The notes under the pieces were generated by a model that ran no database searches, was not told the origin of the DNA, and worked only from the letters and a program-made list of their open reading frames with translations. The translations under genes and the position numbers were made by a program. 49,346 bases of DNA from the NCBI GenBank assembly GCA_036574075.1, contig JAINCN010000053.1:1-49346 (forward strand). The letters are read 5' to 3'. The stretch is from Deltaproteobacteria bacterium (GTDB lineage: Bacteria > Desulfobacterota > Dissulfuribacteria > Dissulfuribacterales > UBA5754). Positions 1-49,346 of the stretch are shown here, in pieces; within the stretch, counting starts at the first letter, position 1; each line of letters begins with the position of its first letter.

Positions 1-1740
1 TTCGACCATGGCCCCTATCACTCCGCAGAGAAGCACCCCATTGAAGACCTCCCATCCAAGGGTGATGAGCGTGGCATTCAGTTGTTGGGGCTGGTAGATC
101 AGGCGCCATACCCCCATGCCGATCGAGATCGAAGTGATCATGAGAAAGACGTAAAACGGGCGTGCCAAGCTGGTAATGAATTCCTCGTCGAGCCGTTCGC
201 CCTTGGGGGTCACGGCAAAGCTCACTGTGCGTGGGTTGCGGAGGATCCGCACGATGGCCCCCAAGGAATAAAAGAACTGGGCCATCTCGTACAGCTCGGA
301 GATGAAGGCCCAGCGCACACGACCGAACAGCAGGTCGGCGACCATGACCACGGCCAGCAGGTGTGGCATGGCATAGGCCAGAAAATTTTTCAGATTGGCG
401 TCATAGATCTGGAGCCCGAAGATCAAAAAAAATGAGGGGGCAAGGAGAAAGACCGCGCGGGCAAACGGGAAAAACCAGAAAAAGATGGAATTGAAATAGG
501 CAAGCCGCTGCCATAGGGCAAGGCCCTTTTGCCGCAGGGGATTCTTGAAAAGGAGGACCTGCAACATCCCTTGAGCCCAACGCATGCGTTGCGTAATGAA
601 TCCTGTGTATGTCTCTGGTTGGAGTCCTGCAACCATGGGGTGATTGATGTACGCGCTCTGCCAGCCGAGTGCATGCAGAGAAAGCGCCGTCTCCGCGTCT
701 TCGGTGACGGTGCTGCACGCAAAACCGCCTGCCTCTTCCAGGGCCTTGCGTCTGAGAATGGCCGCTGAGCCGCAGAAAAAAGAGGCCTCCCAGAAATCCA
801 GCCCATGCTGGATCACGTCATAGAACATCTCGTTTTCGCCAGGCATATAGGAGAAGAGCTTGAGGTTGCGCTCAACAGGGTCAGGACTGATGAAGAAATG
901 TGGTGTCTGTACGAGAAACAGCCTGGGATTTGCGACAAAGGGGCCTACCGTGCGCTCCAGAAAATCCACGGTGGGCGTGTGATCAGCATCGAAGATCACT
1001 ATTAGATCGCCATGCGTGTGTTTCAGGGCGGCGTTCAGATTGCCTGCCTTGGCGTGTTCGTTTCTCTCACGTGTCAGATAGTGTGCTCCTATGTCAGCGC
1101 ATAGCTTCTGTAAACGGGCACGACGTGCGCGTGCCGCAGATGCCTTGTCAGGATCTGGGTTGTTGCATTGCTCATCGGTGCCACCGTCATCCAGCAGATA
1201 CACCTTGTATTTGTCTGCGGGGTAGCGCATATTCAACGCGCCGAGCAGGGTGGTTTCCAAAAGCTCCGGATCCTCATTGTAGCTGGGGATATATACGTCT
1301 ACTGTGGGCAGCCGATCTGGATCCTTTGGAAGTGGCACACTCTGGCGACGCAGTGGAGAGAGGTTCACAAAGATGCCAAGGAAATAGACCGTGATGCTGT
1401 AAAGCTCGGCAATGAAAAGGAGCAATGCAGCGATGAACGAGAAGGGTCCGTTGTAGCCCAGGGTCTCCGTAACGCGCCATACGAAATAGCGGGCGGTAAG
1501 AAAGGAGGCGATCACCAGAAACGTCAATCTCAACAGCCGATATCTCTGAGCCACCCTTCGCAACAAGATAAGGATCAGGAGCGAGCCGTAGGCAAGCCAT
1601 GCCTGAGAGCTTATCTCGATTGGAAGACAGGCCAGATACAGCCAGACCGAAGCAAAAATCGCCCACAGGACCGTGACACCTCGGTGTGTGATCCATTCAA
1701 TCGGTCGATCGGATGTCAGGAGATGAACATGGGATGGCAT
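1..1740 (-). CDS. bcsA: Cellulose synthase catalytic subunit-like glycosyltransferase (3' end outside window)
   Basis: Processive family 2 glycosyltransferase that polymerises UDP-glucose into beta-1,4-glucan at the inner membrane. About 580 codons are visible, reading off the left edge, so the C-terminal part (where BcsA carries its PilZ c-di-GMP domain) is not in view. Seen in order: hydrophobic N-terminal segments (about residues 20-115), a nucleotide-binding stretch LDDGGTDEQC near 183, HAKAGNLNAALKH near 229-241, the DxD motif FDADH at 250-254, a TED motif near 350 and the QxxRW motif (QRMRW) near 388, followed by further membrane segments. This motif order is diagnostic for BcsA-type synthases. 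The ATG at 1740 was chosen as the first good start in the frame; no strong ribosome binding site is seen. Curdlan or another beta-glucan synthase is a lesser alternative. Confidence 0.88.
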   Translation of the reverse strand, partial: MPSHVHLLTSDRPIEWITHRGVTVLWAIFASVWLYLACLPIEISSQAWLAYGSLLILILLRRVAQRYRLLRLTFLVIASFLTARYFVWRVTETLGYNGPFSFIAALLLFIAELYSITVYFLGIFVNLSPLRRQSVPLPKDPDRLPTVDVYIPSYNEDPELLETTLLGALNMRYPADKYKVYLLDDGGTDEQCNNPDPDKASAARARRARLQKLCADIGAHYLTRERNEHAKAGNLNAALKHTHGDLIVIFDADHTPTVDFLERTVGPFVANPRLFLVQTPHFFISPDPVERNLKLFSYMPGENEMFYDVIQHGLDFWEASFFCGSAAILRRKALEEAGGFACSTVTEDAETALSLHALGWQSAYINHPMVAGLQPETYTGFITQRMRWAQGMLQVLLFKNPLRQKGLALWQRLAYFNSIFFWFFPFARAVFLLAPSFFLIFGLQIYDANLKNFLAYAMPHLLAVVMVADLLFGRVRWAFISELYEMAQFFYSLGAIVRILRNPRTVSFAVTPKGERLDEEFITSLARPFYVFLMITSISIGMGVWRLIYQPQQLNATLITLGWEVFNGVLLCGVIGAMVE

Positions 1741-1842
1741 GGCCACTTCATGTTGGCTCGTAGATCGAAAACCGGACTGTCTGGCAGGTGCGTATTGCAA
1801 AGCGCCCTTGCCTGTGGGTGTATAACACGAGGATCCTCAGCA

Positions 1843-1866
1843 GGGGCGATGCCTGTGCATCGCCCC
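1843..1866 (-). terminator. Hairpin after ppiC
   Basis: A 9-bp perfect stem (GGGGCGATG / CATCGCCCC) with a 6-base loop lies 22 bases beyond the ppiC stop and before the bcsA start. There is no U-tract after it on either strand, so it may be an inefficient or factor-assisted terminator. Confidence 0.4.
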
Positions 1867-1887
1867 TTGCATGCTGGACGTTTGCCT

Positions 1888-2172
1888 TTACTTTTCGGTC
1901 CGTTCCGTGATCAGGATTAGGTGGTATCCGAATTCCGTCTTGACGGGTCCGTGGACCTTTCCCACCTCTTTGCTGAAGACGACCTTGTCGAAGGCCTCGA
2001 CCATCTGGCCGGGGGTGAATTCTCCGAGATAGCCTCCGTTTCTCCCAGAAGGACAAAGGGAATGCCTTGCGGCCATGTCCGCAAAATTTGCGCCTTCGGC
2101 TATCTGTTTCTTGATGTCTTCGCAGCGCTCCTTGGTTTCCACAAGGATATGCCGTGCCTTTGCCTTTTTCAT
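1888..2172 (-). CDS. ppiC: Small parvulin-type peptidyl-prolyl isomerase
   Basis: Catalyses cis-trans isomerisation of Xaa-Pro bonds. The 94-residue product is a bare parvulin domain without signal peptide, the same size as cytoplasmic E. coli PpiC (93 aa). Visible family hallmarks are the start KAKARHILVET, the central FADMAARHSLCPSG, GGYLGEFTPGQMV, and the end GPVKTEFGYHLILI. The ATG at 2172 was chosen over longer in-frame starts because AGGAGAG sits 5 bases upstream and because homology begins exactly there; the upstream extension is non-coding and reaches into a repeat element. It stands alone between malQ and bcsA. Confidence 0.92.
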   Translation of the reverse strand: MKKAKARHILVETKERCEDIKKQIAEGANFADMAARHSLCPSGRNGGYLGEFTPGQMVEAFDKVVFSKEVGKVHGPVKTEFGYHLILITERTEK

Positions 2173-2277
2173 TTTCTCTCCTTTGTGGGAATGGGCGGGA
2201 GAGTATCGCCTTATATCTTCACATTCAAGCCTCTTTTGGCGCTGCGATCGGCCCTGCTGCAATGCATCCGGTATGGA

Positions 2278-2304
2278 CCTGAATCCGTGAAATACGTACT
2301 CAAC
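2278..2304. repeat. Solo end of the CCTGAATCCGTGA repeat family
   Basis: The bases starting CCTGAATCCGTGAaATAc and ending ACTCAACC match, with three mismatches, the end of the 170-bp repeat seen at 45401. Only this end is present. It lies about 20 bases before a complete copy, which suggests nested insertion or decay. Confidence 0.55.
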
Positions 2305-2326
2305 CTGAAGGCGCAAGAAAAAGCTT

Positions 2327-2499
2327 TGAATCCGTGAGCCTACGGCCGGGGTATTTGTTTCGTGCGGCAAATAGCCCCTGTCCATGGGGGCGGATTTGCC
2401 GTTCGAGCCCCGTCCGTGGGCGCCTCACTCCACAAATACCCCAGCCGTAGGCTTATGCTGTGAAATCGAAAGGTTGAGTGGATATCTCACGGATTCAGG
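2327..2499. repeat. Palindromic intergenic repeat, copy A (about 173 bp)
   Basis: Bounded by TGAATCCGTGAG and CTCACGGATTCAGG in inverted orientation. Inside is a second long inverted pair (GCCTACGGCCGGGGTATTTG and its complement, one mismatch in this copy) and an inner hairpin GGCAAAT...ATTTGCC containing GCCCC/GGGGC. It lies 37 bases beyond the malQ stop. The same layout recurs at 23801-23986, 45401-45570 (reversed) and 47701-47876. Confidence 0.9.
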
Positions 2500-2536
2500 A
2501 TAGCCTTCGGGATCGAAGAGTCCCCGTCCGGGTGAT

Positions 2537-4741
2537 CTATCCCGTAGCCCTGAATGGCTCCGTCCTCAGGGCCTTGCAGAGGGCGAGGAATCTCGCATCT
2601 TCCGCCAGGGTCTCGAGTTCAACAGAGAGCTTCCGCCGCCAGTTCTGATACTGGTCTGTGGTCCCTGGAAGGTTCACTTGGTCCATCTGGCCGATGACAT
2701 CCTCGAACTGAAAGGTGAGGATCTTGCACGGGGTCCTTGCCAGATACCGGTGGATCGAAGTGACAAGTTCGGCAGTCATCTCTGGCATTCGATCTGGCTG
2801 AACATCCATACCATCTGGAAGGAGTCCTTCCTTTTTGAGTCTCAAAAGGAGGCGCACCCGGTCTTGCGCCCGGCCCACGATCTGTCGCTCTCTGATCTCC
2901 TCAGAGGGAAAGAGGCCGAGATCTGTCCTTACCTCGATGTCCCGTCCTTTCCAGTATCCGGCGAGGGTTGGAAGATCGTGGGTGCTCACAGAGACGACGG
3001 CCCCTTCCGGAAAGTCCTCAGGCGGTTTGAAATTGCCCTCGTGGTCCTTCTCGAAGTAACAGATCCGGCATGAGAGCACACCGAGGCCGGAGAGGGCGGC
3101 CCTGAGCTCGTCTGGAACGGTCCCAAGGTCCTCGCCGATAACAAGGCAACGGTTCCGCTGGCTCTCGAGGGCAAGGATCCCGAGGAGGTCCTCAAAGGGG
3201 TAGCGGACATACGCACCGTCGACAGGGGTCTTTCCCGGCGGGACCCAGAAGAGGCGCATGAGGATCATGACGTGATCGATCCTCAAGGCCCCTGCGTGAC
3301 GCATATTGGCCCTGAGCGTTGCAATGAACGGGGCATAGGCGGCCTCCCTGAGCCTGTGGGGGATGAAGGGGGGAAGGCCCCAGTCCTGGCCCAGGAGGTT
3401 GAAGTCGTCCGGCGGGGCCCCGGCCCTGGCCCCGAGGGCAAAGAGGTCCTGATTCAGCCAGGTCTCGGCCCCGGCCCCATCCACGCCCACTGGCAGGTCC
3501 TGATAGAGGCCCACGGCGAGCCCGCGTTCGAGGCAGAGCCTTTCTACGGAGGCGAGCTGGATATCCGACTGCCATTGGAGGTATTCGAAGAACTCGACCC
3601 GGTCGGGGTTTTCCTTCGCAAAATCTGAGACAGCCCGGGAGGCGGGATCGCGGTACTCCTCTGGCCAGACCGGCCATCCCCAGATCGAAGGATCCTCCCG
3701 GTGGAGGTGTTCCTGTATGGCCTCGAAGATGCATGCAAGCCGGAGCGTCTCCCCACCCCTTTGCTGGAATGTCCGAAATGCCCTGGCCCGGTCCGTTGCG
3801 CGCAAAATGTGACGATCCCGGAAATGACCGTATAGGATCTCGAGCACCTCCCGTTTCGCCCCGGCTACGCCCTGGTAGTCCACGAAGTCCTCCTGCCGAA
3901 GGGTGGCGAGACGCGCCTGAAACTCCGGGCTTCGGACGAGATCCTGTGCCTCGGCGGATTCGCCAAAGTCGGCCACGGCCTCCACGTCCAGGTAGAGGAA
4001 GTTCAAAAAGAGCCTGGAAGAAGGGCTGTAGGGGCTTGCATGGTCCGGATTTTCCGGAAAGAGGAGGGTGATCGGGTTGATCCCAACGATCCCGGCCCCC
4101 TGGTCTGCCGAGATCCCGACAAGGGTCTTGAGGTCGGTAAAATCTCCGATCCCCCAGTTGCGGCGTGACCTGATTGCATAGAGCTGGACCGCTGGGCCAA
4201 AAATTTTTCCTTCCCTGAGTCCGGCTGGGACGTAGCAGCGTTCTGGAGCCATGATGAGCGTCATAGCCTGGATGGGGGCGTTACGGCCGATACGGACCTC
4301 AAGGCGATGATAGCCAAGAGGCGGAAGCCAGGGAATGGGAAGCAGGCATTCGGCCGTTTTTGCCCCGCCCGATCCCCCCCATGACCTGATCTCGAGGGCG
4401 GATGGAACGAAATCTCCGTTCCGAACCGCGCCGTCCTCTTCCTTCAGGGTCCAGGTGGATGGGGTGGAAAGGAGATGCTCCGGGACCCTGATCGTGATGG
4501 CAAGGTGTTCGGGCCTTCCCCGTATCACCATGACAGGGTCGAGGATCCTCTCCCATCTTTCACGCTCGAGACGCTCCAGGGAGGCCGCCACAGAAGGGTC
4601 GTCCCCTGCCGGTACGCCCATGGCCTCAAGGAGGACTTGCTTCGTCTCGAAAGAGACCTCGTGCCGTTTTCCCCAGATATCCCAGTATTCGGACTCGATC
4701 CCGTATGCGTGGGCGAGCCGGTTAATGGCGTCAGCCTGCAT
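2537..4741 (-). CDS. malQ: 4-alpha-glucanotransferase (amylomaltase, GH77)
   Basis: Transfers maltooligosaccharide segments between alpha-1,4-glucans, in glycogen or maltodextrin turnover; cytoplasmic. The 734-residue protein is of normal family length. The three catalytic carboxylates of clan GH-H are visible: D489 in ALRIDH (nucleophile), E537 in VIGEDLG (acid/base) and D589 in STHDLPTLAGYW. The N-terminal 180 residues form the beta-rich extension typical of bacterial MalQ, and RRNWGIGDFTDL near 193 is the conserved start of the barrel. The ATG at 4741 follows AAGGAGG. The gene is transcribed alone, with repeat copy A after its stop and the defence island upstream. Confidence 0.95.
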   Translation of the reverse strand: MQADAINRLAHAYGIESEYWDIWGKRHEVSFETKQVLLEAMGVPAGDDPSVAASLERLERERWERILDPVMVIRGRPEHLAITIRVPEHLLSTPSTWTLKEEDGAVRNGDFVPSALEIRSWGGSGGAKTAECLLPIPWLPPLGYHRLEVRIGRNAPIQAMTLIMAPERCYVPAGLREGKIFGPAVQLYAIRSRRNWGIGDFTDLKTLVGISADQGAGIVGINPITLLFPENPDHASPYSPSSRLFLNFLYLDVEAVADFGESAEAQDLVRSPEFQARLATLRQEDFVDYQGVAGAKREVLEILYGHFRDRHILRATDRARAFRTFQQRGGETLRLACIFEAIQEHLHREDPSIWGWPVWPEEYRDPASRAVSDFAKENPDRVEFFEYLQWQSDIQLASVERLCLERGLAVGLYQDLPVGVDGAGAETWLNQDLFALGARAGAPPDDFNLLGQDWGLPPFIPHRLREAAYAPFIATLRANMRHAGALRIDHVMILMRLFWVPPGKTPVDGAYVRYPFEDLLGILALESQRNRCLVIGEDLGTVPDELRAALSGLGVLSCRICYFEKDHEGNFKPPEDFPEGAVVSVSTHDLPTLAGYWKGRDIEVRTDLGLFPSEEIRERQIVGRAQDRVRLLLRLKKEGLLPDGMDVQPDRMPEMTAELVTSIHRYLARTPCKILTFQFEDVIGQMDQVNLPGTTDQYQNWRRKLSVELETLAEDARFLALCKALRTEPFRATG

Positions 4742-4870
4742 GCTGCCTCCTTTTTTCGCCTTCTCTCCCTAATGCCGGCCTGATCTTTACCAAGAAAATA
4801 CACCACATGGCGGACTTTCGTCCGCTCCAGATGCCGAAGACGCCGGGATCTCATTGCGCAGCCCTGCATC

Positions 4871-4950
4871 CTTGGGGAACCGCCCAGTGCGGACCCGCAC
4901 ATGTCAGGTGGTGTGTGGAGAGCCGGTTAGAGACCGGCCCTTATCCGATT
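4871..4950 (+). other. Possible group II intron 3' tail (domain V/VI-like)
   Basis: Reads CTTGGGGAACCGCC, then GTGCGGACCCGCAC, then CAGGTGGTGTG, followed by a GCCGGT/ACCGGC hairpin and TTATCCGATT. From memory this resembles the 3' terminal region of some bacterial group II introns: a domain-V-like stem ACCGCC/GGTGGT with a GTGCG/CGCAC upper hairpin, a small domain VI, and an ending in CCGAT. The apical loop is not GNRA and the lower stem is imperfect, so it would be a decayed or divergent copy. No reverse transcriptase is present. Its 3' end overlaps the last codons of the DUF499 gene on the other strand. Confidence 0.35.
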
Positions 4951-7067
4951 AGCCCCCTCTTCTCCGAGTCGCCTGTTTCCACAATCTCAAAAGTCAGATT
5001 CAGCTGATGCGCGGACTCCCTCATCGCTTTCAGTGCCGGATCGTTCTCACTCAACGCACCGTCGTCGGGGAGCACCATCTCGAACTGCACGCCGAGCCCG
5101 AGCCTTTTCAGGTTCATGCGCGCCGCAGGGCCGACAAAGCAGCGGAAGAGCTCGCTCCAGTTCTCGACCGGAACCTCACCGCGGACGACAAACCGGCGGA
5201 CTGTGCCCTTCACCCCGGGTTTCTTTACAGTTTCCGTTCCTGGACTGTCGCCGGGGGTCGTGCCAACACCCGTTCCGCCTTTGGTGCCCGCAGTCTCATC
5301 GCCGCCCTGGGCCTTCGCCGGTTCCGGCGTGAACGGCGGGATGATCCATACGCCGTCCTCGCTGGGGTCCAGGGACACCGATTGCTTGCAGTAACAAGTC
5401 TGAAGGTTCGAAGGGCTCGGGCCACGACCGATACCGACCAGCCCATCGGCGCACGCTTGCGCGAGCCCGGCAGTCACCGCCTCCTTGGCCGCGACCATGG
5501 GCTTGTCCGTGAACCGGAGGAAGGCCTCGACGGCATCCTTCAGGCGCAGTCCGCCTTCCTTCGGGATGAGACCCGTGCTCTCGAGCGTCACCGAGCCGAC
5601 GCGCCTAAGAATCCACTCCTCGTCCTCGACGAGCGTGGTCCACACGTAGCCCAGGTGTTCCTGGAAGCTCCGGCGCGCATCCGAGAGCGCGCACGGCTCC
5701 ACCTCTTGACCATGCACTCGAAGGACAACCGTGTAGGCGGGGCCCAGTGCCTCCAGCGCGGCCTTGCGCGCCGCCTCGAGGCGCTTCTTGAGATCTTCCT
5801 TTTGCTCCTCGTCGAGCTGATCCCAGTAGTCCTTGCGCACGCCCTCCAGGGCCGCCCGCTCACGGTGTGCCTGCCGCAGTTTGCTTAAGCCCCGGGAGGT
5901 TCCTGCCAGAAACAGTAGCGTGTTGCGGTACAGGCGGTCCTTTCCACCACACCGTGTGCTGATCGCCTTCACGCTCTCCGCGACGGCTTCCTTCACCCCT
6001 CCGTTCTCGTCCCAGGCGATTGACGGAGGAAGGACCAGCAAGGTGAGCGACTTCTGCTCCGGCAGGTCCTCGGCAGGGTTGACGATCACGCGCCAGGTCG
6101 CGCCCACAAGCGCTCCCTTCTGCGACTCGGCCCGCAGGTCCTCGAGGATCTCCTCCTCGAAGGTCTCCTTCGCCATCTGCTGGCGGTATTGGACGATAAG
6201 CTTGTTCAGCGTCGGCTTCGTGCCGAACCAGTAGCGCTTGCCGAGGCTCCCAGCGGTCGCGGTGTGGAGGTAGAAGCAGCGGTTCTCGAGCTCCAGCAAG
6301 GCGCCGTCGGTGTAATTCCAGTTGAGGCCGTGCTTCGAGCAGGCGAGCTTCAGGTCTTTCGAGCTGAACCCGCTGCGACCGCCCTGCCCGCCGAACGAGC
6401 CGAGCAGCATGGCGGACGCCAGCCCCTGCCCTATGGCCTCGCTTCGGTAATCACCTCCGCGTTCCTCGTCGAAGCTGCCGGCGTTGGACCGCTCGCCGAT
6501 CACGTCGGCCGCGGCAACGGACTGGTAAGCAGGGCCCCAGAGTCGCGTGAGGGCCGCCTGTAATGCGTCCACGGACCAGCGGATATGGCACGGCTGGATG
6601 AGGTGCTGGGTCTCGGTGCTTGCCTGCCGGCGCTTCCAGAGGTCGCCCACGATGCTCGCGAGCAGCCGCAGCACCCCGCGAGTCCGCTGGAAGTCGGGGT
6701 GGCTGCCCCAGCGGGTGTAGAGCGCGTCGATGAGAAGGGGATGGAATGGATAGGCGCGCTCGATCTGCTCGCGGTACGTGTTCTTTGCGGCCTCCGAGGG
6801 CACCTCGCCAGAGTGCGCCGCGTACATGCCCTGATAAACCTGGGCGACCTTCTTGGGATACCAGAAGTCAGGGGCCGGGCTTCCAGCCTGCACGCCATCT
6901 ATGGACTCGAACAGGCGCGCCCGGACGACCTCGTAGATCTCTTCGTCTGCGACCGGCTTGACGTCGGCCCCGAGGCGCTGGAAGCGCTTCTCCAGCGTCA
7001 TAAAGGCCTCCTGCCCCTTTTCGCTCTGGGCGACCTCGTACTTGCTCGCCGGAAGAGTAGCCACCAC
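4941..7067 (-). CDS. DUF499 family protein, N-terminal ATPase part missing
   Basis: 708 codons from a GTG. The segment VVVATLPASKYEVAQSEKG at the very start, PFHPLLIDALYTRWGS near 110 and RTRGVLRLLASIV near 127 are typical of the middle of DUF499 proteins, which are usually above 1000 residues and begin with a P-loop ATPase domain. Here no Walker A is present: the frame can be extended only about a dozen codons upstream before a TAG, and those codons (ETSNLNHPGA) still look like genuine family sequence. The gene is therefore 5'-truncated by a deletion or rearrangement next to herA. The C-terminus has a low-complexity G/T/P linker near residues 590-620 and then a short alpha/beta domain. DUF499 genes are recurrent members of defence islands; their biochemical role is not established. 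Truncation makes loss of function likely. Confidence 0.75.
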   Translation of the reverse strand: MVATLPASKYEVAQSEKGQEAFMTLEKRFQRLGADVKPVADEEIYEVVRARLFESIDGVQAGSPAPDFWYPKKVAQVYQGMYAAHSGEVPSEAAKNTYREQIERAYPFHPLLIDALYTRWGSHPDFQRTRGVLRLLASIVGDLWKRRQASTETQHLIQPCHIRWSVDALQAALTRLWGPAYQSVAAADVIGERSNAGSFDEERGGDYRSEAIGQGLASAMLLGSFGGQGGRSGFSSKDLKLACSKHGLNWNYTDGALLELENRCFYLHTATAGSLGKRYWFGTKPTLNKLIVQYRQQMAKETFEEEILEDLRAESQKGALVGATWRVIVNPAEDLPEQKSLTLLVLPPSIAWDENGGVKEAVAESVKAISTRCGGKDRLYRNTLLFLAGTSRGLSKLRQAHRERAALEGVRKDYWDQLDEEQKEDLKKRLEAARKAALEALGPAYTVVLRVHGQEVEPCALSDARRSFQEHLGYVWTTLVEDEEWILRRVGSVTLESTGLIPKEGGLRLKDAVEAFLRFTDKPMVAAKEAVTAGLAQACADGLVGIGRGPSPSNLQTCYCKQSVSLDPSEDGVWIIPPFTPEPAKAQGGDETAGTKGGTGVGTTPGDSPGTETVKKPGVKGTVRRFVVRGEVPVENWSELFRCFVGPAARMNLKRLGLGVQFEMVLPDDGALSENDPALKAMRESAHQLNLTFEIVETGDSEKRGLIG

Positions 7068-7084
7068 GACCGCGCCCGGGTGAT

Positions 7085-7241
7085 TCAGATTACTGGTTTC
7101 TCCGCCTCGCCCCTAAGATCCAAGAGCACGTCCTGTTCCTGCTTGACATGGCCCGCCGGCCGGCTATCACCGAGCGGGCGCTTTGGTCCATCGCGCAGCT
7201 CCTGCAAACAAGCGATTAGCTTCACGCCTTCCTGCAACTCC
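7085..7241 (-). pseudogene. Unidentified gene remnant between herA and the DUF499 gene
   Basis: About 51 sense codons run directly on from the herA stop in another frame (residues such as GVKLIACLQELRDGPKRP and KQEQDVLLDLRGEAEKP) and end at a TGA just where the DUF499 frame becomes recognisable. There is no ATG start. The composition looks coding. It may be what is left of a gene that was fused to, or replaced, the 5' part of the DUF499 gene. Not recognised. Ends are approximate. Confidence 0.35.
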
Positions 7242-9023
7242 TCACGTGCTCCGGCGCGGCTTCAACTGTAGATTGTTGACCCGCTGAAACTCTACCGGGT
7301 CAGTAAACGCCGTGAAGAAGAGAGGCTTACCACTGAACGCCAAAGGGGACATGGGTCCTACCGCCATGAACGGGAACTCCTGGAGGTCCCGCCTCGGGAA
7401 GCTCTGTGGGTCCCGGAAGGACTGGTAAAGCTCCAAGGCCCGCTTGTCGCCACCCACGAAGTCCCGGAGACGGTCGAACTCCGTTCCCATTGCGAGGCCG
7501 AACCCAAAGGCCAGGATTCTCAGCTGCTGGAGGATCTCGTTGTCTAGGCCGCCCAGCGTCTGGCTGATGAAGAACCAGCCGATTCCATACTTACGCGTCT
7601 CTCGCACCGCCCTCCGCAGCAAAGAGCGCAGCCGATCCGCCTCCGAATCGTCCTCCAGCCTCCCACTGGGGGCGTGGCGATGCGCCTCGTCCAGCAGGAC
7701 GAGAACGTTTGCGCTCTGCTGCGTGCTCAGGCTTGACGTCGCCTGCGATACGAGGATGTTCAGTAGCTTGCCGAGGATGCGCCGCTGAAGCTCCTCGGAC
7801 CAGAAGCGCTGATTCCCTTGCCGGGAAATATCGATGACGATTACCGGCCTCGGCCCCGTAGCCCCGGCTGAGCCGAGAAGCATGTTGATGATGCCCGGCT
7901 GTTGATTCGAGTGGCTGAAGAGTCGCTGACGGTTCTGCCCAGCGCTGAAGAGCTGGCAGATTGGGGCCCACGACTGGTTGCAGACCTGTGCGAGGCGGTT
8001 CCGGTCACTCAGGAGTCGCTGAACGCGCTGCTGAAGTTCGCGTGCGCGCGCTGAGGAGTAAATGTATGTCGCGTTGTTCTGATCGGCGACTGCCCTCAAG
8101 GCGTCATTCAGCGCCTGCTGTGTGCCAAGGTTGTCCAGCCGGTGAGTGCCTTCCAGCGCATTCCTTATTACCTCGGCTGCCTTCCGCGAATTGTCGGCGG
8201 AGCGGCTCGGGATTCCGAGCTGTTCAAGGAAGCGCAATGACTGGAGCATCTCCTCGAATGTTGCCCAGTCATCCAATTGCAGGTCCCCGATTCGATAGAC
8301 CTGGATCGCTCGGCCCTGGCCACGAATCACCTGATCAAGTTGGAGCCCTTGTTGACCCACGCGCGTACCGGAGAGCTCAAGGGAGAATTCACCTTGGGGG
8401 TCGATCACAAGGATGCCCAGCTGCAGGTGGCGCGCATAAGCGCAGAGCATCATCTTCGCAAGCCCTGATTTCCCAGAGCCCGTCTTGCCGAACACACCCA
8501 GGTGGTATGCCTCGCCAGCGCCACCGGGTCCACTTCCGAAGTGCTTGAACCACATCGGGTAGAAGACGTCGTTCGCATATGCCCGCCCGAGATAGACGAT
8601 CTCGGAGCGGTACACCTCTAAGAGCCGGTCGAGGAGCGCCTGATCAACCCGATATACCCGAGTTCCCGTGGGAGGGACCATTCCCAGGACTTCAGGATCA
8701 AATCCGTTCGTCGACTCACGGAACGTCGCGCCAACGACGAGGTTCGCCGTCCGCGTGTCCTGACGGTTTGTGATCGGTGGGATCTCACCTGTGCGCTTCA
8801 CCAGGTTTCGGAACACCGAGTCTTCGTGCCAGCGGTTCTTCAGCTCGATGCCCACGATCTGCCCGACCGAGGTGATTCGTTGACCGTTCTGAACCGCCTC
8901 GAACGCCGTGAGCGCACCGACGAGCCGCTCCTCGGTCGCCTCCTGGAGTAGGTCGACGGTCAGTTCCGTGTTCGTCGAGGGGCTCCCGACGACCGCGATG
9001 TCTCTGCTTCGATCATTCGGCAT
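7242..9023 (-). CDS. herA: HerA-like DNA translocase/helicase (DUF87, FtsK/HerA superfamily)
   Basis: 593-residue hexameric-type ATPase expected to pump DNA with its NurA partner. Seen: N-terminal HAS-barrel-like region containing VGQIVGIE, Walker A GKTGSGKSGLAK near residue 180, LVIDPQGEF after it, Walker B VLVLLDEAHRHAP, then RETRKYGIGWFFISQ, a typical HerA sensor segment. The start at 9023 is set by GGAGG six bases upstream and by the TGATG overlap with the nurA stop, giving translational coupling. The order nurA-herA with overlap is the classical pair found in archaeal end resection and in bacterial phage-defence clusters. The neighbourhood (Res, DruA, DUF499) argues for defence rather than repair. 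Confidence 0.85.
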   Translation of the reverse strand: MPNDRSRDIAVVGSPSTNTELTVDLLQEATEERLVGALTAFEAVQNGQRITSVGQIVGIELKNRWHEDSVFRNLVKRTGEIPPITNRQDTRTANLVVGATFRESTNGFDPEVLGMVPPTGTRVYRVDQALLDRLLEVYRSEIVYLGRAYANDVFYPMWFKHFGSGPGGAGEAYHLGVFGKTGSGKSGLAKMMLCAYARHLQLGILVIDPQGEFSLELSGTRVGQQGLQLDQVIRGQGRAIQVYRIGDLQLDDWATFEEMLQSLRFLEQLGIPSRSADNSRKAAEVIRNALEGTHRLDNLGTQQALNDALRAVADQNNATYIYSSARARELQQRVQRLLSDRNRLAQVCNQSWAPICQLFSAGQNRQRLFSHSNQQPGIINMLLGSAGATGPRPVIVIDISRQGNQRFWSEELQRRILGKLLNILVSQATSSLSTQQSANVLVLLDEAHRHAPSGRLEDDSEADRLRSLLRRAVRETRKYGIGWFFISQTLGGLDNEILQQLRILAFGFGLAMGTEFDRLRDFVGGDKRALELYQSFRDPQSFPRRDLQEFPFMAVGPMSPLAFSGKPLFFTAFTDPVEFQRVNNLQLKPRRST

Positions 9024-10150
9024 CAGCTTCCTCCTTGTCCGCCTTCTGTGCGGTAGTTCTGCAAGCACAAGAGGGTCGCCTCCGTGTCAGCGGAGACCCC
9101 CACGGCATGCTGCGCAACAGTCTGCTCAATCACCGAGACACCTGCACCGAGGCTCTTGACCATGCGATCCGCCAGAAACAACGGGTACGGTTCCGTGACC
9201 GCCGGGCTGAACAGCTGCCGCTTGATTCCTTCCAGCACCATGGACAACTTGACCTGGCTTGCAGCAATGGGTGCGGTGACTTCGAGCCGCACGGCGGGCG
9301 CCCACCCGTAAGGCCGATAGAACACGACACGCATGTTTTCAATAGAGCGATTCATCTGTTGCTGGTACTCACGCGGACAATACTCCTCGGGCAAGTGGTA
9401 CTCAGTGTCCTCGCCGCCGAAATGGAAGATCGGAATCGGTGAGATGTACTCGTCAGGCTCGAGGATGATCGTCGCCAGCGTCTTCCCATCGGTCTCCGGG
9501 AGATCGTCCTCCTTGAGGAAGATCTGGAGCTCGTTCCTACCACTATATTTCGGCACAGCTACGGTTCGGTCGCTCGCGATCAAAGCAAGGAAACGGTCCA
9601 GAACATGTTGTTCGCTCCACCGCCTTTGGAACTCCTCGCGTAGGAGCGCCGGGGCCTCCCTGAAGCTCGTCAGCCCCTGGTTCAGATAGATGACGAAAAC
9701 GATGAAGGAACCGTCCAGGAGGACGAGGTCGTGCGGCGCCTCGGCGGCAAGCTCAAGCTCCATCGAGATCATCAGGCCGCGAAGGGCGTTCGTCACGTTC
9801 TTGCTGTGTTCGAAGCTGTTCACCCACAACCTGTGGTAGGGCTCCTGCCAATGCCTGCGAGCCTCTTTGGCGGTGCCTTCCACGGCCACCGCTGCGGCCG
9901 CGCACAGGTCGAGCGCCGTAAGGCGGTGGACCTGGTAGGAACCATCGATCCCCACAACGGAAGGCTCCCTGGTTACATCGAGGTCAGCTTTGCGCGCAAT
10001 CAAACCGGCCGACTGGACGCGCTGGCGGATGGTGCCCCGAGCTTGCCGAAGCCTGTTCAGGTGCGTGGATACCCGCTTAGCAACAGGTGTCGCCTGCGCG
10101 AGGAGGTCCCGCACCAGGGCATCGGGAAGGTCCGAGAAGGTGTCACCCAC
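9023..10150 (-). CDS. nurA: NurA domain nuclease
   Basis: 375-residue product with the NurA signature. The first metal-binding Asp is in SVVGIDGSYQVHRL near residue 67, and a second acidic strand DLVLLDGSFIVF is near 140, as in NurA 5'-3' exonuclease/endonucleases of RNase H-like fold. NurA acts with HerA on DNA ends. The gene starts with GTG at 10150, preceded by GGAG, and overlaps the druA stop by 8 bases; it ends on the herA start. The tight overlap on both sides supports a shared function with both neighbours. Function in phage defence is inferred from context. Confidence 0.8.
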   Translation of the reverse strand: MGDTFSDLPDALVRDLLAQATPVAKRVSTHLNRLRQARGTIRQRVQSAGLIARKADLDVTREPSVVGIDGSYQVHRLTALDLCAAAAVAVEGTAKEARRHWQEPYHRLWVNSFEHSKNVTNALRGLMISMELELAAEAPHDLVLLDGSFIVFVIYLNQGLTSFREAPALLREEFQRRWSEQHVLDRFLALIASDRTVAVPKYSGRNELQIFLKEDDLPETDGKTLATIILEPDEYISPIPIFHFGGEDTEYHLPEEYCPREYQQQMNRSIENMRVVFYRPYGWAPAVRLEVTAPIAASQVKLSMVLEGIKRQLFSPAVTEPYPLFLADRMVKSLGAGVSVIEQTVAQHAVGVSADTEATLLCLQNYRTEGGQGGS

Positions 10151-11306
10151 AGCAATTCTCCGTCTTCGACCAGATTAACCAGTCCTCTCTGGACCATGAC
10201 CTGAATCGTTCATCCCAGGAGGCACGTGGTAGCATCCACCGATCCCGAAAGTACTCGAAGAGGCGAGTTTCCGGATGCCTATACCACCGAAGATGGGCGT
10301 GTTCGCCGCGCAAAAACTCGCGCGTATTCTCAGCCAGTGGGATCACAAAGATCTCGCGCTCAATACCGTGGTAGATCCAGTTACTTGAGAGGCCCAACGC
10401 CGCGAGACACTTCTTGATCACCTCACGTCGATTGCGGAAGCCCGTTCCCCAACGTTCTTGTTTCGCAGTCGGCTTACAATGCTTCTCTGCAAACTCCGTG
10501 ATCGCGCCGTACAGGCCGTTCGAGAAGTGGAACTCGCCCGACCCCTTGGTGAAACCAACGTTTTGGTAGAGCAACCTGTCTTCGAACCGAATTCTGTTGT
10601 AGACAGAAGACCGTCCAAGCGCTGAGGCAGTTGTGATGAGCGCAAGACGTCCATCGTGAATTCTCCGCCTAATGACCGTTCGTGTTCCTCCGTACTTTTT
10701 CTTAAATGCACGGCGGACTGTATCGCTTGCGGCAAGCATCGCTACGAGTTTGCCACATAAGAGGAAGGAATACGGGGGAACCGCCCCGAGCACGAACGCG
10801 TCCATAACGTGCCGCAGGCGCTTTTCTCGGTCAGAGGGCGTCCAGCCGATCCACTTATCGCGGGGGCCGAGGCTGTAGACTGGGTCTCCCAGTCCAATAA
10901 CGCCTATGAGCTTCCCATTGGTATCGTCGACGACCAGGAATCGCAGGCGCCTACCATAACCGGCAGAGACCGGGATGCTCCAGTGCAATTTGGCATACCG
11001 GAAGAGGAGTTCTTCCTCCGATCCTGGTTCAACCTCGACCAAGCGAGGAGACATGCGCATAGGATCTACCTCATGGCCCGATGCAACGAAGCGTAGGAGA
11101 TCCTTCTCTATGCGAAAAAGGCCCTCTCGCGCCCGCTCGATCCTGTACTTGACGGCGGTTTCATGGAGCTTTCGGATTCTCTCTTTGGACAGATCCTCTG
11201 GAGGCAGGACCTGTCCATCTTGGATTCGGAACCCTTGGGCCAGAAGAGATCGGATGATTTGCTCTCGCAGGTCTACAGTGTTGATTCCCGTATTTGAGCT
11301 ATGCAT
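10143..11306 (-). CDS. druA: DUF4338 protein, DruA of Druantia-type defence
   Basis: 387 residues. Characteristic stretches are LIGVIGLGDPVYSLG, DKWIGWT followed by EKRLRHVMDAFVLGAVPP, LLCGKLVAMLAAS, AFKKKYGG and TTASALGRSSVYNRIRF, which match the DUF4338/DruA family. In Druantia type I, DruA accompanies DruB-E; its mechanism is not known. None of druB-E is seen here. Instead it sits between a type III-like Res subunit and nurA. The ATG at 11306 overlaps the res stop by 8 bases. A longer in-frame extension runs antiphase through res and was rejected. Some DUF4338 proteins are transposon-associated, but there is no transposase here. Confidence 0.8.
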   Translation of the reverse strand: MHSSNTGINTVDLREQIIRSLLAQGFRIQDGQVLPPEDLSKERIRKLHETAVKYRIERAREGLFRIEKDLLRFVASGHEVDPMRMSPRLVEVEPGSEEELLFRYAKLHWSIPVSAGYGRRLRFLVVDDTNGKLIGVIGLGDPVYSLGPRDKWIGWTPSDREKRLRHVMDAFVLGAVPPYSFLLCGKLVAMLAASDTVRRAFKKKYGGTRTVIRRRIHDGRLALITTASALGRSSVYNRIRFEDRLLYQNVGFTKGSGEFHFSNGLYGAITEFAEKHCKPTAKQERWGTGFRNRREVIKKCLAALGLSSNWIYHGIEREIFVIPLAENTREFLRGEHAHLRWYRHPETRLFEYFRDRWMLPRASWDERFRSWSREDWLIWSKTENCCG

Positions 11307-14055
11307 CCGTGAGGTCCGCAAGCCGCGTTGGGGTAGTCTCGTCAAATTTCGGTTGATCAATTCGCTTGTACCGCCAGCGGGTGCCGGTCTTGGTGCTGAT
11401 CCGCTCACACCAGATGCGCATGGCCTCGTCCTTGGCTGCCGTGCCTTCCCACACCCGACCTTTCGTCTCGATGATCCAGTTGACCTCGCCTTCCGTTGTT
11501 TTCTGCACCACGACCCAGTCCGGATGATAGAAGCCGATCGCGCCAGTGGGCTTAAGGTAGTCGATGCGGAACTGCGTGCCTGATTCGCCCTGTTCCGTAG
11601 TGCCCAGGGCCGCAAACCGCAGCACATCAGACGCCTTAGAGTCCAGGAACTCGGCGAAGCGACGTTCGAAGTCGTTATACGTTGCCACGAAGTTGAAGAC
11701 CGTCTTCTTCGCCACAAGCGGCGGCAAGTTGCGGCGCCAGCTGAACGGTTTCGTTTCAGAGAGCTTGAAGTCCGCACGCTCGAACTCGATGGCGCGCCGA
11801 TCCAGGGTCAGCTCCGCGATCTTTCGGGCAAGGTACTTGGCGATGCCTTCCTGTATCTCCAGGCGTGAGAGGTGAGAGCGGATAGGTTCACTATCCAGGT
11901 CTACGGCCCGACCGAAACAGCGGGTTGCGACGTAGGCTCGCACCGCCGGATACAGCTCGGCGAATCGGCTGGGGAGTTTCGCGCGATCGATCACTTTGTT
12001 CGTGATGGAGCCGAGCAAATCCTGGGGCTTAGGAAGTTCGCCGGCAGTGATGTCGGCCTGGTGGACTTCCGTCTCGGTCGTGGCGAATTCAAGCCTCAAC
12101 CTGACCCTGTAGACCTCCTCCAAGTCCTCTTGCTCGAAGATGGGATCGAGCGCCGCAGCGTCGAAGTCGGAGAGCTTGCGGATGTCGTGCACGAGCTGTG
12201 GCTTGGTCAGGGGAATAGCAATGTCGTAGGCGAGGCGCTCCTTGACGGGCTCGATGATGACCGGCTTGGGAGGGTCGGTCCTGGTCGTCGTCACGCCGAC
12301 GCCTTCGGTTTCGAGTTGTGTACGGAGGACGTTCAGCAGGTTGCGCGTGCCCAGTACTTCCAGCGTCTGGGTCTTCTCCGGCCCGATCCGAGCCTTGTTC
12401 ATCAGCCGAAGGCCGCGTCCGATGACCTGCTCCGGCAGGATCTCGGCCTTCGCGGTGAACGGGCGCAGGCCGAGAACCACGGTCACGTTGCGAACGTCCC
12501 AGCCCTCTCGCAGCATCATGACGCTCACAATGGCTTTGATCTTGTTGTTGTCGATGTCGCGGGCCGCTTCGCGAGCCACTTCGAGATCGCTCTTCGTGAT
12601 CTCACCGGCGGCATCGGTATGGATGACCAAGACTTCGGATTCCTTGAAGCCGAACTCCCTGGTCTTCCACAGGTACTCGCCGATGGCGTCCGCGTAAACG
12701 TTTTTCTCCGCCATGACGAAGAGAACGGGCTTCGTACCGAGGCGCTTGTAAACGTCCCAGTGCTCCTTCCATCGCTGGACGGCCGCGCGGAGCCAGTAGC
12801 CGTACTTCTCGGCCACGTTGTCCTTCGTCACGTGGTCCGGGTCGCTCTTGGGCTGCTTTGGGTCGTCCTCCTTGGTCACGATGAGCGGTGCCTTGACGAT
12901 TCGATCCTCCACGGCCTGCGCGAGCGGGTAGTCGCAGACGACCCACGGGAAGTACATCCCGTTCTGGTCCTTTGGTGTGGCTGAGAAATCGAGCCACAGG
13001 GCGAGTCCGTTCGGAAGCGTCCGGTGGATCGCCAATAGCGACTGACTCCAGGCGAGGCCCTCGTCGTGAACGTGGTGGGCCTCGTCGTTCAGGACCACGA
13101 GGTCCTTGAGCCCCTTCACCCGTTCCAGCATCGAACGCCGGCCGGAGGCGGCGAGATCCTGCGCCGGTTTCTTACCGAGAAGTGCCTCGACCGCGTTCTG
13201 CGGCGTCCACTCTTGATCGCGCGACTCGTAGAGCTGGTGAATGTTAGTGAGGAAGAGGTTGCAGGACGCGTCGGGCTCGCTCGACTCGCCGCGGAGAATG
13301 ACCTTGGGCTCGAACGGCCGCCACTCCGGGGGAACGAGCGGAAGCTCTCTGAAGATCCGATTGTTGGCGAAGTCCTTCTCCAGCCGCTGATAGACGATCA
13401 CGTTCGGGGCCACGATGAGAAAGTTGGTCGAGAGCTCGGAATCGGCCACGCGCTTTTTGTGGAAGAACGACCAAACGATCGCCATGGCCATCACCCAGGT
13501 CTTACCCGAGCCGGTGGCCATCTTGAAGGCAAAACGCCGCAAGTCCTCGGGCGGCAGATCCTGAACACCCTCGGCGTCCAGCTCCGGCACGTAACGGCGG
13601 ATCTGCCGCCGCCCATCCATGGTGGTCTGGAAGACGATGTTGTCCGAAAGAAGGTCCCTTTTGAACTTCGTCGCGTGGGTCTGGATGAGCTGCTGCACGT
13701 CCCGCTCGCCCGCGATCTCCACGAGCCAGACCAGGGTCTCGATGGCCTCTCGCTGGCAGAAGTAGTAGCGGAAGGGTACGCCGAAGCAGGGCACCTCGTG
13801 GTCTTCCTCGAACCAGTACTCGAAAAGCCGCCGCGTCACGTCGGAAGCGCCTTCATAGCCACCTTCGCGCCACGCATCCACCGCCGCGCGGATCTTCGGG
13901 ACCAGCAGCAACTGGCTCGGCCGGCGCCCCTCCGCGATGCTCCACCCGGTCGGCGCGCTCTCGTCCTTGACCAGGTGCTGGGTCGGTTTCTCCCACGGCC
14001 GGCGATCCGGGATCTCCGGCAGATCCTTGTCGTATTGAATAACAGCCTTGGCCAT
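11299..14055 (-). CDS. res: Type III-like restriction enzyme Res subunit (DEAH translocase with nuclease domain)
   Basis: 918 residues. SF2 helicase core: Walker A MATGSGKTWVMA near 180-190, DEAH box LNDEAHH near 323-329, LDFSATPKD (motif III-like), SVMMLREGWDVRNV (motif V) and EQVIGRGLRLM (motif VI). The C-terminus carries a PD-(D/E)XK-like site, HPDWVVVQ followed by NWIIETKGR. This matches the Res/BPTD_3080-type restriction family, which translocates or switches on ATP and cuts unmethylated DNA. The start at 14055 was chosen for GGAGGTG upstream and for lying 2 bases after the mod stop; it also follows conserved use of MAKAVIQYDKDLPEIPD. Works with Mod for recognition. Confidence 0.88.
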   Translation of the reverse strand: MAKAVIQYDKDLPEIPDRRPWEKPTQHLVKDESAPTGWSIAEGRRPSQLLLVPKIRAAVDAWREGGYEGASDVTRRLFEYWFEEDHEVPCFGVPFRYYFCQREAIETLVWLVEIAGERDVQQLIQTHATKFKRDLLSDNIVFQTTMDGRRQIRRYVPELDAEGVQDLPPEDLRRFAFKMATGSGKTWVMAMAIVWSFFHKKRVADSELSTNFLIVAPNVIVYQRLEKDFANNRIFRELPLVPPEWRPFEPKVILRGESSEPDASCNLFLTNIHQLYESRDQEWTPQNAVEALLGKKPAQDLAASGRRSMLERVKGLKDLVVLNDEAHHVHDEGLAWSQSLLAIHRTLPNGLALWLDFSATPKDQNGMYFPWVVCDYPLAQAVEDRIVKAPLIVTKEDDPKQPKSDPDHVTKDNVAEKYGYWLRAAVQRWKEHWDVYKRLGTKPVLFVMAEKNVYADAIGEYLWKTREFGFKESEVLVIHTDAAGEITKSDLEVAREAARDIDNNKIKAIVSVMMLREGWDVRNVTVVLGLRPFTAKAEILPEQVIGRGLRLMNKARIGPEKTQTLEVLGTRNLLNVLRTQLETEGVGVTTTRTDPPKPVIIEPVKERLAYDIAIPLTKPQLVHDIRKLSDFDAAALDPIFEQEDLEEVYRVRLRLEFATTETEVHQADITAGELPKPQDLLGSITNKVIDRAKLPSRFAELYPAVRAYVATRCFGRAVDLDSEPIRSHLSRLEIQEGIAKYLARKIAELTLDRRAIEFERADFKLSETKPFSWRRNLPPLVAKKTVFNFVATYNDFERRFAEFLDSKASDVLRFAALGTTEQGESGTQFRIDYLKPTGAIGFYHPDWVVVQKTTEGEVNWIIETKGRVWEGTAAKDEAMRIWCERISTKTGTRWRYKRIDQPKFDETTPTRLADLTDA

Positions 14056-14057
14056 GG

Positions 14058-14480
14058 CTATTTCACCTCCACGTCGAAGGCTTGCGATGTGTCGTTGCCG
14101 AAGATGTCGATCACCTTGATCAGGATGCGGTACTTGCCCGGCTTCTCGTAGGTGTGTGGGTCGGAGACGAGCGGGAGCTTGCGTTCCTTGCGGGTCCGGT
14201 AGGCCACCCACCCCTGCATGAAGGTGTCGTTCTGGAAGTCCCAGTCCACCGCCCAGTAGTCGATGTAATCCGACCACTTCTTGACCTTGCTGCGCACGTC
14301 CTCAGGAATGAGATCGGCATTGGGGGTGGCGAAGTCCTTGAGTTCGACTTGAACGGTCAGCTTCTTGGGCTCACTGATTTTCGCCTCGAAGTACGCGAGC
14401 TCGAAGAATTGCACGTCTCCCTTGGCAACGGCCTGCTGCTCCATGACCTCGCGGGGGATCTGGAGGAGCACAAGAGTTTC
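14058..14480 (-). pseudogene. Out-of-frame C-terminal part of Mod
   Basis: About 139 codons (start LVLLQIPREVMEQQAVAKGD, end GNDTSQAFDVEVK) continue the methyltransferase in another frame. The switch falls near 14468-14480; restoring one base after KGVKLL would fuse VLLQIPREV to the upstream part without gap. It includes an immunoglobulin-like closing segment GKYRILIKVIDIFGND. It has no start of its own with a good ribosome binding site and ends 2 bases before res. It is a real part of mod split by a one-base deletion, or by a sequencing error. Confidence 0.7.
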
Positions 14481-15946
14481 ACGCCTTTCTGCCGGGCGAT
14501 CTCGTGCATGGGGCCGCCCTTGCGGACGTCGTTGTTGGGACCAGCAAGCCCCATTTCCCACTCCCAGCCCAGAACGTGCAGCTCGGTCTGCTTGAGGGCG
14601 ACACACTCCTCCAGCGCCTGGTTGACCTCGTCGATGGTCACCGGCGCGTCCACCGCGCCGATATGGACCATGGCCTTGCCCTTCTTGCCATGGAGGTGCA
14701 CCATCCCCGCCACGGGCTGGGCGCCGTAGAGCTTGAGGATGAAGGCCAGGTATTCGTAGAAGCGGCGCTCGACGCCTGTCTTGTCCTTCGGGTCGCCGAA
14801 CGTCACGCCCTGCCAGTACTGGCGCTCGTACTTGCCGAGGTTCAGGACCTCGAAGGGCTTGCAGTTCTCGATACCGAGGAGCCGCTTGCGGGTGACGTGG
14901 ATCGCCCAGCGCCCCAGGTCGCAGCCGATCCAGCGCCGGCCGAGTTTTTCGGCCACGGCCAGGGTCGTGCCGGAGCCGCAGAACACATCCGCCACGAGCT
15001 CACCCGGATTAGAGGACGCCTTCAAGATCCGACGGAGAATGCTCTCGTTCTTTTGTGTTGCGTACCCGGTCTTCTCCTGCGAAAAGCTCTTGATCTGAAT
15101 TGAATCGAGCGAGTCTTCCCCCTTCAGTTCGAACTCGAAGGGGTTTGCATTCCACACATCCTCGACGGGGTAACCCTGGCCGGTAGGCTTCTCGCCTCCT
15201 CGCCTCACGTATCCGGGCGGGTACGGAATGTACTCCTTGTTGAAGGTGAATTGGCCAGGCGTCTTCACGTAGAACAGGATCATGTCGTGATTCCGAATCC
15301 AGTTTTTTGCAGCACTTTTGTAGCCAGAGATCCACCCGATGCGCCAGACGATCTCTCGATGGAAGGACTCAGCACCGAAGACTTCGTCCATGATTGCCTT
15401 GACGTAGTGGCCGACCGTCGCGTCAAGATGAACGTAAATTGAACCTGTTGGCGCTAGCAGCTCGCGCATGAGAACGAAGCGCTCCCTCATCATGTCGAGG
15501 TAGCTAACAACCCCAGCACCCCAGGTGTCTCGATAAGCTTTCTCCTCGAGAATCGACTGTTCCTTCTCAACCTCAAGGCCCGCTTCACCGATTTCGGTAG
15601 TGAACGAAAAATCTGCCCCAGTGGCGAAGGGCGGATCGATATAGATGAGGTCGATCTTGCCGGCGAACTTCTCCAGCAGCGAGCCCATCACCAGCAGGTT
15701 GTCGCCCCAGATCAGCTTGTTCTTCCAGCCTGCCTCGAAGGTGTCGCCTTCCTTGCCTTCGTAGATGTCAAAGAGGGTCGGCTGCTTTTCTCGTTCTTTG
15801 CGAGCTTCGCGCGTTGCCCGGCTCTCATTGACGGTCTCGATCACCTGGAAGGGAAGATTCACTCGCGGCACTTCCTTGAGCGTGCCGTCGTCGTTGTACT
15901 TGCCGGGCCAGACCAGCTCGGTCTTGGTGATTTCGATCTTCGCCAT
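14357..15946 (-). CDS. mod: Type III-like DNA methyltransferase Mod (frameshifted near its end)
   Basis: Adenine-N6-type methyltransferase and specificity subunit for the adjacent Res. The catalytic motif IV DPPFATG lies near residue 95 and the AdoMet motif I DVFCGSGTT near 335, the beta-class order of type III Mod proteins, with the target recognition region between. The start at 15946 (MAKIEITKTELVWPGKY) follows GGAGGAG; an ATG 15 bases earlier lacks this. The catalytic part is complete, but after KGVKLL (near 14475) the frame is lost, and the reading continues with about 35 foreign residues. The genuine C-terminus lies in another frame down to 14058. No simple-sequence repeat is present at the shift, so phase variation by slippage is unlikely. 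Confidence 0.85.
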   Translation of the reverse strand: MAKIEITKTELVWPGKYNDDGTLKEVPRVNLPFQVIETVNESRATREARKEREKQPTLFDIYEGKEGDTFEAGWKNKLIWGDNLLVMGSLLEKFAGKIDLIYIDPPFATGADFSFTTEIGEAGLEVEKEQSILEEKAYRDTWGAGVVSYLDMMRERFVLMRELLAPTGSIYVHLDATVGHYVKAIMDEVFGAESFHREIVWRIGWISGYKSAAKNWIRNHDMILFYVKTPGQFTFNKEYIPYPPGYVRRGGEKPTGQGYPVEDVWNANPFEFELKGEDSLDSIQIKSFSQEKTGYATQKNESILRRILKASSNPGELVADVFCGSGTTLAVAEKLGRRWIGCDLGRWAIHVTRKRLLGIENCKPFEVLNLGKYERQYWQGVTFGDPKDKTGVERRFYEYLAFILKLYGAQPVAGMVHLHGKKGKAMVHIGAVDAPVTIDEVNQALEECVALKQTELHVLGWEWEMGLAGPNNDVRKGGPMHEIARQKGVKLLCSSRSPARSWSSRPLPRETCNSSSSRTSRRKSVSPRS

Positions 15947-15957
15947 GGGTCTCCTCC

Positions 15958-18813
15958 TCACTCATCTCCTTTGATGATACCGTCTCTGCGGCAGAGCATC
16001 CGCAGGTCGCATTCCTTGCAGATTCCCGGTTCCGGTGGCACTGTCACCGCAAACTCCCGCGCCTGGATGCGGCGAACGGTCTCGTCGAAGTGGCGGCCGG
16101 CCTCCTCGACGCGCCTCGGGTCGTAGGGCAGGACCATCAGCGCGTCCTGCTTGCGGGGTTCCGAAGTCCAGTAGAGCAACAGCCGGTCCACGTGCCGGCC
16201 ATGACGCTGCTCCAGGATGTACGCGTAGATGCAGAGCTGGCGCTCGTAGGCAGCGATGAGGTTCGGGTTCTCTTTCGGTCGCGGCGAGGTCTTGAAATCG
16301 AGCAGCTCGAGCTTGCCATCGTGACCGAGCAGCAGGTCTACTTTCCCGGTCAGGATGTATCCGTCCTTCTCCAGGGAGACATCCACTTCGGTCTGGATCA
16401 CCCGGCGCATCTCGTCGCGGTTCTGGCGGAAGTAATTCAGTACCTGGGTGAACGCCGACTCCTTGGCAGGGTCTCCGATTGGGCGCACGTCGGACAGAGT
16501 AAGGAACCGGAACGTTCGTTCGAAAAGCTCACGGATGCACGATTGCGTAAGCGTCTCGAGCTTGCCGTCGAGGACGACGCGGTGGATCTCCTCGATGGTC
16601 TGGTGCACGAGCTGACCAAAGAAGATCACCGCCGAGCGCGACGGCGCGAAGTCGTACTCGCGAAAGAACTGGTACTGGCGCGGGCAAGTCTCGTAAATCT
16701 TCAGATCACCCGTGAAGCTGTAGGACCGCTTGACCGGTAGGCGCTCGCGCAGGGGGAAGCGTTGCGCGGCCAGGAGATCCTTCTGCACGTAAGGCCACTG
16801 GGGAAGCCCCTGCCAAATGGGAGCGAAATAGTCCTTCGGCCGTTCGTGCGCTGTAAGAACCAAGACTTTTTGCGCTCTTGAAAAAGCGACGTAGTGCAGG
16901 CGCATCCGGTCGAACCCGGTGATCCGGTTCTCCGGCTCGAAGGGCGGGCGGTGGTAGTAGGGGCCCAGGTCCCGGTCGACCGACTTGGGACTCGAAAGCT
17001 GCGTGCAGAGCGAACCCACCACCACGATCGGGAATTCGAGCCCCTTGGCCTGATGAATGGTCATCACCTGGACGTGGCCCTTGGGGAAGGGCTGGTCCGG
17101 GTCCTCATACTCATTGATCCCCCCATCGTAGAGAAGCCTGAGGAAGCTGTTGAACAGATGCAACCGCAAGCTCTCGCGGTTGCGGTGGGTGACGACCGTG
17201 TAGTGGTAGTAGCTCTGGAACGCGTTCAGGAGCTGCGAGAAGATCGCCAGGTTGCGGGCCGCGTTCTCGTTCTTGGCCGCGCCGGCGAAGGGCTCCAGGG
17301 CCAGCAGACGATAGAGGTAATCCGCCGGCCGGACGTCGAGCGTCGCACCTTCTTCGAGGGCCCCAATCTCCGAGGTCCAGTCTTGGAGTGCCCTGGCAAG
17401 CGGGTGTGGTGATGCGAACCGACGCCCCAGATGAATGAGGGCCTCGTCCACGTATCGGGCCAGGTCTGCGACCGCCCCGGCTACCACACCCCGGCCGTCA
17501 CCGTGCCAGCCGAAGATGACGGCGAAGCAGGCCACGACGTCGCGGATCTCTTCGTTCTCGAAGTAGGCGCGGGCGCGTGGGCAGAACGCAGGGATGCCGC
17601 GCTTGGCGAGGGCCTCGAGATACTCGCTACTGTGCTCCTGGCGGACGCTGTGAAGGAGTAGCGCGACCTGGCTGTAGTCTTCGATGATACGATTCTCCTT
17701 GAGATATGCGACAAGCTCAGCAAGTCGCCGGGCCTCATCACGCCGGTCGCGTCCCCAGATGGCAAAGACCGCCGGATACTCCGGGTGCTCCGTCTTCGGG
17801 TCGGCCTTGATGGTCTTGTCGTAGCGGAAGGGTGCACCACCTTGGTTGGACCAGTCGGCCGAGGCCATCCATCGGTCGTAGCGTTCGATGATGTTCGGGT
17901 GCGAGCGGTAGTTGGTCGTCAGCTTGACGATTTTGCAGCCGGGCATGCGCTGCGGGAACTCCAGGATGTTGCGGACCGTTGCACCCCGGAACCGGTACAG
18001 GCTCTGGTCCTCGTCGCCGACGACGCACAGGTTCCTGGTCTTCTCGGTGAGTTTCAGCAGGAGCTGTTCCTGGACGTAGTTCGTATCTTGGTACTCGTCC
18101 ACGAGGACGTACTTGATCCGGCCCGTCAGGGCCTCCGTGACATCGGGGTCCGCCAGAAGGTCGTGGACGAGCCTCTGGAGGTGGGCGAAGTCAACGCGGT
18201 TGTTCTCGAACAGTGTGCGCCGGTAGGCGGCATAGGCCTCCCCTATGCTCCGCAAAAAGCTATTGCCTGAGGCGAGAAGCGCCTGGGGATCGACCAGCTC
18301 TTCCGTGATCTTGTCGAGGTACGCGCGGACCCCTTCGATGGCGGTCCACCGTGTCTTCCAGCGCCCCAGGTAGACGCCGTCCCGTGCTTGCCCGACAACC
18401 TCCTCAAAATGCTCGAACAAGAAGAGGAGCTGGGTCAATTCATCCAAAGTTTCGTAGTTGTGCCCCAGGGGCGTCTTATGTCGGTAACGCTGAAGCAGGC
18501 TGTTGCACAGCCCGTGAATCGTTGAGACCGTGAGTTCGGACAGGTCGCCCTTGTAGCCGATCCGTCGAGCCGCGGCGGCCATGCGGTCGCGCATCTCGAA
18601 GGCGGCCTTCTCCGTGAAGGTGCAGAGGATCACTTCGTTTGGAGCGGCCCGGCCGAGGGCAAGAAGGTTCAACGCCCGAAGGACGATGCTGTAGGTCTTC
18701 CCCGAACCGGGACCGGCGACGACGAGCAGGGGACCTTCCACGTGCCCTACCACCGACCGTTGAGCGTCGTTCAAGTCCGGGTAGTGCTCAAGGATGGCGG
18801 GAGCAATGGTCAT
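15958..18813 (-). CDS. UvrD-like helicase fused to Fe-S PD-(D/E)XK nuclease
   Basis: 951 residues. SF1 helicase: Walker A GPGSGKT at 34-40, FTEKAAFEMRDR (motif Ia), VDEYQDTNY near 238 (motif II), GDEDQSLYRFRGA (motif III), TTNYRSHP (motif IV), TIHQAKGLEFPIV (motif V) and HYVAFSRAQ (motif VI). The C-terminal third is a RecB/AddB-type nuclease: GKVDLLL, ELLDFKTS and AYERQLCIYAYIL carry the acidic, Lys and Gln positions. A Cys in ETCPRQYQFF plus three Cys in CKECDLRMLC fit the AddB/Cas4-type 4Fe-4S cluster. It unwinds and degrades DNA ends. It starts on the radC stop (ATGA overlap) and ends 11 bases before mod. Distinct from housekeeping UvrD/PcrA, which lack the nuclease. Confidence 0.9.
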   Translation of the reverse strand: MTIAPAILEHYPDLNDAQRSVVGHVEGPLLVVAGPGSGKTYSIVLRALNLLALGRAAPNEVILCTFTEKAAFEMRDRMAAAARRIGYKGDLSELTVSTIHGLCNSLLQRYRHKTPLGHNYETLDELTQLLFLFEHFEEVVGQARDGVYLGRWKTRWTAIEGVRAYLDKITEELVDPQALLASGNSFLRSIGEAYAAYRRTLFENNRVDFAHLQRLVHDLLADPDVTEALTGRIKYVLVDEYQDTNYVQEQLLLKLTEKTRNLCVVGDEDQSLYRFRGATVRNILEFPQRMPGCKIVKLTTNYRSHPNIIERYDRWMASADWSNQGGAPFRYDKTIKADPKTEHPEYPAVFAIWGRDRRDEARRLAELVAYLKENRIIEDYSQVALLLHSVRQEHSSEYLEALAKRGIPAFCPRARAYFENEEIRDVVACFAVIFGWHGDGRGVVAGAVADLARYVDEALIHLGRRFASPHPLARALQDWTSEIGALEEGATLDVRPADYLYRLLALEPFAGAAKNENAARNLAIFSQLLNAFQSYYHYTVVTHRNRESLRLHLFNSFLRLLYDGGINEYEDPDQPFPKGHVQVMTIHQAKGLEFPIVVVGSLCTQLSSPKSVDRDLGPYYHRPPFEPENRITGFDRMRLHYVAFSRAQKVLVLTAHERPKDYFAPIWQGLPQWPYVQKDLLAAQRFPLRERLPVKRSYSFTGDLKIYETCPRQYQFFREYDFAPSRSAVIFFGQLVHQTIEEIHRVVLDGKLETLTQSCIRELFERTFRFLTLSDVRPIGDPAKESAFTQVLNYFRQNRDEMRRVIQTEVDVSLEKDGYILTGKVDLLLGHDGKLELLDFKTSPRPKENPNLIAAYERQLCIYAYILEQRHGRHVDRLLLYWTSEPRKQDALMVLPYDPRRVEEAGRHFDETVRRIQAREFAVTVPPEPGICKECDLRMLCRRDGIIKGDE

Positions 18814-19499
18814 AGCAGGCCCGCCTTTCGGAAGCTGAAGACTGCGTCAACCGAGACAACCAGGTGGTCAACGATCTTGATCTGGACTGTCTCCGCTGCG
18901 AGCACCAAAGCGCGAGTCAGGAGCTTGTCCTGTTCGGTGGGTTCGACCTTACCGTTGGGGTGATTGTGGGCTAAGACGAGGGCCGCTGCCCCCCTCCGCA
19001 ATGCGGACTCAACCACCCGGCGCGGATAGACGGCTGCCCGGTCGATGGTCCCTTCCTCGAGTCGCTCAATCCCATCGCGGAGGAGGCGTCGTCCAGAGTC
19101 GAGATACGCTACTTCGAAGACCTCGTTGCGCAGGGCCCCGATCCGGGTGCGCCAGGTGATCTCGAGCAGGCTTTCGTCGGTAACTGACCCTTTGCCTTCG
19201 GCGGACTGCTGCAGGTAGAGCGTGGCGGCAGCCCGGATGATCCGTAGCGCGACTGGGGCTACCGAACCGATTCCCTTCACTTCGCGCAGCTCGTCGATGG
19301 GGGCGTCCAAGATCGCTCGCAGACTCCCGAACCGCTCGATCAAGGCCTTCGCGGGCCGTTTCACGTCGGACCGAGGAATCGCCAGCGTGAGAAGTAGTTC
19401 CACAACCTCGTGGTCGGCAAAGCCCTCGAGACCGGCCTTCATGAAGCGTTCACGAAGCCGCTTCCTGTGTCCGAGGTAGTGGAGATCAGACGCGCTCAT
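18810..19499 (-). CDS. radC: RadC/JAB domain protein
   Basis: 229 residues. N-terminal helix-hairpin-helix region (LREVKGIGSVAPVALR) and C-terminal JAB/MPN metalloprotease-like domain with the metal motif AHNHPNGKVEPTEQD. RadC family proteins have no firmly established activity; they are over-represented in mobile and defence islands. The ATG at 19499 begins MSASDLHYLGHRKRLRERF, the usual RadC N-terminus. The stop overlaps the helicase-nuclease start by 4 bases, so it is the first visible gene of the island operon. Confidence 0.9.
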   Translation of the reverse strand: MSASDLHYLGHRKRLRERFMKAGLEGFADHEVVELLLTLAIPRSDVKRPAKALIERFGSLRAILDAPIDELREVKGIGSVAPVALRIIRAAATLYLQQSAEGKGSVTDESLLEITWRTRIGALRNEVFEVAYLDSGRRLLRDGIERLEEGTIDRAAVYPRRVVESALRRGAAALVLAHNHPNGKVEPTEQDKLLTRALVLAAETVQIKIVDHLVVSVDAVFSFRKAGLL

Positions 19500-19574
19500 C
19501 GGGTTCGCTTTCTCCGCCGCCGCTTCGCTTTCGCCGGTCGCCCGTCCACATTCTTGTTTGCCTCAGCTTCTTTT

Positions 19575-19830
19575 TCACAGGACCCTCCACCACGGTGCTG
19601 CCAGCACGTCGGGAGCGAGCCACTCGAGGGTGCTTCCGGTGTGCAGCAGCAGTCCCGCGCGCATTCTTGCTGTACTCGGCCCGGAACGTGCGCAGGTGCC
19701 TCGTGTCCCCCCTTCAGACCGGCCCTTCCGCCTGCGCGAGCAGCTCCGCGGAGTCGTAGTTTACACTCGTCACCCCGAAGTCCGGCTTGCGCCCGCACCT
19801 GGAGCATGGTCTCCAGGTCGTTATTTTTCC
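19575..19830 (-). pseudogene. Decayed C-terminal fragment, possibly of a DUF4143-type AAA ATPase
   Basis: The end reads LLLHTGSTLEWLAPDVLAAP and then WWRVL before a TGA at about 19575, a C-terminus I associate with DUF4143/AAA-type ATPases. Upstream, coding-like stretches occur in two further frames (VTSVNYDSAELLAQ; RTFRAEYSKNARG), so the reading is broken by at least two shifts. It forms the upstream edge of the defence island next to radC. The family assignment is from memory of the terminal motif only. Confidence 0.35.
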
Positions 19831-19839
19831 GACCAGAAG

Positions 19840-20313
19840 TTATGCCATCTTCTGGCGTCTTTCTCGCTGTGCGTTCTCGAAAAGGGCATGGAAATTTATG
19901 GGCTCCATGAGGAACGGAGGGAACCCTCCGTCAATGGTGGCCTGAGCCAGGATCTGGCGAGTGAAAGGAAAGAGATAGGTCGGGCAGTCCACGCCGAGGA
20001 CCCGCGGAAGATGCTCCTCGGGGATGTTTTTCAGGAGAAAGATGCCGGCGTGTTCCGCCTCGATGATAAAGATGGTCTTTTCGTCCGACTTGTTCTTGAG
20101 GTCGGCAGTGATGGTGAGAATGACCTCCCAGTGGTCGTTTTCAAGCTTATTGTGTTTGAGCCCGAGCTTGAGATCGATTTTGGGTTCCTCGATCTTTGCG
20201 AGGTAGATATCAGGGGCGTTAGGGTTTTCGAAGGAAAGGTCCTTAAGGAACATCTTCTGGAGTCTGAAAACGGGGTAGTCGTTTTGCTGGGGTGGAGCAG
20301 TTTTTTCTGTCAT
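19840..20313 (-). CDS. secB: Protein-export chaperone SecB
   Basis: 157-residue tetrameric chaperone that holds preproteins unfolded and hands them to SecA. Recognised by FRLQKMFLKDLSFENPNAP near the N-terminus, KTIFIIEAEHAGIFLL, the switch into CPTYLFPFTRQILAQATIDG, and the end GGFPPFLMEPINFHALF. The start at 20313 has AAAGGATG upstream and coincides with homology; an in-frame extension reaches into the regulator gene and was discarded. It lies 76 bases after the response-regulator gene. Confidence 0.95.
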   Translation of the reverse strand: MTEKTAPPQQNDYPVFRLQKMFLKDLSFENPNAPDIYLAKIEEPKIDLKLGLKHNKLENDHWEVILTITADLKNKSDEKTIFIIEAEHAGIFLLKNIPEEHLPRVLGVDCPTYLFPFTRQILAQATIDGGFPPFLMEPINFHALFENAQRERRQKMA

Positions 20314-20389
20314 AAAGGCATCCTTTTTGCTGATTTTGAGGATAAAATTTGTTGAACCATACCCTTCAAGGCATGGCTCTGCAAGGCGA

Positions 20390-21733
20390 TCAGGGTCGTT
20401 TTTGCCCGCGCTTGATCCCGTATTTGTCCATCTTGTAGCGTAGAGCCCGTTCGCTGATGCCCAGTGCGATGGCGGCCCGTGTCTGGACCCATCCGCTCTT
20501 GTCGAGGGCATTGAGGATGGCCGTTCGTTCCAGGTCGGCCGTCCGTTTGTCGAGCATTTCGTCCTTTCCGAATGAAGGTGTGCGGACTTCGGGCGGGAGG
20601 TCGGCTGGTTCGATGACGTTTCCGCGTGCGAGGGTGACGGTCCGCTGGACGATGTGCTCGAGCTCCCGGATGTTTCCCGGGTAATGGTATCTGACTATGA
20701 GGTCCATGGACTCAGGAGAAAAGGTGACTGGACGGAATGAATCGCGGGCGACGAAGAGCTCCACGAGACGGCGGATGTCCTCTTTTCGCTGCCGAAGGGG
20801 CGGAATCTCGATCTCGAAGACATTCAGCCGGTAATACAGGTCCTCCCGGAATTCCCCCTTTTCCATCATGGACTTGAGGTCCCGGTTGGTGGCGGTGACG
20901 ATTCGCGTGTCCACCTCGATGGTCCTCTCGCTGCCCATCCTCGTGATGCGTTTTTCCTGGATGGCCCTGAGGAGCTTGGACTGGAGGCCAAGAGGGAGCT
21001 CCCCGATCTCGTCGAGAAAGAGGGTCCCCATGTGGGCGAGTTCGAAACGTCCGCGCCTGGAAGCGACCGCCCCGGTAAAGGCCCCCCTTTCGTGTCCGAA
21101 GAGTTCGCTTTCAAAGAGCCCCTCTGGGATGGCGGCGCAATTCACCTCCACGAAAGGGCCATCCTTTCGCGGGCTAAGCAGGTGGACGAGGCGTGCGATG
21201 AGCTCCTTGCCGGTCCCGGTCTCGCCCCTGACGAGGACCGCCCACGGCGTAGGGGCCACGCGCCTGACCAGCGAGAGGACCTCCTTCATGGCCGGGCTCT
21301 CTGCCACGAAATTCACGGGAAGAGGTGACTCGCAGGCCGCATTCTCGACCGTTGCGGCATCTTCCTCGACTTGGACGAGTCTTTCGGTCTCTCGAATCCT
21401 TTGGAGTAGGGCGTCCAAATCCACTGGCTTTTCCAGATAGTCGTCCGCTCCGAGTTTCATGACGGAAACAGCGGTCCCCACCTCTCCATATGCAGTGATC
21501 ATGATGACCCTGACCAGCGGGTTCAGCCCTTTGATGCGTTCGAGGACCTCCTTTCCCGAGATTCCCGGCATCTTCTGGTCGAGAAGGACGAGCTGGACCG
21601 GAGTCCGGGCATAAATGGCCAGTGCCGTTTCTCCATCCGGAGCCGCAAGGACCTCATATCCGTGCCTTTCGAGAAAGCCCTGGAGGAGTTCCCGCTGGAG
21701 GGGCTCATCCTCGACTACAAGTATCTTCATCAC
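20390..21733 (-). CDS. NtrC-family sigma-54-dependent response regulator
   Basis: 447 residues in the canonical three-domain order. Receiver domain at 1-120 (acid pair ED at 8-9, phospho-acceptor Asp in LLDQKMPG at about 52, Thr in MITAYGE, Lys in EKPVD). AAA+ domain at about 145-370 with Walker A GETGTGKE, the sigma-54 contact loop GAFTGA, and LDEIGELPL. C-terminal Fis-type helix-turn-helix (TRAAIALGISERALRYKMDKYGI). It remodels sigma-54 polymerase at enhancer-dependent promoters after phosphorylation. It starts 11 bases after the cognate kinase gene. The pair resembles ZraSR/AtoSC-type systems; the target genes are not shown by the sequence, but the small exported proteins upstream are candidates. 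Confidence 0.95.
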   Translation of the reverse strand: MMKILVVEDEPLQRELLQGFLERHGYEVLAAPDGETALAIYARTPVQLVLLDQKMPGISGKEVLERIKGLNPLVRVIMITAYGEVGTAVSVMKLGADDYLEKPVDLDALLQRIRETERLVQVEEDAATVENAACESPLPVNFVAESPAMKEVLSLVRRVAPTPWAVLVRGETGTGKELIARLVHLLSPRKDGPFVEVNCAAIPEGLFESELFGHERGAFTGAVASRRGRFELAHMGTLFLDEIGELPLGLQSKLLRAIQEKRITRMGSERTIEVDTRIVTATNRDLKSMMEKGEFREDLYYRLNVFEIEIPPLRQRKEDIRRLVELFVARDSFRPVTFSPESMDLIVRYHYPGNIRELEHIVQRTVTLARGNVIEPADLPPEVRTPSFGKDEMLDKRTADLERTAILNALDKSGWVQTRAAIALGISERALRYKMDKYGIKRGQKRP

Positions 21734-21743
21734 AAATTATGCG

Positions 21744-23423
21744 CTACCCAGCCGATAAGCACAGGGTTTTTGCAGATAGGAGATTTCGGGGCAGTCGTAT
21801 CGTGACGACGAAAGTTTTACCATTCCGGATGGTTGCGGCAATAGTCCCGGCCATGGCCTGAACAATCTTGCGCGATATGGCAAGCCCAAGGCCCGTGCCC
21901 TGTGTCTTAGTGGTGAAATAGGGCTCGAAGACATGGGCGATTTCGTCGGGCTCAGGAAGTGTGCCATCGTTTTCTACGTGAAGGACGACGGTTTCTCCCT
22001 CGTATTTCGCGGAGATGAGGATCCTTCCATTCTCAGGCGCTGCCTCGGCTGCGTTCCTGAGAAGGTTCGCCATCACCTGACAGATGAGATTTCGGTCCGT
22101 GAAGATCTCGGATTGGGGCGGGATCTCCTTTTGGACGACAATGCCTTTTTTCTCCAGGACATCCTTCAGGATGGAAACGGCGTCTTCGACAAGGGTCTCG
22201 ATGTCCGTTTTCTCGGGGTGGAACCTGGGGGTCCGCGCATAATCGAGGAGATTAGAAACAATCCCGTTTGTCCGGGCAAGGGACTCGAGGACTACGGATA
22301 TCAGCCGCCGGTGTTGGGGAGTGAGTTCATCCGCCTCCATGGAAAGGCGCTGGAGCCCCATGGACATGGCATTCAGGGGGTTTCTCACCTCATGGGCGAT
22401 GGATGCAGCAGCACGTCCGAGGGCCGCCTCCTCGCGTCGTCGAGAAAGCTGCCTTTCGTATTCCTCCACCTGCTTGAAGTGTCGGGACTGTTGCCGGTAA
22501 AGAAGCCAGGAGAGGAGGGCGGCGGAGACGGCGAGAAGGCCTCCGAAAAGGGAGAAATCGCGGAAAAGCAGGGAGATCCGTTCCTGAAGCGGAGATGCGT
22601 CGATGCCAACGATGAGGGCCCGGCTCCCGAGCCCGACGGTGACCTCTGCGACGGGTTTTCCGTCCTTTTCCCCAATGGTGACAGGGGACTCCCGAGGGAT
22701 CCCTTCATGTAGGCCGTTTTTTTCAGGAAGGGTGGGAGGGGATGTCTCCACGACGCTGACGAAAGAGATCCCGTGGAGACGCGAGATCTTCTCGATCATC
22801 CGTTCGAGACTGACTTCCCTTCTGAGTTCCTCGAGGTCACGGCCGGGTACCCCTGTCACAATGCATCCCCCTCCGGTGGAGGGTTGGACAAGCCTGATTT
22901 CGTGGTTTCTTGCGTCATGAATGAGTCTGTGTAGGCCCTCGCATTTTGAAAACCCCGATGTCCATCCTGTAGGCCCCTCGACTCGAGTGCCGTCTTTTCG
23001 TATAACGGCAACTCCCGAGAGCCCGGCCTCCTGGGCGAACGCGGCCAGTTCTTGGGAATCGAAGGGTTCGACTGCATCGAGGTACGAGACGAACCGTGCG
23101 GTATTGGTGAGAAAGAGGGCGAGGGTCTCGTCGCTTACCTCTGCGGAACGAATGGCCCATCTGGCCTGAAGGGCGACCATGTCCGCAACGAGCCTGGCAT
23201 GGTCTCTGGCGTCGGCCATGAAAAGGGACTTGGCACGGGATGCCTGAAGGAAAAAGTTTACGAGGACAAAGACAAAGAGGATGCCGAAGACGAAAAGGTT
23301 GCCTTTCCAGAGGGGAAGGCCGGCATGAGGGCCTTCGGGATGTCTTCCCTCAGCGGCCATGCCTTCCACCGTGTCCACCGCCCCTTCCGCCGAAGCCCCT
23401 TTCGAATGCGTCTTCTTGCCCAT
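21744..23423 (-). CDS. Membrane sensor histidine kinase
   Basis: 559 residues. Hydrophilic start, transmembrane helix at about 40-60, periplasmic sensor of about 225 residues, second helix at about 290-310, then the HisKA domain with phospho-acceptor His 344 in SIAHEVRNPLNAM. HATPase boxes follow: NLLRNAAEA (N), VFEPYFTTK (F) and GTGLGLAISRKIV (G). Organisation is ZraS-like, but the sensor domain is not assigned. The chosen ATG at 23423 makes the gene overlap the preceding small gene by 74 bases; an ATG at 23357 is an alternative start that would nearly abolish the overlap. It is directly followed by its response regulator. Confidence 0.92.
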   Translation of the reverse strand: MGKKTHSKGASAEGAVDTVEGMAAEGRHPEGPHAGLPLWKGNLFVFGILFVFVLVNFFLQASRAKSLFMADARDHARLVADMVALQARWAIRSAEVSDETLALFLTNTARFVSYLDAVEPFDSQELAAFAQEAGLSGVAVIRKDGTRVEGPTGWTSGFSKCEGLHRLIHDARNHEIRLVQPSTGGGCIVTGVPGRDLEELRREVSLERMIEKISRLHGISFVSVVETSPPTLPEKNGLHEGIPRESPVTIGEKDGKPVAEVTVGLGSRALIVGIDASPLQERISLLFRDFSLFGGLLAVSAALLSWLLYRQQSRHFKQVEEYERQLSRRREEAALGRAAASIAHEVRNPLNAMSMGLQRLSMEADELTPQHRRLISVVLESLARTNGIVSNLLDYARTPRFHPEKTDIETLVEDAVSILKDVLEKKGIVVQKEIPPQSEIFTDRNLICQVMANLLRNAAEAAPENGRILISAKYEGETVVLHVENDGTLPEPDEIAHVFEPYFTTKTQGTGLGLAISRKIVQAMAGTIAATIRNGKTFVVTIRLPRNLLSAKTLCLSAG

Positions 23424-23793
23424 GTCCTTGCGGAGAGAGGCCCTTCATGAGCCGTTTGCGCACGCCTGTACGGTCATGCCCGCAGGAAAACCTGGAAGGG
23501 GAGATGATTCTGAGGGCACGGGGCAGACCGTCCGGGGCCATCGGCTCCTCCAGCCGGACACGCACGGTCTCTCCGGGAGAAAGGCCCTCGGGCATGTCTT
23601 TTGCGTCCGCCTGGACTTCAATCACCTGCCCTGCGTCGTATCCATGCGCAGGATGATCGACTTTCAGTATAAATATTCCGGATTCCGGGTCAACGGATTG
23701 GACCGTGCCGAAAACGCATGTGTTCTCGCACCAGGCCGATTGGGCGCCCAGGAGGAAAATGCCTGTAAGGATCAGGACGCCGAAAAGGGCCAT
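23350..23793 (-). CDS. Small exported protein with Gly/His-rich tail
   Basis: 147 residues, not assigned to a named family. A signal peptide is visible (hydrophobic 1-20, then AQSAWC), followed by a compact beta-rich domain (GTVQSVDPESGIFILKVDH ... GQVIEVQA ... GETVRVRL) that looks like an OB-type fold, and a tail GFGGRGGGHGGRHGR that could bind metal. The start at 23793 lies 8 bases from repeat copy B; longer in-frame starts only translate the repeat and were discarded. It precedes and overlaps the histidine kinase gene, so it may be an accessory of the sensor. Metal binding is inference. Confidence 0.65.
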   Translation of the reverse strand: MALFGVLILTGIFLLGAQSAWCENTCVFGTVQSVDPESGIFILKVDHPAHGYDAGQVIEVQADAKDMPEGLSPGETVRVRLEEPMAPDGLPRALRIISPSRFSCGHDRTGVRKRLMKGLSPQGHGQEDAFERGFGGRGGGHGGRHGR

Positions 23794-23800
23794 CCCATAA

Positions 23801-23986
23801 CCTGAATCCGTGAGCCTACGGCTGGGGGTATTTGTTTCGTGCGGCAAATAGCCCCCATCCGTGGGGGCAGATTTGCCGATCGAGCTCCGTCCATGGGCGC
23901 CTCCATCCACAAATACCCCGGCCGTAGGCTTATGCTGTGAAATCGAAAGGTTGAGTGCATATCTGTGCATATCTCACGGATTCAGG
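23801..23986. repeat. Palindromic intergenic repeat, copy B (186 bp)
   Basis: Complete copy with CCTGAATCCGTGAG at the left and its complement at the right, the long inner inverted pair, and the inner hairpin. It differs from the others by a tandem doubling of GTGCATATCT near 23963-23975. It lies between two minus-strand genes. Confidence 0.92.
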
Positions 23987-24066
23987 CATAAGATAATCCG
24001 GAATTCATGCCCATCATATTATCGAATTTGGGAAATGTGCCATTGCCTACCTTCCTGTGGGTATAA

Positions 24067-24098
24067 AAAGGCCGGTCATCTGAATGATGCCGGCCTTT
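24067..24098 (-). terminator. Rho-independent terminator after the 24149-24598 gene
   Basis: AAAGGCCGG pairs with CCGGCCTTT, extended inward by CATC/GATG around a 5-base loop. On the minus strand the stem is followed by TTTTTATAC, a good U-tract. It is 50 bases beyond the stop of the adjacent minus gene. Confidence 0.8.
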
Positions 24099-24148
24099 GT
24101 CCTTTTCCTGCCTTGGGAGGGAGACAGGGGGATCGGATTTACATCATC

Positions 24149-24598
24149 TTAGTTTGTGGATGGGCAATTCCCTGCCCGGCAGCGGGGGCCTTTCCACAAA
24201 GGCCTGCCGGTCTCGGCGTCGCGAAGCACTATGGTCTTGTCGTCAGTGGTCACGGACATGGCGACGAGTTTCTTGGTCCCGTCGCTGAAGGTCACCTCCA
24301 TGCCCTCTATGGTGATGGCCTCTCCGATCTCCGGTCGCGCTACGCCCTGTTCCTCCCAATAGGGAATGGGCCCCAATCCATAGACAGTGGTGATTCCGGA
24401 ACCCGTATCTATGCCGATTCCCTCGGCCCGTGTCCCGATGCTGGCGACCTGACCGGTAACGGTGACGGGTGTGCCCTGTGTGACTGCTGACACCGGGCAG
24501 GGCTGGGTGCAGTCCCCCATGCCCCTACAGGCAATGGCCTCATTGCCTGCGACCAGTCCGCCGATGACCAACAAAGTTGCAATGCCTTTCTTCATCAT
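24149..24598 (-). CDS. Exported OB-like domain protein of unknown function
   Basis: 149 residues with a signal peptide (KKGIATLLVIGGLVAGNEAIA), then a cysteine pair (CRGMGDCTQPC) and a beta-rich domain (GTPVTVTGQVASIG ... ITTVYGLGPIPYWEEQGVARPEIGE split by loops ... GEAITIEGMEV). It has the feel of the small periplasmic OB proteins common in sulfate reducers; no function can be given. Preceded by AAGGAGG. It lies 61 bases after the 24660-24962 gene on the same strand, and a strong terminator closes the pair. Confidence 0.75.
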   Translation of the reverse strand: MMKKGIATLLVIGGLVAGNEAIACRGMGDCTQPCPVSAVTQGTPVTVTGQVASIGTRAEGIGIDTGSGITTVYGLGPIPYWEEQGVARPEIGEAITIEGMEVTFSDGTKKLVAMSVTTDDKTIVLRDAETGRPLWKGPRCRAGNCPSTN

Positions 24599-24659
24599 GT
24601 CGTTTCCTCCTTTTTTGTTTTTTACCGAATGTATTGTATTTTTTGATGAAACCGGTTTT

Positions 24660-24962
24660 CTACCGTCCTCCGTGATGGCGCTTCATGGAACCCTGGCCGG
24701 AACCCTGAGGGCTCCTGTTTCCCTTCCCACCCTGGCCCTTGCCGGTGTACTGGGCCATTTCTTCTGGCGTCATGTCCTGCATGCGGTTCTGCCATTCGCA
24801 GCGGAATGCGTTCCTCTCCTCTTCTGTCGCGTTCTGCATGGTCCCGCGCATGGCGGCAAGCTCCTCATTTGAGTACCCGCTGTAATCAGCGGCCATAGCA
24901 GCCATGGGAAAGAGGGCGATTCCTGTGACGAGTCCCGAAATCCATCTCGTGTGCTTCTTCAT
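24660..24962 (-). CDS. Small periplasmic protein, DUF1104-like
   Basis: 100 residues: signal peptide ending AMAAD, then SNEELAAMRGTMQNATEEE and RNAFRCEWQNRMQDMTPEE, helical and acidic, followed by a Gly/Lys/His-rich tail ending KRHHGGR. The helical part resembles DUF1104 and, in overall style, ZraP/CpxP-type stress chaperones. AGGAGG precedes the ATG at 24962; the longer in-frame start has no ribosome binding site. First of a two-gene unit with the 24149-24598 gene. A link with the nearby NtrC-type system is inferred from position and the small-periplasmic-protein type. Confidence 0.7.
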   Translation of the reverse strand: MKKHTRWISGLVTGIALFPMAAMAADYSGYSNEELAAMRGTMQNATEEERNAFRCEWQNRMQDMTPEEMAQYTGKGQGGKGNRSPQGSGQGSMKRHHGGR

Positions 24963-25001
24963 TGCGAATCCTCCTGGGATCGATGTGGAACGTCTTTTTA
25001 T

Positions 25002-25018
25002 ATTCAACAAGGATGCCA
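25002..25018 (-). promoter_or_regulatory. Weak sigma-54-like promoter candidate
   Basis: The minus strand reads CTGGCATCCTTGTTGAA, 40 bases before the 24962 start. It has the -24 GG and an N10 spacing, but GA instead of the -12 GC. One key mismatch makes this a weak candidate; it would fit control by the NtrC-type regulator at 20390-21733. Confidence 0.25.
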
Positions 25019-25059
25019 GAATTTTTTTCTTTTAAATTAAGTTGTTAGAAATAAAACAT

Positions 25060-25280
25060 AGGTGGACATCATCGACGATCCCGGGCTACGTCGACGAAAA
25101 CGTCGAACATCGGCCGGGATGGACTTGATCCACATTTATCAACCAGCCCTTCCAGACCCCTTTCCTCATAACGATCCACGAAACGCCGAAACGTCCACTC
25201 GCTCAAATCCAGCACTGCGCCGCTTCAGCCTGCGTCAAACGCCTGCGGCGCCAACCTGGATACGCCTCTTCAAAACGCAT
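25060..25280 (-). pseudogene. ISNCY-type transposase N-terminal remnant
   Basis: From the ATG at 25280 the minus strand reads MRFEEAYPGWRRRRLTQAEA and stops at a TGA after AQCWI. The homologous text resumes past the stop as EWTFRRFVDRYEERGLEGLVDK, then decays. This is the helix-turn-helix start of ISNCY-type transposases (LTQEEAARLLGVCERTFRRY pattern). The catalytic part is absent. The stretch 24963-25456 otherwise holds only promoters. Confidence 0.55.
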
Positions 25281-25338
25281 CTTCCGGATCTCCTGTAATT
25301 ATTTGCTCGCAATATTTTCAACACGCCCAACCATGTCC

Positions 25339-25366
25339 TTGACAGTCTAAACGAGGGTGCTATATT
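25339..25366 (+). promoter_or_regulatory. Sigma-70-type promoter for the TauE/SafE unit
   Basis: TTGACA at 25339-25344, a 16-base spacer and TATATT at 25361-25366, about 90 bases before the permease ATG. It is a close match to the vegetative consensus, in an AT-richer stretch than the surroundings. Confidence 0.6.
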
Positions 25367-25456
25367 GCCAAAACATTGTGAGATTTTGTACAATAAACCG
25401 TTTTGATTAGAAGTTGTCTCATTAATGATGAAAAATAGCAAAAAGGAAAGGAGGCC

Positions 25457-26458
25457 ATGAAGAGATCAATGAGTTTCAAGATGTACCGGAAGATCAGTTT
25501 CCTTATAGTGCTGGTTGTCATTGGTTGTCTTGCATCATTTGCCTTTGCAGCTAATGCAGCCGATGGTTCAGAAGGCCAGGCATGGTGGTTCTGGCCACTT
25601 TGCATGTTTTTCTTTACCTTCGTTGTGGGTATAGTTGCACCGTTGTCTGGAGTCGGCGGAGGGGTCTTGTTTGTCCCAATAGCAACGGCCTTTTTCCCAT
25701 TTAGCATGGATTTTGTCCGCGGCACAGGACTTATAATGGCCATGATGAGCGCATTTTCGGCAACGCCGCATCTCATGGAAAAGGGACTTGCCAATCTCAA
25801 GTTGATGACCCCTATTCTCATTGTATCCACTGTATTTTCCATCATAGGTGGAGTGATGGGGCTCTGGATCACAAATGCATTCCCTATGGGGAAATATTAT
25901 CTCACCATTGGATTAGGTGTGTTGCTTTTCATCATCTTTGTGGTGATGAGTATGGCAAAGAAGCTTGAGTTTCCAGAGGTGACAGATATAGATTTCATTT
26001 CAAAGGCCTTGGACATCAGTGGCGCATGCTTCGAGCCCCATCTCAACAAGGTGGTAGAATATCGCACCACAAAGATGCCGGTTGGCCTTGTTGCTTTTGC
26101 AGCGGTGGGCACGATTGCAGGCATGTTCGGACTTGGTGCAGGATGGGCAAACGTCCCAGTACTCAACATGATCATGGGCGCTCCCATAAAGGTGGCTACA
26201 TCCACAAGCATGGCCATCATTGCCGTGAATGACGCTGCTGCCGCGTGGATATACATCTCAAATGGTGCACTGCTTGCCTTGGTTCTCATACCCGCAATCC
26301 TTGGGGTCTACATAGGTTCGAGGATTGGGGCAAGGATTGCAGCAAAAGCAAAGCCTATCTTTGTCAGGTATCTTGTTATGCTTATCTTGCTCCTTGCAGC
26401 CATCATTGATATCATCAAGGGCCTTGGCGGGCTCGGTATAATTCCCAAAATCATATAG
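25457..26458 (+). CDS. TauE/SafE family anion permease
   Basis: 333 residues, polytopic inner-membrane protein of the sulfite/organosulfonate exporter family. The two family repeats are visible: SGVGGGVLFVPIATAF near 66-82 and GLGAGWANVPVLNMI near 220, each followed by the conserved Gly/Thr segment (RGTGLIMAMMSA; VATSTSMAIIAVNDAAAA). A hydrophobic N-terminus of about 35 residues (to AANAA) may be a signal or extra helix. About 8-9 further helices. GGAGG precedes the ATG. Transported substrate (sulfite, thiosulfate or sulfoacetate) cannot be told. Followed after 22 bases by a small membrane protein. The codon usage and base composition are AT-richer than neighbours, hinting at transfer. Confidence 0.88.
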   Translation: MKRSMSFKMYRKISFLIVLVVIGCLASFAFAANAADGSEGQAWWFWPLCMFFFTFVVGIVAPLSGVGGGVLFVPIATAFFPFSMDFVRGTGLIMAMMSAFSATPHLMEKGLANLKLMTPILIVSTVFSIIGGVMGLWITNAFPMGKYYLTIGLGVLLFIIFVVMSMAKKLEFPEVTDIDFISKALDISGACFEPHLNKVVEYRTTKMPVGLVAFAAVGTIAGMFGLGAGWANVPVLNMIMGAPIKVATSTSMAIIAVNDAAAAWIYISNGALLALVLIPAILGVYIGSRIGARIAAKAKPIFVRYLVMLILLLAAIIDIIKGLGGLGIIPKII

Positions 26459-26480
26459 GTTTAGGAAGGAGGGAAAAGAC

Positions 26481-26903
26481 ATGGAAAACAATATAGCATG
26501 CAAAGTAGATCCAATGGGAGTGGCCTTTGCAAAGGCCATGGAGATATTCACCTATATTGGCCTGGCAGTCATGTTGATACCAGGAGTCATCTATCTCTTT
26601 GATGTGCGTCCATTTATAGATGTGCACAAGGTAGCAGCCCATTGGGGGGAGCCATCATCTCAATTCTGGGAACACGTTAACAACATGACCATCCATGGCT
26701 ATTCATGGTTTCTTAGCAATCTTGGGTACATGGACATGCTTTGCATCGGAGGTGTGGCAATTCTGTCATTGGTCCCTCTGGTTAGCATCTTTGCAGCGCT
26801 TATGAAGGCAAAAGGTACTTACCGTGGACTACTTTTTTTGTTGCTCCTGGAATTTGTCTTTGCCATTGTCAAACCCTTGATCTTGGGAGGCGCAGGCGAA
26901 TAG
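26481..26903 (+). CDS. Small membrane protein paired with TauE/SafE (DUF1634-like)
   Basis: 140 residues with three predicted membrane helices (AMEIFTYIGLAVMLIPGVIY, MLCIGGVAILSLVPLVSIF, LLFLLLLEFVFAIVKPLIL) separated by an acidic loop. DUF1634 proteins of this size commonly follow TauE/SafE genes, and the layout fits, but sequence identity to that family is not certain. AGGAGGG lies ahead of the ATG. It forms a two-gene operon with the permease and shares its AT-rich composition, so they probably arrived together. Likely an accessory subunit. Confidence 0.7.
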   Translation: MENNIACKVDPMGVAFAKAMEIFTYIGLAVMLIPGVIYLFDVRPFIDVHKVAAHWGEPSSQFWEHVNNMTIHGYSWFLSNLGYMDMLCIGGVAILSLVPLVSIFAALMKAKGTYRGLLFLLLLEFVFAIVKPLILGGAGE

Positions 26904-26962
26904 GGGTCTATTTTTGCCTGGGTTGAGCGGTTCAACGTTTACGGTTCCCGGTTGTAGAGCCT

Positions 26963-27095
26963 CCTGAATCCGTGAGCCTATTGCCAAGGTATTTGTTCCG
27001 TGCGCCAATTAGCCCCCGTCATGGGGGCTTTGCCGTTCGAGCCCAGTCCATGGGCGCCTCCATCCCTACCCCGAACGCCGGCTCACGGATTCAGG
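26963..27095. repeat. Palindromic intergenic repeat, copy C (133 bp, internally shortened)
   Basis: Has both CCTGAATCCGTGAG ends and the GCCCCC/GGGGGC inner hairpin, but the long inner stem is degenerate and the 33-base spacer next to the right end is missing. It lies between convergent genes and supplies the stop codon of the 27083-27334 reading frame. Confidence 0.85.
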
Positions 27096-27334
27096 GTTTT
27101 TTCCTGACAAAGAAATTTTCTGTTCAGGAAGTCACATTCCTTGGGAGAGAGATCGAACGTGCGCTCTGCCTCAAAAATGATCTCTTTGCGGGATTTCTCG
27201 GGCTGTTCCATGCACATCTCTGATATCCAGGCGACTGCCTTTCGAAGTTTTTCACCGGTGGTGAGCAGATCCTCAGAACCCATAGAGATATCCTCCGCTA
27301 TGCAGATGTATTGGTCCTGGTCAGGGCACTTCAT
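27083..27334 (-). CDS. Hypothetical 83-residue protein
   Basis: Not recognised. A soluble, mixed-charge sequence with four Cys (CPDQDQYIC, EMCMEQ, KECDFL, KFLCQE) and a helical middle. It starts MKCPDQDQYICIAEDISMGS; a TATAAT lies 19 bases upstream but no clear Shine-Dalgarno. Its last residues LNP and the stop are encoded by the right end of repeat copy C, so the original C-terminus may have been different. It could be a small regulator or metal-binding protein; the evidence is only coding-like composition and Cys spacing. Confidence 0.5.
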   Translation of the reverse strand: MKCPDQDQYICIAEDISMGSEDLLTTGEKLRKAVAWISEMCMEQPEKSRKEIIFEAERTFDLSPKECDFLNRKFLCQEKTLNP

Positions 27335-27369
27335 AAACTAAATCGATTCATATTATAACCCACAAGACA

Positions 27370-27412
27370 CTGAATCCGTGAGATATATGAGTGCATATCT
27401 CACGGATTCAGG
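27370..27412. repeat. Minimal palindrome of the repeat family, copy D (43 bp)
   Basis: CTGAATCCGTGAGATAT and its exact complement flank a 8-base loop, a perfect 17-bp stem. Only the two outer ends of the family remain. The cobJ stop codon (27408-27410) lies inside it. Confidence 0.9.
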
Positions 27413-28208
27413 AGATTTCCATTCCACGAGAAAGTTGGCCCCTGAGCTCGTATTTCCTGCCGTAGCCTCGGGGAGTCACCATGTACCCGCAGTGGACGAA
27501 GGTCGCGGAGTTTCCGACGATCACGATGGTCTGCATGTCGATTTCATGACCAGCGAGGTCGTGGAGGGTGGTGACAAGGGTCCTTTCACCCTCCCGCATG
27601 GCCCGGCTCACGATGCCGACAGGTGTCTCGGGACCGCGATGGTGAAGCAGGACCTCCCTGACGGCCCCGAGTTGCCAGTCCCTGCGCGAGCTTTTGGGGT
27701 TGTAGAGGACGATGACGAAATCCCCCTCAGCAGCAAGCTCGACACGCCTTTTGATGTCTTCCCATGGGGTGAGGAGGTCAGAGAGAGAGACGGCGACAAA
27801 GTCGTGCATGAGAGGGGCGCCGAGGAGGGAGGCCGCGGCGGCAAGGGCTGGGATGCCAGGTATGACCTCGAATGTGAGGTCTGCGTCTTTTGCTTCTGGC
27901 GGTCCCAAAGTAATGCCGCGCGAGGCCGCGATCTCGATGACGAGCCCTGCCATGCCGTAGATACCGGCGTCTCCGCTCGAGACCAGGGCTACGCGCCTTC
28001 CTTTCCGTGCCTCATCCACGGCCAGGGCGCATCTTTCCACCTCTGAGCGCATTCCGGTGGAGACGACCCTCTTGCCCTGGATAAGGGGCGCGATGAGTTC
28101 CAGATAGGTCTTGTATCCGATGACTGTGTCAGCGGCCTCGATCGCCTCTACGGCCCTCGGTGTCATGTGCTCCAGGGCCCCCGGCCCGATGCTTACGATG
28201 TAGAGCAT
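27408..28208 (-). CDS. cobJ: Precorrin-3B / cobalt-precorrin-3 C17-methyltransferase
   Basis: SAM-dependent methylase and ring-contraction enzyme of corrin synthesis (CobJ/CbiH). 266 residues, with the tetrapyrrole methylase pattern: GPGALEHMTPRA near 8-19, VVSTGMRSEVER, VALVSSGDAGIYGMAGLV, VIPGIPALAAAASLLGAPL and FVIVLYNPKS. With cbiG next door the anaerobic (cobalt-early) pathway is implied, where the enzyme is called CbiH. The start at 28208 gives a 16-base overlap with cbiG. Last gene of the long coupled operon; its stop is inside repeat copy D. Confidence 0.93.
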   Translation of the reverse strand: MLYIVSIGPGALEHMTPRAVEAIEAADTVIGYKTYLELIAPLIQGKRVVSTGMRSEVERCALAVDEARKGRRVALVSSGDAGIYGMAGLVIEIAASRGITLGPPEAKDADLTFEVIPGIPALAAAASLLGAPLMHDFVAVSLSDLLTPWEDIKRRVELAAEGDFVIVLYNPKSSRRDWQLGAVREVLLHHRGPETPVGIVSRAMREGERTLVTTLHDLAGHEIDMQTIVIVGNSATFVHCGYMVTPRGYGRKYELRGQLSRGMEIS

Positions 28209-29260
28209 AGTCTCGCCACGGCAATGGTCACGTTTTTTGTCTTTTTTTTGGGGACAAGGAGCCGGGAGGCGCAGGAGGCGGCAAGGGCCGCTGCCTCTGC
28301 CACACTCGGTGTTCCCATGTGCCGCCTCACCGTCTCGGACGGGTTGGGGACGCTCATCGCCTTGAGCGTCGCAGCAGGGAACCACATGATTCGGGCATGA
28401 AGTCCCTGGGCCGCCTCGAGGATTCCGGGTTCATCCTGTTTCTCCGAGACAGTCGCGAGAACGGCCACGGAAAGGGGGGAGAGATCCGCATCGCGAAGGA
28501 CATCGTGGATGAGATCCAGGATCTCATGTGCCCCGGTTCCACGATTGCAGCCTACGCCGAGGACGAGCGTCCGGGGCCGGAGGACGAGCCAGCCTGAAGG
28601 AAGATCCCTCGGAGATTCCCCTGCGTACACCGTCGGCTGACTGACCTGGCCTTCTTCAGGGATATCGCCAGAAAATGCGAAAAGGCCCTGGTGAGCTGCG
28701 AGATGCGTGCTCAAGATCCCCATCGGATCCACTACCCTGACGGGCCTTCCCTCGAGTAGGGCGGAGTGGACCGTCCGAACGGCGATGAGGTTTTCGATGC
28801 GGCATCCGGTCTCCTGGGCCAGGATATCGAAGGCAGGCAGGCCGTGCGTGTCAGTGGCCGTGGTAATAACAGGTGTTCCTCCTGTGATGGACGCCACCTC
28901 CCTTGCGAGCTGGTTCGCCCCGCCCATATGGCCGGAAAGAAGGCTCACAGCAAAGCGCCCTTCTTCGTCCATCACGACCACGGCCGGATCCCGGTCCTTT
29001 CCCTGGAGAAGATTGGCGATCCCGCGGACCACGATGCCGCAGGCCATGACGCAGACAAGATCCCTGGATTCGTGAAAGGCGTCCCTGGCAGCCTCGGCAA
29101 GGCGCGTGAAGGGAATGGCGCCGGGTTCCATGGCCGCGATCCGTTCCGGAAGGCGAAGACGGGTGGGACGGGCCAGACCCTGTGCGATCCTTCGGGCCAG
29201 CCTTGCCCCCCGTTCGGTGAGGGCAGCCACGTCAACCGCCTTCACCGGTCCGAAATCCAT
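28193..29260 (-). CDS. cbiG: Cobalt-precorrin-5A hydrolase CbiG
   Basis: Opens the delta-lactone of cobalt-precorrin-5A, releasing acetaldehyde; a marker of the anaerobic B12 route. 355 residues from the ATG at 29260, which has AGGAAA 8 bases upstream; an ATG at 29278 is possible but lacks a binding site. Seen: CVMACGIVVRGIANLL near 70, VVMDEEGRFAVSLLSGHMGGANQLA near 95 in the central domain, and GVGCNRGTGAHEI near 240 at the start of the C-terminal CbiG/CobE domain. The start lies inside the cbiF end, the stop inside cobJ. Confidence 0.93.
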   Translation of the reverse strand: MDFGPVKAVDVAALTERGARLARRIAQGLARPTRLRLPERIAAMEPGAIPFTRLAEAARDAFHESRDLVCVMACGIVVRGIANLLQGKDRDPAVVVMDEEGRFAVSLLSGHMGGANQLAREVASITGGTPVITTATDTHGLPAFDILAQETGCRIENLIAVRTVHSALLEGRPVRVVDPMGILSTHLAAHQGLFAFSGDIPEEGQVSQPTVYAGESPRDLPSGWLVLRPRTLVLGVGCNRGTGAHEILDLIHDVLRDADLSPLSVAVLATVSEKQDEPGILEAAQGLHARIMWFPAATLKAMSVPNPSETVRRHMGTPSVAEAAALAASCASRLLVPKKKTKNVTIAVARLCSTS

Positions 29261-29999
29261 GGGAGAATTTCCTGTCATAGAGGCGGGAACGGGCCGTGCC
29301 GCCTTCGAGGGCAGGCCCCACGAGAATGATTGCCTGGCGCGTGATGTCCGCTTTCTCCACCTTTTCCGCGATGTCTGAAAGGGTGCCGAAGAGGATCCGC
29401 TCGTCCGGCCAGCTCACCCGGTGGGCCACGACGACAGGGGTTTCAGGGGGATAGGATGCGAGGAGGTCATGTACGACCTGCCGGATTCGGGCCGCACTCA
29501 GATAGATGGCCATGGTGGCACCGTGGGCCGCGAGCGACTCCAGGGCCTCGGCCCTGGGCACAGGGGTCCTTCCGGCAGCACGGGTGAGGATCACGGTCTG
29601 GGTGAGTTCCGGGATGGTGAGTTCCCTGCGTATGGCTGCGGCCGTAGCAAAGGCAGCCGTCACCCCTGGGATGACCTGAAAGGCCACCTTTTCTGCATGC
29701 AGGAGGTCCATCTGCTCCTGAATGGCCCCGTAGAGGGCCGGGTCTCCAGAATGGACACGGACGACCCTGCGACCTTTTCGATAGCCTTCAATCATGCGGG
29801 ATACGATCTCATCGAGCGCAAGGGGGGCCGTGTCCACCCTCTCGGCGTCCGTCTTGCCCCACGCAAGGACCGCTTCGCTTACCAGGGAGCCAGCGTAGAG
29901 GATGAGATCCGCCGCCTCAAGGGCGCGTTTTCCCTTGACTGTCACGAGCTCCGGGTCCCCTGGGCCAGCCCCGAGGAAGATGACCGGGTGAAAGGTCAC
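29232..29999 (-). CDS. cbiF: Precorrin-4 / cobalt-precorrin-4 C11-methyltransferase
   Basis: 255-residue SAM methylase (CobM/CbiF). Tetrapyrrole-methylase landmarks: FLGAGPGDPELVTVKGKRAL at the N-terminus, LILYAGSLV, RVVRVHSGDPALYGAIQEQ, FQVIPGVTAAFATAAAI and the CbiF-typical ELTIPELTQTVILTRAAGRTP. Overlaps cobL upstream by 4 bases (ATGA) and cbiG downstream by about 29-47 bases depending on the cbiG start. The product is the substrate for the CbiG step. Confidence 0.94.
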   Translation of the reverse strand: MTFHPVIFLGAGPGDPELVTVKGKRALEAADLILYAGSLVSEAVLAWGKTDAERVDTAPLALDEIVSRMIEGYRKGRRVVRVHSGDPALYGAIQEQMDLLHAEKVAFQVIPGVTAAFATAAAIRRELTIPELTQTVILTRAAGRTPVPRAEALESLAAHGATMAIYLSAARIRQVVHDLLASYPPETPVVVAHRVSWPDERILFGTLSDIAEKVEKADITRQAIILVGPALEGGTARSRLYDRKFSHGFRTGEGG

Positions 30000-31213
30000 G
30001 GGTTTTCCCCTTTCGTTCCGGCGATGATCCAGACCGGGTTCATGGCCTTTACGAAGACGTCTCCTGCAAGGGGCTCACCGCGTCCCACCTGGACGAGGGT
30101 CACCTCCGGCGTGCAACCCACGGCCTTCAGGGTGTCCATGGCAGTGGAAAGGGTCCGCATGAGGACCGCGCTTGCCACAACCCTCCCGCCTGGCTGGAGC
30201 CTTTTCCACGAAGACCGGATGATCTCTTCAAGCATATCGGTAGAGCCTCCCACAAAGACCCGATCCGGATCGGGAAGGGCATGGAGACAGGCCGGGGCCT
30301 CGCCGGCCACTGGTATGACGCATGTGCACGCGAAGTTGTCCAGGTTGCGCCTGATGAGAACCACGCGGGCCGGGTCCTTTTCCACGGCATAGACCCTGCC
30401 GCCCGGGGCAAGCAGTGTGGCCTCGATGGCGATCGAGGCACATCCGGCCCCCACGTCCCAGAGGGTCAGGCCAGGGGAGAGGGCGAGTTTGGCAAGGATC
30501 ACGGCCCGGACCTCGGCCTTGGTGACGAGTCCCCGTTCGTGGGCATAGGAGTCATCCGGCATGCCGAGATGGAAGGAGCAGGGGGATTCTGGCGGACGGC
30601 CCTTGATGAATACCATGGTGAGCCGGGAAAACCGTGCCGATTCCGCCTCTTCGAGCCCCATCCAGCGGATACGTTCATCCTCCATGCCCAGGTCCTCGAG
30701 AACACAGATCTGATCGGTCCTGCCCAATTCCCGAAGGTAGCGCGCGATCGCGCCAGGGCCGTTCACAGGGTCCGTATAGACCATAACCGACTTTTTGGAA
30801 CAAAGGGCCTCGTTCAGGGCGGAAAGGTCTTTACGTCCGTGCAGACTCACGACCATGACGTCCGAGAGGGACTGTTTCAGGCGGGCGCAGGCGGCCTGCA
30901 CCGCAGTGACGTTGGGGTGGATGATGACGTTTTCCTGGCCGAGTTCACGGACAAGCCTTGGGGCGATGCCAAACAGGTTCGGGTCACCTGATGCAAGTAC
31001 CACGACCTGTTTTTCATGCGCGCAGGACCTGATCCTCGAGATCGCCGCATCGAGCCCGCCCTCGAGAAGGATCCTGTCTGCCGGGTGCTCCGGAAAGAAG
31101 GCGAGGTGTCTGCTGCCTCCTGCGAGGACCTCGGCCTCCTCGATGATTCGGCGATGGGCCTCCGTGAGGTCTTTCGGGGACATGCCCATGCCAACCACGT
31201 GGACGGGCCTCAT
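29996..31213 (-). CDS. cobL: Bifunctional precorrin-6Y C5,15-methyltransferase (decarboxylating)
   Basis: 405 residues, fusion of CbiE (residues 1 to about 200: VVGMGMSPKDLTEAHRR, VVVLASGDPNLFGIA, HPNVTAVQAACARL) and CbiT (about 210-405: LVTKAEVRAVILAKLALSPG, LWDVGAGCASIAIEA SAM motif, VYAVEKDP, DRVFVGGS). It methylates C5 and C15 and decarboxylates the C12 acetate. The ATG at 31213 overlaps the preceding stop (ATGA). In the anaerobic route the fused enzyme equals CbiET. Confidence 0.94.
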   Translation of the reverse strand: MRPVHVVGMGMSPKDLTEAHRRIIEEAEVLAGGSRHLAFFPEHPADRILLEGGLDAAISRIRSCAHEKQVVVLASGDPNLFGIAPRLVRELGQENVIIHPNVTAVQAACARLKQSLSDVMVVSLHGRKDLSALNEALCSKKSVMVYTDPVNGPGAIARYLRELGRTDQICVLEDLGMEDERIRWMGLEEAESARFSRLTMVFIKGRPPESPCSFHLGMPDDSYAHERGLVTKAEVRAVILAKLALSPGLTLWDVGAGCASIAIEATLLAPGGRVYAVEKDPARVVLIRRNLDNFACTCVIPVAGEAPACLHALPDPDRVFVGGSTDMLEEIIRSSWKRLQPGGRVVASAVLMRTLSTAMDTLKAVGCTPEVTLVQVGRGEPLAGDVFVKAMNPVWIIAGTKGENP

Positions 31214-31482
31214 GATCCCTTCTCCGGAGAATTTTCCTGGAGAAAACGCCTCCTGCACTCCTCACTGCAAAAATAATGTGTCTCACCCCAGGTCCGGAGC
31301 ATGAGGGCGTCCCGCTTTGGGCAATAGACGCCGCAGACCGGATCCCTGACGAGTTCGTCCTGAATGGGAGAGGGTCTCCTCTGCTCGGCATAGGGCCTTT
31401 GGGTGGCCTGACGCGTAAATACCCTCTTAAAGAGGAGATAGATGAGAAAACAGATAAGAAAGTACAGGAGAAAGCGGGTCAT
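31210..31482 (-). CDS. Small membrane-anchored TRASH/YHS-like metal-ribbon protein
   Basis: 90 residues: one N-terminal membrane helix (FLLYFLICFLIYLLF), a charged linker, then a treble-clef-type unit with Cys in DPVCGVYCPK and FCSEECRRRF. This is the C-x(n)-CxxxC layout of TRASH/YHS domains, which bind metals such as zinc or copper. It starts and stops with ATGA overlaps between folK and cobL, so it is co-translated with cobalamin genes. A role in cobalt or other metal handling would suit the context, but that is inference. Confidence 0.75.
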   Translation of the reverse strand: MTRFLLYFLICFLIYLLFKRVFTRQATQRPYAEQRRPSPIQDELVRDPVCGVYCPKRDALMLRTWGETHYFCSEECRRRFLQENSPEKGS

Positions 31483-32015
31483 TCTTCTGATGTCTCACCA
31501 AAGGGCCGGTCTGCCTGGCCATGGGCGGGAAGGTCCTCAAAAAGTGCCCTGACGGTCCGGCCCGTGCCTGTGCCCGGCTGAGAACGCTTACAGGGCACCA
31601 GGAAATCCGGGGCGATCTCTGCCCAGGGCGCAAGCACGAAGCGGCGTTCCTGAAGCCTTGGATGGGGGATGGAAAGGCCATCTTCCTCTATGACGAGCCC
31701 GTTGTATGCGAGGATATCGAGGTCAATTGTCCTGTCCGGCCCCCTGGATCGGTCCCGGCCCAAGGCCTTTTCGATGGCGCTGAGTTCGTCGAGGAGTTCG
31801 CGTGGGCCCAAATCCGTCCGGATCTCGGCAACGGCGTTCAGGAACCAGTGATCTGTTTTCACGCCTACGGGTTCGGTCTCATGGAGACGCGAGGTCTGTA
31901 TGAGTTGGATTCGAGGGTGTCTGTCCAAGAGTTCCAGGGCCATTACGATGTTTTTGCCCCTGTCCCCCAGGTTGGATCCGAGCCCGATGAAAATTTGATG
32001 TCTCAAGACCTTCAA
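31479..32015 (-). CDS. folK: 2-amino-4-hydroxy-6-hydroxymethyldihydropteridine pyrophosphokinase
   Basis: Transfers pyrophosphate from ATP to 6-hydroxymethyl-dihydropterin in folate synthesis. 178 residues. Seen: IFIGLGSNLGDRGKNI at the N-terminus, DHWFLNAVAEI, LGRDRSRGPDRTIDLDIL (the HPPK signature with the two Mg-binding Asp) and PHPRLQERRFVLAPWAEIAP. The final 25 residues are longer than in minimal FolK. ATGA overlaps with dapL upstream and with the small metal-ribbon gene downstream. Confidence 0.95.
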   Translation of the reverse strand: MKVLRHQIFIGLGSNLGDRGKNIVMALELLDRHPRIQLIQTSRLHETEPVGVKTDHWFLNAVAEIRTDLGPRELLDELSAIEKALGRDRSRGPDRTIDLDILAYNGLVIEEDGLSIPHPRLQERRFVLAPWAEIAPDFLVPCKRSQPGTGTGRTVRALFEDLPAHGQADRPFGETSEE

Positions 32016-33175
32016 AGGATGCCGCGCATACGGGATAAGGCCTCCTCAAGGCGTTCTTCAGAGACCGTAAGGGCCATACGGACGTATCCCTCGCCCGGAT
32101 CCCCGAATCCGTTTCCAGGCGTGCAGACGATCCCGGCCTTCTCGAGAAGAAGGGCGGAAAAGGAGGTCGATGTATGCCCGTTTGGCACGGGTGTCCAGAC
32201 GTAAAAGGTCGCCTTGGGGGATGGGGCGTCGATTCCGAGTGCGCGAAGCCCCTTGACAAGGACGTCCCTGCGCCTCGTGTAGATCGCCCTCATCTCTCGA
32301 ATGGCCGACTGGTCGCTTTCAAGCGCGGCCACGGCCGCGTCCTGGACGGCGCCGAACTGGCCTGAGTCCAGATTCGACTTGGCCTTGGCCAGACCCGCGA
32401 CGAGTTCCGGGTTTCCGATGGCAAAACCGATGCGCCACCCCGTCATGTTGAACGTCTTTGAGAGGGAGTGGAACTCGATGGCCACGTCCCGTGCCCCAGG
32501 TGTCTCGAGGATGCTCGGGGCCGTATAGCCGTCATAGGTCATTTCGCTGTAGGCCGCGTCATGACACAGGATGAGACCGTGCTCCTGGGCAAATGCTACT
32601 GCCCTTTCGAAGAACTCCGGAGGGGCCACTGCTGCTGTAGGATTGTTGGGGTAGTTGATCCAGAGGACCTTCGCCCTTTTTAGGACCCCTGAGGGAATGG
32701 AGTCCAGATCAGGGAGGAATGCGTTTTCCCTACGGAGGGGGAGAAAGTGGGTCTCGCCACCGGCGAAAAGGGTCCCTATGTGATAAACGGGATAGGCTGG
32801 GGTCGGGACGAGGACCACATCTCCAGGATCCACGAATGCGATTGGGAAATGCCCGATGCCTTCTTTAGACCCTATGAGGGAGACGACCTCTTGGTCCGGA
32901 TCAAGATCGAGGCCGAAGCGCCGCCTGCACCAGTCAGCGGCTGCCTGCCGAAAACGGGCGGAACCCTTGGAGGACGGATACCGGTGATTTTTCGTGTCTC
33001 GGACCGCATGGACCATGGACTCGACGATGAAATCAGGCGTAGGTAGGTCCGGATCCCCGATTCCGAGATCTATGACATCCACCCCTCTGGCCATGACCTC
33101 GGCCTTTTTTCGGTCGAGCTCCACAAAGAGATACGGGGGAAGTTTTTTGAGTTTTTCAGACGGTTGGAAGGCCAT
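32012..33175 (-). CDS. dapL: LL-diaminopimelate aminotransferase (class I/II PLP aminotransferase)
   Basis: Converts tetrahydrodipicolinate and glutamate to LL-diaminopimelate in one step, bypassing the succinyl or acetyl branches of lysine and peptidoglycan precursor synthesis. 387 residues. PLP Lys in SLSKTFNMTGWRIGFA near 235; INYPNNPTAAV and CHDAAYSEMTYDG (Asp and Tyr that bind PLP); N-terminus FQPSEKLKKLPPYLFVELDR as in DapL. The position after dapA and dapB, and the absence of dapC/D/E nearby, support DapL over a generic aminotransferase. Overlaps folK by 4 bases. Confidence 0.9.
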   Translation of the reverse strand: MAFQPSEKLKKLPPYLFVELDRKKAEVMARGVDVIDLGIGDPDLPTPDFIVESMVHAVRDTKNHRYPSSKGSARFRQAAADWCRRRFGLDLDPDQEVVSLIGSKEGIGHFPIAFVDPGDVVLVPTPAYPVYHIGTLFAGGETHFLPLRRENAFLPDLDSIPSGVLKRAKVLWINYPNNPTAAVAPPEFFERAVAFAQEHGLILCHDAAYSEMTYDGYTAPSILETPGARDVAIEFHSLSKTFNMTGWRIGFAIGNPELVAGLAKAKSNLDSGQFGAVQDAAVAALESDQSAIREMRAIYTRRRDVLVKGLRALGIDAPSPKATFYVWTPVPNGHTSTSFSALLLEKAGIVCTPGNGFGDPGEGYVRMALTVSEERLEEALSRMRGIL

Positions 33176-33197
33176 ATCTTTCCTTATACGGGTTTTT

Positions 33198-33263
33198 CTG
33201 AATCTGTGTGCCGATGGCTTATCCTGTTTAATCGAAAGTTTGAGTGAATATCTTACGTTCAGG
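33198..33263. repeat. Degenerate 66-bp copy of the repeat family
   Basis: CTGAATCTGTG at the left, then GGCTTAT..TGTTTAATCGAAAG, GAGTGAATATCTTACG and TTCAGG match the right half of the 170-bp element with several substitutions; the central hairpins are lost. It occupies the only gap in the operon, 6 bases after the 33270-34031 gene and before dapL. Confidence 0.7.
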
Positions 33264-33269
33264 GTTCTC

Positions 33270-34031
33270 TCAGGTGACGAAATTGGTCAGTTCTCCGATC
33301 CCTTCGATTGCGACTGTAACCGTGTCCCCTGGCCTGAGTGGCCCCACGCCTTTGGGGGTGCCGGTCGCTATGATGTCCCCAGGCTCGAGGGTCATGATCC
33401 TGGATATGAAACTCACGATTTCCTGAACGGGATGGATGAGAAGTGAGGTCCTGGAATCCTGCCTTGTCACACCGTTTACCACGCAGGTGATCCCAAGGTC
33501 GGAGGGGTCGATCTCTGTTTCGATCCACGGGCCGAACGGGCAGAAGGTGTCGAAACCCTTTGACCTTGTGAACTGGACGTCCTTTTTCTGGAGATCCCTG
33601 GCTGTGACATCGTTGAGGCACGTGTAACCGAGGATGGATTCCGCCGCCTTTTCCGGGGAAATATCTCGCGTCCGCTTACCGATCACCACTGCAAGTTCGG
33701 CCTCGTGCTCCACCTGATGGCTCATGTCAGGGATCCGGATGGCATCCTGCGGGCCGATCACCGCAGACGGAGGCTTCAAAAAGATGAGTGGTTCATCGGG
33801 CAGGGGCATCCCAAGTTCCTTTGCGTGATCCCGGTAATTGAGCCCAAGGGCCACGATCTTTGTGGGGGTGCAGGGGGCGAGAAGCCGTATCTCATCCAGA
33901 GGATGGATCTCGGAGGTCCCGACGATCATGCCCTCGAAGGGATCGGCTACTATGTCCCGTATGTAGCCTTCCCGGAGGATCCCGTAGTGAGGTGTAGTGC
34001 TGGATGTGGTCCGGTAGCGGGCGATCTTCAT
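33270..34031 (-). CDS. Fumarylacetoacetate hydrolase family protein
   Basis: 253 residues. FAH-fold core with KIVALGLNYRDHAKELG, EPLIFLKPPSAVIGP, the metal-binding EHEAELAVVIGKR near 108-120, GYTCLNDVTARDLQKKD, and the closing GDIIATGTPKGVG. Family members are metal-dependent hydrolases, isomerases or decarboxylases acting on 2-oxo acids (for example oxaloacetate decarboxylase or acylpyruvase). The exact substrate cannot be told. Lies 9 bases after dapB; FAH-family genes placed with dap genes may remove reactive keto acid by-products, which is inference. Confidence 0.88.
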   Translation of the reverse strand: MKIARYRTTSSTTPHYGILREGYIRDIVADPFEGMIVGTSEIHPLDEIRLLAPCTPTKIVALGLNYRDHAKELGMPLPDEPLIFLKPPSAVIGPQDAIRIPDMSHQVEHEAELAVVIGKRTRDISPEKAAESILGYTCLNDVTARDLQKKDVQFTRSKGFDTFCPFGPWIETEIDPSDLGITCVVNGVTRQDSRTSLLIHPVQEIVSFISRIMTLEPGDIIATGTPKGVGPLRPGDTVTVAIEGIGELTNFVT

Positions 34032-34040
34032 ATATTTTTC

Positions 34041-34844
34041 CTACTTAAGGCCGAGGACGTCGAGCATGTCGTAGAGCCCAGGGCTTTGGGTGACGACCCA
34101 CTTTGCCGCCCGGACCGCCCCCTTTGCAAAGGTGTCGCGGCTGGATGCCTTGTGGACGAGCTCGATCCTCTCACCGATTCCGCCGAAGATCACAGTGTGT
34201 TCTCCCACGATGTCCCCGGCGCGCACGGTCTGGATCCCGATCTCGGCCCTCGTGCGTTCCCCGATGAGGCCGTTTCGTGCGAAAACCCCGACGGAATCGA
34301 GGTCGCGCCCCAGGGCAGAGGCGGCAACACGTCCGAGCTGGAGGGCCGTTCCGCTCGGGGCGTCCTTTTTCATGCGGTGGTGGGCCTCCACGATCTCGAT
34401 GTCGTAGTCCTCGCCGAGGACCCGGGCCGCGGTCTCCACGAGCCTGTAAAGGAGGTTCACGCCCACGCTCATGTTGGGGGCGAGCACACATGGGAACCCG
34501 GATGCGAGGCGCCTGATCTCCGCCTTTTCGTCCGGGGACAGGCCTGTGGTCCCGATCACCATGGGCTTTCCGGCGGAGGCGGCAATCCGGGCGTGGGTGA
34601 TGGTCGCTTCGTGGTGCGTAAAATCGATGACCACGTCTCCCGCGTCCATGACGGATTCGAGATTCGGTGCGATAGTGACGCCGAGTTCGGCTATCCCCGC
34701 GACCATGCCCGCGTCTTTACCAACCGCAGGGCTATCCGGGCGTTCAAATGCGGCCCCGAGGGAGATGCCTTCTGCTTCCGAGACGGCATTCACAATACGG
34801 GTTCCCATGCGTCCTGCGGCACCTGCCACAATTACGTGTATCAT
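34041..34844 (-). CDS. dapB: 4-hydroxy-tetrahydrodipicolinate reductase
   Basis: 267 residues. NAD(P)-binding GAAGRMGTRI at 8-17, VVIDFTHHEATITHA near 91, GTTGLSPDEKAEI, and the substrate/catalytic EAHHRMKKDAPSGTAL near 155-170 (His-His and Lys). It reduces the DapA product towards tetrahydrodipicolinate. Starts 14 bases after dapA with GGAAGGGGGG upstream. Confidence 0.96.
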   Translation of the reverse strand: MIHVIVAGAAGRMGTRIVNAVSEAEGISLGAAFERPDSPAVGKDAGMVAGIAELGVTIAPNLESVMDAGDVVIDFTHHEATITHARIAASAGKPMVIGTTGLSPDEKAEIRRLASGFPCVLAPNMSVGVNLLYRLVETAARVLGEDYDIEIVEAHHRMKKDAPSGTALQLGRVAASALGRDLDSVGVFARNGLIGERTRAEIGIQTVRAGDIVGEHTVIFGGIGERIELVHKASSRDTFAKGAVRAAKWVVTQSPGLYDMLDVLGLK

Positions 34845-34858
34845 ATTTCCCCCCTTCC

Positions 34859-35797
34859 TTAGATGAGCTTGAGGTCTGTCAGGACCTCTGCGAGCCGTTT
34901 TCGGTTGGCCTCGCTCATTGGGGCAAGGGGAAGACGCACCTCATCAGACGGAATCTTTCCCATCATGGCAAGTGCCGTCTTGGCCGGTACGGGATTGGTT
35001 TCAAAGAAGAGGGCCTTGAAGAGGGGGGCGAGCCTATAGTGAATCTGGCGGGACTTGGACAGGTCTCCGGAGTCGAAGAGGTCCACCATGGCGGCCATGT
35101 CCTTGGGGACCACGTTTGAGGCCACGGAGATCACGCCCTTTCCTCCGAGGGCCAGGGTGGGAAAGGCGGTAAAGTCGTCGCCGGACACAACGATGAAGTT
35201 CTTTGGGCAGAGACGAATGACGTCCGAGACCTGGGCGAGGTTTCCCGTGGCCTCCTTGATGCCTATGACGTATTTGTTTTCGGCGCACCGGGCCACGGTC
35301 TCGGGAAGCATGTTCACCCCGGTCCGTCCAGGGACGTTGTAGAGGATCATGGGGAACTTGCAGACATCGGCCACCTTCATGTAGTGCTGGTAGAGTCCTT
35401 CCTGTGTGGGTTTATTGTAATAGGGGGTGATGACGAGGGCCGCGTCGGCGCCCACCTTTTTCGCGTGCTGGGTGAGCTGGATCGTCTCATCGGTGGAGTT
35501 GGAGCCAGTCCCGGCGATGACCGGAACCCGGCCCTTCACCGTATCCACCGTGAGCTCCACGACCCGCATATGCTCTTCGTGGCTGAGTGTGGCGGATTCA
35601 CCAGTGGTCCCACAGGGGACGATGCAATGGGTCCCTTCCTTGATGTGCCACTCGATGAGCCCGATGAGGGCGTCCTCATCCACCTTTCCGTCCCGGAAAG
35701 GGGTGACGATGGCCACGATGGCCCCGCGGATCTCCTTCTTTTTCATGTCCGAAGCACCGGATTTCGCCGCACATGATCTCTTTCCGCACGTTGCCAT
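34859..35797 (-). CDS. dapA: 4-hydroxy-tetrahydrodipicolinate synthase
   Basis: Condenses pyruvate with aspartate semialdehyde. TIM barrel with GAIVAIVTPF, CGTTGESATLSHEEH, MILYNVPGRTGVNM (catalytic Tyr) and VIGIKEATGNL (Schiff-base Lys). 312 residues if started at 35797, which has AGGAG seven bases upstream. The usual N-terminus begins at MKKKEIRGAIVAIV (35746), but no binding site precedes that ATG, so the 17-residue Cys-containing extension may be real. First gene of the dap-fol-cob operon. Confidence 0.95.
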   Translation of the reverse strand: MATCGKRSCAAKSGASDMKKKEIRGAIVAIVTPFRDGKVDEDALIGLIEWHIKEGTHCIVPCGTTGESATLSHEEHMRVVELTVDTVKGRVPVIAGTGSNSTDETIQLTQHAKKVGADAALVITPYYNKPTQEGLYQHYMKVADVCKFPMILYNVPGRTGVNMLPETVARCAENKYVIGIKEATGNLAQVSDVIRLCPKNFIVVSGDDFTAFPTLALGGKGVISVASNVVPKDMAAMVDLFDSGDLSKSRQIHYRLAPLFKALFFETNPVPAKTALAMMGKIPSDEVRLPLAPMSEANRKRLAEVLTDLKLI

Positions 35798-35830
35798 GAC
35801 GTTTCTCCTCTCTCTTTTGGGAGGCAGCCG

Positions 35831-35892
35831 TGAAAAATCCGCAGTTTTTCATGGATGCCCGCATTGTTTGAACAACGGCCCGCATGGCCGTT
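35831..35892. other. Two small hairpins between dapA and the HDOD gene
   Basis: TGAAAAA/TTTTTCA around a 7-base loop (35831-35851), then AACGGCC/GGCCGTT around CGCAT (35874-35892). They sit downstream of the HDOD stop and upstream of dapA on the minus strand. No U-tract follows the GC stem; terminator or attenuator role is uncertain. Confidence 0.3.
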
Positions 35893-35968
35893 CCATGGGC
35901 AGATTATTAAAGGGTTTGATGGAATCGGACAAGTGCCAGATGCGTCCCGGCCTGAAAAAGGAGGTCCC

Positions 35969-36826
35969 CTATGCGAGCAGGGTGGCCAAGGACTGCCATG
36001 CTGCAAAGGATTCCTGGATGATCGCAGCGAGGCCGGAAGGCGTGAGCCCGAGTTTTTGCGGGAGTTCGGAGGATATGCGGTGGCGGAATCCGTCCAGACC
36101 CACTCCAAACCCGAGGGATACGGTGAGGATGTTCGAGAACGCGAGGAGGCTGGAGAGATCGTCCTGAATATAGAGGTCAGGGTCGTGATGCTTGCGGACC
36201 GCCCTGACGATCTCGCGTGGAAATTCCCAGAGCCGAAGGACCTCTGAACCGAGGACCGCGTGATCGGTCCCAAGGACGCGCCATTCCGCCTCGGTGAATG
36301 TCAAGGCGTTCACGCGGGCCTCAAGCTGAATCTCCTCAGCCCTGACGCCTACGTGCTTGTTCATGACGTATTTTCCGATGTCGTGGAGGAGGGCTGAGGT
36401 GAACAGGAGTTCCGAAGATGCAAACCCCAAATGCCGGGCTATGACCTCGGATACGACGGCACAGCCCATGGAATGGGCCCAAAGATCGTGTTGGCGCATG
36501 CCGTAACCATATATCTCACTGTCGAGATATGGTCTGCTTGCCGCCATGATAAGGATCTCCCGGACCTGCCTGGTGCCAAGGAGGGCGATGGCGGTCTCTA
36601 CCGAACTCACCTGACGAGGAAGCCCGAAGTAGGCGGCGTTGGCAGTCTTAAGGATGTTCGCGCTTAGTATGGGGTCGAAGCGGATGACCTTGGCGACCTG
36701 GGTTGTGGTGGATCTCGGATCGTCCAGGATGCGAAGTGCATCGTGGACCGCCTTGGGAAAGGCGGGGATGGCGGTCAGGTCGTCGAAGATGTGATCGAGT
36801 TCGGTATCCATGGCAGCGGCGTCCAT
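35969..36826 (-). CDS. HDOD domain signal-transduction protein
   Basis: 285 residues. HDOD domain from about 15 to 215: IPAFPKAVHDALRILDD, DPILSANILKTANAAYFG, SVETAIALLGTRQVREILI, and SALLHDIGKYVMNKH near 145, where an HD pair is retained. HDOD proteins are usually catalytically inactive relatives of HD phosphohydrolases that act in chemotaxis, c-di-GMP or stress signalling. It starts 1 base after the stop of the CheD-like gene, so the two are co-translated and probably function in one chemotaxis or motility-related pathway. Confidence 0.88.
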   Translation of the reverse strand: MDAAAMDTELDHIFDDLTAIPAFPKAVHDALRILDDPRSTTTQVAKVIRFDPILSANILKTANAAYFGLPRQVSSVETAIALLGTRQVREILIMAASRPYLDSEIYGYGMRQHDLWAHSMGCAVVSEVIARHLGFASSELLFTSALLHDIGKYVMNKHVGVRAEEIQLEARVNALTFTEAEWRVLGTDHAVLGSEVLRLWEFPREIVRAVRKHHDPDLYIQDDLSSLLAFSNILTVSLGFGVGLDGFRHRISSELPQKLGLTPSGLAAIIQESFAAWQSLATLLA

Positions 36827-36827
36827 T

Positions 36828-37310
36828 TTACATGATCACCTCTTGTTGGCCGGGGCTTTCCACTCGAATAGAGCCATCTCCCACGTCGAGGGTGAGGCAA
36901 CGGTTCTCTGGGCCTCCTACCTTTTCTCCAGCCACAAGGACACGGTTTTTTTCGAGTACGCGCCTGGCTGTTTTTCGTAGATCTTCTCCCATGCGGAAAA
37001 AGGGCGGGGCGTCCAGAAATTCGCCGGCTCCGACGAGATGGACGCGAAGGGAATCCCTTCGGCCTCCTGCAGCCATGAAGGCCTTCATGAGGGCGGGTAG
37101 CCCGGTGTCAAGCCCAAAATAGTGGACTGTTGAGGCGGATGTCTCTTTTTGTGTGCGAATAAGGTGCGTTATGAACAGCCCGCCTGTTCTCGTCTCTGGG
37201 TCAAAGACGGCGACCGCGATCCCGGCGCCTATGGACACGCCTACAAGGGTCGCAGATGGGTCGGCGCTAACTGCATACGACCCGGAGGTGACAGGGATGG
37301 TGGTTTTCAT
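36828..37310 (-). CDS. CheD-like protein lacking the catalytic cysteine
   Basis: 160 residues. CheD deamidates receptor glutamines using a Cys-His-Thr triad in G(L)GSCVAV and the following ITH. Here the corresponding segment reads VGVSIGAGIAVAVFD (about 24-38) with Gly in place of Cys, while GGLFITHLIRT keeps His (near 49), and LVGAGEFLDAP and GEKVGGPENRCLTLDVGDG match CheD's later half. So it is probably a CheD-fold protein without deamidase activity, perhaps a binding partner as CheD is for CheC. Coupled to the HDOD gene. No other che genes in view. Confidence 0.7.
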   Translation of the reverse strand: MKTTIPVTSGSYAVSADPSATLVGVSIGAGIAVAVFDPETRTGGLFITHLIRTQKETSASTVHYFGLDTGLPALMKAFMAAGGRRDSLRVHLVGAGEFLDAPPFFRMGEDLRKTARRVLEKNRVLVAGEKVGGPENRCLTLDVGDGSIRVESPGQQEVIM

Positions 37311-37462
37311 GGGCGCATGTACCTTTCTAGTCCTTTTTTGAGTTCTTCATTTGTCTTATCGGTCTGGCGCGGGATGAGCTAAAGGGACCATGCTTTGTTT
37401 TTGGATGACAGACCGTCCATGGCCTGTCCCTCTTCGGGCTGCTGCTTTATTCCCGGTCAGTA

Positions 37463-38128
37463 TCAAGGATGTTTATCTACTGTTTTATCTACTGTGTAAT
37501 AGATAGGACCTTCAGCCGTCTGTTTGATTATGGATGCCATACTCCTGGCAAGTGCGACTACGCCGGTTGCGATGCTGGGTCCGGGAATGAACGGGGCGGG
37601 AAGGACAATGGAATAGTCCTCGTGGAGAGGCACCAGATCCGCTTCCCCGGCCATGCGCCACAAAGTGTTCCGGTTGAAGGTCGAGAGGATAGAGATGTCC
37701 ATGGACACCTTTCCCGGGGAGTTTCCTGAGGCCGAAAGGAGCAGGGGAAACTCGGCGTCTATGACGAGGTCAAACCCCTGCGCTGCCGCCTCGTCGAGGC
37801 GTTCTTCGATGGCGAGGTCGCGTACCTGATCTACGCGTTCCACCACGGCGAAGACCTTTTCCTGAAGTAGGGCATCCTGAAGTATCTTCGTGATGGTTTG
37901 GCTCAGGCCGGGATCAAGACCGTGCGGGGTGCGTGCCGGCAGGAGCAGGGCCTTTTTTTCATGCACGGGAATCGGTGTCTCAGGGGCCAAGAAAACGCTC
38001 ATCCTGACACCCGGCGGAGCAGATCCCTGCGGCGGAAATGCGGGTGGCATTGGAGAGCAGCCCCCAAGAAGAAAAAAGGCCGCCATGTACAGCAGGACCG
38101 AGAGATGTGGTGGACGGTGTCTGGTCAT
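37463..38128 (-). CDS. Outer-membrane-type lipoprotein of unknown function
   Basis: 221 residues with a lipoprotein signal peptide; lipobox LLGGC at about 21-25. The mature part has an alternating alpha/beta pattern (ALLLPARTPHG; LSQTITKILQDALLQEKVFAVVERVD; FDLVIDAEFPLLLSA; VSMDISILSTFNRNTLWRMAGEA). This resembles the curli-assembly CsgG/LpoB-type or GNA1162-type lipoproteins in layout, but I cannot assign it. Lies 69 bases after the lytic transglycosylase gene, probably in the same unit. Confidence 0.75.
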   Translation of the reverse strand: MTRHRPPHLSVLLYMAAFFLLGGCSPMPPAFPPQGSAPPGVRMSVFLAPETPIPVHEKKALLLPARTPHGLDPGLSQTITKILQDALLQEKVFAVVERVDQVRDLAIEERLDEAAAQGFDLVIDAEFPLLLSASGNSPGKVSMDISILSTFNRNTLWRMAGEADLVPLHEDYSIVLPAPFIPGPSIATGVVALARSMASIIKQTAEGPIYYTVDKTVDKHP

Positions 38129-38197
38129 CGTGGAGGCAAACGGTCACAGGAATGCGGAGGATTTGGGCTGGAGGGGGCGGCAAGGACCTGAACCGGA

Positions 38198-39808
38198 TTA
38201 CTGGACAGACGGTACCAGGAGTTTTTGTCCGATTTTGACCTTAGAGGAGGAGAGCCCGTTCATTTTTTTGACGGCTGAGGCGGATGTCCGAAATCTTTTC
38301 GCGATATCATCGAGGGTGTCCCCTTTCTTCACTACGTATTGCTTAGCATCTGCGTGTCCCGAATGCCTTTCTTTGCCGGACGGTTTCCTGTCTCCAGCGG
38401 TCAGGAGGGTAAGCGTCGTTCCCGCAATGAGCTTGGACTTATTTCCGAGGCGGTTCGTTTTTGCGATTTCCCGTACGCTCACCCCGTATTTTTTCGCAAT
38501 GGACCCCAGGGTTTCTCCGTGCGCCACCACATGCTTGACGGATTTTCCCTCTGCCTTTTCCCCTTTTCCAGTTGCTGATGCCGTGGGTTGAGATGGTTGA
38601 GGGATCCTGCATGTTGGAAGATCATGGATGGAGGCGGCGAGTTTATCCGCGAATCCCATGGGGAGTTTGATTCGGTAGGGATGATCGGGTGTCACCTTCA
38701 GCCTCAGCTCCGGGTTGTATTCCTCGAGTTCTTTCAGGGGGATGTCTAGGTTTTCTGCGATGGCTTCGAGAGAAACGGGCTTGTCGATGAGGGCCGTTTC
38801 ATAGGCGAATTCCCTTGATCCTTCCAGTTCATCCAGGGAGAAACCGTAGCGCTGCGGGTCGTTGACTATGTGAAGAACGGCGAGGAACCGTGGGACGAAA
38901 CGGGCGGTCTCCCGGGGAAGGACGGCATAAAGGTCCCAGAAATTGTCGAGATAGTCGATCTTCTGGGTGCGGATCTTCTTGAGAACAGTGCCTTCCCCAC
39001 AGTTATAGGCGGCAAGTACCGTGGTCCAGTCGCCGAACATGCGGTGGAGTTCCTTGAGATACGAGATGGCGGCCTGTGTGGATTTTTCAGGATCCATACG
39101 TTCATCGATCCATGTGGTGCGTTTGAGTCCGTATTTCTCACCGGTTGAGGGAATGAACTGCCAGAGCCCGAGGGCCCTCTGAGTGGATGTAGCCTTGTTC
39201 TGAAATCCGCTTTCGATAAGGGGGATCCAGGAGAGTTCCTCAGGGAGCCCTTCCTTGCGGAGGGCATCTGCGATCAAGGGCCTATACCGAAGGGAGCGCA
39301 AATAGGCGTCGAGAAAGAACTTGCGTTCCGGACCTTGAAATTGCCTGATTTCCTCTTCTACCTCGGGTGTGAGTGGGCATGGGATTTCGCTTGCAAGGCC
39401 CTTTGTGGAGGTCTGATTCGATGCATGTATTTCCTGAATCAGATGGGCGAGTTCGATGCGTATCTCGTTCTTTTCCCCTTCTTCCTCAGGGGTTTTCGGG
39501 CTGATTTCCGCGAGCCGTGCGTATGCAATGTCAATTATGTCGAGGGCTTCATCAGGCCTTTCCGCCTTCCATGCGGATCGCGCGTCCTCGACGAGCTTTC
39601 TGATCTCCTCCCAATTACACAGGGATGAATCGGCCACCGAAGATGCGGAAGGCCCGGAAGGATCCGGGACGTGAAGACAGGAGATGGATGATGTACCAGG
39701 GATATGCCGGGAATGGTTGCCCTGCGTATGGTTGGAGGCGCAGCCGAAGAGGGAAAAAACAAGGAGGATGCAGGCCCCGGCGGTTCCGAGTGGTTTTCTG
39801 TGCGTCAT
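38198..39808 (-). CDS. mltD: MltD-type membrane-bound lytic transglycosylase with LysM repeats
   Basis: 536 residues. Lipoprotein signal (LLVFSLFGC, Cys near 24), helical linker to about 160, SLT catalytic domain with Glu in LSWIPLIESGFQNKATS and GLWQFIPSTGEKYGL, YLKELHRMFGDWTTVLAAYNCGEG, then a degenerate LysM and two clear LysM domains (HVVAHGETLGSIAKKYGVS; YVVKKGDTLDDIAKRFRTS). It cleaves peptidoglycan to 1,6-anhydro ends from the outer membrane. The start at 39808 (MTHRKPLGTAG) was chosen so that the signal peptide is N-terminal; a longer in-frame start buries it. Confidence 0.92.
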   Translation of the reverse strand: MTHRKPLGTAGACILLVFSLFGCASNHTQGNHSRHIPGTSSISCLHVPDPSGPSASSVADSSLCNWEEIRKLVEDARSAWKAERPDEALDIIDIAYARLAEISPKTPEEEGEKNEIRIELAHLIQEIHASNQTSTKGLASEIPCPLTPEVEEEIRQFQGPERKFFLDAYLRSLRYRPLIADALRKEGLPEELSWIPLIESGFQNKATSTQRALGLWQFIPSTGEKYGLKRTTWIDERMDPEKSTQAAISYLKELHRMFGDWTTVLAAYNCGEGTVLKKIRTQKIDYLDNFWDLYAVLPRETARFVPRFLAVLHIVNDPQRYGFSLDELEGSREFAYETALIDKPVSLEAIAENLDIPLKELEEYNPELRLKVTPDHPYRIKLPMGFADKLAASIHDLPTCRIPQPSQPTASATGKGEKAEGKSVKHVVAHGETLGSIAKKYGVSVREIAKTNRLGNKSKLIAGTTLTLLTAGDRKPSGKERHSGHADAKQYVVKKGDTLDDIAKRFRTSASAVKKMNGLSSSKVKIGQKLLVPSVQ

Positions 39809-40038
39809 TTTTGTTTCTCGGATCACGTAAACCGGATGTTCCTCCACCCATATACCGGAAAGGACCATGAATAACAACCCGCAGGGCGAGGATCCGCGTA
39901 CTCCCTTGACTTTGCCATGGGCTGCACATACCCTTTTTTTGATGAAGCTAAAAAACCGATCTGATCCCTCTCAAGGTTTTTCAAGATGGTTCACACAGGA
40001 CGGCGCCAGTCCGTCCGGAACAAGAGGAGGCAGGCGAT

Positions 40039-40521
40039 ATGGACAAGGGCGCGTACGGAAGACGGGACAGGCTCATTCAGGAGAAGCGACACGATACATA
40101 CAAGGAGTACGGAAAATGGCCGGAGCCCACGGTCTGCACGGTCTGCAAGTCCCTTTTCATAGATGGGAGATGGACATGGAGGCCGGCGCCAGCCGATGCC
40201 AATCAGACCATCTGCCCTGCGTGTCAACGTATTCGGGATCACTATCCTGCGGGCATCCTCGAGATCCGGGGGCCTTTTTTCCGGGAGCACCGTGACGAGA
40301 TCCTGAACCTCATTCGAAACGAGGAATCCCTTGAAAAGGATGAACATCCCATGGAAAGGCTCATGGGGATAGTTGACACGGAGGACATGACCACCATCGA
40401 GACCACAGGGGTGCACATAGCCCGCAGGCTTGGAGAGGCCATTTCCCGCGCATATCAGGGCACGCTCGATATCCAGTATCAGGAAGGAGAAAAGTCCATT
40501 CGGGTCACCTGGGAACGCTGA
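40039..40521 (+). CDS. BCAM0308 family zinc-ribbon protein
   Basis: 160 residues. Two Cys pairs, CTVCKSLF near 33 and CPACQRI near 60, flank a WRPAPADANQTI segment and form a probable zinc ribbon like that of NMD3. Then come ILEIRGPFFREHRDEILNLIRNEE and TTIETTGVHIARRLGEAISRAYQGTLDI. This pattern is the BCAM0308 family, whose function is unknown. AGGAGGCAGGCGAT precedes the ATG. Monocistronic, closed by a strong terminator. Confidence 0.8.
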   Translation: MDKGAYGRRDRLIQEKRHDTYKEYGKWPEPTVCTVCKSLFIDGRWTWRPAPADANQTICPACQRIRDHYPAGILEIRGPFFREHRDEILNLIRNEESLEKDEHPMERLMGIVDTEDMTTIETTGVHIARRLGEAISRAYQGTLDIQYQEGEKSIRVTWER

Positions 40522-40539
40522 AAGATCTTTCAGGACCAT

Positions 40540-40582
40540 TCGGGCGGCGAGGCTGCAAAGGGCGCGCCGCCCGAGTTTTTTT
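40540..40582 (+). terminator. Rho-independent terminator after the BCAM0308-family gene
   Basis: TCGGGCGGCG and CGCCGCCCGA form a perfect 10-bp stem around a 15-base loop, followed by GTTTTTTT. It begins 18 bases after the stop codon. Confidence 0.93.
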
Positions 40583-40721
40583 ATCTCTTTTTCCCTTTCA
40601 TCCCGGTGTAAGAACTCGCCAGTTTCCGTTTTTTGGTTTAACCTCAGGGGGTCTCGGAAAATGGGGACCATTTCGAGGTTTTCCTCATATTCTCTGCTAA
40701 AAGGAGTCTGTTCCATCCACC

Positions 40722-43700
40722 ATGTATAAGAGGCCGCACATCACGGAAGAAAAGGACGCCTGCGCAATCATCGCCTTCGTGGACAAGCGGGGTCGGGCCA
40801 CCCATGCCCTCGTTGCCAAGACCATCGAGGCCCTTCGAAAGATGGGGCACCGCTCCGGGGATATTGACGGAGAGGGCGACGGGTGTGGGATAATGACCGA
40901 CATTCCCCGGGATATCTGGTCTAAACGGCTCGATAGGAGTGGAGTTTCAGGGCATCTGGCAGAGAGCGCCGGGTTCTGTGTCGGACATTTTCTCATCCCA
41001 GCCCGCTTCCGTGACGTGGAATCAGGCATGCTGGACCGGGCGCGCTCCCTTCTGAAGGAGCAAGGGGTGGATATCCTCATGGAGATACAGGGGGCCACCA
41101 GGGACTGGGAACTCGGTCCGCGCGCACGGAGCGATGCACCCCTCTTGTGGCAGGTCGCCGGATTTACTCCGGAGAGGGACCGCAAGAAGGCCGAGGCCCG
41201 GCTCTTTCGCCTCTGCATGAGGATCGAGGCCCAGATCCCGGATCTCCATATCGCCTCTTTCAGCCACGATTCAGTGGTCTATAAGCTCCGGGGCATGCCC
41301 GAACTCCTTCCCAGGGTCTATCCCGAGCTTGCCGACGAAGACATGCGCTCCATCATCGCCCTCGGTCACAGCCGGTACTCGACCAACACCCTTCCAACGG
41401 TGGAGCGGGCCCAGCCGTTTTCCATCCTTGGCCACAACGGCGAGATCAACACCATCGAGAGGCTGAGGAGCACGGGCAGGGCCCTCGGTATCCCTCCCAC
41501 CCCCGATGGGAGCGATTCCCAGGACCTGGACCGGGTCCTGGAAGGTCTCATCCATCTCCATGGGCTCGACCTCCTTGAGGCCATGGAGATGGTCTTTCCG
41601 CCCATATATACCCAGGTGGAGAGTTACAGGGAGGATCTCCGCCGTTTATATGCGTTTTATCGATGGTTCTTTCCGTGTTCCGCCCAAGGGCCGGCGGCGG
41701 TTGTGGCACGGTCGGGGTGGGTCTGCATGGGGAGTGTGGACGCCCTTGGACTCCGGCCCCTCTGGTTCGGAGAGGGCGATTACGATTTTTTCCTGTCCTC
41801 GGAAAAGGGCGTGGTGGATCTCTGGGAGACCATCGACGATCCGAGGCCACTTGCCCCCGGGGAAAAGATCGCCATAGTCACCGGCCCGGGAAGGAGGACC
41901 GAGGTCCTCGATTACTGGGCCATTCAGAAGAGGCTCGTCCTTCTCATGGACGGACGCAAGCACACGCTCTGTGCCCTCGATGGACTCAGGAGCGGTACCC
42001 CAGAGAAGGCAGCCGGAGGTCGCGCATCCCGTTACTGCGCCTTTCTCGGGGAGAAGTGCATGGGGCAGGACACCGGAGACATGGCGTCTCTGCGGATCCT
42101 TTCTGCCTTCGGCTGGCAGAAATACGACCTGGACTGCCTTGCCCGTATGGCACGTGAGGGAAAGGATGTGATCGGATCCATGGGCTATCAGGGACCCCTT
42201 GCCTTCCTGTGCCAGGACGAGGCCTTACCCCCGATCTCGGAGTACTTCAAGGAAAACGTCGCTGTTGTGACCAACCCGGCCATTGACAGAGAACGGGAGG
42301 CGGAGCACTTCAGCACGCGGACGATTTTGGGTGACCGGCCCGACATCTCGGGCGACCGGCATCCGAGGCCCTTGGGAATGGAACTCGACTGTCCGATCCT
42401 CCTTGCCGAATGCTCCCTTGATGACCTCCTTGACGCGGACGCCCTCCGTTCTGTGGCCAAGAGGTGCGGTATCTCCGTGCTCGAGGACGTTCTCGATTTC
42501 TTCACTGCGGAAAGGAAGGACATGTCGAGGGTGAAGGTGCTGGACACCACTTTCTCCCGTCACGAAGGACTCGATGGGCGCATGAAGGCCATACGGGCTG
42601 AGGCGCGAAAGGCGGTGGAAGATGGGGCTGTGATCCTCGTCCTCGACGATCACCTGAGTTTCCGGGACGAAAGGACCGTGATGGATCCGGCCCTTGCCGT
42701 CTCCGTCCTCGTCTCCTCCCTCGAAGAGGAGGGGCTTCGAAGAAGAACGAGCGTCATAGTACGATCCGCCGCGATCCGGAATCTCCATGACGTCATGTTT
42801 CTTTTGGGCCTGGGAGCTGACGCGCTCTGTCCCTATATCTTTGAGCGGATCGCCTGTTCCGCCTCTGGCGAGGGTCTTTCACCTGAAACGGCCCTTGTCC
42901 AGGCCCTAAACGTCCTGAAGATCGGCATGGAAAAGGTCATGTCCACCATGGGGATCCACGAGCTGTGCGGATACGGGCGGATCTTCGCCTCCATCGGACT
43001 GGCCCGGGACTTGGCTGCGATCTTCGGAACGAAAAATTTCTGTGAGGCGGATACGGTAGGGCTCACGCTCAGATCGCTCGAGGAGATGGCATGGGCCCGT
43101 TTCAAAAGGGCTACCGGCCCAGATGACGTGAAGATCTACGCGCCGGCCTCCCGAAACCCCCGGGTGGGCCGGGTGGTACGAAGCGCAGCCATCGGCAAGA
43201 CAGGCCACAAGGCATTCGCCGAAGAACTTGCCAGAATCGAAGAGGATGAGCCCATCGCACTCAGACATCTCCTTTCCTTTCGCTATCTTCCCGATGAGCA
43301 TCGCATCTCCATGCAAGACGTGGACCTCTCGATTGCCGGACACGATCTTCCCATAATCATCTCTGCCATGTCCTTCGGCTCTCAGGGGGAAAATTCCTTT
43401 CGCACATACGCGGAAGCGGCCGTCAAGGCCAACATCGTCTGCATGAACGGAGAGGGGGGCGAGATACCGGACATGCTCGGCAGGTATCGGAGGAACCGTG
43501 GCCAGCAGATCGCCTCCGGTCGATTTGGCGTCTCTATGGAGCTTCTTAATTCAGCTGACTTCCTCGAGATCAAGATCGGCCAGGGGGCCAAACCCGGCGA
43601 GGGGGGGCATCTTCCCGGAATCAAGGTCTCGGATATGGTCGCCCGTGCCCGGCACTGCAAACCCGGCATCACCCTCATCTCTCCCTCGAACCAGCACGAC

Positions 43701-45311
43701 ATCTATTCCATTGAGGATCTCGCACAGATCGTGACCGAGCTCAAGACCGCCAACCCCTATGCCAAGGTCTCGGTGAAGATCCCGGTGACAAGCGGGGTCG
43801 GGACCATCGCCGTCGGCATCGCCAAGGCCGGAGCGGACATAATAAACCTGAGCGGATTCGAGGGCGGGACCGGGGCGGCACGTGAGCACGCCAAGCGATA
43901 TGTGGGCCTTCCCGTGGAGATCGGGGTGAGCGAGGCCCACCGGGCACTCGTAGAATCAGGCCTTAGGGGCGCGGTGGAGATCTGGTGCGACGGGGGCCTG
44001 AGGAGCCCAGCCGATTGCGTCAAGATGATCCTCCTTGGAGCCAACCGAGTGGGCTTCGGTACCGTTGCCCTCATGTCCGTGGGATGCATAAGTTGCGAAA
44101 AGTGTCACCTCGACCGTTGTCCTCGCGGGATCTCGACCCAGCTCCGTACAAAGGAGGAGGCGGCAGCCCGTGGGGTGAAGGGCTTTTCCCCCAGGGTCGT
44201 GGCCGAAGAGGCGGAGAATTTAGCCAGGCTCATCAGGACCATGGGAGATGGGATGAGGGACATCGTGGCGGGCCTTGGGGCGCGGAGTATTCAGGATCTG
44301 GTCGGACGGGTGGATCTCCTCGAACAGTCCCGGTTGCATAAGGTCATTGATCTGTCCGGGATCCTTGCCCAGGCCCTTCCACCCGCCCATCAAGCAGGGC
44401 CTGTTGACCAGGACCGGCCCGGTGTGGTCGTCAGGCGTCCACTCAATTACCTCACTGAACTCGTATCCGGGATCGTGATGGACAGGTTCTCCCATGGAAA
44501 TCTCGCTGTACGTTTCACGGATACGCGGGTCCAGAGTACAGACAGGGCCGTCGGCACGTATCTGGCAGGCGCCATGGTAAGGGCATATGCTGCCGACTCC
44601 GATCACCAGGCGAGTCTCTCGTTCGAGTCTTCCGTGCCTGGAAATGGTCTTTGTGCATTCATGATCCCAAACCTGGATGTCGTTGTGGACGGGGGTTCAC
44701 AGGACGGGGCGGCCAAGGGGGCCATGGGAGGGAGGCTCGCTGTACTGAAGGGGGTAAACTGCCTTGGCAGGAGGGTGGATGGCTCTACGGGCAAGAGCTT
44801 TGCTTACGGGGCCATAGGCGGGACATTCATGATCCAGAACTATGCTGACTCCCGCGCCTGCATACGCATGTCAGGTGCGGACGTGGTCTTTGGCGCCCGG
44901 ATCACGGCTCCCGTACGGGACCATGAGGGGAATATAGCCATCCGTGCCCACTTGAAGGGTTTTGCCTTTGAGTACATGACAGGTGGAAGGGCCGTGGTTC
45001 TCGGAGACCCGGGGCCATGGATCTGCTCCGGCATGACGGGCGGGGTGGTCTATCAGTGTCTGTACCCGGAATTTGACTTCACGCGGGCCGCCCTCGAGCG
45101 GAGGCTGGCCCGGGGCGCCCATGTGGAGATCCATCCCGTGCACGAAAAGGGCCTTGCTGACATCGAGGAACTCCTTTCCGGTTACATCGCCGTGCTTCAG
45201 GAAAGCGGGCAAGGGGAGGAGGCGGAGATGGTCGGGCTCCTCCTCTCAGAGGCCGCCAAAAGGTTCGTTTCCATCGAGCCGATGGCGATCCGGACCGTCT
45301 CGGCCGCATGA
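40722..45311 (+). CDS. gltB: Glutamate synthase large subunit
   Basis: 1529 residues, normal length. N-terminal Ntn glutaminase domain with candidate catalytic Cys 14 (KDACAIIAFVD) and GHSRYSTNTLPTVERAQPF near 210; central domain with TISREREAEHFSTR-like segment (DREREAEHFSTRTILG); FMN domain around 860-1180 with ISAMSFGSQGENSFRTYAEAA, GEGGEIPDM, NLSGFEGGTGAAREH and the 3Fe-4S Cys set in GCISCEKCHLDRCPRG; C-terminal beta-helix GXGXG domain (GGTFMIQNYADSRACIRM). It makes two glutamates from glutamine and 2-oxoglutarate. No small subunit gltD is next to it, so electrons may come from ferredoxin or a distant GltD. AGGAG lies 14 bases before the ATG, an unusually long spacing. Confidence 0.93.
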   Translation: MYKRPHITEEKDACAIIAFVDKRGRATHALVAKTIEALRKMGHRSGDIDGEGDGCGIMTDIPRDIWSKRLDRSGVSGHLAESAGFCVGHFLIPARFRDVESGMLDRARSLLKEQGVDILMEIQGATRDWELGPRARSDAPLLWQVAGFTPERDRKKAEARLFRLCMRIEAQIPDLHIASFSHDSVVYKLRGMPELLPRVYPELADEDMRSIIALGHSRYSTNTLPTVERAQPFSILGHNGEINTIERLRSTGRALGIPPTPDGSDSQDLDRVLEGLIHLHGLDLLEAMEMVFPPIYTQVESYREDLRRLYAFYRWFFPCSAQGPAAVVARSGWVCMGSVDALGLRPLWFGEGDYDFFLSSEKGVVDLWETIDDPRPLAPGEKIAIVTGPGRRTEVLDYWAIQKRLVLLMDGRKHTLCALDGLRSGTPEKAAGGRASRYCAFLGEKCMGQDTGDMASLRILSAFGWQKYDLDCLARMAREGKDVIGSMGYQGPLAFLCQDEALPPISEYFKENVAVVTNPAIDREREAEHFSTRTILGDRPDISGDRHPRPLGMELDCPILLAECSLDDLLDADALRSVAKRCGISVLEDVLDFFTAERKDMSRVKVLDTTFSRHEGLDGRMKAIRAEARKAVEDGAVILVLDDHLSFRDERTVMDPALAVSVLVSSLEEEGLRRRTSVIVRSAAIRNLHDVMFLLGLGADALCPYIFERIACSASGEGLSPETALVQALNVLKIGMEKVMSTMGIHELCGYGRIFASIGLARDLAAIFGTKNFCEADTVGLTLRSLEEMAWARFKRATGPDDVKIYAPASRNPRVGRVVRSAAIGKTGHKAFAEELARIEEDEPIALRHLLSFRYLPDEHRISMQDVDLSIAGHDLPIIISAMSFGSQGENSFRTYAEAAVKANIVCMNGEGGEIPDMLGRYRRNRGQQIASGRFGVSMELLNSADFLEIKIGQGAKPGEGGHLPGIKVSDMVARARHCKPGITLISPSNQHDIYSIEDLAQIVTELKTANPYAKVSVKIPVTSGVGTIAVGIAKAGADIINLSGFEGGTGAAREHAKRYVGLPVEIGVSEAHRALVESGLRGAVEIWCDGGLRSPADCVKMILLGANRVGFGTVALMSVGCISCEKCHLDRCPRGISTQLRTKEEAAARGVKGFSPRVVAEEAENLARLIRTMGDGMRDIVAGLGARSIQDLVGRVDLLEQSRLHKVIDLSGILAQALPPAHQAGPVDQDRPGVVVRRPLNYLTELVSGIVMDRFSHGNLAVRFTDTRVQSTDRAVGTYLAGAMVRAYAADSDHQASLSFESSVPGNGLCAFMIPNLDVVVDGGSQDGAAKGAMGGRLAVLKGVNCLGRRVDGSTGKSFAYGAIGGTFMIQNYADSRACIRMSGADVVFGARITAPVRDHEGNIAIRAHLKGFAFEYMTGGRAVVLGDPGPWICSGMTGGVVYQCLYPEFDFTRAALERRLARGAHVEIHPVHEKGLADIEELLSGYIAVLQESGQGEEAEMVGLLLSEAAKRFVSIEPMAIRTVSAA

Positions 45312-45400
45312 GGCAAGGGGCAGGCTGCGAGTTCACCCCGGGCGTGGCGTCGCTGCCTCTTCCGGCCGAAAAAATGATAGGGGCGCTCGTACAGAATATC

Positions 45401-45570
45401 CTGAATCCGTGAGATATGCACTCAACCCTTTGATTTCACAGCATAAGCCTACGGCCGGGGTATTTGTGGATGGAGGCGCCCATGGACGGGGCTCGAACCG
45501 CAAATCCGCCCCAGAGGGGGCTATTTGCCGCACGAAACAAATACCCTGGCCGTAGGCCCACGGATTCAGG
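45401..45570. repeat. Palindromic intergenic repeat, copy E (170 bp, reversed)
   Basis: Same element in the opposite orientation to copies A, B and F: it begins CCTGAATCCGTGAGATATGC, carries the TTTGATTTCACAGCATA spacer, both inner stems, and ends CACGGATTCAGG. It begins 90 bases after the gltB stop. Confidence 0.92.
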
Positions 45571-45574
45571 TGAA

Positions 45575-45735
45575 AAACCTGATCCCGCTCAAAAAGCCCG
45601 AGATGCAAGGCGCTAAATTTTCCAGGAATGAGGCGGGCGAATCACGATTCGCCCCTACAGCGTCAGCCGCAGTGACTGGAAAATTGAAGCAACGCCGCGA
45701 GAATCGGGTTTTTCAGCGGGATCAAATCTGAAAAA
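45575..45735. repeat. Second type of palindromic element (about 150 bp)
   Basis: GATCCCGCT(C)AAAAA(G)CCCGA at 45581 is inverted at 45704-45723, and AAATTTTCCA at 45615-45624 is inverted as TGGAAAATT near 45677. The centre holds a GGGCGAAT/ATTCGCCC hairpin. It is a MITE- or REP-like unit unrelated in sequence to the 170-bp family, placed directly after copy E. The rest of 45736-46053 is gene-free with nothing recognised. Confidence 0.65.
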
Positions 45736-46053
45736 CCGCCAACCTACCCCTTGCTGAATCAATCATGATCGGAACCCAGGATTTTCGTTTGCCTCTCGAG
45801 GACTGCTGGTCGTGACACCCCCCTGAACTCTGGCATATCGAATGGCAAAGGAGCATTTTCGCGGGCCCACAAGAAAATCACTGCCGTTACTCACCATATT
45901 TTCCCTATAAAATCAAAAAATTACCAAAAGGCGTTTGACTCTTCTATACGGGACTGATATAAGGGAGCCTCAAAAGCTGTATATTGTAGATTAAAGAATG
46001 CCCCAAAAGGGACGGCCCATGCGGCCATCCCTGCCACGTATCGGAGGAAATGC

Positions 46054-46791
46054 ATGTTTCCCATCCAGGACAACATGCCGAGGCGATGTCCTCCTGTCAT
46101 GACCTGGTTCATCATCGGGGTCAATGCGTTCGTATTTTTTCTCGAAAATGGCCTTTCCACTTTCGCCCTCGACTACTTCATCTCCATTTTCGGCGTTGTT
46201 CCCGCCCGATTCACCCAGCCCGGCTGGGCAGAGTTCCATGGTGTCCCATCCATCGGTTACCTTTCCCTCATTACCTGCATGTTTCTCCACGGGGGATGGC
46301 TCCATATCATCCTCAACATGTGGACCCTTTGGATCTTTGGAGACAACGTGGAGGACGTCATGGGGCCCTGGAGGTTTCTTGCCTTCTACATGCTCACAGG
46401 GATTGCGGCAAGCCTCCTGCACTTGTTCGCCAATCCCGACTCGACCATTCCCATCATCGGGGCATCGGGCGCCATAGCAGGCGTCATGGGTGCGTATTAC
46501 ACCCTTTTCCCCGGGGCCCGAATCATCATGATGATCCCCATATTTTTCTTTCCATTCCTGTTCGAGGTCCCGGCGGTCCTGTTCCTCGCCCTCTGGTTCC
46601 TGCTCCAGATGGTGAGCGGCACACTGTCCATCGTGGATCCCCTGCACGCCGGAGGGATCGCATGGTGGGCCCATGTCGGCGGGTTCATTGCCGGGGCCGT
46701 ACTGAACCGGCTCTTCATCCCCGGCGGACGTCAGAGGACCTGTCGGAGGTATGCCGATGAATATCGGCCTTGGGGTATATATATAAAGTAG
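46054..46791 (+). CDS. Rhomboid family intramembrane serine protease
   Basis: 245 residues, six to seven membrane helices. Catalytic Ser in GASGAIAGVMGAY near 147-152 and His in WWAHVGGFIAGAVLN near 209; the oxyanion Asn segment HGGWLHIILNMWTLWIFGDNVED near 79-100 is typical. It cleaves substrates within or next to the membrane; bacterial substrates are mostly unknown. Variant with a long loop before the fifth helix (PGARIIMMIPIFFFPFLFEV), as in many anaerobes. GGAGGAAA precedes the ATG. The Clp-fold protease gene follows after 66 bases. Confidence 0.92.
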   Translation: MFPIQDNMPRRCPPVMTWFIIGVNAFVFFLENGLSTFALDYFISIFGVVPARFTQPGWAEFHGVPSIGYLSLITCMFLHGGWLHIILNMWTLWIFGDNVEDVMGPWRFLAFYMLTGIAASLLHLFANPDSTIPIIGASGAIAGVMGAYYTLFPGARIIMMIPIFFFPFLFEVPAVLFLALWFLLQMVSGTLSIVDPLHAGGIAWWAHVGGFIAGAVLNRLFIPGGRQRTCRRYADEYRPWGIYIK

Positions 46792-46857
46792 GCCAAATCC
46801 GTGAGAGAGGAAAAAAGTGATCCTTATTCACAGCCCGGGTTTGCGAAAGGCATCTCC

Positions 46858-47694
46858 ATGAACGGATTCGATTTTCTCTGGATCTTTTTCATCCTCACCG
46901 CCCTTCAGCCCGTTATCAAAAAGAAGCTCATCGAGGCGGCCCGCCAGCGGAGCATCGCCGCCATCGAGCGCAAGCGGGGGTCCCGGGTCATCATCCTGGT
47001 CCATCGCGAGGAGACCATGAGCATCCTCGGTTTTCCCGTGATGCGCTACATAAACATCGACGACTCAGAGAACGTGATTCGGGCCATCCACCTCACGGAT
47101 CCGGACGTCCCCATAGACATCGTACTCCACACCCCTGGCGGAGTACTCCTTGCGGCCCTTCAGATCGCCCGTGCGGTCAAGAGACACAAGGCCAAGGTGA
47201 CGGCCTTCGTCCCTCACTACGCCATGAGCGGCGGGACGCTCATCGCCCTTGCCGCAGATGAGATCGTCATGGACGAACATGCGGTTTTGGGCCCCTTGGA
47301 CCCGCAGTTGGGGCGATTTCCCGCAGCATCGATCATATCCGCTGTCCGAAGGAAATCCGTGGACCATGTGGACGACGAGACCCTCATAATGGCGGATCAG
47401 GCGGAAAAGGCCCTTTCTCAGATGAAAAACGACGTTTATGACCTGATATCCGACCGCTTTGCGCCCGAAGAGGCGGAAAGGCTCGCGGAGATCCTCACAC
47501 AGGGGACCTGGACCCATGATCACCCTATCTGTCTCAAGGAGGCCCAGCGGCTCGGGATACCTGTCAGAGGCGAGATGCCGAAGGAGATCTACGACCTCAT
47601 GGCCCTCTTTCCCCAACCAGTGAGATACTCCCCTTCGGTGGAATACCTCCCATCGCCCCGACGGCCGGCCGTTCCTCCATCCACCGGAAAATGA
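46858..47694 (+). CDS. Membrane-anchored Clp-fold serine protease (SDH_sah / SppA-like)
   Basis: 278 residues. N-terminal membrane helix (FLWIFFILTALQPVI), then a crotonase/Clp fold: IDIVLHTPGGVLLAALQIARAV near 102, AFVPHYAMSGGTLIALAADEI with the probable nucleophilic Ser near 142, and DEHAVLGPLDPQLG. The NTPGG and YAMSGGT motifs define the SDH/Clp-fold family related to SppA and NfeD-type proteases; the substrate is unknown, perhaps membrane or signal peptides. The ATG at 46858 (AAAGG upstream) was preferred to a GTG at 46801, which has no binding site and lies in a remnant of the repeat end (AAATCCGTGAGAG). Confidence 0.85.
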   Translation: MNGFDFLWIFFILTALQPVIKKKLIEAARQRSIAAIERKRGSRVIILVHREETMSILGFPVMRYINIDDSENVIRAIHLTDPDVPIDIVLHTPGGVLLAALQIARAVKRHKAKVTAFVPHYAMSGGTLIALAADEIVMDEHAVLGPLDPQLGRFPAASIISAVRRKSVDHVDDETLIMADQAEKALSQMKNDVYDLISDRFAPEEAERLAEILTQGTWTHDHPICLKEAQRLGIPVRGEMPKEIYDLMALFPQPVRYSPSVEYLPSPRRPAVPPSTGK

Positions 47695-47700
47695 GGTCTT

Positions 47701-47876
47701 CCTGAATCCGTGAGCCTACGGCCGGGGTATTTGTTTCGAGCGGCAAATAGCCCCCTGTCCATGGGGGCGGATTTGCCGTTCGAGCCCCGTCCATAGGCGC
47801 CTCCATCCACAAATACCCCGGCCGTAGGCTTATTCTGTGAAATCGAAAGGATGAGTGCATATCTTACGGATTCAGG
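47701..47876. repeat. Palindromic intergenic repeat, copy F (176 bp, best preserved)
   Basis: Ends at 47701-47714 and 47863-47876 (one mismatch). Perfect 21-bp inner stem: 47714-47734 with 47809-47829. Inner hairpin 47742-47777 (GGCAAAT/ATTTGCC plus GCCCCC/GGGGGC). It begins 6 bases after the protease stop. A 33-base unpaired spacer separates the inner stem from the right end. Confidence 0.95.
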
Positions 47877-47980
47877 GAAAAACGTAAAACCCCGCCGCCC
47901 CCGCAGGCTAAATGGGCATGCCGTCCCTCTTTTTGAAAGGGCTGTAGACAACGCCGATCGGCCGATATTCGATCTTCGTG

Positions 47981-48586
47981 TCAGAAAACCGAGACATCCC
48001 CTTTCCCCTCCCTCACTATGTTTATTTCATCGTCAATGAGTGAAACCACGCTCGACGGCTCCGCAGGGATGATTCCAGAGTCCACCACGTAGGCGACACG
48101 GTCTCCGAGGGATTCGGCGATCTCCCGGGGATCGGACCATGTCGGGCCGTCTGCGATGCTCGCCGACGCGCTGATGAGGGGATTGCCAAGCCCTTTTACG
48201 ATGGCCATGCAGACGGGATGGTCAGGGATACGGATCCCCACGGTCCGCCTCTTGGTGAGCATCATCTTGGGGACCTCCCGTGAGCCCGGGAGGATGAATG
48301 TATAGGGCCCAGGAAGATGGCGCTTGAGGATACGGTAGGCGAAGTTTGTGACTACGGCGTAGCGGCTGATGTCTGAAAGATCCGCGCAGACGAAGCTCAA
48401 CGGGACGGATTTCGGAATAGCCTTGATCTGGTAAACCTTTTCAATGGCTGACTTAGAGAAGATGTCGCAGCCGATACCGTAACAGGTATCTGTGGGATAT
48501 GCGATGACGGCGCCATCCCTTAGGGCGGCGACGACCTTCTGGACCAGTCGCGGATTCGGTCGTGCGGGGTCGATCTCGATGAGCAC
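47981..48586 (-). CDS. YciO/Sua5/YrdC family protein (threonylcarbamoyl-AMP synthase-like)
   Basis: 201 residues. The YrdC domain is complete: VIAYPTDTCYGIGCDIFS near 27-44, KVYQIKAIPKSVPLSFVCADL, RHLPGPYTFILPGS, RTVGIRIPDHPVCMAIV and NPLISASASIADGP. Members synthesise threonylcarbamoyl-AMP for t6A37 of tRNA. The KAIPKSVPLSF form (instead of KxRP) and the overall shape point to the YciO branch, whose in vivo activity is weaker or different. The ATG at 48586 has AAAAGGGATCC upstream. Monocistronic. Confidence 0.85.
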   Translation of the reverse strand: MLIEIDPARPNPRLVQKVVAALRDGAVIAYPTDTCYGIGCDIFSKSAIEKVYQIKAIPKSVPLSFVCADLSDISRYAVVTNFAYRILKRHLPGPYTFILPGSREVPKMMLTKRRTVGIRIPDHPVCMAIVKGLGNPLISASASIADGPTWSDPREIAESLGDRVAYVVDSGIIPAEPSSVVSLIDDEINIVREGKGDVSVF

Positions 48587-48804
48587 GGATCCCTTTTACC
48601 TCACTTAATTCACGCCACGGAACGCCGTATGTTACTCTCTTCTTTTGCATGCAATCAAGGGAACCTGACATCTAAGTAGTGCGGTTGGGTTTAGGGGGGT
48701 GGGGAACCCGTAAAAGGTGCTTTACAAATTTTAGTTTTACCGTAATTTTTTAACCTCATAATAATTTTTAAATTTTAAAAAACATCCAGCTCTTTTGAAA
48801 AATT

Positions 48805-48830
48805 TGGCTCTTCGTCATTTCGTAGGGATT
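48805..48830. repeat. Probable terminal inverted repeat of an ISL3-type element
   Basis: TTTGGCTCTTCGTCATTTCGTAGGG resembles ISL3-family ends (GGCTCT...CATTTCGTAG), and the transposase stop lies inside it, as is usual. The partner end is outside the window. The AT-rich 48600-48800 next to it holds nothing recognisable. Confidence 0.45.
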
Positions 48831-49346
48831 TTGATCAGTTCCTGGATGGGGGCGGCGAGGAGATAGATGATGCTGATGAAGGTCTCGACATTGCGGTATC
48901 CCCTTGCCTTTGCCTTGGCAGCCTGGAAGATGCCGTTTAAGGCCTCGATGCGTCGGTAAGGGCCTTGAGCTGTTTGGCCGTCAGATCCCTGGACTTGAGA
49001 ACGGCCCACCGGCTGGCCTTGGGCATGGAGACCTTTACCTCCTCGACCGCCTTGGTGAAGAGCTGGAGCACATGGAACCAGTCCACAGTAAGGGTGCTGT
49101 TTACGAAATGCGTCCTGATCCCGGAGATGAAGGCCCCGGACATGTCAGAGACCACCTCGAGGATATTTTCTGCCTTGCCCCCATGCCCTGAAAGAAACTT
49201 TTTGAAGGCTCGAGGGTGCCCTTGCCTGGGGTTGCGAAGACCACCGGCCTTTCCTTCTTGTCCAGATCGATGAACACGGTGACATACCGATGACCCCGTC
49301 TCGCGCTGGTCTCATCCATGCCAAAGGCCTTGAGCCCCCCAAGGTC
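48815..49346 (-). pseudogene. ISL3 family transposase, frameshifted and internally deleted (5' end outside window)
   Basis: Three blocks of one DDE transposase appear in different frames: AFGMDETSARRGHRYVTVF with catalytic Asp (from the right edge to about 49209), then NILEVVSDMSGAFISGIRTH and STLTVDWFHVLQLFTKAVEE with the second Asp (about 49208-48955), then RIEALNGIFQAAKAKARGYR to the stop at 48815. The first shift is a one-base loss near 49209. At about 48955-48962 roughly a hundred residues are missing between LTAKQLKALT and the RIEALNG block. The element is dead. Confidence 0.85.

Follow-up and report, generated by a model that had tools for sequence, protein, structure and literature searches.

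A DruA protein linked to NurA and HerA beside a type III restriction module in a deltaproteobacterial operon

DruA is the signature protein of Druantia type I. In the window (the whole stretch of 49,346 nucleotides of deltaproteobacterial DNA that was analysed), an intact druA gene lies between res and nurA, with an overlap of 8 bp on either side, which raises the question of which neighbour its product works with. A sequence-only reading of this DNA had described the same arrangement, without other Druantia genes, and had proposed the Res translocase as the partner.

Gene order around druA

The genes that surround druA are all encoded on the minus strand. Listed in the direction of transcription, they are:

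18810..19499, minus strand: RadC-like protein, which opens the restriction module (Pfam RadC, E=1e-30)
15958..18813, minus strand: UvrD-type helicase with a C-terminal PD-(D/E)XK nuclease (Pfam UvrD and PDDEXK_1)
14058..15961, minus strand: mod, N6/N4 DNA methylase, frameshifted near 14470
11299..14055, minus strand: res, type III restriction subunit (Pfam ResIII, E=1.8e-18; RE_endonuc, E=1e-5)
10143..11306, minus strand: druA, DUF4338/DruA protein of 387 aa with a predicted GNAT (Mom-like) fold (Pfam PF14236, E=7.6e-121)
9023..10150, minus strand: nurA, nuclease family with an RNase H fold (Pfam NurA, E=8e-6)
7242..9068, minus strand: herA, hexameric-type DNA translocase, directly after nurA (Pfam DUF87, E=7e-12)
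4941..7067, minus strand: N-terminally truncated remnant of an HmaC/DUF499 ATPase, behind herA

The druA reading frame opens with an ATG at 11306, overlapping the end of res by 8 bp, and closes at 10143, where it shares a further 8 bp with nurA, whose start codon is GTG. These overlaps suggest that druA may be co-translated with both genes. The identification of the protein was borne out by the PF14236 match and by PADLOC, where the window DruA reached 380 bits against DruA1. None of DruB to DruE was detected by PADLOC among the operon proteins; the genome contained a single copy of DruA and no DruE.

Upstream of druA, an adjacent Mod methylase and a Res helicase with an endonuclease domain make up a type III restriction-modification pair in which Mod is frameshifted. 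Mod proteins of loci L040 and L041, used as tblastn queries, showed the change of frame; the N-terminal part lies at 14357-15961 and the C-terminal part in another frame, extending to 14058. At the other end, the HmaC remnant covers positions 241-721 of the 941 positions of the PADLOC HmaC profile, the first ~240 being missing. The truncated HmaC was the only Hma protein among the window proteins scanned, and no complete Hma system (HmaA, HmaB and HmaC) was found there. The sequence-only reading had mentioned neither HerA after NurA nor the frameshift in mod nor the truncated DUF499/HmaC gene.

Linkage of DruA with NurA and HerA across genomes

Loci were collected by DruA similarity alone, and 40 of them were assessable. 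NurA and HerA were encoded directly with DruA in 37 of these, or in 38 when locus L076 is counted, and most triad loci consisted of the bare three-gene cassette. The triad spans at least 15 named phyla, with gaps between druA and nurA of -8 to 37 bp. In divergent relatives the order of the genes was permuted and the trio retained, as N-H-D in L035, L037, L083, L085 and L087, as H-D-N in the archaeal locus L084 and as D-X-N-H in L036. The linkage was reciprocal: the NurA profile matched five of 395 genomes of the phylum, and DruA was adjacent in all five. The spread of the cassette was patchy. A complete DruA occurred in 7/395 genomes of the phylum and in none of the 16 further genomes searched from the order, and phyla were intermixed in the DruA tree.

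The identities of NurA and HerA co-varied closely (Spearman 0.86), which is consistent with a predicted complex of a HerA hexamer and a NurA dimer. The identity of DruA co-varied less with those of NurA and HerA (Spearman 0.43-0.49); together, these values fit a picture in which NurA and HerA form a complex and DruA can be exchanged. A swap was observed in L039, the locus of the cultured Pyrinomonas methylaliphatogenes K22 with NurA/HerA of type B, where DruA is 76% and NurA 33% identical to the window proteins.

Stand-alone cassettes were located among ordinary genes and not in defence islands. No clear enrichment of defence genes was seen in 95 neighbour genes around them, the only frequent matches being generic kinases. 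Some other loci join the cassette to R-M, Hma, GmrSD or DruE-like genes.

Predicted folds and catalytic motifs

The AF2 model of DruA (pLDDT 90.5) adopts a GNAT fold. Its top structural match in VIA-align was Mom of phage Mu, a DNA-modifying enzyme that acylates adenine (Z 10.6), and all listed matches were GNATs and Mom, at Z 8.7-10.6. The Foldseek E-values for this model were weak (best 0.013), and no solved structure related to DruA by sequence was found. By its predicted fold DruA belongs to the GNAT superfamily, with acyl-CoA binding and acyl transfer as putative activities.

A relation to Mom was also seen by way of short DUF4338 proteins, which the Mom profile (PF25680) matched above Pfam's cut-off and whose own profile aligns with that of long DruA at E=2e-16. 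The Mom profile did not match the window DruA, which is of the long type, and comparing the long-DruA and Mom profiles directly gave no significant result. When aligned via the short proteins, Arg101 of Mom corresponds to V172 and Ser114 to G185 in long DruA, the alignment being uncertain in this region. PDB entry 8bv8 describes the S124A mutant of Mom as inactive; S114 is taken as the counterpart of S124 on the basis of a start that is 10 residues longer. Long DruA further differs from Mom in its additional N- and C-terminal parts and in an RD-W-GW motif, which is invariant in DUF4338 and absent from Mom. Assignment of DruA to the transposon-type DUF4338 proteins was ruled out, as the tree separated it with full support from the short, partly transposon-associated members.

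All four acidic residues of NurA (D69, E131, D146 and D328) are present in the window protein and invariant in 35 relatives, and its AF2 model (pLDDT 89.3) matched archaeal NurA best in the PDB (Z 21.2 and 20.6). The motifs of HerA are intact (Walker A, GKTGSGKS; Walker B, LLDEAH), and among solved structures it is closest to anti-phage HerA proteins and TdpA. A HerA with Walker motifs thus adjoins a nuclease of predicted NurA fold with RNase H-type acidic residues, as expected of a HerA–NurA motor nuclease.

The HerA–NurA end-resection complex of archaea and Deinococcus, which is not known to include a DruA, comprises the same two families, and the modelled NurA fold matches Sulfolobus and Thermococcus NurA at Z 21; the NurA proteins are, however, only 12-15% identical, and the distribution of the cassette is patchy. 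TdpAB, a phosphorothioate-linked anti-phage motor nuclease, is similar in both subunits, HerA having TdpA among its nearest solved relatives and the NurA model matching TdpB at Z 13.9. TdpAB is paired with a DNA-modifying enzyme, which makes phosphorothioate, whereas the window cassette has the GNAT-fold DruA. In the anti-phage systems DUF4297–HerA and Sir2–HerA, a HerA hexamer-type translocase likewise shares an operon with a partner enzyme (PMC11291478). The partner in DUF4297–HerA is a nuclease too, but the window nuclease is NurA, with an RNase H fold, and DruA is added.

Possible roles of the cassette and its relation to the restriction module

We consider it somewhat probable that the functional unit is the three-gene cassette DruA–NurA–HerA, joined in the window with a restriction module made up of RadC, UvrD, Mod and Res, and that the cassette acts against invaders, HerA–NurA being the part that degrades DNA and DruA the part that marks the DNA or recognises it. 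The hexameric translocase HerA and the dimeric nuclease NurA would assemble into a motor nuclease, pumping double-stranded DNA and degrading it, a role inferred from the biochemistry of the two families and from the intact catalytic motifs. Discrimination between self and non-self would come from DruA, most likely through chemical marking of DNA; recognition of DNA that is marked or abnormal is less likely. NurA–HerA would then destroy the invading DNA. The mismatch of long DruA to the Mom profile and residues, the lack of defence-gene enrichment and the study of HerA–NurA as a repair machine speak against this model.

DruA was previously known only from Druantia, and its association with NurA–HerA suggests a three-gene DNA-targeting system that had not been described; our literature search found no paper describing such a system or treating NurA, HerA and Druantia together. 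The cassette offers a far simpler setting in which to study DruA, and the Mom-like fold provides a first concrete hypothesis for this protein, namely that it acylates DNA bases or recognises altered DNA. Bacterial NurA–HerA would gain a role beyond DNA repair.

It is possible, though rather unlikely, that DruA is a recognition subunit and not a modifier, its Mom-like GNAT fold binding DNA at ends, at modified bases or at replication intermediates and loading NurA–HerA there. The absence of Mom's conserved Arg and Ser at the uncertainly aligned positions and the RD-W-GW motif would be in keeping with this, and DNA recognition would suit both the cassette and Druantia I, where DruA also stands beside a helicase (DruE). 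The weaker co-variation of DruA and the swap in L039 both argue against a tight protein interface.

Res was found directly upstream of druA in the window, L040 and L045. The adjacency thus occurs in two genomes besides this one and in three lineages, and the genes overlap at the join in the window and in L045. A UvrD–PDDEXK protein adjoins DruA in L043, L050 and L051, and a DruE-like helicase precedes druA in L049, where NurA–HerA is also present. The proposal that DruA is a module able to adjoin different helicases therefore held, the protein being widespread outside Druantia I. L038, the nearest complete relative, has no Res and carries a PEP carboxylase gene upstream, and no DruA adjoins the close Res homologues of genomes G033, G299, G254 and G128. 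The RadC–UvrD–Mod–Res operon itself recurs in L243-L246, where it lacks DruA, and L243 and L246 retain RadC and UvrD as well as the Mod–Res pair; G128 carries both modules about 330 kb apart. Since Res homologues occur in operons lacking DruA and Res adjacency is rare, the window is read as two modules in tandem.

That the two modules form one cooperating system, with Res breaking DNA and NurA–HerA degrading it from the breaks, appears unlikely. Recurrence in three lineages, with overlapping genes in two, makes the joining look selected, and the UvrD–PDDEXK neighbours would likewise make ends; each module is, however, also found alone, Mod of the window is frameshifted, and the modules of G128 are far apart. 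It is distinctly improbable that the cassette is a DNA-repair (end-resection) module that moves horizontally and has only an incidental part in defence. HerA–NurA has been studied as a repair machine of this kind in archaea and Deinococcus (PMC9960219, PMC12977600), where it is tied to the processing of double-strand breaks (PMC9960219), and the setting of stand-alone cassettes among ordinary genes would agree with it. The very patchy distribution, the mixing of phyla in the DruA tree, the subset of loci joined to R-M, Hma, GmrSD or DruE-like genes and the known place of DruA in Druantia I argue against it.

A pairing of DruA with Res, the latter replacing the DruE helicase as the sequence-only reading had suggested from their adjacency, is very improbable, since NurA–HerA is the constant partner, Res is missing from most loci and from the surroundings of its own close homologues DruA is absent, the tree rejects a separate clade of Res-linked DruAs (AU p=1e-55), and DruE and NurA–HerA are not alternatives in L049. 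The survey of neighbourhoods, the search for Res and the AU test together led to the rejection of Res as the partner.

The window DruA is homologous over its full length to that of Druantia type I (DruABCDE), with ~37-38% identity to plasmid-borne Druantia I DruA, and the two lie close together in the tree. In the window, NurA–HerA stands in place of DruB, DruC, DruD and DruE. A self-contained R-M-like system, in which a Mom-related GNAT acylates self DNA, a hexameric translocating nuclease destroys unmodified DNA and Druantia I is derived by swapping NurA–HerA for DruB–E, is a doubtful extension of the anti-invader model. The Druantia I DruA was nested, with weak support (AU p=0.02), inside the NurA/HerA-linked DruA lineages, which suggests that Druantia I originated from a DruA–NurA–HerA-like cassette.

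DruA neighbourhoods

Five close DruAs were aligned, and this alignment was used to scan 84,980 species genomes, loci being selected on DruA alone. This yielded 44 close DruA loci, one viral contig included, in organisms of 15 named phyla. NurA and HerA genes followed druA in 37 of the 40 loci with a flank long enough to assess, and locus L076 becomes the 38th once its neighbour is read as NurA by Pfam. The gap between DruA and NurA was -8 to 37 bp, and most loci had few or no further close co-directional genes. Apart from NurA and HerA, no recurring family was found at the close DruA loci except Res and a 916-aa UvrD-type protein (L043, L044, L050 and L051; a fragment in L042). Divergent DruAs (30-35% identity) kept the trio in a changed gene order, i.e. 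NurA–HerA–DruA in L035, L037, L083, L085 and L087, HerA–DruA–NurA in the archaeal locus L084, and DruA–X–NurA–HerA in L036; NurA of L037 was assigned solely from a conserved motif and similarity to L083. NurA and HerA were absent beside short DUF4338 proteins and phage DUF4338 proteins.

The reciprocal test covered 395 genomes spread across the window's phylum. DruA was found above 200 bits in seven genomes, and was adjoined by NurA and HerA in six of these; the seventh, G215, carries it at a contig end. The NurA profile matched exactly five of the 395 genomes, all among the seven with DruA and all adjacent to it. As a plain draw, this co-occurrence has a probability of about 3e-10, an arithmetic value that ignores kinship.

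The NurA model (pLDDT 89.3) matched the NurA proteins of Sulfolobus (Z 21.2), Thermococcus (Z 20.6) and Deinococcus (Z 12.2) as well as TdpB (Z 13.9). Residues D69, E131, D146 and D328 were invariant across 35 relatives, and both Walker motifs are retained in HerA. HerA–NurA complexes act on double-stranded DNA, which they translocate and degrade (PMC12977600, PMC9960219), and HerA forms anti-phage systems with other partner enzymes (PMC11291478).

Res and the window operon

The genes in the window are arranged as follows.

18810-19499, minus strand, RadC
15958-18813, minus strand, UvrD–PDDEXK
14058-15961, minus strand, Mod, frameshifted
11299-14055, minus strand, Res
10143-11306, minus strand, DruA
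9023-10150, minus strand, NurA
7242-9068, minus strand, HerA
4941-7067, minus strand, HmaC/DUF499, truncated

The sequence-only reading correctly described druA as overlapping both neighbours (its start lies 8 bp within Res and its end 8 bp within NurA) and as standing without other Druantia genes: the window DruA is the sole DruA of its genome, which lacks DruE. Res adjacency also extends beyond this genome, to L040 and L045, and Res lies near DruA across a gene gap in L041. The proposal that Res is the partner of DruA, perhaps substituting for DruE, was not supported. Res occurred in 47 of the 395 genomes, and its close homologues (G033, G299, G254 and G128; 52-78% identity) lie in variably complete operons with RadC, UvrD and Mod, none of which contains DruA. 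G128 carries NurA–HerA–DruA about 330 kb from its Res operon. RadC–UvrD/PDDEXK–(Schlafen/AlbA-type or sacsin-like ATPase)–Mod–Res recurs as a separate operon without DruA (window 14357-19499; L243, L244, L245, L246). Among complete cassettes, the one nearest to that of the window is L038 (DruA 76%, NurA 88% and HerA 85% identical), where a PEP carboxylase gene lies upstream. The window is therefore two modules joined. Since such joining appears in two or more parts of the DruA tree (window/L040; L045), it is probably favoured, not required.

The window mod gene is frameshifted at about 14470, its C-terminal part being well conserved in the other frame, which reflects either genuine decay or an assembly error. 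The HmaC/DUF499 ATPase directly behind herA lacks about 240 N-terminal profile positions and is probably a remnant.

Phylogeny and exchange of cassette components

In a tree of 62 DruA sequences, NurA/HerA-linked DruAs formed a 43-row clade (support 100/96). Druantia I DruAs (E. coli, P. putida, Nitrosococcus, Meiothermus and an Omnitrophota locus with DruD) formed a second one (100/99), and beyond these two clades other lineages were once more linked to NurA/HerA. Constraining every NurA/HerA-linked DruA to a single group apart from Druantia I was weakly rejected (AU p=0.0245, with long branches involved). A separate clade of Res-linked DruAs was strongly rejected when all four were held together (p=1e-55), while window, L040 and L041 together were not (p=0.26). 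Different phyla were intermixed, an indication of horizontal transfer.

Over 30 complete cassettes, pairwise identities correlated at 0.86 between NurA and HerA, but at only 0.43-0.49 between DruA and either. The DruA of L039 is 76% identical to that of the window, but its NurA only 33%. These values indicate that NurA and HerA evolve as one unit and that DruA is exchangeable. In L039 the intact HerA is directly followed by a HerA fragment of the other subtype (14119-14624), a scar of NurA–HerA replacement.

Among the close loci, only L049 (934-10092) has a DruE-like helicase of 1703 aa, which carries an MrfA Zn-binding domain and scores 320 bits for DruE3. The helicase gene immediately precedes DruA–NurA–HerA, and the arrangement may represent an intermediate linking Druantia to the cassette. 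In L064 (2076-14044) an HmaB-like methylase, an AAA_15 ATPase and a full HmaC lie directly upstream of the trio. In L041 (7801-14894) GmrSD and an ORC-CDC6-like/kinase gene stand beside DruA in place of NurA–HerA.

DruA fold and possible role

The DruA model (pLDDT 90.5) has a GNAT fold, as already stated of DUF4338 in DndF fusions (PMC10853773). Foldseek gave mostly GNAT-type top matches with weak E-values. The top VIA-align match was Mom of phage Mu (Z 10.6 over 181 residues, rmsd 4.4), about one unit ahead of the runner-up (Z 9.6). Mom acylates DNA at adenine N6 (PMC7824862). The Mom link is backed independently of the fold match: the Pfam Mom profile, run over the 395 genomes, recovered short DUF4338 proteins at positions that the DruA profile had also hit (four or five above the Mom cut-off), and these aligned with Mom (hhalign E=2.5e-4, probability just 43%) and with long DruAs (profile comparison E=2e-16). 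The short proteins have counterparts of Mom HY, Arg101, Ser114 and Tyr149; the long DruAs have V172 and G185 at the Arg and Ser positions, where the alignment is uncertain.

In the proposed mechanism NurA–HerA would be the effector and DruA would discriminate self from non-self. It would more likely do so by marking DNA than by binding it, given its exchange between NurA/HerA subtypes and its place among the Mom-like GNATs. Marking is the weakest link of the model, as two residues conserved in Mom are apparently missing from the long DruAs.

Most loci are metagenome-assembled. Stand-alone cassettes had ordinary genes as neighbours (95 genes), so the case for defence rests on the association of part of the loci with genes of R-M, Hma, GmrSD or DruE-like type, patchy spread and kinship with Druantia I. 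Alternatively, though less probably, the cassette may act in DNA repair, a role with which these ordinary neighbours agree.

The viral contig L031, which has terminase and ParB-like genes, carries at 7569-8540 a C-terminally cut DruA that is 74% identical to that of the window. Viral contigs L119-L147 encode DUF4338 proteins of 390-480 aa; some are T4-like (clamp-loader and gp46/47-type neighbours), and some also carry Mom-like genes (HY motif) near the DUF4338 gene. The fold search with the DruA model also showed strong resemblance (E to 3e-16) to predicted giant-virus proteins (Faunusvirus, Yasminevirus, Dasosvirus).
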